Below, one piece after another: positions 1 to 64,000 of a stretch of 64,000 nucleotides of DNA. How positions within the stretch are numbered: position 1 is the first letter of the stretch; every line of letters begins with the position of its first letter. The notes below the pieces were generated by a model. That model was not told the origin of the DNA and made no database searches. It saw nothing but the letters and a program-made list of their open reading frames with translations. The DNA is from Actinomadura pelletieri DSM 43383. Its GTDB lineage: Bacteria > Actinomycetota > Actinomycetes > Streptosporangiales > Streptosporangiaceae. The translations under genes and the position numbers were made by a program. The DNA is taken from positions 1 to 64,000 of the forward strand of contig NZ_RBWU01000008.1 of NCBI RefSeq assembly GCF_003634705.1, read 5' to 3'.

Positions 1-54
1 CCGCTGGAACAGCTCCCACAACTCCTCCGGCACCAGCCGCTCGACCATCTCCAC
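1..54 (-). CDS. IS5-family transposase, N-terminal piece (runs off window)
   Basis: The reverse strand from a GTG at 54 (or ATG at 48) reads VEMVERLVPEELWELFQR. This is the usual opening of actinobacterial IS5-family transposases, and the frame is open to the window edge. Only the first 18 codons are visible, so completeness of the element is unknown. On the reverse strand the next 50 bases upstream of the start contain CATCTCATTTGGGTTGG (about 75-91), which resembles the terminal region of such elements as I remember them. The element apparently cut into the CYTH gene to its right. Confidence 0.6.
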   Translation of the reverse strand, partial: MEMVERLVPEELWELFQR

Positions 55-74
55 GGCCGCAGACTACCGGCGCC

Positions 75-105
75 AACCCAAATGAGATGACGTCTAAGGG
101 GCGAG
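75..105. repeat. Probable terminal region of the IS5-type element
   Basis: Between the transposase start (54) and the CYTH fragment (from about 105) lies a short segment containing AATGAGATGACGTC. It sits where the left or right end of an IS5-type element should be. The partner end is outside the window, so the inverted repeat cannot be confirmed. Confidence 0.3.
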
Positions 106-208
106 GGTGGTAGCTCCGGGGGTTGCCGACGGCGCTCGGACCGGGGACGTCTCCTAGATCCGGAAGGGTGAAGCCGCTGTCGGCCTCGTACTTGAGCTCA
201 ACCTCCAC
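105..208 (-). pseudogene. CYTH-domain protein, N-terminal fragment cut by an IS
   Basis: From a GTG at 208 the reverse strand reads VEVELKYEADSGFTLPDL and continues to about residue 30. This matches the start of CYTH (adenylyl cyclase/thiamine triphosphatase) domain proteins of actinomycetes, with the V-E-x-E-x-K metal/phosphate-binding opening. Homology then stops at the IS5-type end. Only about 30 of the usual 200 or more residues remain, so it cannot be functional. The assignment rests on the short N-terminal motif and is moderately sure. Confidence 0.45.
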
Positions 209-394
209 GTTGGGCCGCCAAGTCCATCTCCCCATTCGAAGACTCGTTGTCCCCAACGCCCGTCCCCACACCGCGGCCTCCCACCGGGTCGGCGCCCATA
301 TCGAGGCGCCGACCCGGAGCGGCCGGGATGGGGCATCGATCAAGTCGAGGGGTCAGGCTCTGGCCGCCGCCCCGTCCTGCGGATCGAGGGGGTG

Positions 395-568
395 TTACCA
401 GCGGTACCAGCGGCCGCGCCTCCCGGATGCGCCCGTGCCACGGGCGACGAAGCCCAGCAGCCACAGTGCCAGGACGATCACCGCGAGGATCCAGAGGACT
501 TTGAGCGCGAAGCCGGCGCCCAGCAGGACGAGGGCCAGCAGGAGAACAAGAATCATCAGCCAGGGCAC
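395..568 (-). CDS. Small hydrophobic membrane protein (57 aa)
   Basis: The start is the GTG at 566-568, preceded on the reverse strand by the strong ribosome site AAGGAGG. A longer upstream frame has no such site. Residues 4-20 and 23-42 are almost wholly hydrophobic, giving two closely spaced membrane helices. The tail is short and basic (GRRGRWYRW). Small double-helix proteins of this kind are common in actinomycetes next to stress and cell-envelope genes, and their function is not known. The divergent neighbour is the phospholipase-D-like gene at 907. No enzymatic motif is visible. Confidence 0.7.
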   Translation of the reverse strand: MPWLMILVLLLALVLLGAGFALKVLWILAVIVLALWLLGFVARGTGASGRRGRWYRW

Positions 569-906
569 GTGAACCTCCTTGTTTCGTATTCGGCGCGCAA
601 TCTCCCCAGCGAGCTGACGTTCACGCCGAACCCAGGTCACGGTTTCGAATCACTTGGTTCGTTGTCGCTCCTTCACGGCTGGGGACACGCGGCCAGAGAT
701 GCCGCTGCCCGCTTGACGGCACCGGCACGAGGGGTGGAGAAGGCAGACGGCCAAGACCAGAGAAGCCGGTCCGTTGTGTTCTGCGGCGGCCATAAGGTGT
801 GGGCGGCAAACCCAAGCATTTGGGTCGAGCGCGGCGTCTTCGGGCGGCTCGTCCCGGACACGGCCGCGACGGGCCGACGTCCTCAACGCCGTGGAAGGAG
901 ATCCAG

Positions 907-2118
907 GTGACCGTGTCGCGCCAACGTCCGGACCATCCGGCAAGCCCCGTGCAAGGGCTGGACAAGGATCGCAGTCTCCACGTCCGGCGTGCTCTGGAGC
1001 GGCTGATCGGTGTGGCGGCGACCGAAGGCAACGCCGTCCTGCCGCTGCGCAACGGCGACGCGATCTTCCCGGCGATGCTGGACGGCATCGCGAGCGCGCG
1101 GCGCACCGTGGACATGATGACCTACGTGTACTGGCGCGGTGACATCGCGCGCCGGTTCGCGGACGCGCTCGCCGATCGGGCCCGCGCCGGTGTGCGGGTC
1201 CGGTTGCTGCTGGACGGTATCGGCAGCTGGCAGATCGAGAAGGACCTGGTGGAGCGGATGAGCGAGGCCGGCGTCACCGTCGCCTGGTTCCGCAAGCCCG
1301 CCTACCTGTCGCCCTTCAAACAGAATCACCGCTGCCACCGCAAGGTGCTGGTGGTCGACGAGCAACTTGCTTTCACCGGCGGCGTCGGCATCGCCGAGGA
1401 ATGGTGCGGCGACGCCCGCAAATCGAACGAGTGGCGCGACACCCACTTCGAGGTCCGAGGGCCCGCTGTCGACGGAATCGCCGCCGCGTTCGCCCAGAAC
1501 TGGGCCGAATGCCACAACGAACTGTTCGACGACCGCGACCGGTTCGTGCAGCAACCCCCGGCCGGGCAGGCCGTGGTCCAGGTGGTGCGGGGATCGGCCA
1601 GCATCGGCTGGCAGGACATGCAAACCCTGATGCGGGTCATCCTGGAGCTGGCCGAAAAGCGGCTACGGCTGGCCTCGGCCTACTTCGCGCCCGACCCCTA
1701 CTTCACCGAACTGCTGTCCCAGTGCGCGCGCCGCGGGGTCCAGGTGGAGATCCTGCTGCCGGGCCCGCACGCCGACAAGCGCGTCAGCCGCCTGGCCAGC
1801 CAGCGCCACTACGCCTCACTACTGGAGGACGGGGTGAGGATTCACCAGTTCCAGCCGTCCATGCTGCACACCAAGATCGTCACCATGGACGGGATCGTGT
1901 CCCTGGTCGGGTCCACCAACTTCAACCGCCGCTCCATGGACCACGACGAGGAGGTCATGCTCGCGGTCCTGGACCGTGACCTCACCGCCACCCTCGACGC
2001 CCACTTCGAGCAAGACCTCGAACGTAGCCAAGCCATCAAGCCCGGCCAGTGGGAGCGACGCCCGATGCGGCAGCGCGCCAAGGAACTGGCCATCACGCCG
2101 ATCCGCCGCTTCCTCTGA
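907..2118 (+). CDS. Phospholipase D / cardiolipin synthase-like protein
   Basis: This 403-aa protein carries two HKD motifs, the signature of the phospholipase D superfamily: H144-R-K-x4-D and H321-T-K-x4-D, each followed by a Gly/Ser-Thr-Asn type strand (the second is GSTNFNRRS). The order and spacing fit cardiolipin synthase, which joins two phosphatidylglycerols or transfers CDP-diacylglycerol to phosphatidylglycerol at the membrane. No N-terminal membrane helix is seen, unlike classical Cls, so it may be a soluble ClsB/ClsC-like or other PLD enzyme. The start is the GTG at 907, chosen for GGAAGGAG at 893-900. It stands alone, is intact, and is followed by a decayed region. Confidence 0.85.
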   Translation: MTVSRQRPDHPASPVQGLDKDRSLHVRRALERLIGVAATEGNAVLPLRNGDAIFPAMLDGIASARRTVDMMTYVYWRGDIARRFADALADRARAGVRVRLLLDGIGSWQIEKDLVERMSEAGVTVAWFRKPAYLSPFKQNHRCHRKVLVVDEQLAFTGGVGIAEEWCGDARKSNEWRDTHFEVRGPAVDGIAAAFAQNWAECHNELFDDRDRFVQQPPAGQAVVQVVRGSASIGWQDMQTLMRVILELAEKRLRLASAYFAPDPYFTELLSQCARRGVQVEILLPGPHADKRVSRLASQRHYASLLEDGVRIHQFQPSMLHTKIVTMDGIVSLVGSTNFNRRSMDHDEEVMLAVLDRDLTATLDAHFEQDLERSQAIKPGQWERRPMRQRAKELAITPIRRFL

Positions 2119-2220
2119 CCGCGCCCCTCACAGGGCGGGCGACTCGATGCGGGATGGCCTCAGGCAGAGTGGACCCCTACCAACCTCGACTGATTCAAGA
2201 AAATTGGTCAGTGTGTAAAA

Positions 2221-2500
2221 ACGCGGATCCACCTCTGGACTCCCAGCGGATGCTGCGTGAAGCCGCTTTGCGGGTGACCCGCCCGCAGCTGGCAGTGCTC
2301 AGCGCGGAGTACGCGCATCCGCATGCCGACACCGACTCGACCATCCGTACGCTGCACGGGGAGTCCCCGAAGGTGTCCCATCAGACCGTGTACCACTCGC
2401 TGCAGGCTGACGGCGGCGCGCCTGGTGAGGCGCATCAAACCATCCGGCTCCGTGGCGCGCTACGAGTCACGGGTCGGCGACCACCACCCACCTCGCGCGC
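2221..2500 (+). pseudogene. Fur-family (FurA-like) regulator remnant, frameshifted
   Basis: The frame starting near 2221 gives LREAALRVTRPQLAVLSAEY and then VSHQTVYHSL, the DNA-binding winged helix of actinobacterial Fur/CatR proteins. Near 2400-2410 the match jumps to the +1 frame, which reads ARLVRRIKPSGSVARYESRV, the expected continuation. A single-base indel therefore broke the gene. The metal-binding dimerisation domain is missing, because the sequence passes at about 2505 into an integrase fragment. No katG, the usual partner of furA, is nearby. Confidence 0.65.
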
Positions 2501-2504
2501 CGGC

Positions 2505-2912
2505 AGCGGCCTCGAGAGCGCCACGCTCGAAGTCGTCCAGACGCTTCAACGGGTCGGGGGAGCACTGCGGTTCGTCCCGCCCAAGACCGATGACTCCAAG
2601 CGCAGGGTTCCTCTCCCGGACCTGTGCATCACGGCTCTGTGCGAGCACAAAGTGAGGCAGGAGACCGAACGGACGGACGCCTGGCCGAACTGACAGGACT
2701 TCGGGCTGGTCTTTCCGTCCCGCCTCGGCACTCCCATGGAGCCGGACAACCATCGCCGTAGCTGGGGCCGTATCCGTGCCGCTGCGGGCCTCGGCTCGAT
2801 GCGGCTGCACGACATGCGGCACACCTGCGTGTCGCTCCTGTTGGACCTCGGCCTCCCACCGCACATCGTGCGAGAGATCGTCGGCCACAGCGACATCGAG
2901 GTAACGATTGGC
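2505..2912 (+). pseudogene. Tyrosine integrase, C-terminal fragment with in-frame stop
   Basis: One frame reads PKTDDSKRRVPLP, then a TGA at 2691-2693, then LVFPSRLGTPMEP, LHDMRHTCVSLLLDLG and IVGHSDIEVTI. This is the catalytic half of a phage/ICE tyrosine recombinase, including the H-x-x-R box (HDMRHT) and the HS segment before the tyrosine. The stop interrupts otherwise continuous homology. The catalytic tyrosine is lost because homology ends at 2912, where a small palindromic element begins. It is a dead remnant of a former integrative element. Confidence 0.7.
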
Positions 2913-2986
2913 CATGACGTTCGTAAGTGGCCCCGGCAGGACGTCTTAAACTGGCCCCGCTGGTGGGGCCAGTTCGGAACGTCATG
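2913..2986. repeat. 74-bp palindromic (MITE-like) element
   Basis: A perfect 10-bp inverted repeat (CATGACGTTC at 2913-2922, GAACGTCATG at 2977-2986) encloses an internal palindrome, CTGGCCCC/GGGGCCAG, at 2951-2972. It has no coding capacity. It begins exactly where the integrase homology stops, as an insertion would. Further TGGCCCC motifs follow to about 3035. Family is unknown. Confidence 0.5.
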
Positions 2987-3063
2987 AGGGTTTGAAGTGG
3001 CCCCGTGGGACGGCTTGGTTCGGCCCCGGGCTAGTGGATCTAGCCGGAATGTCCGGGGGTATT

Positions 3064-3088
3064 GTCCTGTCTCAGTGATCTCGGCCCG
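3064..3088 (+). repeat. Left copy of an inverted IS21-type end
   Basis: GTCCTGTCTCAG, seven variable bases and GGCCCG occur here and again, inverted, at 3884-3908 next to istB. 20 of 25 positions agree. The pair brackets the NUDIX gene. The right copy lies 3 bases from the istB stop, so both are probably terminal regions of IS21-type elements. Confidence 0.5.
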
Positions 3089-3156
3089 TTCTCAAGGAAT
3101 CTGGCCCGTTTGCTGGGTTCGTCTCGCTACAGCTGGCTGTTCCAGGGAGGGAACTG

Positions 3157-3591
3157 ATGACGGACAAGGTCATCAAAGACAAAGTGCTGTGCTACGTCGT
3201 TCGTGATGGATGCTTGCTGGTCTTCCGTCACACTGATTACAGCTACGAGGAGGTCGGAATTCAGGTCCCCGCCGGAAGTATCCGACCAGGCGAGACTCCG
3301 CAGGATGCCGCCCTGCGCGAGGCAAGGGAGGAGACGGGGTTCACTCAGTTCAGGATCGTCCGGAAGTTGGGTGAGGTCACCTACGACATCAGCCCCTACC
3401 GATTTGAGATCCACCGCCGCCACGTCTTCCAACTGGAGCTCACCGAACCCACCCCGCAGCGATGGGCCAGCCAAGAACTCCACGACGGTGAACAGGACCC
3501 CACCAACTTCGAGTGCTTCTGGATCACGCTGGAAGCGGCTCACGTCCTTCAATCCGGCCAAGGCGCACTACTCGGCGCGCTCTACGACTGA
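3157..3591 (+). CDS. NUDIX hydrolase
   Basis: This 144-aa protein has a complete Nudix box, G40-x5-E46-x7-R-E-A-R-E-E-T-G-F62, which binds the metal and diphosphate of nucleoside-diphosphate-X substrates. The length is normal for a single-domain enzyme. The start ATG at 3157 follows the ribosome site AGGGAGG at 3144-3150. It is the only intact non-transposon gene between 2200 and 9950 and is bracketed by inverted copies of an IS21-type end. Its substrate cannot be read from the sequence. It may be a passenger gene moved by those elements. Confidence 0.85.
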   Translation: MTDKVIKDKVLCYVVRDGCLLVFRHTDYSYEEVGIQVPAGSIRPGETPQDAALREAREETGFTQFRIVRKLGEVTYDISPYRFEIHRRHVFQLELTEPTPQRWASQELHDGEQDPTNFECFWITLEAAHVLQSGQGALLGALYD

Positions 3592-3883
3592 CAGCATCCA
3601 TACCCCGACTACCGCGGGAACTGCCGAACTCATGGCTGAGCAAGACCTATTGGCAAAGCCCGCCCCCCCGCCGAACAAAGCCCACCTCTCACGGCTCCGC
3701 TTCACCACTCAAAATTTCTCTCCCAGGCCACGGCCCTGGCCCGAGGGACATCCCCGGCACGGGGCATCCGGCCAGATTCAATGAGACGCCCCGAAGAGAA
3801 CAAACCGCCGGGTCTGGTTAGATGAGAATCAAGGCCGCCTGCCGTCTCAACTAAACTGGCCCGCCCAGCTCAGAGAGTCCCAC

Positions 3884-3908
3884 CGGGCCAGCTTCTCTGA
3901 GACAGGAC
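3884..3908 (-). repeat. Right copy of the inverted IS21-type end, beside istB
   Basis: This is the reverse complement of the motif at 3064-3088 (12-base and 6-base blocks identical, 7-base middle divergent). It ends 3 bases before the istB stop codon, consistent with an IS21-family terminus. Additional CTGGCCC/GGGCCAG repeats lie at 3854-3890. Confidence 0.5.
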
Positions 3909-3910
3909 GG

Positions 3911-4699
3911 TTATCTGGTGGTGGCGAGGTTCTGGCGGGCTTTGGAGTGGGCGAGGCGGTAGGACTCGCTTCCGGTCTCGATGATGGTGCCGTTGAAGGT
4001 GAGTCGATCGATGATGGCGGCGCAGAGCCGGGGATCGGAGAAGGTGTTGTCCCATTCGCTGAAGGAGGCGTTGGAGGCGATCGCGACGCTGTTCTTTTCC
4101 TCGCGTTCGGTCAGAACCTGGAGAAGCATTTCGGCGCCGCGGCGGTCGACTTCAAGATAACCCAGTTCATCGATGCAGAGCAGATCGGCGCGTCCGTAGC
4201 GGGCGATGGTCTTGGTGAGCTGTTTCTCGTCGGCTGCCTCGACCAGTTCGTTGACGAGCTTGGCGGCCAGGGTGTACTTGACCCGGTATCCGGCCATGGC
4301 CGCCGTAGTGCCGAGCGCGATGAGCAGGTGGGACTTGCCGGTGCCGCTGTCGCCGATCAGGCAGAGCGGCTCGCCGCGGCGGACCCAGTCGCCGGTGGAC
4401 AGGGTGTTGATGACGGCGGGCGGGATGTTGGGATTGGCGTCGTAGTCGAAGTCGCGCAGCGACTTTTCACGGAGGAAGCGGGCGGCTCTGATCCGGCGTT
4501 CGGAGCGGCGGCGGTCGCGGTCTTCGCATTCGGCCATCAGCAGCTCGGCCAGGAATCCGCGATAGGTGAGCTGGTCGCGTTCGGCGCGGTCGGCCAGGTC
4601 GGTGAACTGGGCGCGGATGGTCGGCAGGCGAAGTGACCGGCAGGCGGTGTCGATCGCGGCGTCGACGGCCGGGTCGGTCAGGTTGTGCTGGCGTGTCAT
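3911..4699 (-). CDS. istB: IS21-family helper ATPase IstB
   Basis: This 262-aa AAA+ ATPase of the DnaC/IstB type has Walker A GDSGTGKSH and Walker B LLCIDELGY, followed by the usual NSVAIASNASFSEW segment and the arginine-containing C-terminal region. IstB assists the IstA transposase in target capture during IS21 transposition. The length is normal and the frame is intact. Its ATG overlaps the TGA of istA (ATGA at 4696-4699), the standard translational coupling. Because istA lacks its front half, this copy is probably immobile. Confidence 0.9.
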   Translation of the reverse strand: MTRQHNLTDPAVDAAIDTACRSLRLPTIRAQFTDLADRAERDQLTYRGFLAELLMAECEDRDRRRSERRIRAARFLREKSLRDFDYDANPNIPPAVINTLSTGDWVRRGEPLCLIGDSGTGKSHLLIALGTTAAMAGYRVKYTLAAKLVNELVEAADEKQLTKTIARYGRADLLCIDELGYLEVDRRGAEMLLQVLTEREEKNSVAIASNASFSEWDNTFSDPRLCAAIIDRLTFNGTIIETGSESYRLAHSKARQNLATTR

Positions 4700-5283
4700 C
4701 GCGGTCCTTCCTTCCGGGCGTCTTTGCGGGTGCGGTGCAGCAGTTGGTCCCAGTTCTCCAGGCGTGGCGGCGGCCGGGTGTCGTGCAGCAGGGCGCGGCG
4801 ATGCTCGTCCAGGCTGGTCACCGCAGGCTGGTCGGCCTGCGCTGCCGGTGGTGGCGGCTCCAGGTCACTGGTGACGGTGGGTGAACGGCCGTGGGTCTCG
4901 GCGGATTTGCGGGCCTCTAGCGAGATCGCGTCGATCGAGACGGTGCCGGTCTGCAGGCAGCGGCTGATGCCGGCCAACACGTCGTCGCCGTGCAGGTGGC
5001 GGTGCAGCAGCAGGACTTGGACCAGGGTCTTGGTGCCTTCGCTCTCGCCGAGCCGCCCGGTGGCCTGGGCCCACAACGCCTCATGGACCGCGGTGAAGAC
5101 GCCTTGACGGCGGGCTTGGTCCAGTGCTTCGGATCCGGCCAGCGCTCCAGGCTTGGTCAGCAGCACCTCCAGGTAATGGTCCAGCACGATGCGTTCGGCG
5201 CCGTGGCCGCTCAGCCGCGGATGCTTACGACTCAGGATCCCTGTTGTTGTGCTGGCCTTGGGCGGGTCAACATCGACCCACAT
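4696..5283 (-). pseudogene. istA: IstA transposase, C-terminal third only
   Basis: The reading frame carries LDHYLEVLLTKPGALAGS and LLLHRHLHGDDVLAGIS, typical of the IstA C-terminus, and ends four bases into istB. The helix-turn-helix and DDE catalytic core (about 300 residues) are absent. Recognisable homology begins only near 5220, and about 100 bases further on lies the start region of an IS256-type gene on the other strand. The simplest reading is that the IS256-type element or a deletion removed the 5' part. Confidence 0.75.
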
Positions 5284-5378
5284 CCGGTTCGTTGCACACG
5301 GGTCCAGACCAGCCCCGACAGCCGAGCGCGCGGGACTGTACGGTTTCGGTGTGTCTCCTGATCATGGAGTGACACCTG

Positions 5379-5971
5379 ATGATGACCGAAGTGAAGACGG
5401 AGGCCGTGGTGGCCGAGCCCGACGAGAAGCTCGGTCCGCTGGCCGTGGTGGAGCAGGAGCTGGTCGGCCGGCTGGTCGCCCAAGCCCGTGAGCAGGGCCT
5501 GGAGCTGACCGGTGAGGGCGGTCTGCCGGCCGAGCTGACCAAGCGGGTGCTGGAGTCCGCGCTCGAGGGCGAGCTCACCGACCACCTGGGCCGTGACCGC
5601 CACGTACGGGCCGGTGAAGGCGGCGGGAACGTCCGTAACGGGCATCGGTCCAAGACCGTGACCACCGAGGTCGGGCCCGTCGAGATCGACGTCCCGCGGG
5701 ACCGGGACGCCACCTTCGAGCCGAAGATCGTCCGCAAGCGGCAGCGGCGCCTGACCGGTGTGGACGACATGGTGCTGTCTCTGAGCGCGAAGGGCCTCAC
5801 ACACGGAGAGATCTCGGCGCACTTGGCCGAGGTGTACGGCGCCTCGGTGTCAAAACAGACGATCTCGACCATCACCGACACGGTCCTGGACTCGATGACC
5901 GAGTGGCAGAACCGGCCGCTCGACAGCGTGTACCCGGTGATCTTCCTGGACGCCGTTCACGTCAAGATCCG
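5379..5971 (+). pseudogene. IS256-family transposase, N-terminal part
   Basis: The frame from the ATG at 5379/5382 carries ELTDHLGRDRH, GNVRNGHRSKTVTTEVG and IDVPRDRDATFEPKIV, the conserved IS256/MutA transposase N-terminus. It continues to the first catalytic aspartate motif FLDAVHVKIR at about 5947-5971. There it is abruptly replaced by an ISL3-type element. The remainder of the gene resumes at 7617, so the transposase was split by insertion. Confidence 0.85.
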
Positions 5972-7614
5972 GGGTGATCTCACGGGGCGTAAAGAGTTCG
6001 TTTTCGGAGAAGGTCAAGCTTTGCTCTTCCGAACATTTGGCGTTTCAGCATTTTCACGCAGTTGACATGCCCTTCGACCGGGCTGGAGCTATGGGACATG
6101 GTCAATCCGTTACGGACGGCATCGTAGTTACGCCGCGGTTTCGCGCGAACCCGGCTATCGCGGTGAGAGCTTCCTTTTCGACGCGGGTGATCCAGTCATC
6201 GAGCCGGTGGCCTTCGAGTTGGGTGAGCATCACAACGAAATCCTTCACGTACCTGGTCGGCCTGCGCAAATCTCGGCTGAGACGCTGCATCTCCCGGAAT
6301 CTAATGGTCGACTCCTGGTCGAGGTTTTCGGGATTGGACATGATCCAGCGTGTGAGGTCCCGGACGGCCGGTGGCCGGGGAGGCGGAATCTCGACCTCGC
6401 TCGTTCCAGCAGGTCGGAAACGACGTAGATAGCGTTGGACTTGTTGTGCTGTTCCGCGATAACCCAGTGCGGTGATCTCTCTGGTGAGTTGGGTGGCGTT
6501 GCGGATGCCCTCGTTCTACCTGCGGTGCAGATGCTCGTGATAGCCGTCTAGAATGCTGGCACGCTGCTGGTTGGCCGCGGTGCCCTCCTCGACCGTCGCA
6601 TTGGCGTATTTGCGGACCGTCGCCTGATGCAGACCGAGCCGCCGTCCGGTCGCGGCCTTGCTCAGTCCCTGCTTGAGCAGTTCGTGCACAGCGGCATGAT
6701 GCTTCCGGCCACGACCTGCAGCTCACGATGATTGACCACCGTGGGGGCGTCGCTGGTGCGCCGTGACTCCACAGCGGCCGCCAATGCCGCTGCCAAGCCC
6801 GCCCGGGCTGCCGAGACGTCCTTCTCCACCGCTTGGCCGAGATTGCGCCACAAGTGGAAACGATCAGCGACTTGCAATGCGTCCGGCGCTCCCTGCCGGG
6901 CTCCCTCCGCGTAACCGCCGGCTCTGTCCCGACAGATCACCTCCGGCAGCGGCCGGGAACGCAACCATGCGGCCAGGGCATCGCCGTCCCGGCCATCGAT
7001 CAGGTCGACCGGACGCCGCGTTCCCAGATCGATCAGGATGGTTCCGTAGTTATGTCCTCGCCGAATGGCGAAATCATCCACTCCTAGGACCTGAACCTGG
7101 CCGACAGGTGGATCCGGGATCGCTCTGACCAACCGCAAGAGCGTGTCCCTGCCGACTGCGATTCCCAAGGTCGCAGCCATCCGAACTGCTGCCCGGCCGG
7201 CGAGTGCGAGCCCGATTTCGGTGAGCAGGTTACGCAAGGACGTGGTTGACCGGGCGTAGGGCCGAGTCAGTCCCGGGATCTGCTCGGTGAACGTGTTCAC
7301 CGAGCACTCGCTGCTCACGCACCGGAAACGGCGAACTCTCAACTCAAGTCTTACGGAACAGCCGGACGCGGCGACGTCTTGGAGGCGCCGCACATACCAG
7401 CCATGCCGTCGACCCGACACCGCCTCGCAACGCGAGCATGACGCGGCCACCGCCTTCGCCCTCGCCTGGACCACCACAGCGCCGTCACGTCGTTCGCAGA
7501 GCTCCACTTGCAGCGATGCCCATCGGGGGAAGAAAAGCTCGACAACATCTGAATCACACAGAGATCATCTTCGCGCATCAGGTGCGCCGAGATCACACGG
7601 TTTGCGACAGAGCC
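5972..7614 (-). mobile_element. ISL3-family element inserted into the IS256 transposase gene
   Basis: The segment separates the two halves of the IS256 gene. Eight-base sequences at its borders, AAGATCCG (5964-5971) and AAGGTGCG (7615-7622), agree at 6 of 8 positions and could be a decayed target duplication of the size ISL3 elements make. The right end begins GGCTCTGTCGCAAA on the reverse strand. The left end lacks this outer part but shares GTGATCTC with the inner right end, so it has lost about 17 bases. It carries one broken transposase gene. Confidence 0.65.
5980..7507 (-). pseudogene. ISL3-family transposase, broken by frameshifts and a stop
   Basis: From about 7507 downward the frame shows the zinc-finger front ([14 protein letters not shown]), the first catalytic segment [19 protein letters not shown] and the second [19 protein letters not shown]. 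Near 6710 it shifts frame into [19 protein letters not shown], the second helix-turn-helix. An in-frame TAG lies near 6520. Another frameshift near 6110 precedes the conserved end PVEGHVNCVKMLKRQMFGRA and a stop at 5980-5982. All domains are present, so this was a full-length gene, now dead. Confidence 0.8.
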
Positions 7615-7616
7615 AA

Positions 7617-8397
7617 GGTGCGCGACAACCACGTGGTGCAGAACAAGCCCGCCTATATCGCGGTGGGTATCGACACCGATGGGCACAAACATGTGCTGGG
7701 CATCTGGCTGGCGCGCACCCCGGCCGCCACCGCCACCGCCACCGAGAGCTGGCGGTTCTGGACCTCGGTGACCACCGACCTGCGCAACCGCGGCGTCCGC
7801 GACATCCTCATCGCCTGCTGCGACGGCCTCAAGGGCTTCGAGGACGCCATCAACACCGCGTTCCCGGCCACAGTGGTGCAAACATGCGTCGTCCACTTGA
7901 TCCGCAACGCGCTGCGGCCGGTCGCGCGCAAGGACACCGGGGCGGTGGCCAAACAGCTGAAGAAGGTCTACACCGCCGTGGACGCCGACGCGCCGCTGGA
8001 GGCCCTGGCCGAGTTCGCCGACACTGATCTGGGCCGCAGGTATCCCCAGAGCGTGCGGGTTCAAGGACGCCTGGGACCGGTTCACGCCCTTCTTCGCCTT
8101 CACCCGCCCGGTCCGCCGCCTGCTCTCACCACCAACGGGATCGAGTCGCTGAACTACCAGCTCCGCAAGGTCACCAAGGCCCGCGGGCACTTCCCCACCG
8201 ACGACGCCGTGGTCAGCTGCTGTGGCTGGCCATCATCAACATCGAGGACAAACGCGCCCAGGAACGCGCCGTCAAACGTCACAACGGCGACAAGCACGCC
8301 TTCTCAGCAGCACGCCTCGTCGAGGGACAACGCGTCGCCGGATGGCGTGAAGCGCTCAACGAACTCGCCGAGGCCTATCCCGGACGCATCAGGTAGA
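7617..8397 (+). pseudogene. IS256-family transposase, C-terminal part with frameshifts
   Basis: Continuing the gene interrupted at 5971, the sequence reads KPAYIAVGIDTDGHKHVLGI, ACCDGLKGFEDAIN, then TTNGIESLNYQLRKVTKARG and finally GWREALNELAEAYPGRIR with a stop at 8395-8397. Reading these conserved blocks needs frame changes near 8055, 8125 and 8215. The catalytic DDE residues can be placed in the pieces, but no single frame encodes them. Confidence 0.8.
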
Positions 8398-8469
8398 GCG
8401 GACTTCACCATCTACCTGCAAGGACTTTCCACACCTGAAGTTACAAGCTCTCGACCGTTCCGTGCTGAG

Positions 8470-8634
8470 GTGACGGTCGGCGAGCTGGAGCGGTGCTTCC
8501 GTCCGGATGCGAAGGCGCGGGCGGTGGTGTCGGACAAGCGGCGCCCGGCGCCAAGTTCGGGTGCGCGGTGCAGTGGGGCACGGTCCGGAGGTTGGGGACG
8601 TTCCTCGTGGACACTCCGCTGAAGGTTCCGGCGG
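8470..8634 (+). pseudogene. Scrap of a Tn3-type transposase N-terminus (DUF4158)
   Basis: Two frames give GELERCFRPDAKARAVVSDK and then, after a shift near 8545, FGCAVQWGTVRRLGTFLVDT. The pair resembles the DUF4158 region at the start of Tn3-family transposases (E-L-E-R-x-F, then G-x-A-x-Q-x-G-T-V-R-x-L-G-T-F). Only about 55 residues remain. Confidence 0.5.
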
Positions 8635-8635
8635 A

Positions 8636-8863
8636 GTGGTGGACTTCGCCGACCCGGTCTTCATTCGCGACGGCGACGTGTAGACGGGCGCCGGACTGAG
8701 CGCGTGCCTGGACCTGGCGCTCGCGCTGGTCGCCGACGACCACGGGCAGGACGTCGCGCTGCGCGTGGCACAGCAGCTGGTGATTTACCTGAAATGGCCC
8801 AGCGGGCAGAGCCAGTTCAACGTTTCGCTCACCCGGCCTCCAGAGCCATGGGACAGGCTGTAG
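8636..8863 (+). pseudogene. Scrap of a GlxA/FtrA-type AraC regulator (DJ-1/PfpI part)
   Basis: One frame reads VDFADPVFIRDGDV, a TAG stop, then TGAGLSACLDLALALVADDH and VALRVAQQLVIYLKWPSGQS. This matches the end of the DJ-1/PfpI-like domain of GlxA-family AraC regulators, where a Tyr-Thr-Ser/Gly-Ala-Gly motif is usual. The TAG therefore probably replaced a tyrosine codon. The AraC DNA-binding half is missing. Confidence 0.55.
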
Positions 8864-8924
8864 TCCGCAACCGCCCCAGTGACGGCGTTCTCATCAAGGA
8901 CTTCACGAACCCGGTGGGCTCCAC

Positions 8925-9230
8925 GTGCTGATTGGCCTCGCCGGGGCCGGCGCCAGCATCGTCATGCAGCTGCGCCAAGTGCTGACGAGCCCGGCCGTGG
9001 CGCAGGGCGAGGCGCCGCCCACAGCCGATGTCATCATGCGGGTCGAGGACGCCCGCGCCCTCGCAGCGCCCAGTCAGGTTTGGTTTCTGCTGGCCATCTT
9101 CTTGTACGGAGACTCGTTCGGCTGGTGGAACGCAGTCGCGCTGGCGCTTGTGGTGGCGGCGGTCATCGCGCTCTGGCTGATCCGGAGCGCCGGTGTCGCG
9201 AACGGCGGCGCGGCGAGCCATGGCCACCCG
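8925..9230 (+). pseudogene. Membrane-protein remnant ahead of a GntR fragment
   Basis: The frame contains VIMRVEDARALAAPSQVWF, FLYGDSFGWWNAVALALVV and VAAVIALWLI, i.e. two hydrophobic segments with a Trp-Trp motif. This resembles small membrane proteins found directly upstream of GntR regulators in actinomycetes. It runs without a stop into the GntR fragment, so the original stop has been lost by frameshift. No function can be named. Confidence 0.35.
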
Positions 9231-9386
9231 ATGATCGTCATCGACGCGGCATCGCCGACGCCGCCCTTCGAGCAACTCCGGGCCCAGATGGCGTGGCAGA
9301 TCCAGGACCGCTCGCTCGCCGTCGGCACGAGGATGCCGCCGATCCGCCGGCTCGCAGCCAACCTCGGCCTCTGCGGGGCTGGGTGA
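9231..9386 (+). pseudogene. GntR-family regulator, N-terminal fragment
   Basis: From the ATG at 9231 the protein reads MIVIDAASPTPPFEQLRAQM and AVGTRMPPIRRLAANLGL, the start of the winged-helix domain of GntR (YtrA-like) regulators. It stops after the first DNA-binding helix, at the fusion with an oppositely oriented transposase scrap (9385-9539). Effector domain and recognition helix are absent. Confidence 0.65.
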
Positions 9387-9539
9387 CTTCAGGCCACGGT
9401 CGATCAGGTCCCGCCGCTTCCAGCGGTGCAGGCACGACTCCGCGATGCCCAGAGATGCGGCCACCTCCCGCACCAATCGTCCCGACTCCAGCTCATCCAG
9501 GGCACGCCGACGAAACTCCGGCGAGTAAGGCCTGGGCAC
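9385..9539 (-). pseudogene. IS3-type orfA (transposase HTH) fragment
   Basis: From a GTG at 9539 with GAAGGAG just upstream, the reverse strand reads VPRPYSPEFRRRALDELESG and REVAASLGIAESCLHRWKRR. This is the helix-turn-helix of IS3-family orfA proteins. Homology stops after about 50 residues at the junction with the GntR fragment, and no orfB follows. Confidence 0.65.
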
Positions 9540-9639
9540 GAGAACTATCTCCTTCACAAGATCGCCGAATCCTACCCCTCTCAACATCCAAGCCCGTCAA
9601 ACGGGGGCAACATCAAGGTGTCCGGTGGACGGGGGAAGC

Positions 9640-9849
9640 TCAGTTCAGGTAGATCCGTCACGCCGCTGTCCATGTCCCGCGTGATCTCCAGCCTCAGCGT
9701 GGGGATAGGGCACCTCGCTCTCGCCTGGAGCGTCATGAGCACGGGGTACGGAGCGCGCGAAAGGTCGATTGTCCTGGCCTGCAACGCGTTCCCCGCACTA
9801 ATCATCCTCTGCGGCGGCATCATCGGCGACCGCTTCCGCCGCCACGTGC
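9640..9849 (+). pseudogene. MFS transporter fragment
   Basis: The frame shows ISSLSVGIGHLALAWSVMST, ARERSIVLACNAFPALIILC and GGIIGDRFRRHVL. The last is the loop 2-3 G-x-x-x-D-R-x-x-R-R signature of major facilitator proteins of the DHA3 type. About 65 residues survive before the sequence switches to an AMP-ligase tail. It is a fragment only. Confidence 0.5.
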
Positions 9850-9939
9850 TTAGTCGCCGACCTCCCGCGCACCGCGGCCGGAAAGCTCATCCACGGACGC
9901 CTCACCGACATGACTCTCACCGACTCCACCACCGACTGA
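9850..9939 (+). pseudogene. AMP-dependent acyl ligase, C-terminal tail
   Basis: The frame ending at the TGA 9937-9939 reads LVADLPRTAAGKLIHGRL. It carries the conserved L-P-R-T-x-x-G-K motif with the catalytic lysine at the end of AMP-binding acyl-CoA synthetases. Only the last 29 codons are present. Confidence 0.5.
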
Positions 9940-9950
9940 GGCGCGCAGCG

Positions 9951-9976
9951 GGGCGACCTCGGCGATGAGGTCGCCC
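9951..9976. terminator. Terminator-like hairpin
   Basis: A perfect 10-bp stem, GGGCGACCTC/GAGGTCGCCC, with a 6-base loop follows the ligase tail. It also lies downstream of the leftward M15-like gene, so it can serve both strands. There is no T-run, as is usual in this GC-rich background. Confidence 0.5.
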
Positions 9977-10052
9977 CCAGGCGCGCACGTCGGCGCGCGA
10001 GCCGCTGGCCGGCCGGGGCTTCGCCACGTCGCGCTGAATCGTTGATGGCTGC

Positions 10053-10814
10053 CTATGCGCGGGCCTGCTGGAGCCGTGCCAGCTTCTTGGCCGCGCTCCG
10101 CCGTTCGGGGGAGGTGATGTCGATGCCCGATCCTGCGCCCAGGCCGGGAGTGTCCTTCCAGCCTCGGATCTCCTGTACGACCTTGGCCAAGCGCGGGTTT
10201 CCGGGCTTGAGAGCGATGTAGAACAGTGATTCGTCCGGTCTGCGGTCGTCGCCACCCCAGCGGACCACGCCGTCGAGTTCGGCGAGAATGTCACGGACGA
10301 CGAGTTCTTGCTGGGGGTAGAAGCCACCGCGGGCACCCGCCGGGTAGTGGCCCGGGCGGATCTGCACCGCCGTCCCGGAGGCCTGGTTGGACTCTGCCAG
10401 TTTCCGCTGTACCGCGGACGGGGCACGCCATCCAACCACCTCCTCCGCACTGAGGAGGGTGTCGATCTGGTAGTGGAAACGGCGGATGACATGGACGAGG
10501 ACGGTCTCGACCTCTCCCATACGAACCTGAAACTCGATAGGAGTGCCCGGGGCACGGCGGGTGTAGACGTGGCCGTGGTCGTCTGTGATCTTCTCCATTT
10601 CCCATCCGTTCTTCGACGGGATGCCGGTCGAAAAGTGTTTCGCACGCTGGCGGGCCCGCTTCTCGGCCTGTTCTAAATCTCGACGAAGTCTGCTCAAATC
10701 CGGTTTACCAGCGGTTGCGTAGGCCGGGCTGACCAAGAACTGTGATCCGACGGCAGCTCCTGCTGCGATGAAGGCGGCACGCTGCAGAGCGGCGCGTCGT
10801 GACAGGGGGGCCAT
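10053..10814 (-). CDS. Exported M15-peptidase-like protein lacking the metal ligands
   Basis: The protein has 253 aa from the ATG at 10814, which follows AAGGAGG and overlaps the preceding stop (TGATG). The N-terminus has LSRRAALQRAAF, a hydrophobic stretch and AYA, a Tat-like export signal. The rest matches secreted D-Ala-D-Ala carboxypeptidase-like M15 proteins: S142-N-Q-A-S-G-T-A-V-Q151, GGFYPQQELVVRDILAELDG, VVRWGGD and P-D-E-S-L197-F. In the family those positions are S-N-H...D and D-E-x-H, which bind zinc. Here they are Gln144, Gln151 and Leu197, so catalysis is unlikely and a wall-binding or regulatory role is more plausible. Confidence 0.7.
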   Translation of the reverse strand: MAPLSRRAALQRAAFIAAGAAVGSQFLVSPAYATAGKPDLSRLRRDLEQAEKRARQRAKHFSTGIPSKNGWEMEKITDDHGHVYTRRAPGTPIEFQVRMGEVETVLVHVIRRFHYQIDTLLSAEEVVGWRAPSAVQRKLAESNQASGTAVQIRPGHYPAGARGGFYPQQELVVRDILAELDGVVRWGGDDRRPDESLFYIALKPGNPRLAKVVQEIRGWKDTPGLGAGSGIDITSPERRSAAKKLARLQQARA

Positions 10815-11266
10815 CACTTGGTGTCCTCCTTGTGCTGGAAGAGCAGAAGTCCGGTCAGCACGACGGCGCAAAGGCCGAGCACAGTCACGGACAGGTTGAC
10901 GTAAGACGGGATGATTGCCTCGACGGTGTGTCCGTCGCCAGTACGGCAGCCGAAACGCAGTGGGACGAAGGACGGTTCGTATCCGGCCAGGCGTTTCGCG
11001 CCCACCGCCTCGTTGCACGCCTTGGACTGGTCGGGATCGTCGAAGAAGAGCAGGGGGAGCACGGCCCAGGTGTAGATGCCGATCGTGGCCGCCCAGGCCA
11101 GGACGGCTCCGGCTTTGAGCGTCGCTGTGGCTGTTCGCAGGCGGGAGGCACGTACGAGCAGGCGCACACCGTAGAGCACCAGCCAGATAGTGGCCGGGGT
11201 CCCGGCCAGGATCAGCAGCAGCACTGCTACAGGGTTGTGGCCGGCGTAGGGTTCGTCTCCTGACAC
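10814..11266 (-). CDS. Membrane protein of unknown function (150 aa)
   Basis: There are three hydrophobic segments at about residues 12-35, 48-72 and 120-145. Between the second and third lies an extracytoplasmic-looking loop of about 45 residues with two cysteines (C83 and C106), which could form a disulfide. No known domain is recognised. The stop overlaps the start of the M15-like gene by one base, and only 8 bases separate it from the upstream DUF1906 gene. The three are almost certainly one transcript and probably act together at the cell envelope. Confidence 0.65.
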   Translation of the reverse strand: MSGDEPYAGHNPVAVLLLILAGTPATIWLVLYGVRLLVRASRLRTATATLKAGAVLAWAATIGIYTWAVLPLLFFDDPDQSKACNEAVGAKRLAGYEPSFVPLRFGCRTGDGHTVEAIIPSYVNLSVTVLGLCAVVLTGLLLFQHKEDTK

Positions 11267-11274
11267 CGCTCCCC

Positions 11275-13488
11275 TTAAGAGTTCCGGGCGATCGAGTTGT
11301 ACTTCTCCATCACGTAGTACAGGCCCATGCGCTTCTTCGCTTCACTGAAAGCCGGCTCGGCAGGCCCCTGATAGCGACGCAGAACTTCGTAGATCTCCTT
11401 GTCGGTGTAGTCCAGACTGGGTCGCCGAAGTGCCGGAGAGTTGTCGTCGCCGCCCGGCTTCCCGTCGATGTCCCACATGTGGATCATGGCGACACTGGTG
11501 AGCGCGAACCCCTCGTCCTGGTTCGCGTCTCTCCAGATGCCGTACTTGTCGGCGTCCTTGTTCACGTCGAGGATCGGGCGACCCGTGACATATCCCTGGC
11601 GGAGGCAGTGGTTCCATGCCCCGATGAGGGTGAAAGCCCGCTGCTTGCCGATGCCGGTGGAGGTGTCTCGGATGTACTTTCCAGTGACGGCGTAAGCGGC
11701 GATCACAGCCGCCCACGCGCTCTCGTCGGCCGGGTCGATGTGCCGCATTTCCCAGTAGGTCGTCGTCTGGATTAGCGCCTTGCGCATGTTGTACTTGTTC
11801 GACAGACTGGTGATCAGTGCGTCATGGTCGACTACGGTGGTCTGGAAGCACTTCCAATGCCGGTAGCTCTTGGTGCCGCCATCGTTCGGGTAACCGAGGG
11901 ACTCCATGTACTTGCCGACATCGGTCTGCATGGCGGAGATGTCCGCATTGAGTCGGGTATCGGGTTTGTTCGCTCGGGGCGCGTTAAAGGTCCCCTGGCC
12001 GATGTCCCGACCGGAGGCGATGTTGTTGTCGATCTCGATCTTGCCGGCGCCGGACCCGATAGTGCGCGTGACGATCTGGTCGTACGCCCAGTTCGCAGGG
12101 AGGGGATAACCGAAATTTCCGGAGAATCCGGAAGACATGTCGGACACGAATGAGGCGGACGCGTGGCCGGCGTTGGAGACGCGGGTGCAGACGTTACGTG
12201 GTCCGTAAACGCCGACCGCGAACCTGTTGCCGTCGTCGGCGACCGCGTCCTGGATCCCCTTAAAATGGGGAAGAACGGCGTTGGTGACATCCTGGTCGAG
12301 CGCGTCGAAGTCAACGGCGAAGAAGATCCGTGTTCCCGCCTTGAAACCGTGGTCGAGGGCGGCGTTGATGGCGGCCTGGGCCGCGGCGCGTCCGAGTGGA
12401 TAGCTGAAGTCCTCGACGCCGCGTCCGTAGGTCTGATAGATCGGGAAGCAGCGTAATCCGTTGTCGGCGATGGTCTGCAGTTCGCCCGGCTGGACCACTT
12501 TCTCTGGCAGCGACGTCGTGCTGGGATTGGTTAGATAGCGGCCGACGTAGGTGATTCCGTTTTCCTTCAGTGTTTTGGCCCGGGCTGGGGTAATTTTTGT
12601 GACGCCGTCGCATGCCGCGCCTTTGCGATCCTGATCTCCGTAGGAGACCAGCAGCGAGGCCCAGGTCTGAAAATCTCCCTTACCGGTGACTGGAAGTTTG
12701 ACGAAATCCTGGAACTCCCTCACCCGCTGGGCGAGGTTGGCGTCGAAGGAGGCAGCGAACGGGACGGGGCGCTGGTTGAGCACCATCCCGGCAGAGAATA
12801 GCGAGACCCACACTCCCATGTCACCCGAAGCGATGGTGTGAGATTTCAGGCCGGCCCGAGTCCCCGGGCCGAAAACACCGTTGGCCGTGCCATCGGCCAT
12901 ACCCAGTTCATACTGGATGGCGAAAAGCATGAATTTGGCCACATCTCGGGAGTTGTGGCCGTCACACGGAATGATGAAGTAATCTCTGCGGTTCACGTAG
13001 CGGCCGTTCAGCCAACGCTGAACGCTGCGGATTGCCTCGGAACCGGAGTTGATGGTGACATAGGCGTCCATGTTTAGGAGCCCTTTGAACACCTTCGGGG
13101 TGAGTTCGCCGCCAGGGAAGGCGAGGTCCACACCCATGTTCGTCTTCAGCGTGGTCATCGCGGTCTGGACGCGAGAGTTGTATTTCCCGTCGATCTCACC
13201 TCCGTCATAGCCTTTGCAGTACAGGCCGGATTGAATGATCTTGCAGAAATTTTCATTCGGGACGGTCGACGCGTTGAGGCTCGGATATTTCGAGCTGAGT
13301 GTGGCCAGGGTCGTTAAACCGAAGGCGTCGGACACAGGTGAAATTCCGAGTTCGACCTGTAGCGCCCGGGTGAGGGCGTACATGGTCTTCCAGCCTGTCT
13401 GGCCGTCCTCCTTGACAGTCATTCCGATCCGGCCACCATAAATGTTATTGACGAACTGCTGTGCTTTGCGCACCATCTCGTCGGCCAA
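11275..13488 (-). CDS. DUF1906 (glycoside-hydrolase-like) protein with peptidoglycan-binding front
   Basis: This is a 737-aa protein. Residues 1-290 hold several peptidoglycan-binding-type segments (for example LYCKGYDGGEIDGKYNSRVQ). Residues about 295-500 form the DUF1906/Rv2525c-like barrel, with THVGRYL-like ITYVGRYLTN, GTRIFFAVDFDALDQDV and FAVGVYGPRNVC. The last 230 residues are not recognised. The start used is TTG 13488, with GAAGGAG 9-15 bases upstream. There is no visible signal peptide, which is odd for a wall-acting protein. It is first in the operon with the membrane and M15-like proteins. The role is inferred as binding or trimming peptidoglycan. Confidence 0.75.
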   Translation of the reverse strand: MADEMVRKAQQFVNNIYGGRIGMTVKEDGQTGWKTMYALTRALQVELGISPVSDAFGLTTLATLSSKYPSLNASTVPNENFCKIIQSGLYCKGYDGGEIDGKYNSRVQTAMTTLKTNMGVDLAFPGGELTPKVFKGLLNMDAYVTINSGSEAIRSVQRWLNGRYVNRRDYFIIPCDGHNSRDVAKFMLFAIQYELGMADGTANGVFGPGTRAGLKSHTIASGDMGVWVSLFSAGMVLNQRPVPFAASFDANLAQRVREFQDFVKLPVTGKGDFQTWASLLVSYGDQDRKGAACDGVTKITPARAKTLKENGITYVGRYLTNPSTTSLPEKVVQPGELQTIADNGLRCFPIYQTYGRGVEDFSYPLGRAAAQAAINAALDHGFKAGTRIFFAVDFDALDQDVTNAVLPHFKGIQDAVADDGNRFAVGVYGPRNVCTRVSNAGHASASFVSDMSSGFSGNFGYPLPANWAYDQIVTRTIGSGAGKIEIDNNIASGRDIGQGTFNAPRANKPDTRLNADISAMQTDVGKYMESLGYPNDGGTKSYRHWKCFQTTVVDHDALITSLSNKYNMRKALIQTTTYWEMRHIDPADESAWAAVIAAYAVTGKYIRDTSTGIGKQRAFTLIGAWNHCLRQGYVTGRPILDVNKDADKYGIWRDANQDEGFALTSVAMIHMWDIDGKPGGDDNSPALRRPSLDYTDKEIYEVLRRYQGPAEPAFSEAKKRMGLYYVMEKYNSIARNS

Positions 13489-14002
13489 CTTGAATTCTCC
13501 TTCACACCTAGACCTTGCTGGCTAATGCGGATCGCCGTGTCGATGGCGTCAGGCCGAAGCTTCCGATGCACCCCAAAAAGGAGAGCTCGCCTGCCACCTT
13601 GTTGGTCGCGGGGCGCAATCTTTTTGTCACTCAAAGTCAGAACTCGGGGTTGAGGTGCGGCGGTTCTTTGAATACTCTCAACGAAGGAAAAGTTTTATGA
13701 TGCAGTGAACATAGATTGGAATGCCGGATAGGACAACGTGATGTAGATCACAGTGAAAGCACTTCGTCTTCGACTGTGGGCGCCAAGGTCACAGCGTGAT
13801 CAGAAGGCGTCAATCGCGCCCACGCGAAGCTCAGCGGCCAAGACATGGCGCGTTCTGCATAAGCTACGCTGCTGCCCGCATAAGGCCGGACAACGCGCCT
13901 AGGCCATCCACGTACTGCAGGATCGTGAGATTCAGGCCACCGCCCGAGGATGAAAAGCGCGCGTTGGACCGATCGAAAAGCTAGCGAGCTTCAATGGCTA
14001 GA
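13489..14002. other. Non-coding stretch upstream of the DUF1906 operon
   Basis: About 510 bases without a credible gene. The region 13680-13780 is noticeably richer in A+T than its surroundings, as expected for a promoter of the leftward operon. No convincing -35/-10 pair or terminator was identified. The right border is the end of an IS630 remnant. Confidence 0.4.
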
Positions 14003-15127
14003 GTTACCGGTTGTGGCTTGATGGTTACTGGCCCTGTCGGGTGTGGGTGGGTTACCTCGGGTGGATACGGTATGGCGAGGGCGGCGGGTTGACCGCTGCG
14101 GAGCGGGCGCGGCGGGCGCTGCGGCTGGAGGCCGCCCGGTTGTTCGAGGAGTGCTTGCTGTCGGATGCGCAGATCGGGCGCCGATCCCGGGTGTCGCGGA
14201 TGTCGGTGAACCGGTGGCGGCGGGCCTGGCGGACCGGCGGGACGGCGGCGTTGGCGTCCAAGGGACCCGGCGGCGCGAAGTGCGAACTGAGCGATGCCCA
14301 GGTGATCCTGTTGGACGGGGCGTTGGAGCTGGGGCCGGCCGCGCACGGCCGGCCCCAGGACCAGCGGTGGACACCGGCGCGGATCGGCGGAGGTGGCCTG
14401 GGGCCGGTTCGGGTCTCCTGCACCCCGGCCGGGGTGAATGTGCTGCTGCACCGGATCGGGTGAAGCGTGCAGATGCCCTCGCGCAGCGCAGCCGAGCGTG
14501 ACCAGCAGCGGGTCGACCGGTGGCGGGCGGAGGTGTGGTCGACGGTGGAAACATCGCGGCGGACTCGGGCGCCTGGACCTGCTTCGAAGACGAGGCCGGC
14601 CAGGGGCTGAGGTCGCCTAAGGCACCACCTGGGGACGACGCGGACGCACGACGGTGGTGCGCGTCACCTCCCGCGGCACCCACCGGATCCCGCCGGCCAC
14701 GCCCGTGGCGGTCGAACCCGGCCAGCAGCCCCGACTGATCTACTGGGCGCACGCCTACCGCGGCTGAGAAGACGAGAGGAAGAAATTCGACGAAGCCGAC
14801 TGCATCCGCCTGGTGGATGCCGCTCACCAGCAGCTCGGCGGACCGATCGTCGTCGTGTGGGACAACCTCGGGCACCCACCGCTCGGACCGGCTGCGCCGC
14901 TATCCGGCCGCCTAGGATCGGCTGACCGTCTTCCACCTGCCGCCCCATGCCCCCGAACCCAACCCCGTCGAGGGCGCATGGTCACACCTGAAACGGTCCA
15001 TGGCAACGCCCACCAAGCACACCCTCGACCAGCTTATGCGCCTGATCAAAACAGCCTGAAACGCATCCAGCTTCCGCCCGACCTACTCAACGGCCTCCTC
15101 ACCCACACCCACCTGCCAATCGGTAAC
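14003..15127 (+). mobile_element. Broken IS630-family element
   Basis: Imperfect ends GTTACCGGTTG (14003-14013) and CAATCGGTAAC (15117-15127) are inverted copies with one mismatch. Between them an opening frame gives LFEECLLSDAQIGRRSRVSR and VNRWRRAWRTGGTAALASKG, the IS630 helix-turn-helix region. Later, in other frames, come AWTCFEDEAGQGL, GGPIVVVWDNLGHP and MATPTKHTLDQLMRLIKTA, the DDE parts. At least three frame changes are needed, so the transposase is dead. Confidence 0.75.
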
Positions 15128-15149
15128 CCGACTATCGAACCTCTCTAGG

Positions 15150-15578
15150 TCTGCCGGCCCTCAAGAATCGAAGGTCACACTCCGGCGTAGAGCGGCTTCT
15201 TCCCGCGATAACGCGAGGTCGGCTCGGCCAGAACAAGGCTAGTCAATGAAAAGTCAGCTCCGAGGCTTGACCGGTGAGGCTAACTGAATACATAGTTGAT
15301 CAACCCCGCGAACCAACGCTTGTGCTGTGCCTCCCACACTCGTGTTCGAAAGGGGTGCTCCGTGTACGACGTCGGCCCGTTCCGCCGCCGCAGGCGCCGC
15401 CGTCCCCGTTAGTAAGGGATTCGTTCTCAGAGGAAGTAGCCCTTCTTTCGTAAATCATTAAGGGCGTTACTCCCCCTCTGCCGCTGAGTCCGAGCTCTCT
15501 CCACGGCACGGTGCCGCCCCTCTCGATTTATGGCTGATACAGCGACTCTGCATGAACCGCAAGCGAAAGGGAAAAGGG
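15150..15578. other. Intergenic region before the I36 inhibitor gene
   Basis: About 430 bases with no credible gene. A possible sigma-A-type promoter is TTGACC at 15267-15272 with TACATA at 15289-15294 (16-base gap), roughly 290 bases before the next start codon, so the 5' leader would be long. Nothing else was recognised. Confidence 0.3.
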
Positions 15579-16046
15579 ATGAAGACGAAAAAAGCTGGCC
15601 TGACGGCACTTTCCGTTGCACTTGTCGCCCCCGCGTTAGCGCTAGTGTCCGCGCCGCCCGCCATCGCGGCCGGAGCGAATATAAATGCCGGGAACATTAA
15701 CCCCGACTTCTGCGGTAAGTACATGTGCCTCTACTACTCCCCGAACCTGCGGGGCTCGGGGAGCGGTATCTCGGACGTCGGCCACTACCCGAAGGCGGAA
15801 CCGGACCTTAGCTGGTACACATTTTACAATATGAACCGCGGAGGCGCGGGGCACAATCAGCCTGTACGCAACAACGCGGCGAGCATGGGAAATAGCACCA
15901 CCAACTGCAATGTGACCACGTGGGTTTACCCGAACTGGGGTGGAAACTTCAACTGGCTCCACAAACGCAAGTGGGGGAACCTCACCGAGGGATCGGTCCT
16001 GCTTCGTAACAATGAAGCATCTATCGGAGCCAATACCTGCACCTGA
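15579..16046 (+). CDS. Secreted peptidase-inhibitor family I36-like protein
   Basis: This 155-aa protein starts at the ATG at 15579 (purine-rich AAAGGGAAAAGGG just before it; the upstream ATG at 15552 has none). A Sec signal peptide spans residues 1-31 (basic MKTKK, hydrophobic core, APPAIAA). The mature part has a Cys pair and CLYYSPNLRGSGSGISD, VRNNAASMGN and LLRNNEASIGANTC, the two-repeat beta/gamma-crystallin-like pattern of actinobacterial I36 inhibitors. It is probably an extracellular metalloprotease inhibitor or other small stable exoprotein. It is followed by a terminator and then by the export operon. Confidence 0.7.
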   Translation: MKTKKAGLTALSVALVAPALALVSAPPAIAAGANINAGNINPDFCGKYMCLYYSPNLRGSGSGISDVGHYPKAEPDLSWYTFYNMNRGGAGHNQPVRNNAASMGNSTTNCNVTTWVYPNWGGNFNWLHKRKWGNLTEGSVLLRNNEASIGANTCT

Positions 16047-16051
16047 CGCCC

Positions 16052-16097
16052 GGTCGGCCTGGGCGTTCCATCACGATGGGGAAGGCCCAGGCCGATC
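16052..16097 (+). terminator. Hairpin terminator after the I36 gene
   Basis: The stem CGGCCTGGGC (16055-16064) pairs perfectly with GCCCAGGCCG (16085-16094), with two or three further pairs outside and a 20-base loop. It starts a few bases after the stop codon at 16046. It separates the inhibitor gene from the following operon. Confidence 0.6.
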
Positions 16098-16205
16098 CGC
16101 ACTGGGCTGGACGAGATGGCGAGGCCTGACCAAAACGCAAGGCACCCGTGGTGAGCGCCGTTTATCATTATTCGTTCCAGTCAGCAGCAGAAAGATAGGA
16201 TCGTC

Positions 16206-17147
16206 GTGGTGAAGGCACGGAACATGATGTGGCGTCCTGTTGCAGTTGTTTGTAGTGGTTTGACCGGGATGCTGATCGCGGCATGCTCTTCAGAGCAGCC
16301 CACTAAGCCCCAGCCCGTTCCAACCCCCGTCGCCCACTCTATGACCGGGCTCAGCTTGCCGATCTCGAAATATATTTTCGATCCTGCTCAAGAGGCTAAG
16401 GTGGAGCGCGCCAGCGACTACCTGACTCAGCAGTGCATGAGAAGATTCGGGTTCGATTACCCGGTTACTCCACCGAGCAAAGCATCACTGGCGACAAGGG
16501 TGTTCACCGAGTTTAATTCGCGTCGCTATGGAGTAACAAATCGAGAGTCAGTATTGCTTTACGGTTATGGGCTGCCCCCTTGGGTGCAGGGGGCCGAACC
16601 TCGGCCAATGGAAAAAATGTCCGACGCGGAGTTCATAGTCTTGGACGGTACCGCCGACGACAGCAAGCGTTCGGTTGCCGGGCACCAGGTTCCACCTGGT
16701 GGGTGCTCGGGAGAGGCCGAGCGCAAACTGTCAAGTGTGGGACTCAGCACCAAGAAGGGCACTGCGGGGCCCGCCGCACTACCTGCGCAAATCCTGCAGA
16801 GAAGTTTTGTTCGCACACAATCCGATCCTCGTGTTCTAAAGGTGTTCCAGAGCTGGTCGACGTGCATGAAAGAACGCGGATACAGCTACGAGAATCCTTT
16901 CAAGGCGCTGGGAGATAAGCGCTGGACGCGTGAGGGAAACCGTCCGGGAAAAGCACACGTCGAGACTGCTCTAGCGGACATCGACTGTAAGAAGAAGACC
17001 AACCTCATCGGCGTGGAATACGCGATCGAGTCTGAATATCAGAACACCGAAATCGACAGGCATGCAGAGGAACTGGCAAGCATCCGGAAGACTTTGATGC
17101 AGCAGCTCAAGGCCATCGAAAAACTGATGGGCACCAATGGAAGTTGA
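16206..17147 (+). CDS. Lipoprotein of an export operon
   Basis: This 313-aa protein (GTG at 16206 or 16209) has a hydrophobic N-terminus ending in LIAAC-S, a clear lipobox, so it should be anchored in the membrane outer face. The motif QQCMRRFGFDY and two further Cys-containing helices recur in actinobacterial lipoproteins that sit beside MacB-like exporters. The C-terminus is helical and charged, with coiled-coil character (RHAEELASIRKTLMQQLKAI). The last 11 bases overlap the next gene. It probably supplies an extracytoplasmic partner to the exporter, and its substrate is unknown. Confidence 0.7.
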   Translation: MVKARNMMWRPVAVVCSGLTGMLIAACSSEQPTKPQPVPTPVAHSMTGLSLPISKYIFDPAQEAKVERASDYLTQQCMRRFGFDYPVTPPSKASLATRVFTEFNSRRYGVTNRESVLLYGYGLPPWVQGAEPRPMEKMSDAEFIVLDGTADDSKRSVAGHQVPPGGCSGEAERKLSSVGLSTKKGTAGPAALPAQILQRSFVRTQSDPRVLKVFQSWSTCMKERGYSYENPFKALGDKRWTREGNRPGKAHVETALADIDCKKKTNLIGVEYAIESEYQNTEIDRHAEELASIRKTLMQQLKAIEKLMGTNGS

Positions 17148-18540
17148 CCGCCGCGTTCCGTCGCCTTCCGAGCCGAGCAGTCCTGCATCGCGGAGGTCCC
17201 GAAAGCTCCTCGGCATGCACCGGAATCCTGAGCCTGCACGCGCTTTTGCGGGACGGTCGTCTCTAGCGCGTCGGCAACGCCTTGTGCTGTGGATCACCGG
17301 TGGCGCCACGGTGCTCTCGATTGGCGGGGTGGCGGCGTCGGGATGGGTCCGGTCCCCCGCCGAGGTTGCGGCAAACACCGACCCGCCGACTGCCACAGTG
17401 ATCACCGCTCCAGTCGTTTACAAAGTCCTTCGGAACTCGGTCGTCGTACGCGGAACATTCGAAACCGCGCAAACCACGTCGTTCACTCCATCATCTGTGC
17501 TTTCGCCCGATGGGAGGTCGAGCGGTTCCCCAATCCTGGTCGTTTCCAGGGTACTTAAAAAGCTGGCACAAAAGGCTCGGGCAGGCTCAGTCATTGCCGA
17601 AGTCTCCTACCGACCCGTCTTCGTGTTGCACGGCCAGGTCCCCGCGGTGCGGGACCTCTCGCAGGGAATGTCCGGTAGAGACGTAAGCCAGCTCCAAAGC
17701 GCCCTCGCCGAAGTAGGCTTCAGCACCGCGGGTGATGAGCCGGGAGTTTTTTCCGGCGCCACGGCGAGCGCAGTCAAACGCTTCTACGCCAAGATCGGCT
17801 ACCCCGTCCCGCTCGCCACCGGGTTCGCCGGCGGTCAGGAATCGGGCCGCCCCCCGGCTGGCACCCCGGAGGGCAACGTTCCCGCGGCGATGGACAAAGA
17901 GACCGCCGACAATGGTCGCAAGACGGTAGCCAAAGTCATGGTTCCGATGTCCGAGGTCATGTACGTGCCGACGTTCCCGTCCGTCATCACATCCATCCCC
18001 ACACAAGTGGGAGGGAAAATACCGGACCCGCTGGTGACGTTGAACTCTCGCCGACTTCGGCTGACCGCGAAACTGGACCAGGAACAGGCTCATTCGGTCA
18101 GACCCGGCCAACGCGTGCATGTGTACTCCGAGATGACGGGCATCAGCCTTGATGCCTTGGTCGGTCCGGTAGGCCAGATCGTCACACCCCGCAGATCAGG
18201 GTCCACGGAGAGCGCTGGTGGGAGCCGAGCCGAGGAGGAAGCAATAACTCCGTACCGTCCGGTCCAGATCATCTCGAAGCAGGCTTGGCCAGCCAAGCTT
18301 GATGGAGAGAACGTCAGGGTCACTGTGACGGCGGCGAGTACCGAAGGACCGGTTCTCGCGGTCCCTCAATCGGCGCTGAGCACAGCGGCTGACGGCCTTA
18401 CCGTGGTCACGGTTCAGGAAAAGAACGGGTCACAGCGCCGAGTGGCAGTGGAAGCAGGCATGTCGGCCGAGGGCCTGGTCGAAGTGCGCCCACGTAAGGG
18501 GGAACTGGCCGAGGGGCAGCAGGTCGTGATCGGCAAGTGA
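17137..18540 (+). CDS. Membrane-fusion-like protein with peptidoglycan-binding domain
   Basis: This 467-aa protein has a single N-terminal membrane helix at about residues 49-70. Residues about 165-215 are a PG_binding_1 domain (MSGRDVSQLQSALAEVGF). The C-terminal half has the barrel/membrane-proximal features of MacA/HlyD adaptors (RLTAKLDQEQAHSVRPGQRV, VLAVPQSAL). In Gram-positives such proteins link a MacB-type transporter to the cell wall. It overlaps the lipoprotein gene by 11 bases and the ATPase gene by 4 (GTGA), so the four genes are translationally coupled. Confidence 0.75.
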   Translation: MEVDRRVPSPSEPSSPASRRSRKLLGMHRNPEPARAFAGRSSLARRQRLVLWITGGATVLSIGGVAASGWVRSPAEVAANTDPPTATVITAPVVYKVLRNSVVVRGTFETAQTTSFTPSSVLSPDGRSSGSPILVVSRVLKKLAQKARAGSVIAEVSYRPVFVLHGQVPAVRDLSQGMSGRDVSQLQSALAEVGFSTAGDEPGVFSGATASAVKRFYAKIGYPVPLATGFAGGQESGRPPAGTPEGNVPAAMDKETADNGRKTVAKVMVPMSEVMYVPTFPSVITSIPTQVGGKIPDPLVTLNSRRLRLTAKLDQEQAHSVRPGQRVHVYSEMTGISLDALVGPVGQIVTPRRSGSTESAGGSRAEEEAITPYRPVQIISKQAWPAKLDGENVRVTVTAASTEGPVLAVPQSALSTAADGLTVVTVQEKNGSQRRVAVEAGMSAEGLVEVRPRKGELAEGQQVVIGK

Positions 18541-19211
18541 GTCCCTCAATCGTCATGCGAAACATCGTGCGCATTTACCCGGGCCCTCCCCCGGTCACCG
18601 CACTGGGCGGCATAGACCTCACCGTCGACCGCGGGGAATACCTCTCCATTGTCGGGCCCTCCGGCTCCGGGAAAACGACTTTGCTCAATCTTTTCGGATT
18701 GCTCGATCGCCCGACTTCGGGCACCTACGAGCTGAACGGAACGAACGTCGCGGAGATCGGCGAAGGCGATCGCACCTCAATCCGCGGTCAAAGCATAGGA
18801 TTCGTCTTCCAGGCTTTCCATCTCCTCCCGTACCGAACAGCGTTAGAGAATGTCATGCTGGGGCGCCTGTACAGTTCACGAGGTAATGCGCGGCGCCGCT
18901 CCGCCGCGGCCGATGCCCTGGCCCGCGTCGGGCTCTCACATCGCATGACCGCCCTCCCCAGCACCCTGTCGGGAGGAGAAAAGCAACGTACCGCGATTGC
19001 CAGAGCGCTCGTCAACAACCCAAGTCTCCTCCTATGCGATGAACCGACAGGAAACTTGGACTCTAAAACAGCCGAGAAGATCCTGCTTCTGCTGGAGAAG
19101 GTTCACATGAGCGGACAGACGGTCGTGGTAATCACACATGACCCGAACGTGGCCAATCGTGCTGAACGGACCATCACCATATCGGACGGCCTGATAGACG
19201 GCGGTGTTTGA
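18537..19211 (+). CDS. MacB/LolD-type ABC transporter ATPase
   Basis: This 224-aa nucleotide-binding subunit has Walker A GPSGSGKTT, the Q-loop in GFVFQAFHLLP, signature LSGGEKQR, Walker B LLLCDEPTGNLDS and the switch histidine in VVVITHD. The length and the DEPTGNLDS wording fit the MacB/LolD/FtsE group that powers FtsX-like permeases. The GTG start at 18537 overlaps the previous stop, and its own stop overlaps the permease start. It drives extrusion of a peptide or lipoprotein-type substrate, or mechanotransmission in the envelope. Confidence 0.9.
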   Translation: MSPSIVMRNIVRIYPGPPPVTALGGIDLTVDRGEYLSIVGPSGSGKTTLLNLFGLLDRPTSGTYELNGTNVAEIGEGDRTSIRGQSIGFVFQAFHLLPYRTALENVMLGRLYSSRGNARRRSAAADALARVGLSHRMTALPSTLSGGEKQRTAIARALVNNPSLLLCDEPTGNLDSKTAEKILLLLEKVHMSGQTVVVITHDPNVANRAERTITISDGLIDGGV

Positions 19212-20509
19212 TCTTGGCCAGGTCCTCTTCGGCATCGAAACTTTCTGGCAGTCAGTCCGAGTTTCGGTTCGCGGACCTCGTTCGGGAATCTTTGGCTGGC
19301 ATGCTACAAAGACCCGGTAGGTCAGTGCTGACCATGCTGGGAACCATACTCGGCGTCGGCTCCTTCGTGGCGGTGCTTGGGCTGACGGCCACAGCGGCCT
19401 CCCAGATCGGCCGCGAATTTAACCTTCTGCGCGCCACCACAGTGACCGTAACCGATGTGACGTCGCAAACCGGGTCGCACGGCAATACCTTTAGCGATCA
19501 GACGGGGGTGGCGCCGCCCGTCGCCTTCCCGCCCGATGCCGAGGCAAAGGTGAGCCGCCTGAACGGCGTGGTAGCCGCTGGTGTGTGGTGGAGCGTGGAC
19601 CTGGGCGCTGACCCCTTGATCGCAGGTTCCCCGGCCGTGCGGCCCGGAGCGAACGCCGACGCTGGGCAAACCTCGACGGTCCTCGCCGCCTCGCCGGGGA
19701 CCTTCGCCGCAATAGAGGCAAAACTCGGGCACGGGGCGTTCTTCAGCAGCTTTCACGAGAATCGCGGCGAGGCCGTATGCGTGATCGGTTCCGTACTCGC
19801 GGAGCGCCTGGGGATCCGGCAACTGGCGACCAGGCCCGCCGTCTTCGTCAACGGCCGGCCCTTCACCGTTGTCGGCATCCTTTCTGATGTCTCCCAACTT
19901 CCCGAGACACTCCAGGCGGTCGTGATCCCCAGAAGCACCGCCACCGAGATTTACGGACCTCCTCGCACAGCGGCTCCGGCACAGATGCTTATTCGCACCC
20001 GCATCGGAGCCGCGGAACTCATCGCACGCCAGGCAGCTTTCGCGCTGCGCGCTGACAAACCGAAGCTTCTCGCGGCCAAACCACCACCGGACCCTCAGGG
20101 TCTGCGCAACAGAGTTAAGGACGAGCTCGGTGGTCTGTTCCTCGTACTCGCGGGCATCTGCCTGACTATCGGTGCGCTCGGGATCGCCAACACAACCTTT
20201 GTTGCGGTCCTTGAACGAACCGGCGAGATCGGCCTTAGGCGCGCGCTGGGCGCCAAGTCAAGGCATATCGCGATGCAGTTTCTCGCCGAATCGACCGCGC
20301 TGGGCCTGCTAGGCGGGCTCATCGGGACGAGCCTCGCCATCGGAGCCGTCCTGTCCGTCGCCGTGGCCAGGGAGTGGTCCGCTGTACTGGAGCCGCTTAC
20401 GGTGATGCCGGCACCGTTCATCGGCGGTCTGACCGGTTTCCTGGCCGGAATCTACCCCGCACTTCGTGCGGCACTTATCGAGCCCCAAGACGCTCTCCGC
20501 AGCTATTAA
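19208..20509 (+). CDS. MacB/FtsX-type ABC permease
   Basis: This 433-aa permease starts at TTG 19208, overlapping the ATPase stop. It shows one membrane helix at about residues 43-66 (SVLTMLGTILGVGSFVAVLG), a large extracytoplasmic domain, and three helices near the C-terminus between about 305 and 420. The FtsX core GLRRALGAKSRHIAMQFLAE lies between them. This 1+3 helix plan is typical of MacB. It completes the lipoprotein/adaptor/ATPase/permease operon. Confidence 0.88.
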   Translation: MILARSSSASKLSGSQSEFRFADLVRESLAGMLQRPGRSVLTMLGTILGVGSFVAVLGLTATAASQIGREFNLLRATTVTVTDVTSQTGSHGNTFSDQTGVAPPVAFPPDAEAKVSRLNGVVAAGVWWSVDLGADPLIAGSPAVRPGANADAGQTSTVLAASPGTFAAIEAKLGHGAFFSSFHENRGEAVCVIGSVLAERLGIRQLATRPAVFVNGRPFTVVGILSDVSQLPETLQAVVIPRSTATEIYGPPRTAAPAQMLIRTRIGAAELIARQAAFALRADKPKLLAAKPPPDPQGLRNRVKDELGGLFLVLAGICLTIGALGIANTTFVAVLERTGEIGLRRALGAKSRHIAMQFLAESTALGLLGGLIGTSLAIGAVLSVAVAREWSAVLEPLTVMPAPFIGGLTGFLAGIYPALRAALIEPQDALRSY

Positions 20510-20649
20510 ACGTCGAACCCTACTGCGATTGTCGTCGGTCCCGGTGGCCCCGTGCTTGCAGGAATGCCGCCGCCCACATCGACGGTACGTCCACCAGGAG
20601 GGTGTGGGGGAGATCCCCACATCGGGGGGTTGGGGGCGCTGTTCAGCAG

Positions 20650-20672
20650 TGGAGGTGGCGGGAATCGAACCC
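20650..20672 (-). tRNA. Orphan tRNA 3' end (T-arm and acceptor only)
   Basis: The reverse strand reads GGGTTCGATTCCCGCCACC followed by TCCA: the T-arm and 3' acceptor strand of a tRNA. No anticodon arm or 5' half precedes it, and upstream on that strand is a TPR-regulator fragment. Such isolated 3' ends are what tRNA-targeting integrases leave behind. The isotype cannot be determined from 23 bases. Confidence 0.55.
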
Positions 20673-20684
20673 GACCGTCAACGC

Positions 20685-21180
20685 ACAGGCCGACCTCATC
20701 CGGCATCTCGTCCAGGCCACTGCTGCACCCGTCCGATGCGGCCTGCTGGAGGTGGGCGTCGCCTATGCTGAGCTGCTTGGCTGGCTGTACCAGGACGCCG
20801 ACCTCCAGCAGTCCGGATACTGGCGGACCTTCGGAGATGGCCCACCGCTCCGACAATCCGCAGCCCGTCAGCACGCACTCACCAGCAGAGCGATGCAGGC
20901 CATCGACGAGCGCGACGCGGGGGCGGTTGTCGATTACGCCCACGCCGCGCTGGACGACGAGCCGCGCATGTGCCCCAAGGTCCGCGTGCTAGCGCTGGTC
21001 CACCTTGGCCACGGCATCACCATGGCGGGCGATCGGCCGGCCGCCGATGCGGCGTTCGACCGCGCCGAGATGCTCAAGATGACGGCCTGGCGGCGTAGCC
21101 CTGCCCAGGAGAAGAAGCTCAAACAGGTCCAAGTCTACCTGCCCCGCGTGGACGATCCGACCCGCGGCGCTTGGCGGGGG
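20685..21180 (+). pseudogene. TPR-type (XRE family) regulator fragment
   Basis: The frame carries CGLLEVGVAYAELLGWLYQD, AMQAIDERDAGAVVDYAHAA and VRVLALVHLGHGITMAGDRP. This resembles the tetratricopeptide-like sensor half of Streptomyces XRE-family regulators. The N-terminal helix-turn-helix is missing (a tRNA 3' end lies there), and after about 21180 the sequence becomes unrelated. It is a truncated remnant, similar in type to the gene at 63365-64000. Confidence 0.5.
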
Positions 21181-21370
21181 CTGGGCGCACTCATCGCGGG
21201 GAGGGCCGACGGGGGCCGAGCAGCGCAAGGAGGCGCCCATGGTCGTCCGGCCTCGTCCCCCGTGACCAGCGTCCGGCCCTCGCCGCACTTGTGCTCCCCG
21301 CGCACGGGGATGGTCCCGCCTGCTGGATGACCTGTTCGCACTGCCGCAGGTGCTCCGCGCGCATGGGGGA

Positions 21371-21735
21371 TGGCGCTTCTTCGACGTCGTCTCTTTTGGT
21401 GAGTTGGCGGTGGCAGATGAGGGCGGCGGCGACGCCAACGAAGGCCAGGAAGTACTCGGGCTTGCGTTCGTAGCGGCGGTGCAGGCGGCACAAGCCGTTC
21501 AGCCACGACGCCGTCCGCTCCACCACCCAACGGTGCTGCCCCAGGTGGTTGGAAGCCTCGATGCCGCGGCGGGCGATGCGTGGGCCGATGCCCCGGCGAC
21601 GCAGCCGCAGGTCGGCGGAGTCGTATCCCGGGTCGGCGTGCAGCTTGCCAGGGCGGCGCCGGCGCGGTCCGCGCCGCGACCGAGAACCAACCGACCTAGC
21701 CTCCAACTTTGCCGGGGCGGTCCACCCGCGAGGGA
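21371..21735 (-). pseudogene. IS5-family transposase, C-terminal fragment
   Basis: The reverse strand reads RRRRPGKLHADPGYDSADLR, IGPRIARRGIEASNHLGQHR and WVVERTASWLNGLCRLHRRY. This is the C-terminal DDE domain of IS5/IS427-type transposases, including the final catalytic glutamate in VVERT. The N-terminal half is absent and the surrounding DNA is unrelated. Confidence 0.7.
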
Positions 21736-21739
21736 TCGT

Positions 21740-22082
21740 CCTGTCCGGCACGTGCGCGTGCTCTTGTGCCAGTCGGGTGTGTGGCCAAAGGGCGGCGCCG
21801 GTTCCGGCCTTGAGGGCTCGGGAGGGTGATCGTCGGCTAGGTCCTCTGCCGAGACTCGCGCCGCACTGCTCGTCGGCTGCTTTTCGCGGCGGTCGGCCGG
21901 TGCGGCGCCGCTCTTACCGTGAGGCGTGCTGCCGCTCGGCCTCGGCGAGCTGGGCGAGCTCGGCGGGCGTGCAGTGCTTCCAAGGAACGTCCTGCTGTCG
22001 GTAGGCCTGTTACAACGGGTCAGCAATGCGGAGTCGGCGGATGGGAGTGTGGTCGGGGAATGCGGGCTCGGCCACCCCAGGG
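21740..22082. other. Fragmentary region between IS5 scrap and SLOG gene
   Basis: No complete gene. On the reverse strand a short frame ending at 21914 reads YRQQDVPWKHCTPAELAQLA, which looks protein-coding (codon bias and composition), but I cannot assign it. It may be the last part of a gene whose front was deleted. Confidence 0.3.
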
Positions 22083-22691
22083 TCAACGCGATGTCCGCTT
22101 CCCCGCCGAGTCTGCGTCGAAATCGGCAACCAGCCGGTCGCCGAGCCCCGCCCGGCGCAGCGCCTTGGCGGCTTCGGCGGCACGGCTGTGCGGGAACTCC
22201 TGCAGGCGGATCCACCGTCCGACGTTGAGATCCTGGCCGGGCGCCAACCACACCGGCACCCCCGCCAAGACCGCCTTGAGGGTCATGTCGACGGTGCCGC
22301 CGGTTCCGGTGCCCGGCCGGAACCAGGTGTGAAAGGCGACCACCAACTGCGGCTCCTCGCTCAACATCCGGGTATTGCGTTCTGGGCCTGCCGCACGCCA
22401 CGACCGCGGCCGCACCTGCTTCTCCCGCTCCCAGTTAACCGGCTGGCACAGGTGCCGGTCGGCACCGAGCCCCCGCAGCTCACACCAGTGGTGGGCGGCT
22501 TCATCGGCGCCCTTGTCGGCACCCTCGATGACGACCAGCCGGGTGCCGTACCGCTTCAGCAGCCGGTCCAGTACCTCGTGGACAGTCGCCGTCGACCGGT
22601 AGGTCCGGCCGCCGCACACCAGCACCCTCGGATCATCCAGGTCCAGCACCATGACCTCCGCTCGTTCAACGGCGGGCCTGAGGGTATTCAC
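22083..22691 (-). CDS. SLOG-domain (YspA-like, DUF2493) protein
   Basis: This 202-aa protein has a Rossmann-like SLOG domain. DPRVLVCGGRTY gives the first strand and glycine turn. VVIEGADKGADEAAHHWCEL gives the G-A-x-x-G-A-D nucleotide/ligand motif. RNTRML and the GGTVDM segment near the end are the other conserved sites. SLOG proteins bind nucleotide-derived signals or process nucleotides, and several act in phage defence or with mobile elements. The start is either GTG 22691 or the ATG 39 bases downstream, which follows CGGAGG closely. It lies among mobile debris, next to a truncated helicase on the same strand. Confidence 0.65.
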   Translation of the reverse strand: MNTLRPAVERAEVMVLDLDDPRVLVCGGRTYRSTATVHEVLDRLLKRYGTRLVVIEGADKGADEAAHHWCELRGLGADRHLCQPVNWEREKQVRPRSWRAAGPERNTRMLSEEPQLVVAFHTWFRPGTGTGGTVDMTLKAVLAGVPVWLAPGQDLNVGRWIRLQEFPHSRAAEAAKALRRAGLGDRLVADFDADSAGKRTSR

Positions 22692-22789
22692 CCGACCGGA
22701 CGGAGATCGCCGTGACCGACCAACACCACAGAAGCGCAGCTGCAGACCGACATGCTGCCTCGGCTGGCTACGGGAAGCCCCCCGCTCGC

Positions 22790-24346
22790 CTAAGCAATGA
22801 TCCCAAGTTGCCTGATGAACCTGCTCGGTGGATTGTACTTTTTGCCGTATTGCGTGACCGTGAATCCGGAGTAAGAGATATCGACAGCTCTGCGAGCTCG
22901 CGTGATCGAAACGTAGAACTTTCGGCGATCTTCGTTCATCTCTTTGGAGCCATCAGCTGAGGCGAAGAATGGGATGACACCATCTTCGGCACCGAGAATG
23001 ATGACAACGTCAGACTCGAGCCCCTTACCTGATGTCATTGTGGTGACTTCGATTCGGTCTGCATTGCGGGCACGCTCGCCAAGTTCGGTGATCGTGTGCC
23101 CTCTGAGGCTGCCGCTTGTGAGCGCCGCCATCATGTCCCCAATTGAGGCCGCATCGTCCCCCCGCTTCGCCTTCTCGAGCGCACTGGTGAATCCAAGGAG
23201 GTCAAGCTCGTCGATCAACTGCATCGCTGGCGCGTCCACCTTCTTAGACAGCTCCAGAATCTTCTCCACGAGCTTGATTTCGCCTTGCTTGCTCCATTGA
23301 TCGCCCATGGCGTCACGCCACCGGTAGAGCAGATCGTTCAAACGGTGACCGCTGCGTTCGCGCCCCAGGGTGGTCCAAGCAGCAAGACCTTCGATGAGTT
23401 GCGTGGCTGGGGTGCAGTCATACTCCGAACCGCGGACGTACACGGGGAGGCCCTGCGCGCGCAGGCCCGCAGCCGCCGATTCGCAGTTCGTGTTGGTAGC
23501 GCAGAGGACCACCACCTCGTGGAGTGGAGTTCCGGAAGCAGTAGCAGTGCGGACGATTTGTGCAGCAGCGTTGACCTGGGCGGAGAAGCCTTCGGGCTCG
23601 TGGTGTGCCTCGACGCGGCCTCCGGATCGTTGGCCCGTGATCTCCCGATCAGGGTCGGCGAGTAGGCGCTTGGCACAGCGAATGATCTCGATGCCGCACC
23701 GATAGTTCACGGTGAGCGGCACTCGTGTGACGCCCGGCCGCGCTGTGAGTTCGAGTAGGAGCTCGGGCCGGGTGCCGGTGAAACCGAAGATGGCTTGGTC
23801 CGGGTCCCCCACGGCGAACAAGTCGACGGGCGTTCGGTAGTCGAAGCACAGCGCACGTACGAGTCGGTCGAGTCCTGGCGCAAGGTCTTGGTACTCGTCG
23901 ACGTAGAGGTGCGGGTAGCAGGCGACAAGTGTTTTTCGGACGGTCTCATCGCCCTCGACCAGCTCCACTGCGAAGCGCACAATGTCGTCGAAGTCCATGA
24001 GACCGCGCTGGTGCAGCTCTTGCTCGTACTGGCGTCCTGCCTGGACTATCCTCTGCTCAGATCGCAACCATTGTTGATCAGTTGCGGGCTGCTTACGGTT
24101 GTGCTCAATCGTAAACTTCGCCAGCCTCCGCTCGCGCTTCTCGTATCTCCCGAAATGGCGATCAACGACCTGACCGAGCAAGCCACGTGCGAGCCTGGGG
24201 TCCGCGACTTGGAGGTCTGCAACATTGGATTTCCCGGCCGCGCGAGCGAACGGGGCGATGATGCGCCTGAAAGCAAACCCGTGCACCGTCCCGACAAATA
24301 GCGTCGAACGAGACTCGACCCATAGGTCGGTGAGGCGTTCACGCAA
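22790..24346 (-). pseudogene. UvrD/Rep-type helicase lacking motif I (5'-truncated)
   Basis: This is a 518-codon frame. Early residues give VGTVHGFAFRRI (motif Ib region), then DEYQDLAPG (motif II), VGDPDQAIFGFTGT (motif III), VNYRC (motif IV), TSGKGLESDVVIILG (motif V) and KFYVSITRARRAV (motif VI). The ATP-binding motif I that must precede is missing: upstream of the first residues AADQLRERL an in-frame TAG appears 11 codons before the first usable start, and the DNA then enters orphan CRISPR repeats. Without motif I it cannot hydrolyse ATP. Its lower G+C and different codon use suggest acquisition. Confidence 0.7.
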
Positions 24347-24405
24347 CTGATCAGCTGCGGGTTGGTGAGCGTACTACGTGCAGATCAGACAGCGGGGCCG
24401 GTGGT

Positions 24406-24517
24406 GTGGCGCCCGCCTTCGCCGGCGGGCGAGGATCCAACACCACCACGAACGCCGTCGCGGTCGGCCAGTGGGTACGCGTGGCGCCCGCCTTCACTGG
24501 CGGGCGAGGATCGCAGC
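24406..24517 (+). CRISPR. Orphan two-repeat CRISPR remnant (second repeat type)
   Basis: Two near-identical units begin at 24406 and 24481 (75-base period, repeat about 36-37, spacer about 38). Each has GTGGCGCCCGCCTTC, a loop, then GGCGGGCGAGGATC, so CCCGCC pairs with GGCGGG. This differs completely from the type I-E repeats at 51550-62957 and is closer in form to type I-C/I-G-like repeats. A third copy stands alone at 27310. No matching cas genes are present. Confidence 0.6.
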
Positions 24518-24529
24518 TCGTGCCGCCCG

Positions 24530-24841
24530 GCGTCTAGCGTGGCTGCGGGCGAGGGTTGCGGCATTTTCGACATCGGGTCCGAAGAATCGCGCCGTGGTGT
24601 TGGTTCTGGGTGGTGCGTGGGGTCGAAGGGTTGGGTTGCCTTTGTGGCGGTTTGGGGTGGCTTAGAGGATGGTTGTCTGGGGGAGGTGGTTTGATCGGTG
24701 TTTGTGCTGGTGGGGGTGGGGGCATCTCCCGGAGGGTGAGTGGGAACGTGACGCCTTAGGTGTGGTGGGCGTTCCTTGGGATCGGCCTGGTGGTGGAGGG
24801 AGATGGCCTGAGGTTTTCCGCTGCTGGATGTGGGGGTTGTT
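24530..24841. other. Gap between CRISPR remnant and small mobile-element gene
   Basis: About 310 bases, unusually rich in G and T runs (GGGTTGGG, GGGGGTGGGGG). No credible gene, hairpin or repeat was recognised apart from a possible 5' leader of the gene at 24842. Confidence 0.35.
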
Positions 24842-25072
24842 GTGGCGGAGATCGACAAGCGGATCGCTGTTCTTGTGTCCTGGAGCAGGACGAGGGATAG
24901 AAAGCGGCGTACGAGGCCGGCCAGGGAGGCGTTTTTGGCCAGGTTCGAGCGGGAGGTCGATCCGGAGGGTGTGCTTCCCGTTGAGGAGCGGCGGGAGCGG
25001 GCTGAGCTGGCAAAGCGGGCGTACATGTTGCGGCTGGCCAAGCGGTCGGCCCAGGTGCGGAGGAAGGGCTGA
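24842..25072 (+). CDS. Small conserved mobile-element protein (76 aa)
   Basis: From the GTG at 24842 the protein opens VAEIDKRIAVLV and continues REAFLARFEREVDPEGVLPV, ERRERAELAKRAYMLRLAKR. Basic helical proteins with this F-x-x-x-V-D-P-x-G-x-L-P-x-x-E-R pattern are very common beside integrases and plasmid-type genes of actinomycetes, and their function is not known. The highly charged, Arg-rich composition would suit nucleic-acid binding. It faces the integrase gene convergently. Confidence 0.6.
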   Translation: MAEIDKRIAVLVSWSRTRDRKRRTRPAREAFLARFEREVDPEGVLPVEERRERAELAKRAYMLRLAKRSAQVRRKG

Positions 25073-25126
25073 ATCAATGGCGAGGCCCCGGCGCTGGGTG
25101 CGCCGGGGCTTTGTCGTCGAGAGCTT

Positions 25127-26119
25127 CTAGTCTTCCATGATGCGGTCGTAGGTGCGGCGGGCTCTGGTGCTGGCGGCGCTCTTGCCGTAGCGGCGCAGCA
25201 TTTGGGGTGATGACCAGCCGTTGAGTTCCATCAGGTCGCCTTCGGCTCCGCCTTTGTCGAGCCAGGTGTGGGAGAAGTGGTGGCGGAACTTGTGGGGGTG
25301 GACGGTGACGCCGCATTCTCCGCCGCGGCGGACGACCATTTGGTAGATGCCGTTGGCGGTCATGGGTGGGCGGTTGTTGGTGCCCAGCCATAGGCGGCGG
25401 CTGGATGCGTGGGTGTGTTTGGTGCGGATGCGGATGTAGCGGTCGATGGCGCGTGCGGAGGGGTGTCCGAATCGGACGATGCGTTGTTTGTTGCCCTTGC
25501 CGGTGACGAGGAGTTCTCGGCGCATCAGGTCGAGGTCGCTGCGGTGGGTGTCCTCGGGGTCGTAGGTGATGCCGGCGAGTTCGGACAGGCGCAGGCCGGT
25601 GGCTTGGAAGAGGGACAGGATGGCGAAGTCGCGGCGTTGGGTGAAGGTCTTGCCTTCGCAGTGCTTGAGGAGCTTGGCGAGTTCCTCGTGGGTGAAGACG
25701 GGGACGATCTTCTCGCCGACGGCGGGTGGGCGGAGCTTGGCCATGGGGTTGGGCTGTTCTTCGTCGGTGGACCACCACTTGAAGAACTGCTGCAGGGCCC
25801 GGTACTGGTTGTTGGCGTAGCTGTCGGAGTAGGTGTCCAGGAGCCGGACGGTCCAGGCGCGGACGTCGTTGGCGGTGACCTGGTCCCAGTCGGTGTGGTC
25901 GGTGTTGCGTCGAAGGTGCTCGGCCGCGAACCACTGTGCTGCTTCGGTGTAGGTGCGGACGGTTTTGGGGGACTTTCCTCTGCGTGGAGGTGGAGGGTGA
26001 AGGAGTTGATGGCGGCTTGGAAGGTGCCTGCGCGGAGGTCCTTCGAACGCCGCGTACGGGCGGTACCCATCGGGGGATAGTTTTCCTCTGTTCAAGCGGT
26101 GTACACCGTCGGTGATCAA
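25127..26119 (-). CDS. Tyrosine recombinase / integrase with a probable N-terminal frameshift
   Basis: The catalytic set is complete: Arg in TGLRLSELAG, Lys in VTGKGNKQRIV, H-x-x-R in HKFRHHFSHT, the later GW segment and Tyr in RRYGKSAAS. A core-binding domain (KTVRTYTEAAQWFAAEH) precedes it. The first 50 residues of this frame do not look like integrase. Instead the neighbouring frame, starting at 26070, reads DLRAGTFQAAINSFTLHLHA and should join GKSPKTVRTYTEA near 25980. A one-base indel has therefore replaced the natural N-terminus. It sits 38 bases from a tRNA-Phe half site, so it belonged to a tRNA-targeting element. Confidence 0.75.
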   Translation of the reverse strand: MITDGVHRLNRGKLSPDGYRPYAAFEGPPRRHLPSRHQLLHPPPPRRGKSPKTVRTYTEAAQWFAAEHLRRNTDHTDWDQVTANDVRAWTVRLLDTYSDSYANNQYRALQQFFKWWSTDEEQPNPMAKLRPPAVGEKIVPVFTHEELAKLLKHCEGKTFTQRRDFAILSLFQATGLRLSELAGITYDPEDTHRSDLDLMRRELLVTGKGNKQRIVRFGHPSARAIDRYIRIRTKHTHASSRRLWLGTNNRPPMTANGIYQMVVRRGGECGVTVHPHKFRHHFSHTWLDKGGAEGDLMELNGWSSPQMLRRYGKSAASTRARRTYDRIMED

Positions 26120-26156
26120 CCCGTTATCGGTGTTTTCGCTGGTCAGAGGACCTGTG

Positions 26157-26198
26157 TGGGCAGGGGCGGGGTCGAACCGCCGACCTTCCGCTTTTCAG
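26157..26198 (-). tRNA. tRNA-Phe(GAA) 3' half: probable attachment site
   Basis: The reverse strand begins CTGAAAAGCGGAAGGTCGG, i.e. the anticodon loop CU-GAA-AA, the 3' anticodon strand and variable loop. Next come a perfect 5-bp T-stem (GGCGG/CCGCC around TTCGACC) and acceptor CCTGCCCA. The 5' half with D-arm is not adjacent: upstream sequence on that strand is unrelated. A half tRNA starting at the anticodon loop, directly upstream of a tyrosine integrase, is the classic att core. Confidence 0.65.
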
Positions 26199-27309
26199 GT
26201 CACAACGCCTGAGCGCTGTACTGACCTGCAAAAACCCAGGTCGCCCACGAGCGAGAAGCCGATAAGCGGATTGTGTTCCCCACCAGGCTAACACGCTGCG
26301 CTACGATCTGCATACCCAGCGTCTGTGTGGTCAAGCCTAGGCAGCAGAATCATCACCTTGCCCTGCAACCTTCAGCGAGCCCTCGTAGGTTCGGTGTCCC
26401 TTGGGGACGTACTTCGTAATCCAGGCGCTTGCTCCGATCGGGTCGCTTTTGTGTGAAGTGGATCGTTCGAAACTCATTCGTGTCTGCCATTAGTGAGACC
26501 GGTGCTCATCCGGGCCAACTTGGAGCTGGTCCATCCAGCCGAGCTCACCGACTACCAAGCGTGGCCGGTCGTCTTCTTCGTCGACGCCTGCCGCGGACCA
26601 CTCCGCACGAGAGCCCGTCCCTTCGGGCGGCCAGGTACCTTTCCGTCCGAAGAGCTCCTCGTCCTACTCACCCAAGCCCCGCCTGGAGTGAAGGGCCCTG
26701 ATTTCGATACCGATCCGGACACTTAACGCACCCAGACGGGCCAGAGCCACCACGTTGTGACGGGCGCGGTTGTCAATCACGGCGAGCGATTTATCATGGG
26801 CGTGGTGGGAGAGATCTGGGAGCCATGCCGACCTGTTGCTTCGGCCCCGCTGGCTGGGGTTCGGAGAGCGGGATCGTGATTCCCAGTGGCAATCACGGAG
26901 AGTTGTGCCTCGACGCTTGCCGCCCATGGTGCCCGAACCGGAGCTGGCACTACCGCTTCGAGCCGCGCAGATCCGGTGGACCGACGCCGACGGGCGACAG
27001 TGGCAGGTCTCCCGGAGCAACTATGGCCAAACAAGCATTGAACGATTCACCGGACAACTTCCCACAAATCCGACGAAACACCTCTCCCTCACCCTCAGAA
27101 GCGTTGCCTCCACTAGCTACGGAGGAAGACACTCGTGGTCTAGCCCATTGCTGGCGAAGTGTCCCGACCCCTGCGACAGGTTCGGAACCAGGAGTGCGCG
27201 TGGAAATCCCGAGAGGTTCCGAAGTAACTATGGGAAGCTTTGGGGGAATTGTCTGCACTGATGCTGTACTGCTCTGGTAACAGATGGTAGTTTCTGCAGT
27301 TCAGGTGCC
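26199..27309. other. Decayed region without a recognised gene
   Basis: About 1.1 kb. Frames of 70-160 codons exist on both strands but none shows a recognisable domain, convincing ribosome site or sustained third-position bias. The part 26900-27270 has short stretches that alternate frames, as in an old pseudogene. G+C is lower than in the flanking genes. Confidence 0.4.
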
Positions 27310-27346
27310 GTGGCGCCCGCCTTCGCTGGCGGGCGAGGATCGCAGC
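27310..27346 (+). CRISPR. Solitary CRISPR repeat (same type as 24406-24517)
   Basis: A single copy begins GTGGCGCCCGCCTTCGCTGG and ends GCGGGCGAGGATCGCAGC. It matches the second repeat at 24481 with two differences within about 36 bases. No further copy lies within 80 bases on either side. Together with the pair at 24406 it suggests an array broken up by later insertions. Confidence 0.5.
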
Positions 27347-27414
27347 AAGGCGGGGGAGGCGCAGAGCCTGGTCTCGTGATATCAAAGTCCGTCTGCAGGA
27401 GATCGACGATCTTG

Positions 27415-27690
27415 TGGGCTGGTGTTCTCCGAACTGTCTCCGCTGGTCATTGAGGAGGGCGCCCAACGGCCCGGCGGCGTGCCCGGGTTGCGGGGCCGGG
27501 TCGGCGCTGGTACACGGTCCGATCCACGGCTGCACCCAGACTTTCCATGGACGGCTTTGACTCGCGCAAGCGCCGCAGAGACACCGCCGTGCTGATCGAC
27601 GCCCGACCAGGCAGCACGTCGAGGTGCTGACCGACCGCGAGGCCGACACCCTCGAAGCGTGGCCGCGCGCCCGCGGGTGTCCAGGTCTTA
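27415..27690 (+). pseudogene. ISL3-family transposase remnant
   Basis: Short blocks in changing frames resemble an ISL3 transposase: FSELSPLVIEE and GSALVHGPIHGCTQTFHGR from the front, then RRDTAVLIDARP and VEVLTDREADTLEAWPRARG from the catalytic centre (normally ATVLIDVET and LPDREADTLTAWLR). The pieces are out of frame and the zinc-finger and C-terminal parts are gone. Confidence 0.45.
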
Positions 27691-27867
27691 GGTCGGGGCG
27701 GTTCATTCCGCTCCGTGCTAGTCCGTTCGGAACCGCCGAGCTGGCAAGGAGCCGATGCGACCAGTTGGCGATAGGTCGTTCGCGACCTCCCGCCGAAGGT
27801 CGTGTGCGGTGTTTCAGTTGCCTCTTTCGGGTAAGGCACTCGATTGTTCGTGTCGGGGGGTGCGGCG

Positions 27868-28932
27868 GTGGCCGACGACAACGTGGTGCGCGTGGTGTTG
27901 CGTGCTGATCCTGGACTGTCGTTGGAGATCGTCCGTCAGATCGCCGAGTCGCTGCCCGCCGACATGCGGGAACGTTCGGCGGCGCCGGTGGACTGGGAGG
28001 TCGACGCCGGGCCTGGGGCGTTGACGGCCGACGAGCAGGTGGAGGCGGAGCGCCTGTCGGATGTCCTGGCCGGTCAGTTCCCCGATGACGGGTACGACAT
28101 CGCCGTGTTCGTGACCGATCTGCCGCGCCGTCGGGAAACTCAGCCGATTCTGGCGGAAGTGAGCAGGGCTGAAAAGCTCGCCTTGTTGTCGCTTCCCGCA
28201 CTTGGCTGGTTCTCTCGGAAGAGTCGGGCTCGCCGCGGTGTGGTGGACCTGGTCGCGCTGGTCTGCGACGGGACGCCGCCGAGGTTCGCGCGGGAGTACA
28301 CCGTCCGCCGAGCCGATTCCGGACGGCAGGCTGAGCAGCGGTTCGTGACGCCGGGGTTGCCGGGCCGGTTCCGACTGCTGGCCGGGATGATCCGGGCGAA
28401 CCGGCCCTGGCGGCTGTTCACCGGCTTGTCCAAGGCGCTGGCGGGGGTGCTGGCGACCGTGGCGTTCGCGGTGGTCAACGCCTCCGTCTGGCAGATCACC
28501 GATGCGCTCGGCCCGGTCCGGCAGGCGATCCTGGCGGTGCTGGCGGTCGCGGCCCTGCTGGCGTGGCTGATCATCGACCATCGGTTGTGGGAACGTCCGG
28601 ACGACGTCATCAATCGCCAGCGCGCCAAGCTGTACAACGCTGTCACCCTGGTCACGTTGCTGATCGGTGTGCTGTGCCTTTATGGGGCCGTTTTCGTGCT
28701 GACGATCGTGCTGGTGCCCGTGGTGCTGACCGGCAGCGCGCTACGGCCCAGCCTCGGCCATGGGGCCGAGTGGGGCTTCTATCTGTCGATGGCCTGGCTC
28801 GCCACGTCCATGGCGACGGCCGGTGGTGCGCTCGGATCGGGGCTGGAAGACGAGTCGGCCGTGCGTGACTCCGCGTACGGAGTCCGTCAACGCAGCCGCC
28901 TGGAACAGCAGAGGAAGCGCAACACCTCGTGA
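27868..28932 (+). CDS. Membrane protein of unknown function (about 354 aa)
   Basis: The start is taken at GTG 27868, after GGGGGGTGCGG. The N-terminal 175 residues are soluble and mixed alpha/beta (LRADPGLSLEIVRQIAESLP; DIAVFVTDLPRR). The C-terminal half has four hydrophobic segments at about 190-215, 220-240, 265-295 and 305-330, then a basic tail (QRSRLEQQRKRNTS). No known domain is recognised. It is the first intact gene to the right of the integration zone and is followed, same strand, by a DNA ligase. Codon use matches the conserved island. Confidence 0.65.
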   Translation: MADDNVVRVVLRADPGLSLEIVRQIAESLPADMRERSAAPVDWEVDAGPGALTADEQVEAERLSDVLAGQFPDDGYDIAVFVTDLPRRRETQPILAEVSRAEKLALLSLPALGWFSRKSRARRGVVDLVALVCDGTPPRFAREYTVRRADSGRQAEQRFVTPGLPGRFRLLAGMIRANRPWRLFTGLSKALAGVLATVAFAVVNASVWQITDALGPVRQAILAVLAVAALLAWLIIDHRLWERPDDVINRQRAKLYNAVTLVTLLIGVLCLYGAVFVLTIVLVPVVLTGSALRPSLGHGAEWGFYLSMAWLATSMATAGGALGSGLEDESAVRDSAYGVRQRSRLEQQRKRNTS

Positions 28933-29063
28933 TCGGGGTCTGTCGTGATGGTCACCGCTGGTGGGTTTTTGGTTGCCCAGGCGCGGATCTCGGACGGGCG
29001 GAAGCGGAATTTCCCTGTTCATTGCAGTAGGCCGGCATGTCGCCGTCCCCTGGGCGGTAGATC

Positions 29064-30023
29064 GTGGTGATGGGGAGCCTGCCGATGTATCCGCCGATGC
29101 TGGCCGTGCTGGGGGAACTGCCGACCACGGAAGGCTGGGCGGCCGAGTTGAAGTGGGACGGAGTCCGGGCCGTCGCCTATATCCGCGACGAACGGTTACA
29201 GCTGATGTCGCGCAACGAAAAGGACATCACCGTCGCCTGGCCCGAGCTCGCCCCGCTCGCCGCCGCGGTCGATGTGCCGGTGGTGTTGGACGGGGAGATC
29301 GTGGCGTTCGGACCGGACGGCAGGCCGTCATTCAAGGCGCTCGGCCCGCGGATGCACCTGCGTCAGCCGGACCGTATCAAAGCCCTGGCCCGGTCCGACC
29401 CCGTCTCTTACATGATCTTCGATGTGCTGCACTGCGGCGATGAGTCGCGGATCGCCCTGCCCTACGCCGAGAGGCGCCGGGTTCTTCAGGGGCTCGGGCT
29501 GGACGGGCCGCGCTGGAAGACGACCACTTCCCATGATGACGTCGCGAACGTCTTCGCCGAGTCGTCCCGTCTCGGCATGGAGGGCGTGGTCTCGAAGCGC
29601 GTCGACTCCCCGTACCGGCCGGGAAAACGGCACCGGGACTGGACCAAGACGAAGAACTTTCGGACGCAGGAAGTGGTCGTGGTCGGCTGGAAGCCCGGGG
29701 AGGGCCGCCGCGCCGACCGGATCGGCGCGCTTCTGCTGGCCGTCAACGATGAGCGGGGACGCCTGAGATACGCCGGTCAGGTCGGTACCGGCTTCACCGA
29801 GGCGATCTTGAACGGCCTCGCCGGGCGTCTCGCGCCGCTGCGGCAGGACGAACCGCCGGTTCCCGACGTACCGTCCCAGCAGGCGCGGGACGCCCGCTGG
29901 GTGCGGCCGGAGTTGGTCGGTGAGGTCGTCTTCACGGAGTGGACCGGCGATGGCCGACTGCGGCATCCGAGCTGGCGCGGAGTCCGCACGGACAAGGAAC
30001 CGGGCGAGGTCCGCCGCGAATAG
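29064..30023 (+). CDS. ATP-dependent DNA ligase (LigC/LigD ligase-domain type)
   Basis: This 319-aa protein has nucleotidyl-transferase motif I E-L-K30-W-D-G, whose lysine carries the AMP. Later motifs are LDGEIVAFG (III), MIFDVLHCG (IIIa), EGVVSKR (IV) and WTKTKNF (V). An OB-fold C-terminus follows (VVVVGWKPGEGRRADRIGAL; GRLRHPSWRGVR). The size and lack of polymerase or phosphoesterase domains indicate a stand-alone LigC-like enzyme, used in base-excision or end-joining repair with Ku/LigD. No ku gene is in the window. Its stop lies 20 bases from the convergent clpB stop. Confidence 0.88.
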   Translation: MVMGSLPMYPPMLAVLGELPTTEGWAAELKWDGVRAVAYIRDERLQLMSRNEKDITVAWPELAPLAAAVDVPVVLDGEIVAFGPDGRPSFKALGPRMHLRQPDRIKALARSDPVSYMIFDVLHCGDESRIALPYAERRRVLQGLGLDGPRWKTTTSHDDVANVFAESSRLGMEGVVSKRVDSPYRPGKRHRDWTKTKNFRTQEVVVVGWKPGEGRRADRIGALLLAVNDERGRLRYAGQVGTGFTEAILNGLAGRLAPLRQDEPPVPDVPSQQARDARWVRPELVGEVVFTEWTGDGRLRHPSWRGVRTDKEPGEVRRE

Positions 30024-30042
30024 GGCCGGCAGGCCCGACCGG

Positions 30043-32639
<2,597 letters not shown>

Positions 32640-32658
<19 letters not shown>

Positions 32659-32984
32659 GTTCGGCCTCCGGTGTGGTGTCGGGTGCGCAGGTCCCGCTCG
32701 AGTTCGGCGATGCGGTCGAGGAGTTCGACCACGAGTCCCAGCGCGGCGTAGTTGAGGCAGAGTCCCGTCCGCAGGCGTTCGAGGCGCGCGTACGCGGCGA
32801 CGTGCACGGGCGCGAACCAGAGTCGGCCGGACGCGTCGCGTTCAGGGTCGAGCAGGCCGAGACGCACCAGCCGGCGGGCCAGCTCCGGATGGATTCCGGC
32901 GGCGTCGGCGAAGGCGTCGAGGTCCATCCGCCGGGGACGGGTCGGGATGATGGCGTAGACCGTGCCGGGCAGCAGATGTTCCAT
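32640..32984 (-). CDS. CbpM-type chaperone modulator
   Basis: This 114-aa protein is a short MerR-like winged-helix ([39 protein letters not shown]), followed by an alanine-rich helix and a C-terminal coiled coil ([17 protein letters not shown]). This plan is that of CbpM, which binds the J-domain of CbpA and tunes DnaK stimulation. HspR-like repressors share the fold, so a regulatory role on the operon is also possible. The ATG overlaps the dnaJ stop by one base (TGATG). Confidence 0.75.
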
Positions 32985-33928
32985 CACGATCTCCTCGGGT
33001 CGAACGGTGACGCCGATGCGAGCTCCTCGAACAGCCGGCGTTCGGTTTCGGACGGCTCGGGCGGCACCACGATGCGGGCCTCGGCGAACAGGTCGCCCGG
33101 GGTGCCGCGCGGGTTGGGCAGCCCGCGGCCGCGCAGCCGGAGCCGCCGCCCGCTGGACGTGCCGGGGGGCACCTTCACCTTGGCCTCGCCGCCGGGCGTC
33201 TGCAGTCCCGCCGTCGTGCCGAGGGCGGCCTCCCAAGGCGCGAGGGGGAGGTCGGTGTACACGTCGCGTCCCTCGACGCGGTAGCGGGGATGTGGGGTGA
33301 TCCGCACCACCAGGTAGAGGTCTCCGGCGGTGTCGCCGCTCCCGCCCTGGCCGGCGAGCCGGATGCGCTGGCCGTCGGTCACACCGGCGGGAACGGTGAC
33401 GTCGATGTTCCGCGGGCCCTCCGGACGGTTGAGGGTGAGGGTGCGTCTGGTCCCCCGGTACGCCTCCTCGACGCTCACCTCGATCTCGGCCTCCTGGTCG
33501 GCGCCGCGTGACGGCGACCAGGCGGACCTGCGGTCGCCGCCCCGCCACCGGCCGCCGAAGATCCCGCCGAACAGGTCCTCCAGGTCGATGTCCTCGCCGA
33601 ACCCGCCGGTGTGGGCGCCGCCCGTGGTGGCGTAGGAGCCGGCCCGTCCCGCGGTGGCACCCGCCCGGGACCGCGCCCACATGTCCGGGTCGACGTCCTC
33701 CGGAACCCGCCGGAAGTCGGGCCCGAAGGCGTCATAGCGGCGGCGCTGCTCCGGGTCGGACAGGATGGCGTATGCCTCGGAGACGTCCTTGAACCTCTCC
33801 TCGGCTTCGGGGTCCTTGTTGATGTCGGGGTGATGGGCACGGGCGAGCTTGCGGTAGGCCCGCTGGATCTCGTCCTGGTCGGCGTCCCGGGAGACCCCCA
33901 GCACCTCGTACGGATCGCGGACGGCCAT
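32984..33928 (-). CDS. DnaJ-family co-chaperone (CbpA type, no zinc finger)
   Basis: This 314-aa protein has J-domain residues 4-70 with the essential HPD in ARAHHPDINKDP. A Gly-rich stretch follows, containing DLEDLFGGIFGG. Two substrate-binding beta domains (IEVSVEEAYRGTRRTLTL; GDLYLVVRITPHPRYRVEG) complete it. The cysteine-rich zinc domain of classical DnaJ is absent, so this is a class B/CbpA protein that delivers clients to DnaK. It overlaps grpE and cbpM by one base each. Confidence 0.9.
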   Translation of the reverse strand: MAVRDPYEVLGVSRDADQDEIQRAYRKLARAHHPDINKDPEAEERFKDVSEAYAILSDPEQRRRYDAFGPDFRRVPEDVDPDMWARSRAGATAGRAGSYATTGGAHTGGFGEDIDLEDLFGGIFGGRWRGGDRRSAWSPSRGADQEAEIEVSVEEAYRGTRRTLTLNRPEGPRNIDVTVPAGVTDGQRIRLAGQGGSGDTAGDLYLVVRITPHPRYRVEGRDVYTDLPLAPWEAALGTTAGLQTPGGEAKVKVPPGTSSGRRLRLRGRGLPNPRGTPGDLFAEARIVVPPEPSETERRLFEELASASPFDPRRS

Positions 33929-34503
33929 CAGTCATCGGCCTTGGCCGACACCGACACCAGCGCCGGACGCAACTGGTTCTCGTCGTCGCCGTAACCTGGC
34001 TGATGCACCTCGACCACCGTTCCGGGTGGAGCGTCGGAGTCGGTGCGCACGGCGACCGCCGAGTGCCGGGCCGGGTCGAACGGGACCCCCAACTCATCGC
34101 GGCGCGGGTAACCGAGGTCGCGCAGCGTTGCCACGGCCCGGTCCCGCACGCGGCGAACGCCCTCGATGACGCTTTTCGGATCGGACTCGGCATGCTGGAG
34201 GGCGCGTTCGAGGTCGTCGAGAACGGGCAGCCACATCGCGGTGACCTCCGCCCGCTGGGCACGGCGCTGCGTCTCCAGCTCACGCGTCATGCGCTTGCGC
34301 ATGTTGTCGAGATCGGCGAGAGCGCGCCGCCACAGGTCCTCGAGTTCCTCGACCCGCGCCCTGAGCCGTTCGACCTCGCCGGGATCCGGGCCGGCCGCCT
34401 CGGCGGCGCCGTCCTGCTCGGGGCGCTCGGGCGGCCGGTCCTGGTCGGCCGGCTGCCCGGTCTGGTCAGTCCGTCGTGAATTCCGCGTCGATGACATCGT
34501 CAT
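33928..34503 (-). CDS. grpE: GrpE nucleotide-exchange factor
   Basis: This 191-aa protein has an acidic, disordered N-terminus, a long coiled coil ([29 protein letters not shown]), then [11 protein letters not shown] and the beta-wing signature V-P-F-D-P-x-R-H...V...V-x-Q-P-G-Y. GrpE opens the DnaK nucleotide site and acts as a thermosensor. The ATG at 34503 lies 38 bases inside dnaK, preceded by GGAAGG. The overlap indicates tight coupling of expression. Confidence 0.92.
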
Positions 34504-36346
34504 CCGAGCCTTCCGTCGTGGCCCCGGCGGAGCGCTCGCCCGCGCCCGCCGCTCCGGTGGTGGTTCCCAGGCCGTGCAGGATCTGCTGGAGTTCGGAGGT
34601 GAGCGTGCGCAGCCGGTCGAGCGGCGCCTCCTCCTTGACGGCCTGCCGGGCGTCCTCGATCAGCCCCTCGGCCCGCGCCTTCTCGTGCACGGGCACCGAG
34701 TCGCCGAGTTCGCCGAGCCGGCGTTCGACCTGGTAAACGGCCGAGTCCAGTTCGTTGCGCGCGTCGACCTGCGCACGCAGCCGCGCGTCCTCCTGCCGGT
34801 GCCGCTCCGCATCGGCGATCATGCGCTCGACTTCGCTCTCATCGAGGTTCGAGCTCTGGCTGATCGTGATGCGCTGCTCGGCGCCGGTGTCCTTGTCCCG
34901 TGCGGAGACGTTGAGGATGCCGTTGGCGTCGATGTCGAAGGTCACGTCGATCTGCGGCGTGCCGCGTGGCGCGGGGCGGATGTTCTCCAGCCGGAAGCGG
35001 CCCAGCACCCGGTTGTCGGCGGCCCGCTCCCGTTCCCCTTGCAGGACCACGATGTCGACCGCGTTCTGGTTGTCCTCGGCGGTGCTGAACGTCTCGGTGC
35101 GGCGGGCGGGAATGGTCGTGTTGCGCTCGATGATCTTGGTCATCACCCCGCCCATGGTCTCCACACCGAGCGACAGGGGCGTGACGTCGAGCAGCAGGAC
35201 GTCCTTGACCTCGCCCTTGAGGACGCCGGCCTGGATCGCGGCGCCCAGCGCCACGACCTCGTCGGGATTGACCGACATGTTGGGGTCCTTGCCGCCGGTC
35301 AGCCTGCGGACGAGGCTCTGCACGGCGGGAATCCGGGTGGACCCGCCGACCATGATGACCTCGTCGATGTCGTCGGCGGTGACCTTGGCGTCGCTCATCG
35401 CCCGTTCCACCGGCCCGACGCAGCGCTCGATCAGGTCCGCGGTGATCTGCTCGAACGTGGAACGCATCAGCGAGGCGTCGAGGTGCTTCGGGCCGGTGGC
35501 GTCGGCCGTGATGAACGGCAGGCTGATCTGCGTCTGGGACACCGTGGACAGTTCGACCTTGGCCTTCTCGGCGGCCTCGAACAGCCGCTGCAGGGCCTGG
35601 GGGTCCGCGCGGAGGTCGATCCCGTTGTCCCGCTGGAAGCCGTCGGCGAGATGATCGACGATCCGGCGGTCGAAGTCGTCCCCGCCGAGATGGCCGTCAC
35701 CGGAGGTGGCGCGGACCTCGACCACGTCGTCGCCGATGTTCAGCAGGCTGACGTCGAAGGTGCCGCCGCCCAGGTCGAACACCAGCACGGTCTCGTTGGC
35801 CTTCTTGTCGAGGCCGTAGGCCAGTGCCGCCGCCGTGGGCTCGTTGATGATGCGCAGGACCTCCAGCCCGGCGATCTTCCCCGCGTCGCTCGTCGCCTGC
35901 CGCTGGGCGTCGTTGAAGTAGGCGGGCACGGTGATGACCGCCTCGGTGACCTTCTCGCCGAGCGACTTTCCGGCGTCGTCCGCCAGCTTGCGCAGTACCT
36001 GGGCCGAGATCTCCTCCGGTGCGTACTGCCTGCCGCGCACCTCGAAGCGCGCGGTTCCGTCCGGCCCTTCGACCACGTCGAAGGAGACGGCGTCCTTCTC
36101 GCTCTCGATCTCGTCGTAGCGCCGTCCGATGAAGCGCTTCGCGGAGGTGATGGTGCCTTTCGGGTTTAGGATCGCCTGCCGCCGGGCGAGCTGGCCGACC
36201 AGCCTCTCGCCCTGTTCGGTGAAGGCCACCACGGACGGGGTCGTCCGTGCCCCTTCCGCGTTGGGGAGGACCCGGGGTTCGCCGCCTTCCATCGCCGCGA
36301 TGACCGAGTTGGTGGTGCCGAGGTCTATGCCAACTGCTCTAGCCAT
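34466..36346 (-). CDS. dnaK: DnaK (Hsp70) chaperone
   Basis: This 626-aa protein starts at the ATG at 36346, after GGAAGGA and giving [20 protein letters not shown]. Hsp70 signatures are present: [25 protein letters not shown], the interdomain linker [15 protein letters not shown], and the acidic tail DDDVIDAEF. It heads the operon dnaK-grpE-cbpA-cbpM-clpB, in which every junction overlaps. No HAIR operator (CTTGAGT/ACTCAAG) is seen upstream, unlike the main actinobacterial dnaK operon. This may therefore be a second, differently controlled set. Confidence 0.95.
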
Positions 36347-36398
36347 CAGGTTCCTTCCGATGGTCCTCACCGCGGATACCGGCGAGATGGCGTACACC

Positions 36399-36416
36399 GT
36401 TGCCGGAGGTGGCAAC
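36399..36416. promoter_or_regulatory. Inverted repeat upstream of dnaK, possible operator
   Basis: GTTGCC-6-GGCAAC, a perfect 6-bp inverted repeat, lies 53-70 bases before the dnaK start. The position suits an operator or leader hairpin. It does not match HAIR or CIRCE as I know them. Confidence 0.4.
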
Positions 36417-36688
36417 GCCTTCGCCACCGACGCTGCGTGATGAGTGGGCCCGGCGCATCCACCGACCGTGTAGGTATGTGCTCGGCGCCCACTGTGGAGG
36501 GTGGGTGAGGCCGCCGTTTTTTAGGAAGACGATCGGGCGGGACGCGGTCCTCACGCCGACCGGCGCGGGCGGGCGGCCTCCTCGCGCGAGCCGTGCCTAC
36601 AAGATCTGACGATGTGAAGGTCGCGACCGATGGCGAGGCTGCAAGGAGTTCTTCCGCTTCGGCGGGAGATGACAGGGGAGGTGGTTCC

Positions 36689-37138
36689 ATGGCCGTGATC
36701 GGAATCAGCAGGTTCGAGCGCTTCTTCAGGGCCGCCGCAGGGCTGGACATCGACAAGAGTGATTTGCGGCGCTACCACGAGTTCCTCGACGCCAAACTGT
36801 ACGATCTCCTCCTCATCGGACAGGCCAGGGCGAAGGCGAGCGGGCGCGACATCATCGAGCCGTTCGACCTGCCGATCACGAAGGGCCTGCAGGAGAGCAT
36901 CCACCGGTTCCGCCGGCTGGACGAGGAGATCGAGGTCGAGCCGATCCTGGAGCTGCTGGCGAGGCGACCGCCGCTGGACCTCACGGTCCGCGATGTCACG
37001 GACGAGAGGCTTCCCGAGATCGCGGGCGGTCTCTCCTACGCGCTGGCGCAGGCCTTCCGCATCATGTTCCCGGACCGGCGCAACCCGCAGACCGAGCAGT
37101 GGGAGGAGGTCCAGCGCATCTTCGACCTGCTCCTGTGA
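36689..37138 (+). CDS. DUF1931 histone-fold protein
   Basis: This 149-aa protein starts at the ATG at 36689, preceded by AGGGGAGG. It reads MAVIGISRFERFFRAAAGLD and RGRD-like ASGRDIIEPFDLPITKGLQE, with a second half (EPILELLARRPPLDLTV, ERLPEIAGGLSYALAQAF). Proteins of this family have two fused histone folds; the Aquifex structure is known. Whether they bind DNA in actinomycetes is unsettled. It is divergent from the dnaK operon, sharing a 340-base intergenic region, which suggests joint stress control. Confidence 0.8.
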   Translation: MAVIGISRFERFFRAAAGLDIDKSDLRRYHEFLDAKLYDLLLIGQARAKASGRDIIEPFDLPITKGLQESIHRFRRLDEEIEVEPILELLARRPPLDLTVRDVTDERLPEIAGGLSYALAQAFRIMFPDRRNPQTEQWEEVQRIFDLLL

Positions 37139-37271
37139 GCCGGACCGCCGCTCTGGCTGCTTCGCGGCGAACAATCCGCCTTTGTTCAAAAATGTTCTGA
37201 TTTGCCCGAGAATGGGCCTGTGACGCGGTGACAGCGTGTATCCCCTGCCGAATCAGGGGCACGGTGCCTCC

Positions 37272-40124
37272 ATGGATGGCAGGCCGCCTACGCGGGGCGC
37301 GACCTTCGGTCGCCGACGGGAACGAGCGAGCATCGATGAGTTGCTGACGCGTGTCGACGGCCCGAGGGTCATGCTCGTCGAGGGGGAGTCGGGAATCGGG
37401 CGTACCCACCTACTCGAAGACGCCGCGCGGAGGGCCGCCGACGGGGGCTTCGCGGTGGTGGTCGCGGACCCGGATTCCGGCCTGGGTCGGCCCGCCGACC
37501 TGGAGCAACTGCTGCCGGTACTCGACGAGCCCCGCCCGCCTCCGCGGCCGTCCGGCGGACAGGACCGGCCGGCCGAGCGGCTGCGGGCCGCCCTGGAGCA
37601 GCGGGCTCGCTCCACCCCTTTGCTGGTAGTGCTGGACGATCTCGAAGGAGCCGACCCGGCGGCTCTTCGCGCGCTGCAGACGCTGCCGATCCGGCTCGCG
37701 TCGTCCCCCGTTCACTGGATTCTCGCGCGCCGCACCGGCCGCGGCGACGCCGAACTCGATCGGCTGTTCCTCCGCCTGCAGGAGGGTGGCGCCGCGCTGC
37801 TCCGGCTCCGCTCGCTGCCGGACGAGGCCGTCTCCGACCTGGTCACCGCCACGCTGGGCGCGTCCCCCGACCTCGACCTGCGCGTGCTCGCGGACGGGGC
37901 GGGCGGCAATCCGCTGCTGCTTCTCGAGCTGATGAACGGCCTGCTCGACGAGGGCGGGGTGGTGATCTCCCAGGGCCGCGCCCGCCTCGTCACCTCCCGG
38001 CTGCCGGAGCGGGCCCGTCTCGCCGTCAAAGGCCGGCTGGACGACCTGGATCCGGCGGCCCGGCGACTCCTCGAACTCGTGGCGATGCTGGGGCCCGCGT
38101 TCCACCCCCTGGTCGCCGCCGACCTGCTCGGCATCACCCCCTCCGAACTGCTGCCGTCCCTTGAGGCGATGCTGGCGACCGGGTTGCTGGCGGCGAGGGA
38201 AGAGGCGCTGGTGTTCCGGCACGAGGTGGTGCGCGAATCGGTGATCGCCGATATCCCCGGTCCCGTCCGGCAGGCGCTGCACGTGCAGATCGGCAGGACC
38301 CTGCTGGAGCACGGCGGCCGGGTGCGGGCCGCGGCGTCCCACCTCATGGCGGGGGCGGTGCCGGGCGTTCCGGAGGTCCTGCCGAGCCTGGACCGGGCGA
38401 GCGCGGAGATGCTCGACACCCACCCGGCGGTCGCCGCCGAGCTGACGCGCCGGGCGCTCGACCTCACCGAGCTCGCCGACCCGCGGTGGTTCGCGCGCAC
38501 GATGACGGCGATCCGCACGCTCGCCGCCGCCGGTGACCTAGAGGGAGCCGCGGAACTCGCGGAGGCCGCGCTCGACCACTGCGCGCCCGGCCCGTCCACC
38601 GCCGAACTGCTGACTGCGCTGTCCTTCGTCCTGGTGCCGAAAGGCGAGGCCGTCAGGGCGTCGGACACGGCCAGGGCCGTGCTGGACATGCCGGATCTGC
38701 CGGACGAGGTGCGCGACCGCGCCGAACTGGCCCTCCTGCAGGCCGGCACGGGCCTGCCCGAGGGCGCGGGCGCACTGGACCGGGCCAGAACGTTCGTCAA
38801 GGCAGATGACGCGCCCGGCCAGGGTCTGGCGACCGGGGCGCTCATCGTCCTCGCGTTGAACGGCTGGGACAAGGGCGAGTTGGACGACGCGCTCGGCCTC
38901 GCACGGACGAGTGTGCGGCAGGCCTCCAGCGACGGCGCGCAGGATGGTCGACTCCACCCTGGCCTGGTCCTGGCCGCGTTGCTGGTGGACGCCAGGCTCA
39001 TGGACGAGGCACAGCGAACGATGGTGCTGGGAACCGGTGGGGTCGACGGGATCGGTAGGGGCGGCTGGGCGGCCGGACCGGCGATCGTGCGATCACGCAT
39101 CGCCCTCGCGGAGGGGCGTCCAGAGGAGGCGATCCGCGACGCGTGGGCGGCTCTGGAGGCGGCCGACGCGGCCGGCGCGCGCCTGCTGAGCGCCTCCGCC
39201 CGGTCCGCGCTGAGCGTCGCGGCACTGCGCTCCGGCGACCTCGAAACGGCCGTCGAGCACACCCACGGTGAGGAAGACGCGGGCGGACCGGCACCTCCTC
39301 CGTTCGACCTGACCCGTAGCGAGCTGGTCCGGGCGCAGGTCACCGAGGCCTGCGACGGGCCACGGGTTGCCATGACCGGGCTGGGTCGGCTTCTCGACGA
39401 CCTGACCGAGCACAGCCGGGCGCTCCTCTGCGACCCGACGGCGGCGGCCTGGCTGGTACGGACGGCGGTCGCGGCGGGTGAGGCCGGACCGGCCGAGAAG
39501 GTCGTCGCGGCGGCCGACCGTCTCGCCCGGCTGAACCCGGGGCTGCTCAGCCTGTCCGCCGCCGCCGGGCACGCCCGCGGGTTGCTGCACGGTGAACCCG
39601 ACCTCCTGCGAGACGCCGCCGCGGACCATGCCGACCGGTGGGCGCGCGCCTCCGCCTACGAGGACCTCGGCACGCTGCTCGGCGGGCGGGACGGCACACG
39701 CGGCCGGACGATCCAATGGTTCGACGAGGCCCTGTCCTGCTACGAGGCGGCCGGTGCCGAGCGGGACGCGGCCCGGATCCGGGGGCGCCTGCGGCGTATG
39801 GGGGAACGCCGCCGGCACTGGCACCACCGGGACCGGCCCGCGAGCGGCTGGGCCAGCCTCACCGGGGCCGAGCAGCGGATCTCCGGGCTCGTCGCCCAGG
39901 GGCTCACCAACCAGAAGATCGCCGATCAGCTGTTCATCAGCGCACACACCGTCGCGTTCCACCTGCGACAGGTCTTCCGCAAACTCGACGTCCGCTCGCG
40001 CGTCGAGCTGGCGCGCCAGGTCCTCGAACACTCCGACGACCTTCCCCGCGCGCATTCCAAGGACTCTGACGACGGCACGGAGGCCGGGTCGCCTCTGGCC
40101 CGCCGACGGCCTAGACCGGAATGA
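37272..40124 (+). CDS. Large ATPase-LuxR transcriptional regulator (first)
   Basis: A protein of about 950 aa. Residues 10-270 are an AAA/STAND-type ATPase (VMLVEGESGIGRTHLL; LLVVLDDLEGADPAALRAL). The middle is TPR-like helical repeats, and the end is a LuxR helix-turn-helix (LTGAEQRISGLVAQGLTNQK, LFISAHTVAFHLRQVFRKLD). It is a LAL-type activator. The Walker A lysine is replaced by Arg44 (G-E-S-G-I-G-R-T), seen in a minority of the family. The start is either this ATG or GTG 37236. Its end overlaps the convergent DUF2267 gene by 14 bases. Confidence 0.85.
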   Translation: MDGRPPTRGATFGRRRERASIDELLTRVDGPRVMLVEGESGIGRTHLLEDAARRAADGGFAVVVADPDSGLGRPADLEQLLPVLDEPRPPPRPSGGQDRPAERLRAALEQRARSTPLLVVLDDLEGADPAALRALQTLPIRLASSPVHWILARRTGRGDAELDRLFLRLQEGGAALLRLRSLPDEAVSDLVTATLGASPDLDLRVLADGAGGNPLLLLELMNGLLDEGGVVISQGRARLVTSRLPERARLAVKGRLDDLDPAARRLLELVAMLGPAFHPLVAADLLGITPSELLPSLEAMLATGLLAAREEALVFRHEVVRESVIADIPGPVRQALHVQIGRTLLEHGGRVRAAASHLMAGAVPGVPEVLPSLDRASAEMLDTHPAVAAELTRRALDLTELADPRWFARTMTAIRTLAAAGDLEGAAELAEAALDHCAPGPSTAELLTALSFVLVPKGEAVRASDTARAVLDMPDLPDEVRDRAELALLQAGTGLPEGAGALDRARTFVKADDAPGQGLATGALIVLALNGWDKGELDDALGLARTSVRQASSDGAQDGRLHPGLVLAALLVDARLMDEAQRTMVLGTGGVDGIGRGGWAAGPAIVRSRIALAEGRPEEAIRDAWAALEAADAAGARLLSASARSALSVAALRSGDLETAVEHTHGEEDAGGPAPPPFDLTRSELVRAQVTEACDGPRVAMTGLGRLLDDLTEHSRALLCDPTAAAWLVRTAVAAGEAGPAEKVVAAADRLARLNPGLLSLSAAAGHARGLLHGEPDLLRDAAADHADRWARASAYEDLGTLLGGRDGTRGRTIQWFDEALSCYEAAGAERDAARIRGRLRRMGERRRHWHHRDRPASGWASLTGAEQRISGLVAQGLTNQKIADQLFISAHTVAFHLRQVFRKLDVRSRVELARQVLEHSDDLPRAHSKDSDDGTEAGSPLARRRPRPE

Positions 40125-40539
40125 GCGGGCGCAGATCCCGGGAGATGCTGGACTTGATGTCCTCCCACTCGCCTTCTGTGACGTACTGCCGCAGCGCCTG
40201 CAGGACGGTGGAGACCAGTTGCTCCGTATCACCGACCTCGTGCGGGAAGTCGCGCCGGACGCGCTGAAGGAACGCTTCCCTGCTCATTTTCACGGGCACC
40301 CGGCTGGGGTCCCAGCCCTCGTAGTGGACGCCGCGGACGAGCAAGGGCAACTGGGCGGCCAGATGCGCGCATTCGTCCACGGTCAGCCGGTCGCGCAAGG
40401 CATGCAGGACCGCGCGCAACGCGTCATAGGACACGTTCCGCTGTTCCTTCGACCACCCGTAGGCATATTCGATCTCCCGCAGCACGTGGTTCGTCTTGTC
40501 GATGGTCTTGTCGAAGGTCGAGAACCCCGTAGCGCCCAT
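40111..40539 (-). CDS. DUF2267 family protein
   Basis: This 142-aa protein starts at the ATG at 40539 and reads MGATGFSTFDKTIDKTNHVL. It contains two similar helical halves (ALRAVLHALRDRLTVDECAH; VSTVLQALRQYVTEGEWEDI), the duplicated DUF2267 pattern with L-R-D-R-L-x-x-x-E and L-P-x-L-V-R-G-x-Y/H-Y-E-G-W. Function is unknown; relatives often lie beside universal-stress and Hsp20 genes in actinomycetes, as here. It is divergent from the MFS gene. Confidence 0.85.
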   Translation of the reverse strand: MGATGFSTFDKTIDKTNHVLREIEYAYGWSKEQRNVSYDALRAVLHALRDRLTVDECAHLAAQLPLLVRGVHYEGWDPSRVPVKMSREAFLQRVRRDFPHEVGDTEQLVSTVLQALRQYVTEGEWEDIKSSISRDLRPLIPV

Positions 40540-40727
40540 GTCAGCCTGCCTTCCGGATGAGGTGGACGTTCCGTCCCCGAGCATCGCGCCGGATCGGGTG
40601 AGAACACGTCACCCGATCAGGGTGATGCCGGAGACGGGCCCGTTTCACCCGGCCTGGGCGATGCTCGTTCACCCCCTTGGCCCGGACGCTGGTCGATGGC
40701 AGCGACCTGCCTTGCAAGGGGGGAGAA

Positions 40728-42629
40728 ATGACGACTGCCAGTGAACTGGGCACTATCCAGACGCAGGTTCCCTCTCGGCTGGATCGTCTGCCCTGGTCGA
40801 GGTTCCACTGGAGAATCGTGATCGGCCTCGGGACCGTCTGGGTCCTGGACGGGTTGGAGGTCACGATTGTGGGTTCGATCGCCGCCCGGATGACCGAGCC
40901 GGGCAGCGGGATCGACATCTCCAGCGGCGGCATAGGCACCGCCGCGGCCTTCTACGTCGCCGGCGCATGCCTGGGTGCGCTCTTCTTCGGCCAGCTCACC
41001 GATCGCTTCGGACGCAAGAAACTGTTCATGCTCACACTGGGGCTGTACCTGGTGGCGACCGTGGCGACCGCCTTCGCTACCGAGGCGTGGTACCTGTTCC
41101 TGTTCCGCTTCCTCACCGGCGCCGGTATCGGCGGTGAGTACGCGGCCATCAACTCGGCCATCGACGAGCTGATCCCCGCACGCAACCGCGGCCGGGTGGA
41201 CCTCGCCATCAACGGCAGCTACTGGCTGGGCGCGGCCGTCGGAAGCCTCGGCAGCGTGCTGCTCCTCAACGATGCCCTGCTGTCGGCGAATCTCGGCTGG
41301 CGGCTGGCCTTCGCCATCGGCGGGGTCCTCGGGCTGGGGATCATGCTGGTGCGCCGGAACGTCCCGGAAAGCCCCCGATGGCTGTTCATTCATGGACATG
41401 AGGACGAGGCGGAACGGATCGTCGCCCGGATCGAACGGGAGGTCCAGGCCGAGAAGCGGAAGCCGCTGCCTCCTCCGGCGCAGAGCATCACCGTGCGCCA
41501 GCGCAGGTCGATCGGCTTCGGTGAGATCGCCCGCGTGACGGTCAGGCGCTATCCCAACCGCACCGTGCTCGGGCTCTCACTCTTCGTCGGCCAGGCGTTC
41601 ATGTACAACGCCGTCACGTTCGACCTGGGCACTATCCTCAGCGATTTCTTCGACGTCGCATCCGGCACGGTGCCCTACTTCATGGCCGCGTTCGCGCTCG
41701 GCAACCTGATGGGGCCGCTGGTGCTCGGACGCCTCTTCGACACCGTCGGCCGCAAGCCGATGATCGCCGGCACCTACTTCGGCTCCGCGGCGCTGATCGC
41801 AACGACGGCCGCCCTGCTCATGGCGGACATGCTGACCTCGACGACGTTCATCGTCCTTGTCGCGCTGAGCTTCTTCGTCGCGTCGGCCGGGGCCAGCTCC
41901 GCCTACCTCACGGTCAGCGAGATCTTCCCGATGGAGACCCGGGCCCTCGCGATCGCCCTGTTCTTCGCCGTCGGCACCGCGGTCGGCGGGATCACCGGCC
42001 CGGCGCTCTTCGGCCAGTTCATCGGCAGCGGCCGCCTGGATCTGGTCGCTCTCGGGTTCTTCATCGGGTGCGGAGCGATGATGCTGGGCGGGATCGCCGA
42101 GCTGATCTTCGGTGTCCGCGCCGAACAGCAGTCTCTGGAGAACATCGCCCGTCCGCTGACCGCGGAGGAGGCCGACGCCGCCACGCCGCAGGAGCAGGAG
42201 AGCCTCCGGCGGGCCGAAATGGAGCGGGAGCTGTCGCCGGAGGACATGCGCCTGGCCGCCGAACGCGATCGCCGCGTCCGGGAACGTGCGGCCCGGCGCC
42301 ATGAGCGGGAGACGACGGGGCCGCAGCGCTTCCGTCCCGGCCCCGGGGGCTCGCAGGCCTACTCGCCGGGAATGATGGGGACCACGGGCACGCCAAGCCG
42401 ATCGACGGCGGTCGCCGAGCGGGAACTCGACCATGAGATCGAGGATCTCGCCCGCGCGACCGCGGAGGGTCCGGTGGAGCGGCGCGACCTGGCGGAGCGG
42501 GTCGGTGCCCGAGGCTGGGGCCCCGGCCGGTTCAGAAGCGCCCTGGTCGAGGCGACCAAGGAGGGGCGCCTGCGGCGGCTACCGCACCACAGGTACGGCC
42601 CCGGAGACCCCAGAAGGGACGAGCAATGA
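40728..42629 (+). CDS. MFS transporter with C-terminal winged-helix-like extension
   Basis: This 633-aa protein starts at the ATG at 40728 (AAGGGGGAG before it). Twelve hydrophobic segments fill residues 25-470, with sugar-porter-type marks [27 protein letters not shown] and [11 protein letters not shown]. Unusually, about 150 polar residues follow. The last 60 ([53 protein letters not shown]) have the helix-turn-helix-wing pattern of a winged helix, possibly a regulatory or nucleic-acid-binding tail. The substrate is unknown. It converges on the second LuxR gene across a strong hairpin. Confidence 0.8.
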
Positions 42630-42695
42630 CGCTCGCCCGCCCTCCTGGCGAACCGCCGCCGTAGCAGGTCGGGTGATCGGCTGCGGTGAGCGACT

Positions 42696-42740
42696 GCAAG
42701 GCCCGGGAGGTTCAGAGAAGCCGAGCCTCCCGGGCCTTGC
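42696..42740. terminator. Strong bidirectional hairpin between MFS and LuxR genes
   Basis: GCAAGGCCCGGGAGG (42696-42710) pairs perfectly over 15 bp with CCTCCCGGGCCTTGC (42726-42740). The loop is 15 bases. It covers the last codons and stop of the leftward LuxR gene and lies 67 bases after the MFS stop, so it can terminate both transcripts. Confidence 0.7.
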
Positions 42741-45258
42741 GCACCGCCTCCCGGCGCCGGGAGGCGGTGAGCTTCCGGTAGATGTGGCGCGTGTGTGTCT
42801 TCACGGTGTTGACCGAGAGGTGCAGTTCGGCCGCGATCTCCTCGGTCGTCAAGACGCTCTGCAGGTACCGCAGCACCGTCAACTCCCGCTCGGTCAGCGG
42901 TTCGAGGGGGCCGTCCGTCCCCTCGGCGGCGCATCCGACGATCTCCATGATGAACGGCCGGCATGCCGTCCCCGAGTCCAGATGGGCGCTCAGCAGCCGC
43001 CGCGCGGCCCGGCCCTCGCGGAGGAACACCCCCGTGAAACGCTCGTGATCGGCGAGCCGCAGGGTCTTCTCCAGGGTCGTGGACGCGTGCCGGTCATGGC
43101 CGAGACGGTCGGCGGCCAACGCTTCCAGCAGGCCCGCTTCCAGGCTGAGCCCCAGTTCACCGTTCGGCGCGCCGGCGGCCGTCCGCATCGCCGTGTCCGG
43201 ATCGCCGTCCTGCAGTTGCATGCGCGCGAGCGCGACCGCCAGCGGCGCCGAGCCGCCCGATGCCCCCGCCTGGTCGGCCAGGAGCCTGGCGGCCGTACCG
43301 GTGTCCCCGAGGCTCGTCCGCAGCACCGCCTCGGCAGCGGTGAACCGGTGCGCGATGTATGTCGGCACCGCCCAGCCGGTGAGTTCGTGGTGGGTTTCAC
43401 GCAGTACCTCGTCCGCGTGGGAGCGGTGTTCGCCCGCCTGAAGCGACCACAGCCGGACGATGCCGATCAGCGCGGCGAGCAGCCGGTCACCGGAATTCTC
43501 CGCGAGATCCAGGTACCGCGCGGCCTCGTTCCCTTCACCCCACTCGTGGTGCGTGATCGCCAACGCGAGATAGGCGTACCCGCGGACTCCGGGCGCCGCC
43601 GTGAAGCCGAGCGAGTCCTGGGCGGTCCGTCCCGCGAGATGGAGCTCGCCGAGCAGGGCACGGGCCACGGCGAGCCTGCTGACGCACACCGCCCGGGCCC
43701 GGTCCAGGCCCGCACGCTCGGCCGCGGCCAGCCCGTCGTCCAGTGCCCTTTCCGCCGTGCGCAGGTCCCCGGTCGCCAGCCGGGCCGTGCCGAGTGCGGA
43801 AAGGGCGACCGAACGGGCGCCTTCGCCGTCCTCCCGGTGCGCGAGAAGCCGCGATGCCTGGGAGAACGTCGCGGCGACGTCCCCCGCCGCCACCGAACGC
43901 GTAAGGCGGATCGCCGTGGCCTTCTCATCGCCGGCCTCGGCCGCGTGGTGGTCCTCGGCGAGCCGCAGGTAGCGGTCGGTTCCTCGCCGATCACCGAGGA
44001 TCCGCTGGTTCACCGCGCAGGCCAGCGCAAGATCCGGGTTGTCGCGCAGCGCCGCTTCCGGTGGCGCGGGGTCGGACGCCCAGAACGGTGGGGCCGAATC
44101 CGACAGCACGAGATCGGGCCAGTAATCGGCAAGGAGATCCGTGGCCATCCGCCAGTCCGGGGACAGGAGGGCGTGCCGGAGCGCCTCCGGGGATGAGCCT
44201 CGCGCGGCGTACCATGCGGCCGCGCGCCGATGCAGGTCGGGGACTCGCCGAGGCGCGCGCCTGGCCAGCTCACGGCGAAGGAACTCGCCGAGAAGACGGT
44301 GGCAGCGATACGCGGAGCGCCGGTCGCCGGCCGGGTCGAGGAAGGCGCCGGCGTCGCCCAGTTCGGCCAGAATCCGTTCACCGTCCGACCGGCCGGTGAG
44401 GGCGTCCGCCAGGCCGCCGGTGAGCCGTTCCAGCACAGAGCCGCACAGCAGGACCTCCAGATGCCCGCCGTCGAGACCGTCCAGCACTTCCGCGGCGAAG
44501 TAGCCCGCGATGGTCTCGTGGTCGCCGGTCAGCCCGGCCACGAAGCGCGGCGGATCACAGTGTCCTCGCATGGACAGCCCCGCGAGCCGCAGGCCCGCCG
44601 GCCAGCCCTCTGTCCGCTGGAGCAGCATGCGCGTGTATCGGTCGGGCAGTTCCAGGCCCAGCGTGGCCAGCAGTTCGACGGTCTCCGCCATGGTGAACGA
44701 AAGCTCCGCGGCCTCCAGCACGGTGACCGCGCCGGCGAGCCGTGAACGTGCCAGCGGGGGTCCCGGGCCACCGCGCGTCACGATGATCACTCGTAGTGTC
44801 CGCCCGGCGTGCCGGACCAGATACTCCAGCCCCTTCAGGATCTGCGGGTCGCGTATCCGATGGAAATCGTCGAGGACGACGCCTACGGGTGCGGCGGATC
44901 CGGCCAGCACGGCCGCCAGCCGGGCCAGGAACACGTCATAGGGCGCCTCGTCCGGCGACGGCAGGGCGTCGCCCGGGAATCCTCCCGTGGAGTTCAGCGC
45001 CGCCCGCAGGTAGGACCAGAATTGGGGGTCGTCCCCGTCTTCGACGCCGAGCCAGCCGACCCGGAGGTCCGTCGCCCTCGTCCACCAGCTCAGCAGCACG
45101 GACTTCCCCCAGCCGGGCGGAGCGTTCACCAGCGTCAACGGCCGTCGCAGTCCCGTGTCGAGAACGCGGCCGAGGCGTGGACGCTCCACCAGCCCCGGTG
45201 GAGGGGCGGGCACCTCCAGCTTCGAACCCAGCAGTGGTACCTCGGTCACGCCCACCAC
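42712..45258 (-). CDS. MalT-like ATPase-LuxR transcriptional regulator (second)
   Basis: This 848-aa protein has Walker A NAPPGWGKSVLL near residue 45 and GVVLDDFHRIRDP (Walker B). EGWPAGLRLAGLSMRG is the conserved MalT/STAND mark. A long TPR region follows, and the end is a LuxR domain (EPLTERELTVLRYLQSVLTT, ELHLSVNTVKTHTRHIYRKL). Such proteins sense a ligand, oligomerise with ATP and activate promoters. It sits between the MFS and antiporter genes and is divergent from the latter, so these are candidate targets. Confidence 0.88.
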   Translation of the reverse strand: MVGVTEVPLLGSKLEVPAPPPGLVERPRLGRVLDTGLRRPLTLVNAPPGWGKSVLLSWWTRATDLRVGWLGVEDGDDPQFWSYLRAALNSTGGFPGDALPSPDEAPYDVFLARLAAVLAGSAAPVGVVLDDFHRIRDPQILKGLEYLVRHAGRTLRVIIVTRGGPGPPLARSRLAGAVTVLEAAELSFTMAETVELLATLGLELPDRYTRMLLQRTEGWPAGLRLAGLSMRGHCDPPRFVAGLTGDHETIAGYFAAEVLDGLDGGHLEVLLCGSVLERLTGGLADALTGRSDGERILAELGDAGAFLDPAGDRRSAYRCHRLLGEFLRRELARRAPRRVPDLHRRAAAWYAARGSSPEALRHALLSPDWRMATDLLADYWPDLVLSDSAPPFWASDPAPPEAALRDNPDLALACAVNQRILGDRRGTDRYLRLAEDHHAAEAGDEKATAIRLTRSVAAGDVAATFSQASRLLAHREDGEGARSVALSALGTARLATGDLRTAERALDDGLAAAERAGLDRARAVCVSRLAVARALLGELHLAGRTAQDSLGFTAAPGVRGYAYLALAITHHEWGEGNEAARYLDLAENSGDRLLAALIGIVRLWSLQAGEHRSHADEVLRETHHELTGWAVPTYIAHRFTAAEAVLRTSLGDTGTAARLLADQAGASGGSAPLAVALARMQLQDGDPDTAMRTAAGAPNGELGLSLEAGLLEALAADRLGHDRHASTTLEKTLRLADHERFTGVFLREGRAARRLLSAHLDSGTACRPFIMEIVGCAAEGTDGPLEPLTERELTVLRYLQSVLTTEEIAAELHLSVNTVKTHTRHIYRKLTASRRREAVRKAREARLL

Positions 45259-45420
45259 CCTGCGCGTGCCGCAACGCGCCCCATATCCTCAGTACGGGTA
45301 GCAACCGACGATGAGCGCCCTCGAGTGACCCGGCGGTGGTCACCGGAGGATCAGTTCCGCTTGTACATTTCCCTACCTGCGTCTTCGGCTGGACGTGGCC
45401 TTCCCGGGAAGGCCACGATC

Positions 45421-46995
45421 ATGGGTCCGGAGTCCCTGTTCATCGTCGGCCTGGCCGTCACGGTCGTGGTACTGCTCTCCCGGGCCCTGGCCGCGCGTAT
45501 GGGAGTGCCCGACGCGATCCTTCTCGTCGTGCTCGGCGCGGCGGCGGCATTCCTGCCGGGCATGCCCGAGATCGCGCTACCACCGGAAGTGGTGCTGCTG
45601 GGCTTCCTGCCCCCGCTCGTCTATTACGCCGCGTTCTTCAGCGCCCCTCGCGAGGCGAAGGCGGACGCCGTGCCGATCACGGCGCTCGCAATCGGCCTGA
45701 CGACGGTGACCACCCTCGCCGTCGCCGCGGTCCTGCGGGGGATCCTGCCCGACCTGAGCTGGGCGGCCGCCATCGCCCTCGGTGCCGCCGTCGCCCCCAC
45801 CGACCCCGTCGCCGCGATCTCGATCATGAAGCGGCTGAACGCGCCGGGCCGGCTCGTGACCATCGTCGAAGGTGAGAACCTCATCAACGACGCCGTTGCG
45901 CTCACCGCCTTCGTGCTTGCCGTCGAGGCGCTGACGACGTCCTTCACCCTCGGGCACGGCATCGCGCGGCTGGCCGAGGTCGTCGCCGGCGGTGTGGCGT
46001 ACGGCCTCCTGGTGGGTTTCGTCGCGTCCCGCCTCCGCCGCAGGATCCGCGATCCCGGCAGCCAGATCGTCGTGAGCCTGCTGACGCCGTACCTCGCGTT
46101 CGTCCCGGCCGACGAGCTCGGCTTCTCCGGGGTGCTCGCCACCGTCTGCGCGGGCTTCTACCTCGGTACCCGCGGAGAGGGCATGCTCCAGCCGGCGTCC
46201 CGGCTGCCCGGACAGCTGTTCTGGCAGGTGCTGGTCTTCCTCCTCGAATCGGCGCTGTTCGTGCTGCTCGGCCTTGAGGTCCGCCTCATCGTGCGCCAGC
46301 TGACCGGCGCGGCGTGGTCGTCGGCGATCCTCGGCGCGGTCGCGGTCACGGCCGTCATCGTGGCCCTGCGGCTCGCCTGGACGCAGTTCGTCTTCCCGCT
46401 CTCCCGGTACCTGCCCGGCCGGCACCTCGCCTTCGACCATCTGCCCTGGCGCGACCGGCTCGTCATCGGCTGGAGCGGTATGCGCGGCGCGATCTCACTG
46501 GCGATCGTGCTGTCCCTGCCGGTGTCCGCGCCGGGTCTGCCGCCGGAACGGCGCGGCGAGCGGCTCTTCGTGATCGGCGCCGTCGTGTTCATCGCCCTGA
46601 TCGGGTATGCGACCACGCTGCCCGGCCTGCTGAGACGGCTGGGCATGACCGAGTCCGACCGCGTCCGGATCGAGTACCAGGAGGCGCGGAAGGCCGTGGT
46701 GGACGCCGCCCTCGCCCGGCTGGACGAGCTCATCGAGAACGGCGAGGTCGACGATCGCACCGGCGGGACCTTCCGCCGGCTGTACGAGAGCCTCCTGGAC
46801 CAGGTCCGCACCGAATCCGGCGAGGACCTCGACGAGGAGGTCACCGACGTCCTCGCCCTGCGCCGCGAACTGGTGCGAACGCAGCGCGAGAAGCTGCGCC
46901 GACTCTACTCCGAAGGCAGGATCAGCGCAGAGGTGATGCGGGCCGTGGACCGGTGGCTCGATCTCGAGGACCCCGACATCCGGGAAGTCGGCTGA
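45421..46995 (+). CDS. Na+/H+ antiporter (CPA1/NhaP type)
   Basis: This 524-aa protein starts at the ATG at 45421, 10 bases after GGGAAGG. It has about 12 hydrophobic segments. The ion-binding motif LGAAVAPTDPVAAISIMKRL and VEGENLINDAVAL are those of CPA1 antiporters, and GMRGAISLAIVLSLP follows. The cytoplasmic tail of about 115 residues is charged and helical (RRLYESLLDQVRTESGEDLD). It exports Na+ or other monovalent cations in exchange for protons, giving pH and salt tolerance. It heads a rightward run with Hsp20, thioredoxin and the flavoprotein. Confidence 0.88.
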   Translation: MGPESLFIVGLAVTVVVLLSRALAARMGVPDAILLVVLGAAAAFLPGMPEIALPPEVVLLGFLPPLVYYAAFFSAPREAKADAVPITALAIGLTTVTTLAVAAVLRGILPDLSWAAAIALGAAVAPTDPVAAISIMKRLNAPGRLVTIVEGENLINDAVALTAFVLAVEALTTSFTLGHGIARLAEVVAGGVAYGLLVGFVASRLRRRIRDPGSQIVVSLLTPYLAFVPADELGFSGVLATVCAGFYLGTRGEGMLQPASRLPGQLFWQVLVFLLESALFVLLGLEVRLIVRQLTGAAWSSAILGAVAVTAVIVALRLAWTQFVFPLSRYLPGRHLAFDHLPWRDRLVIGWSGMRGAISLAIVLSLPVSAPGLPPERRGERLFVIGAVVFIALIGYATTLPGLLRRLGMTESDRVRIEYQEARKAVVDAALARLDELIENGEVDDRTGGTFRRLYESLLDQVRTESGEDLDEEVTDVLALRRELVRTQREKLRRLYSEGRISAEVMRAVDRWLDLEDPDIREVG

Positions 46996-47084
46996 CCGGG
47001 AGGACCTGTCAACCCTGAGGATGTGCCGGACCGGCCGGGCGGGCAACGTCCCATTGAGACAACGTCCAACGAGAGGCTCAGACG

Positions 47085-47534
47085 ATGGCACTGCCCAGCA
47101 TCCGCCGCCCCGCCGACACGATGCTCAACCCGAGGCCGAGGGCTTTCGACCCCCTCTACGAGCAGATGGAACAACTGGTCAACGCAGCCTTCGCCGGTAC
47201 CGCCACGGATCTGCCCTGGGCGCCTGCGGGGGACGTGAGCGAGACCGACGACGCCTACGTGATCGAGACCGAACTTCCCGGTCTGAAGAAGGACGAGATC
47301 GACGTATCCCTCCACGACCGGGAGTTGACCATCACGGGGGAGGTCAAGGAGCGGGAGAGGCGCGGGCTGCGGCATCACAAGCAGCGGCGCACCGGCCGGT
47401 TCGAGTACCGCGTGTACCTGCCCGGTGACATCGATGCCGAGCGGATCGACGCGAAACTGTCAGACGGCGTGCTCACCGTGTCGCTCCCCAAGGCCACGAC
47501 CGAGAAGGACCGCCACATCGAGGTCAAGGGCTGA
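47085..47534 (+). CDS. Hsp20 / small heat-shock protein
   Basis: This 149-aa alpha-crystallin protein has a short N-arm and the domain from about residue 45 (VSETDDAYVIETELPGLKKD). It also has ELTITGEVKERER and the conserved C-terminal L-S-D-G-V-L-T-V-S-L-P motif (A-x-x-x-x-G-V-L type). It holds unfolding proteins for later refolding by DnaK/ClpB, whose genes lie 10 kb to the left. The start ATG at 47085 follows GAGAGG. No ROSE-type or other thermosensor structure was obvious upstream. Confidence 0.92.
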   Translation: MALPSIRRPADTMLNPRPRAFDPLYEQMEQLVNAAFAGTATDLPWAPAGDVSETDDAYVIETELPGLKKDEIDVSLHDRELTITGEVKERERRGLRHHKQRRTGRFEYRVYLPGDIDAERIDAKLSDGVLTVSLPKATTEKDRHIEVKG

Positions 47535-47574
47535 CCCGTACGGGGCATTTCCCCCGCATCCGCGGGAGGGACCG

Positions 47575-48000
47575 ATGATCGTCCGTTGCGAGCACTGCGG
47601 CACGAAGAACCGTGTGCCGGGCGCCGCCGCCGGCGGACCGGTCTGCGGCAAATGTCACCGGCCGCTCCCGTGGATCGCAGACGCCGGAGACGAGGACTTC
47701 ACCGAGGTCGCCGAGCGCTCCTCCGTACCGGTCCTCGTCGACCTGTGGGCGACCTGGTGCGCGCCGTGCCGCACGGTCAGCCCGGCACTGGAGCGCATCG
47801 CCCACAAGATGGCGGGGCGGCTGAAACTGGTGAAGATCGACATAGACCGGGCACCGAAGATCCGGGAGCGCTTCGCCGTGCGTGCCGTTCCCACGCTGCT
47901 GCTGATGCGCGACGGGAAGGTGATCGACCGGAGAGCGGGCGCCGCACCTGCCGGTCCGCTCCGCACGTGGGTGGAGGAAGCCCTTGGAAGAGACACCTGA
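47575..48000 (+). CDS. Thioredoxin with N-terminal zinc ribbon (Trx2 type)
   Basis: This 141-aa protein has C5-E-H-C8 and C24-G-K-C27, a zinc-ribbon like that of E. coli Trx2. The thioredoxin fold has active site W61-C-A-P-C65 and the cis-proline region VRAVPTLLLMRDG. It reduces protein disulfides. The ATG at 47575 follows GGGAGGG. The stop overlaps the next gene (TTG start 47984) by 17 bases, so a thioredoxin and a thioredoxin-reductase-like flavoprotein are co-translated and plausibly work as a pair. Confidence 0.9.
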   Translation: MIVRCEHCGTKNRVPGAAAGGPVCGKCHRPLPWIADAGDEDFTEVAERSSVPVLVDLWATWCAPCRTVSPALERIAHKMAGRLKLVKIDIDRAPKIRERFAVRAVPTLLLMRDGKVIDRRAGAAPAGPLRTWVEEALGRDT

Positions 48001-49573
48001 TCTGTACGGCGCCTACCCTCGACTCGACCGGGAGCAGATCGGGCTGGTCGCGGCATACGGGGAACGACGCCCGACCCGCCGCGGCGAAGTCCTCTTCTCG
48101 GAAGGGGACCGTGACCACGACTTCATCGTGCTCGTGGCCGGGACGGTGGCGATGCTCGACAAGGGCGAGGTCATCCGCGTGCACGGACCGGGACGCTTCC
48201 TCGGCGAGCTCGGCCTGCTGACCGGTCAACCGACGTTCCTCACCGCCCGCGTCGAGGACCCCGGTGAGGTGATCGCGGTACGGCCGCGATGCCTGCGCGA
48301 GCTGGCCGAACGGGAGCCCTGGTTCGGCGACCTCGTCCTGCGCGCGTTTCTCATCCGTCGCTCCCTGCTCATCGAGCACGGCGCCGGGCTACGGATCATC
48401 GGCTCGCGCTTCTCTCCCCGCTGCCTGCGCCTGCGCGACTTCGCCGCCCGCAACCGGCTGCCGCACCGGTGGATCGACGTCGAGGACGACGAGGACGCCG
48501 AATCGCTTCTCACGAAGCTCGGCGTCCCGGCGTCCGAAACTCCCGTCGTGATCCTGAACGGTGAGCGGGTGCTGCGCAATCCGGGAGACGACGAGCTTTA
48601 CCGGCTGCTCGGGCTGCCGCCGTCGGCGCCGTCCTCCTCGGCGCACGACATGCTCGTCATCGGCGCGGGCCCCGCCGGGCTGGCCGCGGCCGTGTACGGC
48701 TCCTCGGACGGCCTGGACACGATGGTCGTCGATGCCATCGCGACCGGGGGACAGGCCGGGAAGTCGTCCAAGATCGAGAACTACCTCGGCTTCCCCGCCG
48801 GCATCTCGGGCGCGGAGCTGACCGAACGGGCGGTCATCCAGGCCAGAAGGTTCGGCGCGAGACTGCACGTGCCCGGCGGCGCCACGGGGTTGCACGCGGG
48901 CAACGGCCGGTACACCGTCGATCTCGACGGAGGCGGTGAGGTGTCCGGCCGCACGGTCGTCATCGCGACCGGCGCCCGCTACCGCCGGCTGGACGTCCCG
49001 CGCCTTGACGACTACGACGGCGCCGGCGTGTACTTCGCGGCGACCCAGGTGGAGGCGCTCCAGTGCCGTCACGTACCGGTGGCCATCGTCGGTGGCGGCA
49101 ACTCGGCGGGTCAGGCGGCCGTCTTCCTGGCCCGGTACGCCACGCGCGTGTTGCTCTTCGTCCGGGGCGGAGAACTCGGCGAGAACATGTCGCGCTACCT
49201 GATCGACAGGATCGAACACTGCCCCGAGATCGAAGTGTTCCCGCACACCGAGATCCGTGAACTGCGCGGTCATGATCTCCTGGAGGAGGTCGTCACCAAG
49301 AACCACCGGACCGGTGAGGTCCGCCGCTTCGGGGTGCGCGCATTGTTCGTCTTCATCGGATCCGACCCCTGCGTCGCCTGGTTGTCCGGCATGGTCGACC
49401 TCGATGACAGAGGGTATGTGCGCACCGGCGGCCCACAGGCCCTGCCGCTGGAGACCAATCTCCCCGGCGTGCTGGCCGCGGGTGATGTGCGGAGCGGCTC
49501 GATCAAGCGGGTCGCCTCCGCGGTGGGAGAGGGAGCGATGGCCGTCCACCTGGCGTTCGAGCGCCTGGGGTGA
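47984..49573 (+). CDS. cNMP-binding, thioredoxin-reductase-like flavoprotein
   Basis: This 529-aa protein has three parts. Residues 15-125 are a cyclic-nucleotide-binding fold (RGEVLFSEGDRDHDFIVLVA, GRFLGELGLLTGQPTFLTA). Residues about 137-205 are a glutaredoxin/thioredoxin-like fold (SRFSPRCLRLRDFAARNRLP). From about 220 it is a TrxB-type FAD/NAD(P)H enzyme (VIGAGPAGLAAAVYG; IATGARYRRL; VAIVGGGNSAGQAAVFLAR; GVLAAGDVRSGSIKRVASA). The usual CxxC of thioredoxin reductase is absent: the site near residue 350 reads AATQVEALQC. Electrons must leave by another route, or the enzyme is a nucleotide-gated NAD(P)H oxidase-like protein. Confidence 0.85.
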   Translation: MEETPDLYGAYPRLDREQIGLVAAYGERRPTRRGEVLFSEGDRDHDFIVLVAGTVAMLDKGEVIRVHGPGRFLGELGLLTGQPTFLTARVEDPGEVIAVRPRCLRELAEREPWFGDLVLRAFLIRRSLLIEHGAGLRIIGSRFSPRCLRLRDFAARNRLPHRWIDVEDDEDAESLLTKLGVPASETPVVILNGERVLRNPGDDELYRLLGLPPSAPSSSAHDMLVIGAGPAGLAAAVYGSSDGLDTMVVDAIATGGQAGKSSKIENYLGFPAGISGAELTERAVIQARRFGARLHVPGGATGLHAGNGRYTVDLDGGGEVSGRTVVIATGARYRRLDVPRLDDYDGAGVYFAATQVEALQCRHVPVAIVGGGNSAGQAAVFLARYATRVLLFVRGGELGENMSRYLIDRIEHCPEIEVFPHTEIRELRGHDLLEEVVTKNHRTGEVRRFGVRALFVFIGSDPCVAWLSGMVDLDDRGYVRTGGPQALPLETNLPGVLAAGDVRSGSIKRVASAVGEGAMAVHLAFERLG

Positions 49574-49585
49574 TGTGGGCGTGGA

Positions 49586-50824
49586 ATGAACGGTGACCAG
49601 CGGCTACGTGGGGCGGCACGCACTGCCGTCACGCCGGTGCGGGTGCGATTGAAGCGGCTGCGCACACAGCCGACGACCATCGTGATCGCCCGCCTCGCCG
49701 TGACAGCGGTTCTTGCGTTCCAGTTCGCGTCCTGGCTACCCGCTACCAGCCCAAGACCCGTCCTCGCCCCTCTGACCGCACTCCTCGTCGTCCAGGTCAC
49801 GCTGTACCAGACCATTCACCATGTCTGGCAACGCGTCGTCAGCGTCGTCGTCGGCGTGTTGGTCGCGGCACTGCTGTCGAGCGTGTTGGGATTCAGCTGG
49901 TGGAGCCTGGGCCTGGCTATCACGGCCGCACTGATCTGCGGATTCGTCATGCGGCTAGGCAACTACGTCCTCGAGGTGCCGATCAGCGCGATGCTCATCC
50001 TCGCCCTCGAAACCGGCGCCGCGGCCACGGGGCGGATAGTGGAGACCCTCGTCGGCGCGCTCACCGGCCTGATCGCCGGGCTGCTGACCTCGCCCATCAA
50101 GATCCAAGCAGCCGAGGAGGCGCTGGAGGACCTCAGCGACACCATGGCCCGTCACCTCCACGCCATCGCCGACGCGGTCGAAGAACGCCCCGAACCACGC
50201 ATCTTCGACGAATTGCTCTCCCGGGCCCGCTCCCTCACCTGGGAAGTCCAACGCGTGGACGCCGAACTCGTACACGCCGAGGAAAGCGTCCGCCTCAATC
50301 CGCAAGGCGTCGGAATGCTGCGGTCCATGGTGGCGTTGCGGGAGACTCTGGTCGCACTGGAACACTGCGGAGTCACCATCCGCGGTCTCGCCCGCTGCCT
50401 CGCCGACCACGCCAACGAACCCGAGCAGGGGCGCGAGGACCCCCTGTCCAACAGCGACACCCGCGTCCTGCTGGCCACGACCACGAGGCATCTGGCCTCG
50501 GCGCTGGGCACCTACGGGCGGATGCGCCGGCAGCAGTTCACCACAGGCGACACCGACCTCGAGGACCCGATCGCCTCCCACCTGGACACCGCGAGGGAAG
50601 ATTGCGTCAAGCTGACCGGGATGCTGCGGGCCGACAGCCCCGACTGGCCGCTCCATGGCGAACTCCTCGTCCACCTGGACCGCCTGAGAAGCGAACTGGA
50701 ATCCGGGCGACGAACCCGAGCGGCAAGGCGCCCGAGCCGCCGACTCCGCATCCCCAAGCCTTCACCCCCCGCCACACTCAGCCCGATCCGGCGACGAACC
50801 GACCTCCGCCGAGCACGCTCCTAA
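49586..50824 (+). CDS. FUSC / aromatic acid exporter-like membrane protein
   Basis: This 412-aa protein has six hydrophobic segments between residues 30 and 175 (including PVLAPLTALLVVQVTLYQTI and VVVGVLVAALLSSVLG). A long helical soluble domain follows (KIQAAEEALEDLSDTMARHL) with an Arg/Pro-rich tail. This is the half-size FUSC arrangement related to aromatic-acid exporters. The start is the ATG at 49586, 12 bases after the flavoprotein stop, so it is probably the last gene of that run. Substrate is unknown. Confidence 0.75.
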   Translation: MNGDQRLRGAARTAVTPVRVRLKRLRTQPTTIVIARLAVTAVLAFQFASWLPATSPRPVLAPLTALLVVQVTLYQTIHHVWQRVVSVVVGVLVAALLSSVLGFSWWSLGLAITAALICGFVMRLGNYVLEVPISAMLILALETGAAATGRIVETLVGALTGLIAGLLTSPIKIQAAEEALEDLSDTMARHLHAIADAVEERPEPRIFDELLSRARSLTWEVQRVDAELVHAEESVRLNPQGVGMLRSMVALRETLVALEHCGVTIRGLARCLADHANEPEQGREDPLSNSDTRVLLATTTRHLASALGTYGRMRRQQFTTGDTDLEDPIASHLDTAREDCVKLTGMLRADSPDWPLHGELLVHLDRLRSELESGRRTRAARRPSRRLRIPKPSPPATLSPIRRRTDLRRARS

Positions 50825-51038
50825 CCCACACCCACCATCGACAAGCCGCGCCTCGTCACGCCCCAACCAACCCAAACCGAATCAACTGGGGTGAAGCCCA
50901 CCGAATTCAAGCCTTAAGCGATCATGTCCGCGTGCCTATCCACGCCTGCCAGCTCGTCGGCACGGCGGCCGTCACCGAATCAAGGGCAACACGGCTAGAG
51001 CCGGCACAAGCCGGCAACCAAACAGGGAAACAAACCAG

Positions 51039-51544
51039 GTGGAGTCCACCCAGACCCTCAAGTGGCTTGCCCGCAACACCAAGCCTGTATCGGCGCTGGC
51101 CGACCCCAAGGTGATGCGCGCCGTCCTCGACCGGGCGGCGACGCTGCTTGACGGGTCGCTCGCCGCTCCCTCGACCGTCCAACGCAACCGCGCGATTCTC
51201 CACAACGCCTGTGAATACGCGGTCGAGTTGAACGCGCTCTCGGGCAATCCCGTCAAGGCCATCAAGTGGAAGGCCCCGAAAGCCTCGCCCGAGGTCGACC
51301 GGCGCTCGGTCGTTAACCACGGTCAGGCCCGGCGCCTGCTGAAGGCCGTACGGGGACAGCAGCCGAGCGGCCCGCGCCTTGCCGCATTCTTCGCCGTGCT
51401 CTACTACGCCGGCCTACGCCCGGAGGAGGCTGTCAACCTGCGTCGAGAGAACATCACCCTTCCGCGGCTGGTCTGGGACGACCAAACGGAAAGCTGGCAG
51501 GAACCGGCGGACGGCTGGGGATCGGCGCCGGGTTCGAGCAACTA
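51039..51544 (+). pseudogene. Tyrosine integrase fragment abutting the CRISPR array
   Basis: The frame from GTG 51039 carries a core-binding domain (STVQRNRAILHNACEYAVEL) and the beginning of the catalytic domain with its first arginine (YYAGLRPEEAVNLRRENITL). It ends six bases before the first CRISPR repeat at 51550. The remaining catalytic residues (Lys, HxxR, Tyr) are missing, and the N-terminal arm also seems lost. The array side of the locus therefore lies against a former integration event. Confidence 0.7.
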
Positions 51545-51549
51545 GTCAT

Positions 51550-52185
51550 CGGACCACCCCCACGGGCGTGGGGAGCACGATGTGCCGCTCGATCGTCCGT
51601 TGCCGCTGCTCGGACCACCCCCACGGGCGTGGGGAGCACGTGCGCACTCTCCACGACCTGCCAAGAGCCGTCGGACCACCCCCACGGGCGTGGGGAGCAC
51701 TAGGTGACCGTCTGGTCGCCGCCGAACCTGTACGGACCACCCCCACGGGCGTGGGGAGCACACCTGATCGAGCCGTCGCTGGTCTCTGCTCCGGACCACC
51801 CCCACGGGCTTGGGGAGCACTTCTTGTTCACTTCGAGGGTGCGGTAGTCGAACGGACCACCCCCACGGGCGTGGGGAGCACTCGGCCCGCGCGGCGGCCT
51901 TGTCGGTGAACTCCGGACCACCCCACGGGCGTGGGGAGCACCACCGGCACAGGGCGAGCCGTGAGAGCGGGACCGGACCACCCCCACGGGCGTGGGGAGC
52001 ACCGGAGAGTAATGATCAGCTCACCGGGATTAGGCGGACCACCCCCACGGGCGTGGGGAGCACGCGTGAGAGGCCGGGAGCTGCTGACTCCCGGCCGGAC
52101 CACCCCCACGGGCGTGGGGAGCACGATCTCAAATCCGCAGAAGGCAGACGAGGACCCGGACCACCCCCACGGGCGTGGGGAGCAC
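51550..52185 (-). CRISPR. Type I-E CRISPR array 1 (11 repeats, 10 spacers)
   Basis: Repeats of 29 nt begin at 51550, 51611, 51672, 51733, 51792, 51853, 51914, 51974, 52035, 52096 and 52157. Spacers are 32 nt, except 30 nt between the fourth and fifth. Read leftward the repeat has 5 nt, stem CCCCAC/GTGGGG with tetraloop GCCC, and 3' handle GTGGTCCG. The fifth repeat has one substitution and the seventh lacks one C. The leader lies at the right (52186 onward), next to cas3, so the newest spacers are at the right end. Confidence 0.97.
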
Positions 52186-52223
52186 ACTTCGTGACCTGCG
52201 GGTTCACAAGTGCGCTTGGAGTT
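52186..52223 (-). promoter_or_regulatory. Leader core of CRISPR array 1
   Basis: The 38 bases bordering the first repeat agree at 32 of 38 positions with the leader edge of array 2 (61431-61468). The shared core is AACTCCAAG, TTGTGAA, CGCAGGTC and CGAAG. Conservation next to the first repeat fits a Cas1-Cas2 integration anchor. The AT-richer stretch 52224-52250 may hold the array promoter. Confidence 0.7.
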
Positions 52224-52361
52224 TATATTTCGGGTTGTTCGGCTCTTGTGCCGTCTGCCGCCGCATGGGTGGAGCTTACTCTCGGCTGGTGGTCCCGGAC
52301 TGTCAGTCCTCGTCGCTACGGTCGGTCTATCGTGAGTCACGGGCTATGAGGGAATGAGGTC

Positions 52362-55151
52362 ATGACGGGGAATCCGCTTGAGGTCCCCGGTGTCGATCTG
52401 GCGCTGTGGGGAAAGCGTCGTGGTCTGCCGGGTCCCTATCCGGTGGTGTGTCATCTTTTGGACGCGGCTGCCGCGATGGGTGTGCTGTGGGATCTCTATG
52501 TCAGTCCTGCCGGACGACGGCACATCGCTGCGGGGCTCGGCGTCGATGATGAGCGTGCTCGGCGGGTGTTGATGTTCTGGGCGGCGCTTCATGACATCGG
52601 GAAGGTCACCTTTACCTTCCAGGCTCTGGCGGATGATGCGTTCCCCGAGTTGGTGGGGTATCCGGATGTTCCCAGGGAGCGGATTCGTCACGACCAGGCC
52701 GTGCATCAGTGGCTCGGGCCCGCTTTGCGGCAGGTCGGTTACCGCGCGCGGAGCTTGCGTGATGAGGCGTTCATGGTTGCGCAACTCCTTGGTGGGCATC
52801 ATGGGCGGTTCTTCGAGTTGAAGCGGGATATGAGTGACCCGCTGGTGTACTTCCCGTCGCTGGGAGGCGGTAAGTGGGAGCAGCAGCGTCAAGCCCTGCT
52901 CGGTGCGGTCCATTCTGTTCTCGGGGAGCCAGAGCCACCGGAAAAGCGTATGGACGCTGACGTTGCCGGGTTGGTGTGCGGGCTCGTGGTTCTGGCGGAC
53001 TGGCTGGTCAGCCAGGACTTCTTCGTCAAAGGGCGGCTCAAGGCGCGACCGAACGCGAACGATGCGGCTTCTCTGAAGGCGCATCTGGTGGAGAGTACGC
53101 GCCAGGTACCGGGGTTGCTGAAGGAGGCGGGCCTGGGCCGGCTCAGGCTTCAACCCGGCACGTTCGAGGACGAGTTCCCGTTCAACCCGAACTACCTCCA
53201 GCGGTCGCTGGCCGACGCGCTTCCCGCGCTGGTTGGTGAGCGTCCTGGCCTGCTTTTGATCACTGCGCCCATGGGGGATGGCAAGACGGAGATCGCGTTG
53301 CACTCGGCTCGGGTCATGGGTGAGGCCTGTGGTGTGCCCGGGATCTTCGTGGGGCTTCCGACGATGGCGACGGCCGATCAGATCTACGAGCGCGTGATGG
53401 AGTACGGGCTGCGCCGTGCGATCGACCCGGCGCCGTTGACGCTGTTGCACAGCATGGCGTGGCTGAATCCGGTGTATTCGCGAGACGTCCCGCCGAGCGG
53501 CGAGCCCGATGCCGAGATCTTGACGGGGGAGGGCGCACGTGGGGCGTGGACTGCTGCCACGGACTGGCTCCAGGCGCGGAACCGGGGAGTACTGGCCCCC
53601 TTCTCTGTGGGCACGATCGACCAGGCTCTGCTCGCCGCGCTGTGCGGTAAGCACAACATGCTGAGAATGATGGGCTTATCAGGCAAGGTCATCATCATCG
53701 ACGAGGTCCACGCCTACGACGCCTATATGCAGGGGCTCTTGCGTCGTCTGCTGACCTGGCTCGGGAGGCTGGGCGTACCGGTCGTCCTTTTGTCGGCCAC
53801 GCTTCCACGGCAGATCGGCCACCGATTGGTCGAGGCTTACCTTCTCGGCGCAGGTCACCGCTCGCCGATCGAGGTGACCGCTGGTTATCCAGGGTGGTTG
53901 TATGCGGACGCTGGGAGCGGGCGGGTCACGTCCAGGGCGTTGGACACCGAATCGCGGTCGCTGGACGTCGAGCTTCACGAAGTTCCCATCGGGAAGGACG
54001 GCCGAGCCGAGCGCAGTTCCTTTCTCCGAGAGCTCCTGAAGCCGCTGGTCGAGACGAACTCAGGTTGCGTGGGGATCATCTGCAACACCGTCGCCGAGGC
54101 GCAGCAGACTTTCGAGGATCTTCAGGATTGGCTGGGCAAGAGCTTTGCTGATGGCACACGGCGGCCACAGCTTCAACTATTGCACTCTCGGTTCCCTGCG
54201 GAAGAGCGTGCCGAAATCACCCGGACGGTCGTAGAATCTTTCGGTAAGATGGGGAAGGCGAGCGGAAAACGCCCGACGACCGCCGCGATTCTCGTCGCGA
54301 CTCAGGTTGTGGAGCAATCCATCGACCTGGATTTCGACTTTCTCATCAGCGACCTGGCGCCGATAGCGTTGCTCTTGCAACGTGCTGGCCGGTGCTGGCG
54401 GCATCCGCACAATCCCCGTCCCAGTTGGGTATCACGGGCCCGGCTGGCGGTCCTGTCGCCGGTTTCGGCGGGTGGGCGTCCCGCCGTGCCGGATTCGTGG
54501 CCGTTCGTCTATCCTGCCGCCCTCTTGCGCCGTACGAGGGAAGAGCTAGCAAAGCTCGCAACGGCGCCGATCCGGATCCCCGACGATGTTCAGCCACTGG
54601 TCGATGCCGTCTACGATGAAGACTTCCTCGACCCGAACAGTCAGATGGCCGATGACGATGTTGAGCGCATCGCCGACGAGCAGGTCAAGACGTTCATATC
54701 GCAACAGGTCACCATTCCGGAGCCCGCGGACGTCACCAGTCTTCATGCGCTGACGAGTTCGGACATTGACGAGGAGGTCATCCGGACCAGGCTCGGCGCC
54801 GATTCGGCGCGGATCATCTGCTGTTACCAGGCCCCATCCGGAAGGTTGTTCCTTGATCCTTCTCTGAGGGACGAACTCCCTGTGCGGGGGAGCCTGGACA
54901 AAGGACGGTTCACCAAGGCCGAAGTACGGATGCTCCTCGCCCGGATGATCCCTGTTCCTGCCGCGTGGGTGCGAGGACCAGACCCAAAGGACCCGCACTT
55001 GGTCGCCTGGCGTGAGAACGCCCATCTGCGCGATGTCCTCTTGCTGAGACATCCCGTTGACGGCGATGGCCGAATACGGCCAGCCGAGTTCGGAAACAAT
55101 TCCTTCGTTCTGTCGCCACAACTGGGGCTCGTGCGTCTAGCGTGCCGATGA
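52362..55151 (+). CDS. cas3: Cas3 helicase-nuclease (type I-E)
   Basis: This 929-aa protein has an N-terminal HD nuclease with H31, H77-D78 (AALHDIGKV) and GGHHG. The SF2 helicase core has Walker A APMGDGKTE at about residue 302, DEVHAYDAY at about 447, SATLP, and QVVEQSIDLDFD with QRAGRCWRH (motif VI). It is recruited by Cascade after R-loop formation and degrades the target strand. The ATG at 52362 follows GAGG. It is separated from cas8e by 184 bases that hold the mini-array. Confidence 0.96.
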   Translation: MTGNPLEVPGVDLALWGKRRGLPGPYPVVCHLLDAAAAMGVLWDLYVSPAGRRHIAAGLGVDDERARRVLMFWAALHDIGKVTFTFQALADDAFPELVGYPDVPRERIRHDQAVHQWLGPALRQVGYRARSLRDEAFMVAQLLGGHHGRFFELKRDMSDPLVYFPSLGGGKWEQQRQALLGAVHSVLGEPEPPEKRMDADVAGLVCGLVVLADWLVSQDFFVKGRLKARPNANDAASLKAHLVESTRQVPGLLKEAGLGRLRLQPGTFEDEFPFNPNYLQRSLADALPALVGERPGLLLITAPMGDGKTEIALHSARVMGEACGVPGIFVGLPTMATADQIYERVMEYGLRRAIDPAPLTLLHSMAWLNPVYSRDVPPSGEPDAEILTGEGARGAWTAATDWLQARNRGVLAPFSVGTIDQALLAALCGKHNMLRMMGLSGKVIIIDEVHAYDAYMQGLLRRLLTWLGRLGVPVVLLSATLPRQIGHRLVEAYLLGAGHRSPIEVTAGYPGWLYADAGSGRVTSRALDTESRSLDVELHEVPIGKDGRAERSSFLRELLKPLVETNSGCVGIICNTVAEAQQTFEDLQDWLGKSFADGTRRPQLQLLHSRFPAEERAEITRTVVESFGKMGKASGKRPTTAAILVATQVVEQSIDLDFDFLISDLAPIALLLQRAGRCWRHPHNPRPSWVSRARLAVLSPVSAGGRPAVPDSWPFVYPAALLRRTREELAKLATAPIRIPDDVQPLVDAVYDEDFLDPNSQMADDDVERIADEQVKTFISQQVTIPEPADVTSLHALTSSDIDEEVIRTRLGADSARIICCYQAPSGRLFLDPSLRDELPVRGSLDKGRFTKAEVRMLLARMIPVPAAWVRGPDPKDPHLVAWRENAHLRDVLLLRHPVDGDGRIRPAEFGNNSFVLSPQLGLVRLACR

Positions 55152-55178
55152 CGCAGAACGACGGCCCACAGCAACCTT
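55144..55178 (-). promoter_or_regulatory. Putative target of the mini-array guide, with AAG PAM
   Basis: On the reverse strand AAG (55178-55176) is followed by GTTGCTGTGGGCCG (55175-55162). The guide of the mini-array begins GTTGCGGTGGGCCG. The first 14 positions agree except position 6, which in type I-E crRNAs is flipped out and not read. Beyond position 14 agreement is patchy (8 of 18). The site overlaps the cas3 stop and lies about 160-190 bases before cas8e. Confidence 0.5.
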
Positions 55179-55208
55179 CTTAGGAAGCTTGCCGTGTTCG
55201 GTGCTCTG

Positions 55209-55298
55209 CCTGCAACCCCCACTGTCGTGGGGAACTTGACCTAGCTGCTGCCCGTCGGCCCACCGCAACCGGATCACCCCCACTGTCGTGGGGAATTT
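55209..55298 (-). CRISPR. Degenerate two-repeat mini-array between cas3 and cas8e
   Basis: Two 29-nt units (55209-55237 and 55270-55298) are spaced exactly 61 bases apart, the I-E period, with one 32-nt spacer (55238-55269). Read leftward, both keep the stem CCCCAC/GTGGGG but with loop GACA instead of GCCC. The right unit ends in handle GTGATCCG, close to GTGGTCCG and GTGAACCG of the two arrays. The left unit ends in a divergent GTTGCAGG. The outer five bases (AAATT, AAGTT) are unlike the arrays. It looks like a maintained crRNA-like gene, not a normal array. Confidence 0.75.
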
Positions 55299-55307
55299 CG
55301 TCGCCTC

Positions 55308-55336
55308 GTTGTACCGAGACTCTCGAAAGGACGTCA
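55308..55336 (-). promoter_or_regulatory. Possible promoter of the mini-array transcript
   Basis: On the reverse strand TGACGT (55336-55331) and TACAAC (55313-55308) are 17 bases apart. A start about 7 bases further would fall at about 55301, just ahead of the first unit at 55298. The elements are imperfect, and this promoter would overlap the cas8e start codon. Confidence 0.3.
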
Positions 55337-56880
55337 TGCCCCCTACCGGGTCTGACCTGGCCACCGATGGACTGATCCCGGTCTACCCGTCCGGTGGTGT
55401 TGGTCTGCGGGAACTGATGACCCGCGCGCACGAACTGCTCGACATTGATATACCGATGCCGCCCGCGGCGGCGGGCTTCCGGCGCATCCTAACGGTCCTC
55501 GCAGCGCGCATCACCGGGCTAGACAGACAGGACGACGGCGCCAACGAGTGGTTCGACCGGCGGGACGCCGTACTCGACCAGGGCGCCTTCGACCCTGACG
55601 CCGTGACCGCGTACTTCGACCGCTACCGCGACCGCTTCAACCTGTTCCATCCCGAGCGGCCATGGCTTCAGGACCCCCGGCTGGCGACCGAGTGCGATAG
55701 CCGGTCAGGCATCAACAAGCTGACACTGGAGCGCCCGGCCGGAAACAACCAGGTCTGGCTCGACCACCACCACGACGGTGAAGCCGGACCACTCGACCTG
55801 ACGACGGCCCTGTTCCACCTCGTCGCGCAACTCTTTAACGGGCCGTCGGGACGCTGCACGGCCCGAACCGTCAACGGCAAGAAGTACGCGAACACGACCG
55901 CTGGACCGTTGCGGCGGGTGGTCTCCTTCCATCCGTTGGGCCGGAACCTGTTCGAGTCGCTCGTTATCGGAATCCCGTTTCTTGGACGCGCGAGCGGTGA
56001 CGACCGCGCGCCCTGGGAGTACGACGAGTTGCCCGACCCTCTCGGCGTCCCTCCAAGTCCCGTCGGAGTCGGCGGCGTCCTCACCGGGTTGTTCCGGCAC
56101 GCCCTGCTTCTGGAACCAGACCCCGACCGGACGAAGGTCGTCAATGCCTACTTCACGTGGGGGTGGCGCCAACCGCACCCGATGGTCAACGATCCGTATC
56201 TCATCTACCAGGCGAACAACGAGGGCGAGTTTTACCCGCGCCGCGCCGACTTGGCGCGTGCCCTGTGGCGCGATCTGGACGCTCTTCTCCTCAACGATGT
56301 CGGTGTCCGCGGAGGCAGGAGCAAACGGCCCGCCGTCTTCGGAGACGCCGCAGAGTGCCTGCCGTTCGACATCCGTGACGCGCTCCGGGTCCGCGCCTAC
56401 GGCTTTCACCAGGACGGTCAGACGCGTGACCAGCAATGGTTCGCCGCGACGACCCCGGCGGTGCTCGGTACCCTGATCGGCGATCACGAGACCGCAGGTG
56501 CGCTCAGTCGGGCGCGGGACGCCGCGGAACGCGCTGAATGGCACCTCCAACGAGCCTTGCGCAATGCCTGGATAGCGATCAACGATCCGTCCAACGGCGA
56601 CGGCCGCCCGGTCCGCCGCGAGAGCGACATCGGGCAGGGCCCTTGGCCCGGGGCCGCCGCCGGACGCTACTGGCCGCGGGCCGAGGCGGTCTTCTGGCGC
56701 CGCCTCCGACACCGCGACTTCGAGGACGCGGCACGCAGTTTCGTCAACACCGCAACCGCGGTGTTCGACGAGGTCACCGAGCCCGCCGCGCATCGTCCGC
56801 GCGCCAAGCGCTCCATCGAACGCGCTCGCGGCTTCATCTACCGAGCGCTCAACGAGTCCACTCCGAGGGACGAATCATGA
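55336..56880 (+). CDS. cas8e: Cas8e / Cse1 (Cascade large subunit)
   Basis: This 514-aa protein starts at the ATG at 55336, after GAAAGGAC. An upstream in-frame start would run through the mini-array and is rejected. It contains the Cse1 N-domain (FNLFHPERPWLQDPRLA), the conserved GPSGRCTARTVNGKKYANT segment corresponding to the PAM-sensing L1 region, and the C-terminal four-helix bundle (ARDAAERAEWHLQRALRNAW). It recognises the PAM and recruits Cas3. The stop overlaps cse2 by ATGA. It is the first gene of a seven-gene run with coupled junctions. Confidence 0.93.
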   Translation: MPPTGSDLATDGLIPVYPSGGVGLRELMTRAHELLDIDIPMPPAAAGFRRILTVLAARITGLDRQDDGANEWFDRRDAVLDQGAFDPDAVTAYFDRYRDRFNLFHPERPWLQDPRLATECDSRSGINKLTLERPAGNNQVWLDHHHDGEAGPLDLTTALFHLVAQLFNGPSGRCTARTVNGKKYANTTAGPLRRVVSFHPLGRNLFESLVIGIPFLGRASGDDRAPWEYDELPDPLGVPPSPVGVGGVLTGLFRHALLLEPDPDRTKVVNAYFTWGWRQPHPMVNDPYLIYQANNEGEFYPRRADLARALWRDLDALLLNDVGVRGGRSKRPAVFGDAAECLPFDIRDALRVRAYGFHQDGQTRDQQWFAATTPAVLGTLIGDHETAGALSRARDAAERAEWHLQRALRNAWIAINDPSNGDGRPVRRESDIGQGPWPGAAAGRYWPRAEAVFWRRLRHRDFEDAARSFVNTATAVFDEVTEPAAHRPRAKRSIERARGFIYRALNESTPRDES

Positions 56881-57536
56881 AGTTGGAAGAGAGAAGGCGA
56901 GTCTCCGCTGCTGCGGACAGACTCGTCGAGAGCGTCAGTGAACAAATCGCCAGGAGTCCCGGAAACAGAGCGGCCCTGCGTCGTTCGGTCGGGCGGGCTC
57001 CCGAACACCCGCAGTCTCGGCACGCAATCGCGCTCGTCGCCCGCCACATTCCACCGGAGAGCGACGAGGCCGTGGAACGAGCCTTCTACGCGGTGGCGGC
57101 ACTGATCGCGGCGCAGCCCCGCCAGTCTCCGCAGGACGATTCGGACGACGACGTCCCGAACGGTGAAACGGCTGATGAGCTGGACGCCGCAACCGGCGTC
57201 AAAGCGCCGGAGTCATGGAACCTCGGCGCGACACTCGGGCGGGCCGTGGCGCTGCCGGGTTCGCCGCTGAAGTTCGACACGGTCGAGGCTCGCCTGCACC
57301 TGCTCTGCCGCCAGCGGATCGACGGGCTCCACCGCCAGTTGCCCCGCCTGGTCTCCCAGTTGAAGGCGATCCGCGTGCCGGTCGACTGGTCGCGGCTCAC
57401 TGTCGACCTGTCCCGTTGGGGCACCGATGCGGACTACGTCGCCAAGGAATGGCTGCAGGACTACTACCGCACCTACTTCCGGCTGAAGCCGACCGATGAG
57501 ACCCCCCCACCGATCGATGAGAGCGAGGGCCGATGA
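56877..57536 (+). CDS. cse2: Cse2 / CasB (Cascade small subunit)
   Basis: This 219-aa, mainly helical protein has ALRRSVGRAPEHP near the start (conserved L-R-R-g motif), YAVAALIAAQPRQSP, and a C-terminal part with LARAV-like LGRAVALPGSPLKFDTVEAR and DYYRTYF. Two copies line the belly of Cascade and stabilise the crRNA and displaced strand. An acidic linker (DDSDDDVPNGETADE) in the middle makes it longer than the E. coli protein. ATGA overlaps join it to both neighbours. Confidence 0.9.
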   Translation: MKLEERRRVSAAADRLVESVSEQIARSPGNRAALRRSVGRAPEHPQSRHAIALVARHIPPESDEAVERAFYAVAALIAAQPRQSPQDDSDDDVPNGETADELDAATGVKAPESWNLGATLGRAVALPGSPLKFDTVEARLHLLCRQRIDGLHRQLPRLVSQLKAIRVPVDWSRLTVDLSRWGTDADYVAKEWLQDYYRTYFRLKPTDETPPPIDESEGR

Positions 57537-58687
57537 AGACCCCCAAGTACCTGGACGTCCACATCCTCCAGACACTTCCCTACAGCAACGTGAACCGCGA
57601 TGATCTCGGTTCGCCGAAGACCCTGGTCTACGGGGGGACACCGCGTACGCGCGTGTCCAGCCAGGCGTGGAAGCGTCCGGTGCGGTTGATGGTCGAAGAC
57701 GACCTTGGTGAGCCCGCCGCCCGGACCCGGCGAGTGCCCGGCCACGTCAGCGAGCGCCTCCAGAAACGCGGCTGGCCGAAGGAACTCGCAGACGCCGCAG
57801 GCAAGCAGATCCTGCGCTCGGCAGGTGAGAAAGAGACAGGTCTCAAGTACGAGAAGGACGGCAGCAGCGCCGCCTTGTTCTACCTGCCGACCAGCGCTTT
57901 GGACGAGCTCGCCGACCTCGCCGAGGAGTACCGGGACGCGATCGCCGCCGAGGCGGGCACCAAGAAACCCGCAGCCGCCCTGCCCAAGGCCCGACTTCAC
58001 GAACTCATCACCGAGCGGAACGCCAGCATCAATCTGTTCGGCCGCATGCTCGCCGAAATTCCCGGCGCCGGCGTCGACGGCAACGTTCAGTTCGCCCACG
58101 CGTTCACCACCCACGGCACCGACCCGGAGATCGACTTCTTCACCGCCGTCGACGACCTCAACCAGGCCGACCAGCACGGCAGCGGCCACATGAACAGCGC
58201 CGAGTTCAGCGCGGGCGTCTTCTACCGCTACGCCTGCCTCGACATCACCGGGCTGATGCGCGGTCTGGCAGGCCCCCAAGCGTCCGGCACATCGGCGGCT
58301 GACCACACCTATGCCGCCCGACTCACCAGCGCGTTCTTGACCGCATTTCTGTCCGCACTCCCCAGTGGCAAGCAGAACTCCACCGCCGCGAACACTCTGC
58401 CCGACCTGGCGTACCTGGCGGTGCGGTCCGACCGGCCGATCTCACTGGCTCCCGCGTTCGAAAGCCCGGTCCGCGCCGAGTCGGACGGCTGGGCGGCTCC
58501 GTCCTTCCGCCGACTCGCCGACCACAGCACCAAGATTCGCCGACTGTGGGGAACCAGCGGAATCGTCTTCGACGGCTACGCCGGCGTGGAGGACAAGCCG
58601 CTCACCGGGCTCGGCACCGCGGTCGACTCCTACCCCGAACTGATCACGTCAGCGGTTGGAGCCGCCTTCCCCGAAGCGCAGGCGTGA
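57533..58687 (+). CDS. cas7e: Cas7e / CasC (Cascade backbone)
   Basis: This 384-aa protein has the RRM-like front KYLDVHILQTLPYSNVNRDD and KTLVYGGTPRTRVSSQAWKR. NASINLFGRMLAEIPG and VQFAHAFTTHGTDPEIDFFT form the thumb and central parts. Six copies polymerise along the crRNA spacer and kink out every sixth nucleotide. The start at 57533 overlaps cse2, and the stop overlaps cas5e by one base. Confidence 0.95.
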   Translation: MKTPKYLDVHILQTLPYSNVNRDDLGSPKTLVYGGTPRTRVSSQAWKRPVRLMVEDDLGEPAARTRRVPGHVSERLQKRGWPKELADAAGKQILRSAGEKETGLKYEKDGSSAALFYLPTSALDELADLAEEYRDAIAAEAGTKKPAAALPKARLHELITERNASINLFGRMLAEIPGAGVDGNVQFAHAFTTHGTDPEIDFFTAVDDLNQADQHGSGHMNSAEFSAGVFYRYACLDITGLMRGLAGPQASGTSAADHTYAARLTSAFLTAFLSALPSGKQNSTAANTLPDLAYLAVRSDRPISLAPAFESPVRAESDGWAAPSFRRLADHSTKIRRLWGTSGIVFDGYAGVEDKPLTGLGTAVDSYPELITSAVGAAFPEAQA

Positions 58688-59436
58688 TGGGACTACTCCT
58701 ACGCCTGGCCGGTCCACTGCAATCATGGGGCGAACACAGCGTGTTCGGCCACCGGGACACCCTCCGATTCCCCACTCGATCCGGGTTGATCGGAATATTC
58801 GCCGCCGCAGAGGGACGCCCACGCGGCACGCCGCTGGACGACTACGACAGCCTGCGGCTGACCATCCGGATCGACCGGCCCGGCATCATCATGCGGGACT
58901 ACCACACCATCGGCGGCGGATACCCACGAGAACTCACCGTGCCCACCGCAGAAGGCAAGCGGCGGCAACCCGGGTCCGAGACGATTCTGACCCACCGCTA
59001 CTACTGTTCGGACGCGGTCTTCGTCGTCGCTGTCGAGGGCCCCAGCGAACGTACCGATGCCATCGCACGCGCCCTGGAATCACCGTACTGGCCTGTGTAC
59101 CTCGGTCGCCGATCATGCCCGCCGGACCAGCCGCTCCTGCTGAACGGCGATGTCGACGACCCCGTCGTGCATCTGCTGACCCGCGTGCCCGTAGCCCGCC
59201 GCCCACCCCGGCCGGACACCCCATACGAACTCGACTTCGTCACCGAAGGAAGCCGCGGTGACGCTGAATCGGTCGCGGAACTCACCGACGTGCCGCAGAC
59301 CTTCTCCCGCCTTGAACGCAAGTTCCGAACCAGAACGGTCTCGATCGCTCCGCGACCCGTCCCGGCGGAACTGTGGTCAAAAGCCACCAACGCCTACCAC
59401 GACGCACTGATCGAATACATTCAGGAGGCCCGGTGA
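58687..59436 (+). CDS. cas5e: Cas5e / CasD
   Basis: This 249-aa protein opens MGLLLRLAGPLQSWGEHSVF, the defining Cas5e start, and continues with RFPTRSGLIGIFAAAEGRPR and MRDYHTIGGGYPRE. It caps the backbone and grips the 5' handle of the crRNA. The handle differs between the two arrays (GTGGTCCG, GTGAACCG) and the mini-array (GTGATCCG), so this subunit must accept variation at handle positions 4 and 5. The start at 58687 overlaps cas7e, and the stop overlaps cas6e. Confidence 0.95.
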   Translation: MGLLLRLAGPLQSWGEHSVFGHRDTLRFPTRSGLIGIFAAAEGRPRGTPLDDYDSLRLTIRIDRPGIIMRDYHTIGGGYPRELTVPTAEGKRRQPGSETILTHRYYCSDAVFVVAVEGPSERTDAIARALESPYWPVYLGRRSCPPDQPLLLNGDVDDPVVHLLTRVPVARRPPRPDTPYELDFVTEGSRGDAESVAELTDVPQTFSRLERKFRTRTVSIAPRPVPAELWSKATNAYHDALIEYIQEAR

Positions 59437-60068
59437 CCGTCTGGCTGACCCAGATCTCGCTTGACCTTCGTCACCAGGCCGCGCGCCGCGACATCGGTGA
59501 CGCCGCCCGCGCGCACCGTCGGGTGATGTCGCTCGTCCCCGATGGGCTCGGCGCCGAAGCCCGCCGCGAGGCCGGCGTGCTCTATCGGCTCGAGCAGTCC
59601 CGCACCGAAACGCGGTTCCTCGTCCAGACCACCCGCCGCCCCACCGACGACAAACTGCCCGCCGGTTACGGCACGGTCGCTGTGACAAGTCTCGACCCGC
59701 TGCTAAAACTCCTGGACACCGGACTGGTCGTCCGGTACCGCTTGGTCGCCAATCCGACCAAGCGGCACGGCCGGACGTCGCCGCACCAGGGCAAACTCGC
59801 GGCGCTGACCGGCGCCGCGGCGGACCAGTGGTGGAGCGACCGCGCCGCACGAGTCGGACTCGCGCTGCGGACCGCCACGACCACATCCCTCCCCGACCTC
59901 GTCGGCCGCAAAGACGACCGTCCCATCCTGCACGCGGCCCGCCGCTTCGACGGCATCGCGATCGTCACAGCCCCCGACGCACTGCGCACAGCCATCCTGG
60001 AAGGCATCGGACGAGGAAAGTCCCACGGCTGTGGGATGCTCAGCATTGTCCCGGCGGGCTCACAATGA
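59433..60068 (+). CDS. cas6e: Cas6e / CasE crRNA endonuclease
   Basis: This 211-aa protein starts at GTG 59433 (GTGA overlap with cas5e). The N-terminal RAMP fold contains H28 in RAHRRVMSLVP, at the place of the catalytic histidine of Cas6e. The C-terminus has the glycine-rich loop GIGRGKSHGCGMLSIVP that binds the repeat hairpin. It cuts each repeat at the base of the stem, leaving the 8-nt 5' handle. It must process both repeat variants because no second cas6 is present. Confidence 0.94.
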   Translation: MTVWLTQISLDLRHQAARRDIGDAARAHRRVMSLVPDGLGAEARREAGVLYRLEQSRTETRFLVQTTRRPTDDKLPAGYGTVAVTSLDPLLKLLDTGLVVRYRLVANPTKRHGRTSPHQGKLAALTGAAADQWWSDRAARVGLALRTATTTSLPDLVGRKDDRPILHAARRFDGIAIVTAPDALRTAILEGIGRGKSHGCGMLSIVPAGSQ

Positions 60069-61045
60069 GCATCCGCGCCCGCCGCGACCTCGGCACGCCG
60101 ACACTCGCGATGCTGCCCCGCATCGCCGACTCGCTGTCGTTCCTCTACCTGGAAACGGTCCGTATCGTCCAGGATGACCTCGGAATCTGCGCTCAGGTCG
60201 AATCGCCGCGCGGCACAGAACGGGTCTACCTGCCCGCCGCCGCGCTGAGTTGCGTCCTGCTCGGCCCAGGAACTTCGATCACTCAACCGGCGCTTGCGAG
60301 TCTCGCGCGGAACGGCACGAGCCTTGTGGCCGTCGGCGCGGGAGGCGTCCGCAGCTACGCGGGCATTCTGCCGGCGTCGCTCACCACCACATGGCTGGAG
60401 CGTCAGGCACGGGCATGGGCCAACGACGACCAGCGCCTTGCCGTCGCGACGCGAATGTACACCTACCGTTTCGGTGCACCCGGAGAAAGCGCCTCGCTCG
60501 CTCGGCTGCGCGGCATGGAAGGCCAGCGGGTCAAGGCGCTCTACCGCATCCTGGCGCAGAAGTACGGAATCAAGCGTTTCCGACGGAACTACGATCCGTC
60601 AGCGTGGGACAGCCAGGATCCAGTGAACCTCGCCCTCTCAGCAGCCAACTCTTGCATGTACGGCGTCGTCCACGCGGCGGTTCTCGCGCTCGGTTGCTCG
60701 CCCGCCCTCGGCTTCATCCACAGCGGCACACAAATGGCCTTTGTCTACGACATCGCCGACCTCTTCAAGATGCAGGTCACCGTCCCGCTCGCTTTCTCGC
60801 TGCACGCAGCATCAAATCCGGAGCGCGAGGCCCGCCGAGCACTGCGCGAGGAGTTCCGCCTCCTCAAGCTCATGCCGGGCATTATCACCGCTATACAGCA
60901 AGTCCTGGACCCCTCGGTTGCCAGCGAGACCACCGACCGCACGGGCGACATCACCCATCTATGGGACCCGCACGCTGGCCAGTTACCAGCGGGCATGAAC
61001 TACGCGGACACCGTCACACCCGGAGACGACCCATGGGAACAATGA
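60065..61045 (+). CDS. cas1: Cas1e integrase
   Basis: This 326-aa protein has catalytic residues E152 (LRGMEGQRV), H219 (LGFIHSGT) and D229 (VYDIADLFK) with the spacing of E. coli Cas1 (E141, H208, D218). The start is GISL-like, SIRARRDLGTPTLAMLPRIA. With Cas2 it inserts new spacers at the leader-repeat border. The start overlaps cas6e (ATGA) and the stop overlaps cas2. Nothing suggests inactivation. Confidence 0.96.
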   Translation: MSIRARRDLGTPTLAMLPRIADSLSFLYLETVRIVQDDLGICAQVESPRGTERVYLPAAALSCVLLGPGTSITQPALASLARNGTSLVAVGAGGVRSYAGILPASLTTTWLERQARAWANDDQRLAVATRMYTYRFGAPGESASLARLRGMEGQRVKALYRILAQKYGIKRFRRNYDPSAWDSQDPVNLALSAANSCMYGVVHAAVLALGCSPALGFIHSGTQMAFVYDIADLFKMQVTVPLAFSLHAASNPEREARRALREEFRLLKLMPGIITAIQQVLDPSVASETTDRTGDITHLWDPHAGQLPAGMNYADTVTPGDDPWEQ

Positions 61046-61356
61046 TCGTCCTCTCCACGACGGCCGTGCCCGACTACGTCCGCGGCTCCCTCACCCGCTG
61101 GCTCACCGAACCGGCCCCCGGCCTCTACGTCGGCACAGTCTCCGCCCGCGTTCGCGACAAACTCTGGGAGGCCGTTAGCGAAGCGGTTGGTGAAGGCGCT
61201 GCCGTCCTCGTCCACCCAGCGACGACCGAACAAGGCTTCACCATCCGAACCGCCGGAGAACGCCGCCGCCGCATCGCCGACTTCGACGGTCTCCAACTCG
61301 TCCGGTTCCTCCCCCAAGACACCGAAGACCCGACAGCCCCAACAGAACCGACATAG
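61042..61356 (+). CDS. cas2: Cas2e (CasI family)
   Basis: This 104-aa protein starts at the ATG at 61042, chosen because it forms the usual ATGA overlap with cas1 and gives MIVLSTTAVPDYVRGSLTRW, the Cas2e opening. An ATG at 61033 is in frame. EPAPGLYVGTVSARVRDKLW and QGFTIRT follow. The protein is the structural core of the Cas1-Cas2 integrase. The leader of array 2 begins about 75 bases after its stop. Confidence 0.93.
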   Translation: MIVLSTTAVPDYVRGSLTRWLTEPAPGLYVGTVSARVRDKLWEAVSEAVGEGAAVLVHPATTEQGFTIRTAGERRRRIADFDGLQLVRFLPQDTEDPTAPTEPT

Positions 61357-61430
61357 CCACCCGGCCCCGCGAACCAACACACCAATGACCAGACTCCCCA
61401 GGAACCAGGCACCCCGAGGAGGCAGTCACG

Positions 61431-61468
61431 AACTCCAAGTGCCTTTGTGAAACCGCAGGTCGCGAAGC
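61431..61468 (+). promoter_or_regulatory. Leader core of CRISPR array 2
   Basis: The 38 bases before the first repeat match the leader edge of array 1 at 32 of 38 positions. The region 61357-61430 between cas2 and this core is only moderately AT-rich, and no clear promoter was identified in it. Confidence 0.7.
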
Positions 61469-62957
61469 CTGCTCCCCACGCCCGTGGGGGTGAACCGCAC
61501 ACGAGTTGTTCGTGTCGGGGGAGCCCCTGCTGCTCCCCACGCCCGTGGGGGTGAACCGCTCATGACAGCATCGCCCCCAACTTGCGGGCCCTGCTCCCCA
61601 CGCCCGTGGGGGTGAACCCCCGCTGAAGAGAACCCACCGCCGACCGGGCAACTGCTCCCCACGCCCGTGGGGGTGAACCGACGCCGGAACCGTGCGTGAT
61701 CTGCAACAAGCCCTGCTCCCCACGCCCGTGGGGGTGAACCGTTGGCGATGGAGCTCGGCCTCACCGTCACCAACTGCTCCCCACGCCCGTGGGGGTGAAC
61801 CGCCTGCGCAGGTACCGGTCGACGTCGGCGGGAGCTGCTCCCCACGCCCGTGGGGGTGAACCGCGGCCAGAGGCCGCGTCCCAAGGTGGGCTTTGCTGCT
61901 CCCCACGCCCGTGGGGGTGAACCGGTGTCTCGCCCTTCCTTGACCACGCGTCCGAGTTGCTCCCCACGCCCGTGGGGGTGAACCAGTCCCCGTCCTCACG
62001 CTCGTCCTGGCGCTCGTCCTGCTCCCCACGCCCGTGGGGGTGAACCGATCGCGCGTAGCCAGTCCGCCAATCCCTGAGTCTGCTCCCCACGCCCGTGGGG
62101 GTGAACCGTTGTACCCGATGTCGTCCCATCCTCGGCCGTCCTGCTCCCCACGCCCGTGGGGGTGAACCGGTGAGGCAGTGGCAGGCCGCCCTACGCACCC
62201 ACTGCTCCCCACGCCCGTGGGGGTGAACCGCCGGGGCCCGCTCGCCGACGTGCGCGGCGCCCATGCTCCCCACGCCGTGGGGGTGAACCGCCGCGGTCCG
62301 AGACCTACGCGGGGGTGTGAGCCTGCTCCCCACGCCCGTGGGGGTGAACCGGACACTCTGACCGCCGAGGACGAGCAGCAGTTCTGCTCCCCACGCCCGT
62401 GGGGGTGAACCGCCTACGGCGGGCTGATGCCGCTGGCCGGGACCCTGCTCCCCACGCCCGTGGGGGTGAACCGGAGAAGCGGGAGCCGTACCCGACGAAG
62501 GCGAACTGCTCCACACGCCCGTGGGGGTGAACCGCTCTGGCTCGACCCGGCAAGTGAGCAGCCCGACTGCTCCCCACGCCCGGGGGGTGAACCGGTCCGG
62601 GCCGAAGCGCCTCCCGAAGCGTGGGCCTGCTCCCCACGCCCGTGGGGGTGAACCGGTTTCGATCATGAGCGGGATTGCGGCGGTGAACTGCTCCCCACGC
62701 CCGTGGGGGTGAACCGCGGACGGGAGCCCGGACGGTGGTCGAGGACGTCTGCTCCCCACGTCCGTGGGGGTGAACCGCCCAGCTCGCCGAGCAAGCCGAA
62801 GCCGCGGCCCTGCTCCCCACGCCTGTGGGGGTGAACCGGTAGACGACGCGGCTCGGTTTGGTTCGGGTCGCCTGCTTTCCACGCCCGGGTGAACCAGTGT
62901 CTCGCAGCGCCTGATCCACCTGCGCCGTCGGCTCCCGGCACCCGTGAGGGTGAATCG
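61469..62957 (+). CRISPR. Type I-E CRISPR array 2 (25 repeats, 24 spacers)
   Basis: Repeats of 29 nt recur every 61 nt from 61469. They differ from array 1 by the first base (C) and by AA in place of GT in the handle, GTGAACCG. The stem CCCCAC/GTGGGG is the same. Repeats 14 (62263) and 19 (62567) lack one base, repeat 9 has both end bases changed, and two spacers are 33 nt. The last two repeats (62872-62896 and 62929-62957) are strongly decayed, as expected at the old end, so the array is read rightward from the cas2 side. Confidence 0.97.
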
Positions 62958-63364
62958 TGGCCGCGGTTCCATCCCATGCAAGCGTTGCTGAGTCACCGTC
63001 GCGTGATGCGAAAGAGCCTTCAGTTGCGACGGAATGACTTCGTCATGGCGGGAATCCGGCCGCTAAACACACGACCACGGCTCAAATTCCGAGATCTCAA
63101 CTTTACCGCGTAGGCCTGCGCCAAGGAAGGCGAAAACGACCTGGCAACACGACCCGGTCCCCGCCCGTCCAACGTGGCGCGGAAGTATTTCCGCGCCGTA
63201 GAGGTGGGCCAGTATGGCGGAGTGCCGGCAGTCAGGTGGGGGCGGCGCCGGGCCGGGTCTAGGACCGCGCTCACCCACGATCGCAGGGCCGACGCCAAGT
63301 CGCCAGTCTGTCTGCGGCGGACTCGTCCTATTTGATTACGTGTGTGTCTAGGTATTTCGCGCTG
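62958..63364. other. Intergenic stretch right of array 2
   Basis: About 400 bases with no recognised gene, repeat or hairpin. The first part has no further decayed repeats beyond 62957. The segment nearest 63364 is the 3' flank of the leftward regulator gene. Confidence 0.4.
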
Positions 63365-64000
63365 TTATCTGTCCGCACCGGTGCGCCGGGAGGCGTGGTT
63401 GCGGTGGGTCTGGCCTTGTTCGTAGAGGTCACGTGCTCGTGGGTTGTGTTGGTGGCGGCGCAGTTCGGCCATCATGGTCTGGTAGCGGCGGTCGCACCAG
63501 CCGGATTGGACGGCAGGGTAGTCGTTGAGCATGCGTTCCCAGTCGCGGCAGGCTTCTTCGAGCCGGCCCGCGGCGAGTTTGCGTTCGGCCAGTGTGCCGA
63601 GGTTGCGGATTCGGATGCGCCGGTAGACGGGCGGACGGATCCGGTCGGACTGCTCCATCGCGGTGATCGAGTTTTCCAGGTCACCGAGCTCGTAGTGGAC
63701 CTGGGATATGTGGTAGCTCATCGCGGCGGGGTCGTAGGAGCCCAGTGCCTTGGCGCGGGATTCTGCGCGGTCTAGGGCGGCTTCGGCCTCGCGGAGTTTG
63801 CGGAGGGCCTGGGCGCGGTCGCCGTTTTGGGCAGAGGCGTGAGCCTGTTGTCCGGCTAGGAATGCCAGCATTCGTGGGCCGGCCTTCGGTGAGGCGGCTG
63901 CGGCGGCGTCGGCGAGTTGGACCGCGGTGGCGCTGTCGCGGACGTCGACGGCTTGGACGGACATGCCGCGCAGCGTGGTGCAGTAGGTCAGGTGGTCGTC
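63365..64000 (-). CDS. TPR-domain regulator, C-terminal part (runs off window)
   Basis: The frame is open to the window edge (…DDHLTYCTTLRGMSVQAVDV). It shows helical repeats: ATAVQLADAAAAAS, MLAFLAGQQAHASAQNGDRA, SYHISQVHYELGDLENSITA and LGTLAERKLAAGRLEEACRD. These are the TPR-like C-terminus of XRE-family regulators common in Streptomyces and relatives, resembling the fragment at 20685-21180. At least 211 residues are visible; the DNA-binding part would lie beyond 64000. It points toward the CRISPR array but is not obviously linked to it. Confidence 0.65.
   Translation of the reverse strand, partial: DDHLTYCTTLRGMSVQAVDVRDSATAVQLADAAAAASPKAGPRMLAFLAGQQAHASAQNGDRAQALRKLREAEAALDRAESRAKALGSYDPAAMSYHISQVHYELGDLENSITAMEQSDRIRPPVYRRIRIRNLGTLAERKLAAGRLEEACRDWERMLNDYPAVQSGWCDRRYQTMMAELRRHQHNPRARDLYEQGQTHRNHASRRTGADR

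Follow-up and report, generated by a model that had tools for sequence, protein, structure and literature searches.

A putative CreR-type guide and its covarying target at the cas3-cas8e junction of an actinobacterial type I-E CRISPR operon

In a type I-E operon of Actinomadura, the cas3-cas8e gap holds a mini-array (repeat, 32-nt spacer, repeat), and beside this array lies a site, flanked by the PAM AAG, that matches the seed of its spacer. The pair recurs in related loci, where guide and target covary. Judged from the sequence, the mini-array probably encodes a guide of the CreR type, with cas8e and the Cascade genes behind it as the repressed genes, and its kind is already known from CreR and CreTA. 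The features of the window, as we call the whole 64-kb stretch of DNA analysed, are collected in Table 1. The cas8e start given there, an ATG after GAAAGGA, was chosen by eye, the longest frame beginning at 55288.

Table 1. Features of the type I-E operon, its mini-array and the flanking arrays, in window positions
Feature	Positions	Strand	Remarks
CRISPR array 1	51544..52191	- (crRNA strand)	11 repeat units found; commonest repeat GTGCTCCCCACGCCCGTGGGGGTGGTCCG
cas3 (HD nuclease-helicase)	52362..55151	+	TIGR01587, TIGR01596 above cut-off; NF007248 below
Target (protospacer) of mini-array guide	55144..55175	-	bases 1-14 pair except 6
Strong hairpin downstream of array	55155..55208	-	holds PAM and seed; -25.7 kcal/mol, z -4.35
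Target PAM AAG (CTT on + strand)	55176..55178	-	same strand as guide
Downstream degenerate repeat (left)	55209..55237	-	AAGTTCCCCACGACAGTGGGGGTTGCAGG; handle lost
Spacer/guide	55238..55269	-	GTTGCGGTGGGCCGACGGGCAGCAGCTAGGTC, 32 nt
Upstream degenerate repeat (right)	55270..55298	-	AAATTCCCCACGACAGTGGGGGTGATCCG; hairpin and 5' handle GTGATCCG intact
Candidate -10 (TACAAC) of guide RNA promoter	55308..55313	-	by eye; 44 nt upstream of first guide base
cas8e	55336..56880	+	TIGR02547; first Cascade gene, presumed regulated
cse2	56538..57536	+	TIGR02548; longest frame, domain from ~residue 134
cas7e	57533..58687	+	TIGR01869
cas5e	58546..59436	+	TIGR01868; longest frame
cas6e	59373..60068	+	TIGR01907; presumed repeat processor
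cas1e	59828..61045	+	TIGR03638; longest frame, domain from ~residue 94
Frame with C-terminal Cas2e (residues 265-350)	60250..61356	+	TIGR01873
CRISPR array 2	61469..62845	+ (crRNA strand)	21 units by one pattern; commonest repeat CTGCTCCCCACGCCCGTGGGGGTGAACCG

The region had been singled out in a sequence-only reading, whose description of the mini-array holds base for base: two degenerate repeats spaced 61 bp apart, a retained 6-bp stem, a loop changed to GACA from GCCC, and a handle in the right unit. That unit alone has the handle intact (GTGATCCG; the flanking arrays carry GTGGTCCG and GTGAACCG). Against the commonest repeats of the two flanking arrays, the right repeat scores 22 identities in 29 positions with each, and the left one 20/29 (array 1) and 19/29 (array 2). 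By sequence, the hairpin and handle resemble those of the local arrays, and their use by Cas6e and Cascade is putative. Because the left repeat is degenerate, 3' processing of the guide RNA is uncertain. Taken in isolation, the guide in the window forms a self-fold of handle and spacer that hardly outdoes shuffled sequences, 23 of 200 of which fold equally well. An Rfam scan of 51200-62900 at gathering scores gave no match.

An AAG-flanked site agreeing with spacer bases 1-14 except base 6 had also been claimed, and was found at 55144-55178, with mismatches within bases 1-20 at positions 6, 15, 18 and 19 and more beyond. The target falls in the cas3-cas8e gap, its far end overlapping the last bases of cas3, stop codon included, and its PAM is 30 bp from the array. 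The I-E system of S. avermitilis uses AAG as PAM, according to passages of PMC4762764. No other AAG-flanked site in the window scores at least 8 of 10 seed bases; 8 sites with non-AAG flanks score 9 or 10. With at most one mismatch, AAGGTTGCNGTGGGCCG occurs a single time in the 7.5-Mb assembly, at the mini-array target, and a reversed control pattern also matches once, elsewhere. The 32 stretches beside 32 repeat units of the flanking arrays score at best 6/10 at AAG sites of the mini-array region. At the cas operon, a PAM-flanked site complementary to the guide seed was found family-wide as well as in the window.

Recurrence was examined in 159 oriented loci, reduced to 101 non-redundant ones by removing near-duplicates (shared 100-mers) and loci with <400 bp upstream; six distant loci lacking a match to Cas8e were left out, self-matches of L040 and L041 were dropped before counting, and a near-copy of the window (G057/L002) was handled separately from the counts. 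A guide together with an AAG site agreeing at ≥9/10 seed positions was present in the cas3-cas8e region of 35 of the 101 loci; at 9/10 with the handle filter, 66/101 had no pair. The 35 loci represent 30 guide clusters, and the minus strand carries 33 of the guides and 34 of the targets. Two further pairs with full handles, at L045 and L109, turned up when neither handle nor stem was required. Gap length matters: no pair was seen in 28 loci with a gap <180 bp, and 33 of 60 loci with a gap of 180-1000 bp had one. The remaining 27 of these 60 were pairless with L045 and L109 already added; among them, and outside the 35, are L059 and L093, with good handles and a seed of 8/10.

Guides find their match chiefly at their own locus: 32 of 57 candidates reached ≥9/10 there, as against 5 of 2,280 trials in which guides were swapped between loci. 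When no PAM was demanded, AAG stood at 36 of 46 sites, against a background of 1.06%. The handle filter discriminates little by itself, some candidate being present in 100/101 loci, and a pair scan without the handle requirement was too noisy (61/101 real regions vs 33/101 Markov-made), L045 and L109 alone being retained from it. Relaxing the scan further in loci where no pair had been found, up to 1.7 kb upstream, gave mostly noise; one pair from it, at L069, may be real and is uncounted, as is a pair at L137 matched by eye only. The PAM edge lies within 9 nt before to 58 nt after the cas3 end in 25 of the 33 loci in which cas3 was found, and by this measure the target is away from the cas3 end in 8/33. 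For L006 and L050, it is the cas3 end that seems to be wrongly placed. L165 has its target on the cas8e side of the guide, 151 nt away from where Cas8e is estimated to start.

Position 6, which had been taken for a base flipped out by Cascade, is mismatched in 23 of the 35 loci, and position 12 behaves likewise (28/35); neither was used in selection, and both look like unrelated sequence. Positions 13-16, also unselected, are mismatched in 40 of 140 cells over the 35 loci, and match in 100/140 cells against own targets compared with 1,418/4,760 against the targets of other loci. Positions 17-32 are mismatched in 57-79% of the loci each, as at random. Positions 13-16 being mostly paired, 6 and 12 free and 17 onward random, the pattern argues for binding without a full R-loop. 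Where guides differ at positions 13-16, both targets follow in 789 of 1,662 comparisons, as against 188/1,734 (positions 19-22), 140/1,674 (25-28) and 64/805 (6 and 12), in comparisons that share loci and so are not independent. At core positions, 157 of 180 differences between similar guides are followed by the target, a figure much of which is forced by selection at 9/10. G057, a 99% relative, differs from the window inside the target at position 6 alone. Covariation of guide and target in related loci, which the sequence-only reading had named as a test, is present, in the differences followed at 13-16 as in the own versus swapped guides.

Three other accounts of the match were rejected. 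A chance match, already considered unlikely in the sequence-only reading, is at odds with the unique AAG site in the window, the single genome occurrence, the performance of own versus swapped guides and the unasked AAG enrichment; given the relatives, chance is untenable. A longer simple duplication, which that reading had named as a possible refutation, is contradicted by an identity that in the window ends at the repeat/PAM boundary and by the bases just upstream (-10 to -4, 7 bases), which agree in 54 of 245 cells (22%) over the 35 loci. An ordinary immune array would show near-full complementarity; the window has mismatches at 6, 15, 18, 19 and beyond, and the family is random from 17.

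We propose that a single crRNA-like RNA of ~61 nt, with the 5' end GUGAUCCG, would be made leftward from the mini-array. Cas6e would trim it at the right-hand hairpin, and Cascade would load it as an ordinary crRNA and bind where cas3 meets cas8e, at the AAG-flanked site. Pairing would be limited to bases 1-5, 7-11 and 13-14 (plus 16-17), with bases 6 and 12 flipped out; because pairing would be confined to these segments, the R-loop would stay incomplete and Cas3 would be unlicensed to cut. Once bound, Cascade may keep cas8e and the Cascade genes behind it from being transcribed, whether by acting at a promoter there or by forming a roadblock for polymerase reading through from cas3. Occupation of Cascade by crRNAs or an anti-CRISPR would lower repression, resulting in more Cascade.

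A consensus search of 55050-55450 found no sigma-70-type promoter or terminator, nor did it locate the + strand promoter. A TANNNT motif is present 36-43 nt upstream of the guide in 8 relatives and 54-58 nt upstream in 8 Streptomyces loci (a count that excludes L108, whose guide is on the opposite strand); the window has none at the guide -10 position, where the consensus scan gave no promoter either. On the target side, TANNNT starts 5-6 nt past the PAM start in 6 relatives and is absent from the window over a span reaching from 28 nt ahead of the PAM to 13 nt past it. Several Streptomyces loci have a likely -10 (TACGGT and similar) ~40 bp past the PAM, outside the target. The hairpin downstream of the array is a possible end of the guide transcript.

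CreR, the cas-regulating RNA of Liu et al. (2023, Cell Host Microbe), is known here through passages of PMC12737573, PMC13131331 and PMC12948488; those of PMC13131331 report autorepression for I-E and name types I-B, I-E and V-A. As described there, it shares with the window a mini-CRISPR for one crRNA-like RNA, putative in the window, and a partial match beside cas genes, no toxin gene having been seen among the ORFs. The window differs in its actinobacterial I-E set and its target at the cas3-cas8e junction, and repression here is putative. Shmakov et al. (NAR, 2023) reportedly described CRISPR-derived regulatory elements, among them stand-alone mini-arrays partly complementary to cas promoters, especially that of cas8. 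CreTA, known from type I-B in haloarchaea and type I-F in Acinetobacter, likewise has two degenerate repeats and a PAM-flanked target in the passages available (PMC8501985, PMC9458426, PMC10097628). The haloarchaeal form shares the seed, its CreA needing bases 1-5 and 7-11 and dispensing with 6 and 12 (passages of PMC8501985), and the Acinetobacter form shares the location in the cas3-cas8 gap. Unlike CreTA, the window has no toxin found, and pairing in the actinobacterial family reaches ~16.

The sequence-only reading had called the element a CreA-type guide acting on a toxin or on the cas genes. The guide and its seed-matched target stand; for the window, a CreR-like label is preferred to CreTA because PAM and array are 30 bp apart and no toxin-like ORF was found. 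From target to guide, a search of the window returned neither ORFs of ≥25 aa nor ORFs of ≥18 aa that contain a hydrophobic stretch, and an ORF search behind the target gave no candidate toxin gene (creT). By eye, AGGAAG in the window is followed by a GTG frame of 16 codons that runs across the array; nothing supports its coding. Among relatives, 9 of the 14 with a target-array interval of ≥150 nt have a small hydrophobic ORF of about 33-43 aa in that interval (expected 0.45). Relatives with such an ORF include Thermobifida (L050), Nocardiopsis (L056) and Spongiactinospora (L045). In Pfam, 8 of the peptides gave two weak matches, both below cut-off (E 0.05, 0.08). Eleven aligned peptides show weak likeness, 33% and 25% for two against the L045 peptide and otherwise ≤16%, and a search of 338 family genomes with one peptide gave a single match, by position at its own locus. 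CreT toxins act as RNAs according to passages of PMC8501985, PMC9458426 and PMC10097628, whereas these relatives encode a hydrophobic ORF instead. Closer in this respect is CrePA, in which a protein gene is under a guide-bound effector, CreP being a protein toxin under CreA control and typically a KilA-N protein (passages of PMC12737573); the relatives' ORFs, in contrast, have about 33-43 aa, and none is in the window. The set of ORFs is a possible novelty of the family.

These ORFs bear on an addiction module of the CreTA type, in which the guide would spare the cas genes and hold down a toxin encoded in the cas3-cas8e gap, either a small RNA or a very short peptide. The relatives' ORFs favor it, as does the Acinetobacter I-F creTA, located between cas3 and cas8 and having a mini-ORF of 33 bp past its target (passages of PMC10097628); with just 30 nt from PAM to array and no qualifying ORF, it is unlikely for the window, although the toxin could be an RNA. 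We consider it improbable that the guide leaves cas8e without net change and works instead on the transcript it comes from or on the 3' region of cas3, say through control of an antisense RNA. In favor of this, guide and target share a strand with the target downstream, where bound Cascade could also halt the guide transcript, and PAM and seed are inside a strong hairpin of the guide strand. However, a block past the array leaves guide production intact, and 25 of 33 loci share a target placed close to where the cas3-cas8e gap begins. Hardly credible is a functionless array, decayed or newly captured (a self-derived spacer or a duplication): its repeats are still 19-22/29 like those of the flanking arrays and self-acquisition can yield AAG-flanked self matches, but decay would not produce a match that ends at ~16, leaves 6 and 12 free and covaries at 13-16 across lineages, and own guides far outscore swapped ones. 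Repression of cas8e and the Cascade genes by a CreR-type guide is the preferred reading; weighing against it are the consensus search that gave no promoter or terminator, the likely -10 outside the target in several Streptomyces loci, the loci in which no pair was found, the targets away from the cas3 end, the self-folding of the guide and the degenerate left repeat.

A wider reading, which we put forward tentatively, is that the actinobacterial I-E cas3-cas8e guide/target module is old and fast-drifting and has had its output switched, throttling Cascade in some lineages (that of the window among them) and restraining a single-pass membrane peptide in others. If so, the peptide form would be a peptide-toxin CreTA, guides and targets would have been replaced jointly with the seed/flip pattern fixed, and the membrane peptide would harm the cell once Cascade is lost or inhibited. 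In 35 loci, sequence comparison alone reveals a guide and a neighboring site kept complementary at the positions Cascade reads while their letters change. If the proposed regulation is true, the mini-array would be a built-in volume control on the CRISPR immune complex, the loci would form a comparative test set for RNA-guided cas-gene control in actinobacteria, and the small hydrophobic peptides would be flagged as possible CRISPR-controlled toxins.

The type I-E locus of the window runs in the order array 1, cas3, cas8e, cse2, cas7e, cas5e, cas6e, cas1e, a Cas2e-ending frame and array 2. The cas3-cas8e gap, 184 bp long, contains a mini-array in which a 32-nt spacer lies between two repeat-like units 61 nt apart. 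Both units keep the repeat stem and have the loop changed from GCCC to GACA, and the handle GTGATCCG is kept by the upstream unit only. The sequence-only reading had reported this element, and its coordinates and bases proved correct. The flanking arrays run in opposite directions and their handles differ (GTGGTCCG in array 1, GTGAACCG in array 2), the mini-array having a third form. The closest relative found, Actinomadura spongiicola LHW52907 (locus L002), has Cas8e at 99%.

Coordinates of the arrays, guide and target in the window
Feature	Position	Strand
Array 1	51544-52191	minus (crRNA strand)
Target (protospacer)	55175-55144	minus
PAM (AAG)	55178-55176	minus
Mini-array	55209-55298	minus
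Guide (mini-array spacer)	55269-55238	minus
Array 2	61469-62845	

The target lies left of the mini-array on the guide's strand, where AAG is followed by GTTGCTGTGGGCCGTCGTTC, and spacer bases 1-14 match it except base 6. Scored over guide bases 1-5 and 7-11, no other AAG-flanked site in the 64-kb window reaches 8/10. Eight sites with other flanks score 9 or 10 of 10, and the case for the target therefore depends on the PAM. In the 7.5-Mb assembly, 16 specified bases with at most one mismatch occur once, at the target, and a reversed control pattern gives one match. The 32 stretches adjoining the 32 repeat units detected in the flanking arrays score at most 6/10 at the AAG sites of 55101-55400. 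Inside the target, the window and A. spongiicola differ at base 6 only. The A. spongiicola site matching 55160-55200 of the window is palindromic and carries AAG on either strand, and the guide there has two face-to-face targets, PAM to PAM, one at 10/10 and one on the opposite strand at 9/10; the latter scores 7/10 in the window.

Relatives were gathered by protein search, profile search and contig scan, giving 165 loci, of which 159 could be oriented and 101 were non-redundant; the sample is centered on Cas8e relatives of the window locus and is narrower than all I-E systems. Both strands of a region beginning 700 bp before the estimated start of cas8e and ending 30 bp inside the gene were scanned for a stem with at least 5/6 pairs followed by a handle resembling GTGANCCG (at least 5/7), a requirement that lets strongly decayed guides escape, and AAG sites were scored against the 11 bases following the handle. 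A guide with an AAG site at 9/10 seed bases or better was found in 35/101 loci, 34 of them with a 6-pair stem, and these guides form 30 clusters; a separate scan added two loci. The named loci include Actinomadura, Thermomonospora, Planomonospora, Sinosporangium, Acrocarpospora, Nocardiopsis, Thermobifida, Actinorhabdospora, Streptomyces and Actinacidiphila. Only loci with room in the cas3-cas8e gap have the pair: 0/28 at less than 180 bp versus 33/60 at 180-1000 bp, the latter count including the two separate-scan loci, with 13 loci (four with the pair) unmeasurable or outside these limits.

Chance and duplication were considered as alternatives. Of the candidate guides on the minus strand, 57 (from 47 loci) have a 6-pair stem, and 32 of these find a site of at least 9/10 within the locus they come from; set against 40 other loci each, they do so in 5/2,280 trials. 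A search made without the PAM returned 46 sites reaching 9/10, 36 of them preceded by AAG, whose background is 1.06%. As for the decayed duplication that the sequence-only reading had allowed for, agreement upstream of the guide/target boundary is at chance level (54/245 cells).

The pairing itself has a pattern. Positions 6, 12 and 13-16 were left unused in selecting the 35 loci. Positions 6 and 12 are mismatched in 23/35 and 28/35, the level of unrelated bases; positions 13-16 are mismatched in just 40/140 cells, and from 17 onward each position shows 57-79% mismatch. In I-E structures, Cascade pairs bases in fives, with each sixth base flipped out. Judged from these sequences, the mismatch spectrum is the footprint of such reading, and of pairing that ends short of a full R-loop. 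CreA bases 6 and 12 are likewise described as unpaired in excerpts of PMC8501985. In Acinetobacter I-F, 17/20 bases of the guide are paired and those at 6, 11 and 18 are not (PMC10097628, in part), unlike the pattern here, where 6 and 12 are free.

Targets also follow their guides. When two guides have different bases at 13-16, each target tracks its own guide in 789/1,662 comparisons, as against 188/1,734 at 19-22, 140/1,674 at 25-28 and 64/805 at 6 and 12, the comparisons being non-independent because each locus enters many. Positions 13-16 match in 100/140 cells for own targets versus 1,418/4,760 for those of other loci. At core positions 157/180 differences between similar guides are followed by the target, a figure largely forced by selection; sister pairs covary there at base 9 (L058/L064) and base 8 (L071/L102). 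Second AAG targets for the same guide and strand lie 21-62 bp off, some overlapping, in L035, L043, L046, L058, L135 and L093 (8/10), and L049 has a second same-strand site 18 bp off, flanked by ACG rather than AAG. In the 880-bp gap of L069 (Crossiella), a weak-handle guide has an AAG site on the opposite strand that it matches at 17/20 initial positions, all but 1, 6 and 13; this is possibly a variant of the module.

What the guide regulates is suggested by its surroundings. The PAM edge falls from 9 nt before to 58 nt after the cas3 end in 25/33 loci. In the window, PAM and array are 30 bp apart, and no toxin-like ORF was found between them. In L165 the target is the nearer of the two elements to cas8e and the guide lies farther out. 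A plus-strand TANNNT starts 5-6 nt after the PAM start in L004, L006, L071, L086, L090 and L102, in four as TGC-TANNNT, which would place the PAM on a promoter directed at cas8e; the window has no TANNNT at this position. Several Streptomyces loci have a likely -10 (TACGGT and similar) about 40 nt past the PAM. The guide's own -10, a minus-strand TANNNT, is better seen than the cas8e-ward box: among 33 loci with a valid entry it precedes the guide by 36-43 nt in eight and by 54-58 nt in eight Streptomyces loci. The window guide has only TACAAC at 44 nt, picked by eye. In Streptomyces loci L052, L058, L063, L064, L065, L067, L088 and L089, several have an extra GC hairpin after the upstream repeat, right of the mini-array, and a TANNCT box lies upstream of the guide, often as GCCGTANNCT, preceded in several by GGAACGGC or similar (by eye); the guide RNA may be transcribed there from a promoter that a special sigma factor reads. 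On balance we favor a CreR, that is, a guide that probably controls cas8e and the downstream genes by promoter block or roadblock.

Excerpts of the literature give rules for CreA (PMC8501985; PMC10097628) and describe CreR (PMC12737573; PMC13131331; PMC12948488) and CrePA, with a CreP protein toxin under CreA (PMC12737573). For the I-E system of S. avermitilis, the PAM is described as AAG (PMC4762764). A review of CRISPR in actinomycetes, published in 2025, mentions I-E variants in which arrays lie between cas3 and cse1 (PMC12231136). The available text of that review contains neither 'crRNA-like' nor 'autoregulat', and crRNA-like regulators are absent from it. Among the matches listed in a literature search whose scope lay outside the primary CreR and regulatory-RNA papers, none concerned such guides in actinobacterial I-E systems, and we claim no priority.

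Some relatives have room for a further gene. Among 36 target-array intervals examined for plus-strand ORFs of 24-70 aa with a 16-residue hydrophobic mean of at least 1.8, such ORFs occur in 9/14 intervals of at least 150 nt (shuffles expect 0.45; minus strand 0/14) and in 0/22 shorter ones, many too short to contain one. The nine (L033, L039, L045, L047, L049, L050, L056, L135, L149) are about 33-43 aa long, with one likely membrane segment, lie behind the guide's target and in several cases have a good ribosome site. Their peptides resemble one another weakly, and none of the eight tested scored above the cut-off of any Pfam family. L062 has almost the same guide as L056; its frame appears disrupted, although the guide/target match is retained. 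Similar frames occur in L034 and L137, outside this count. On the minus strand of L035 and L043 (short in L043, by eye), a hydrophobic frame between cas3 and the tandem targets reads toward cas3; these targets could serve two divergent promoters. The peptides of the nine loci may act as toxins, in which case they would be a peptide CreT, or may have another role, and these small hydrophobic ORFs are the possibly novel part of the findings.
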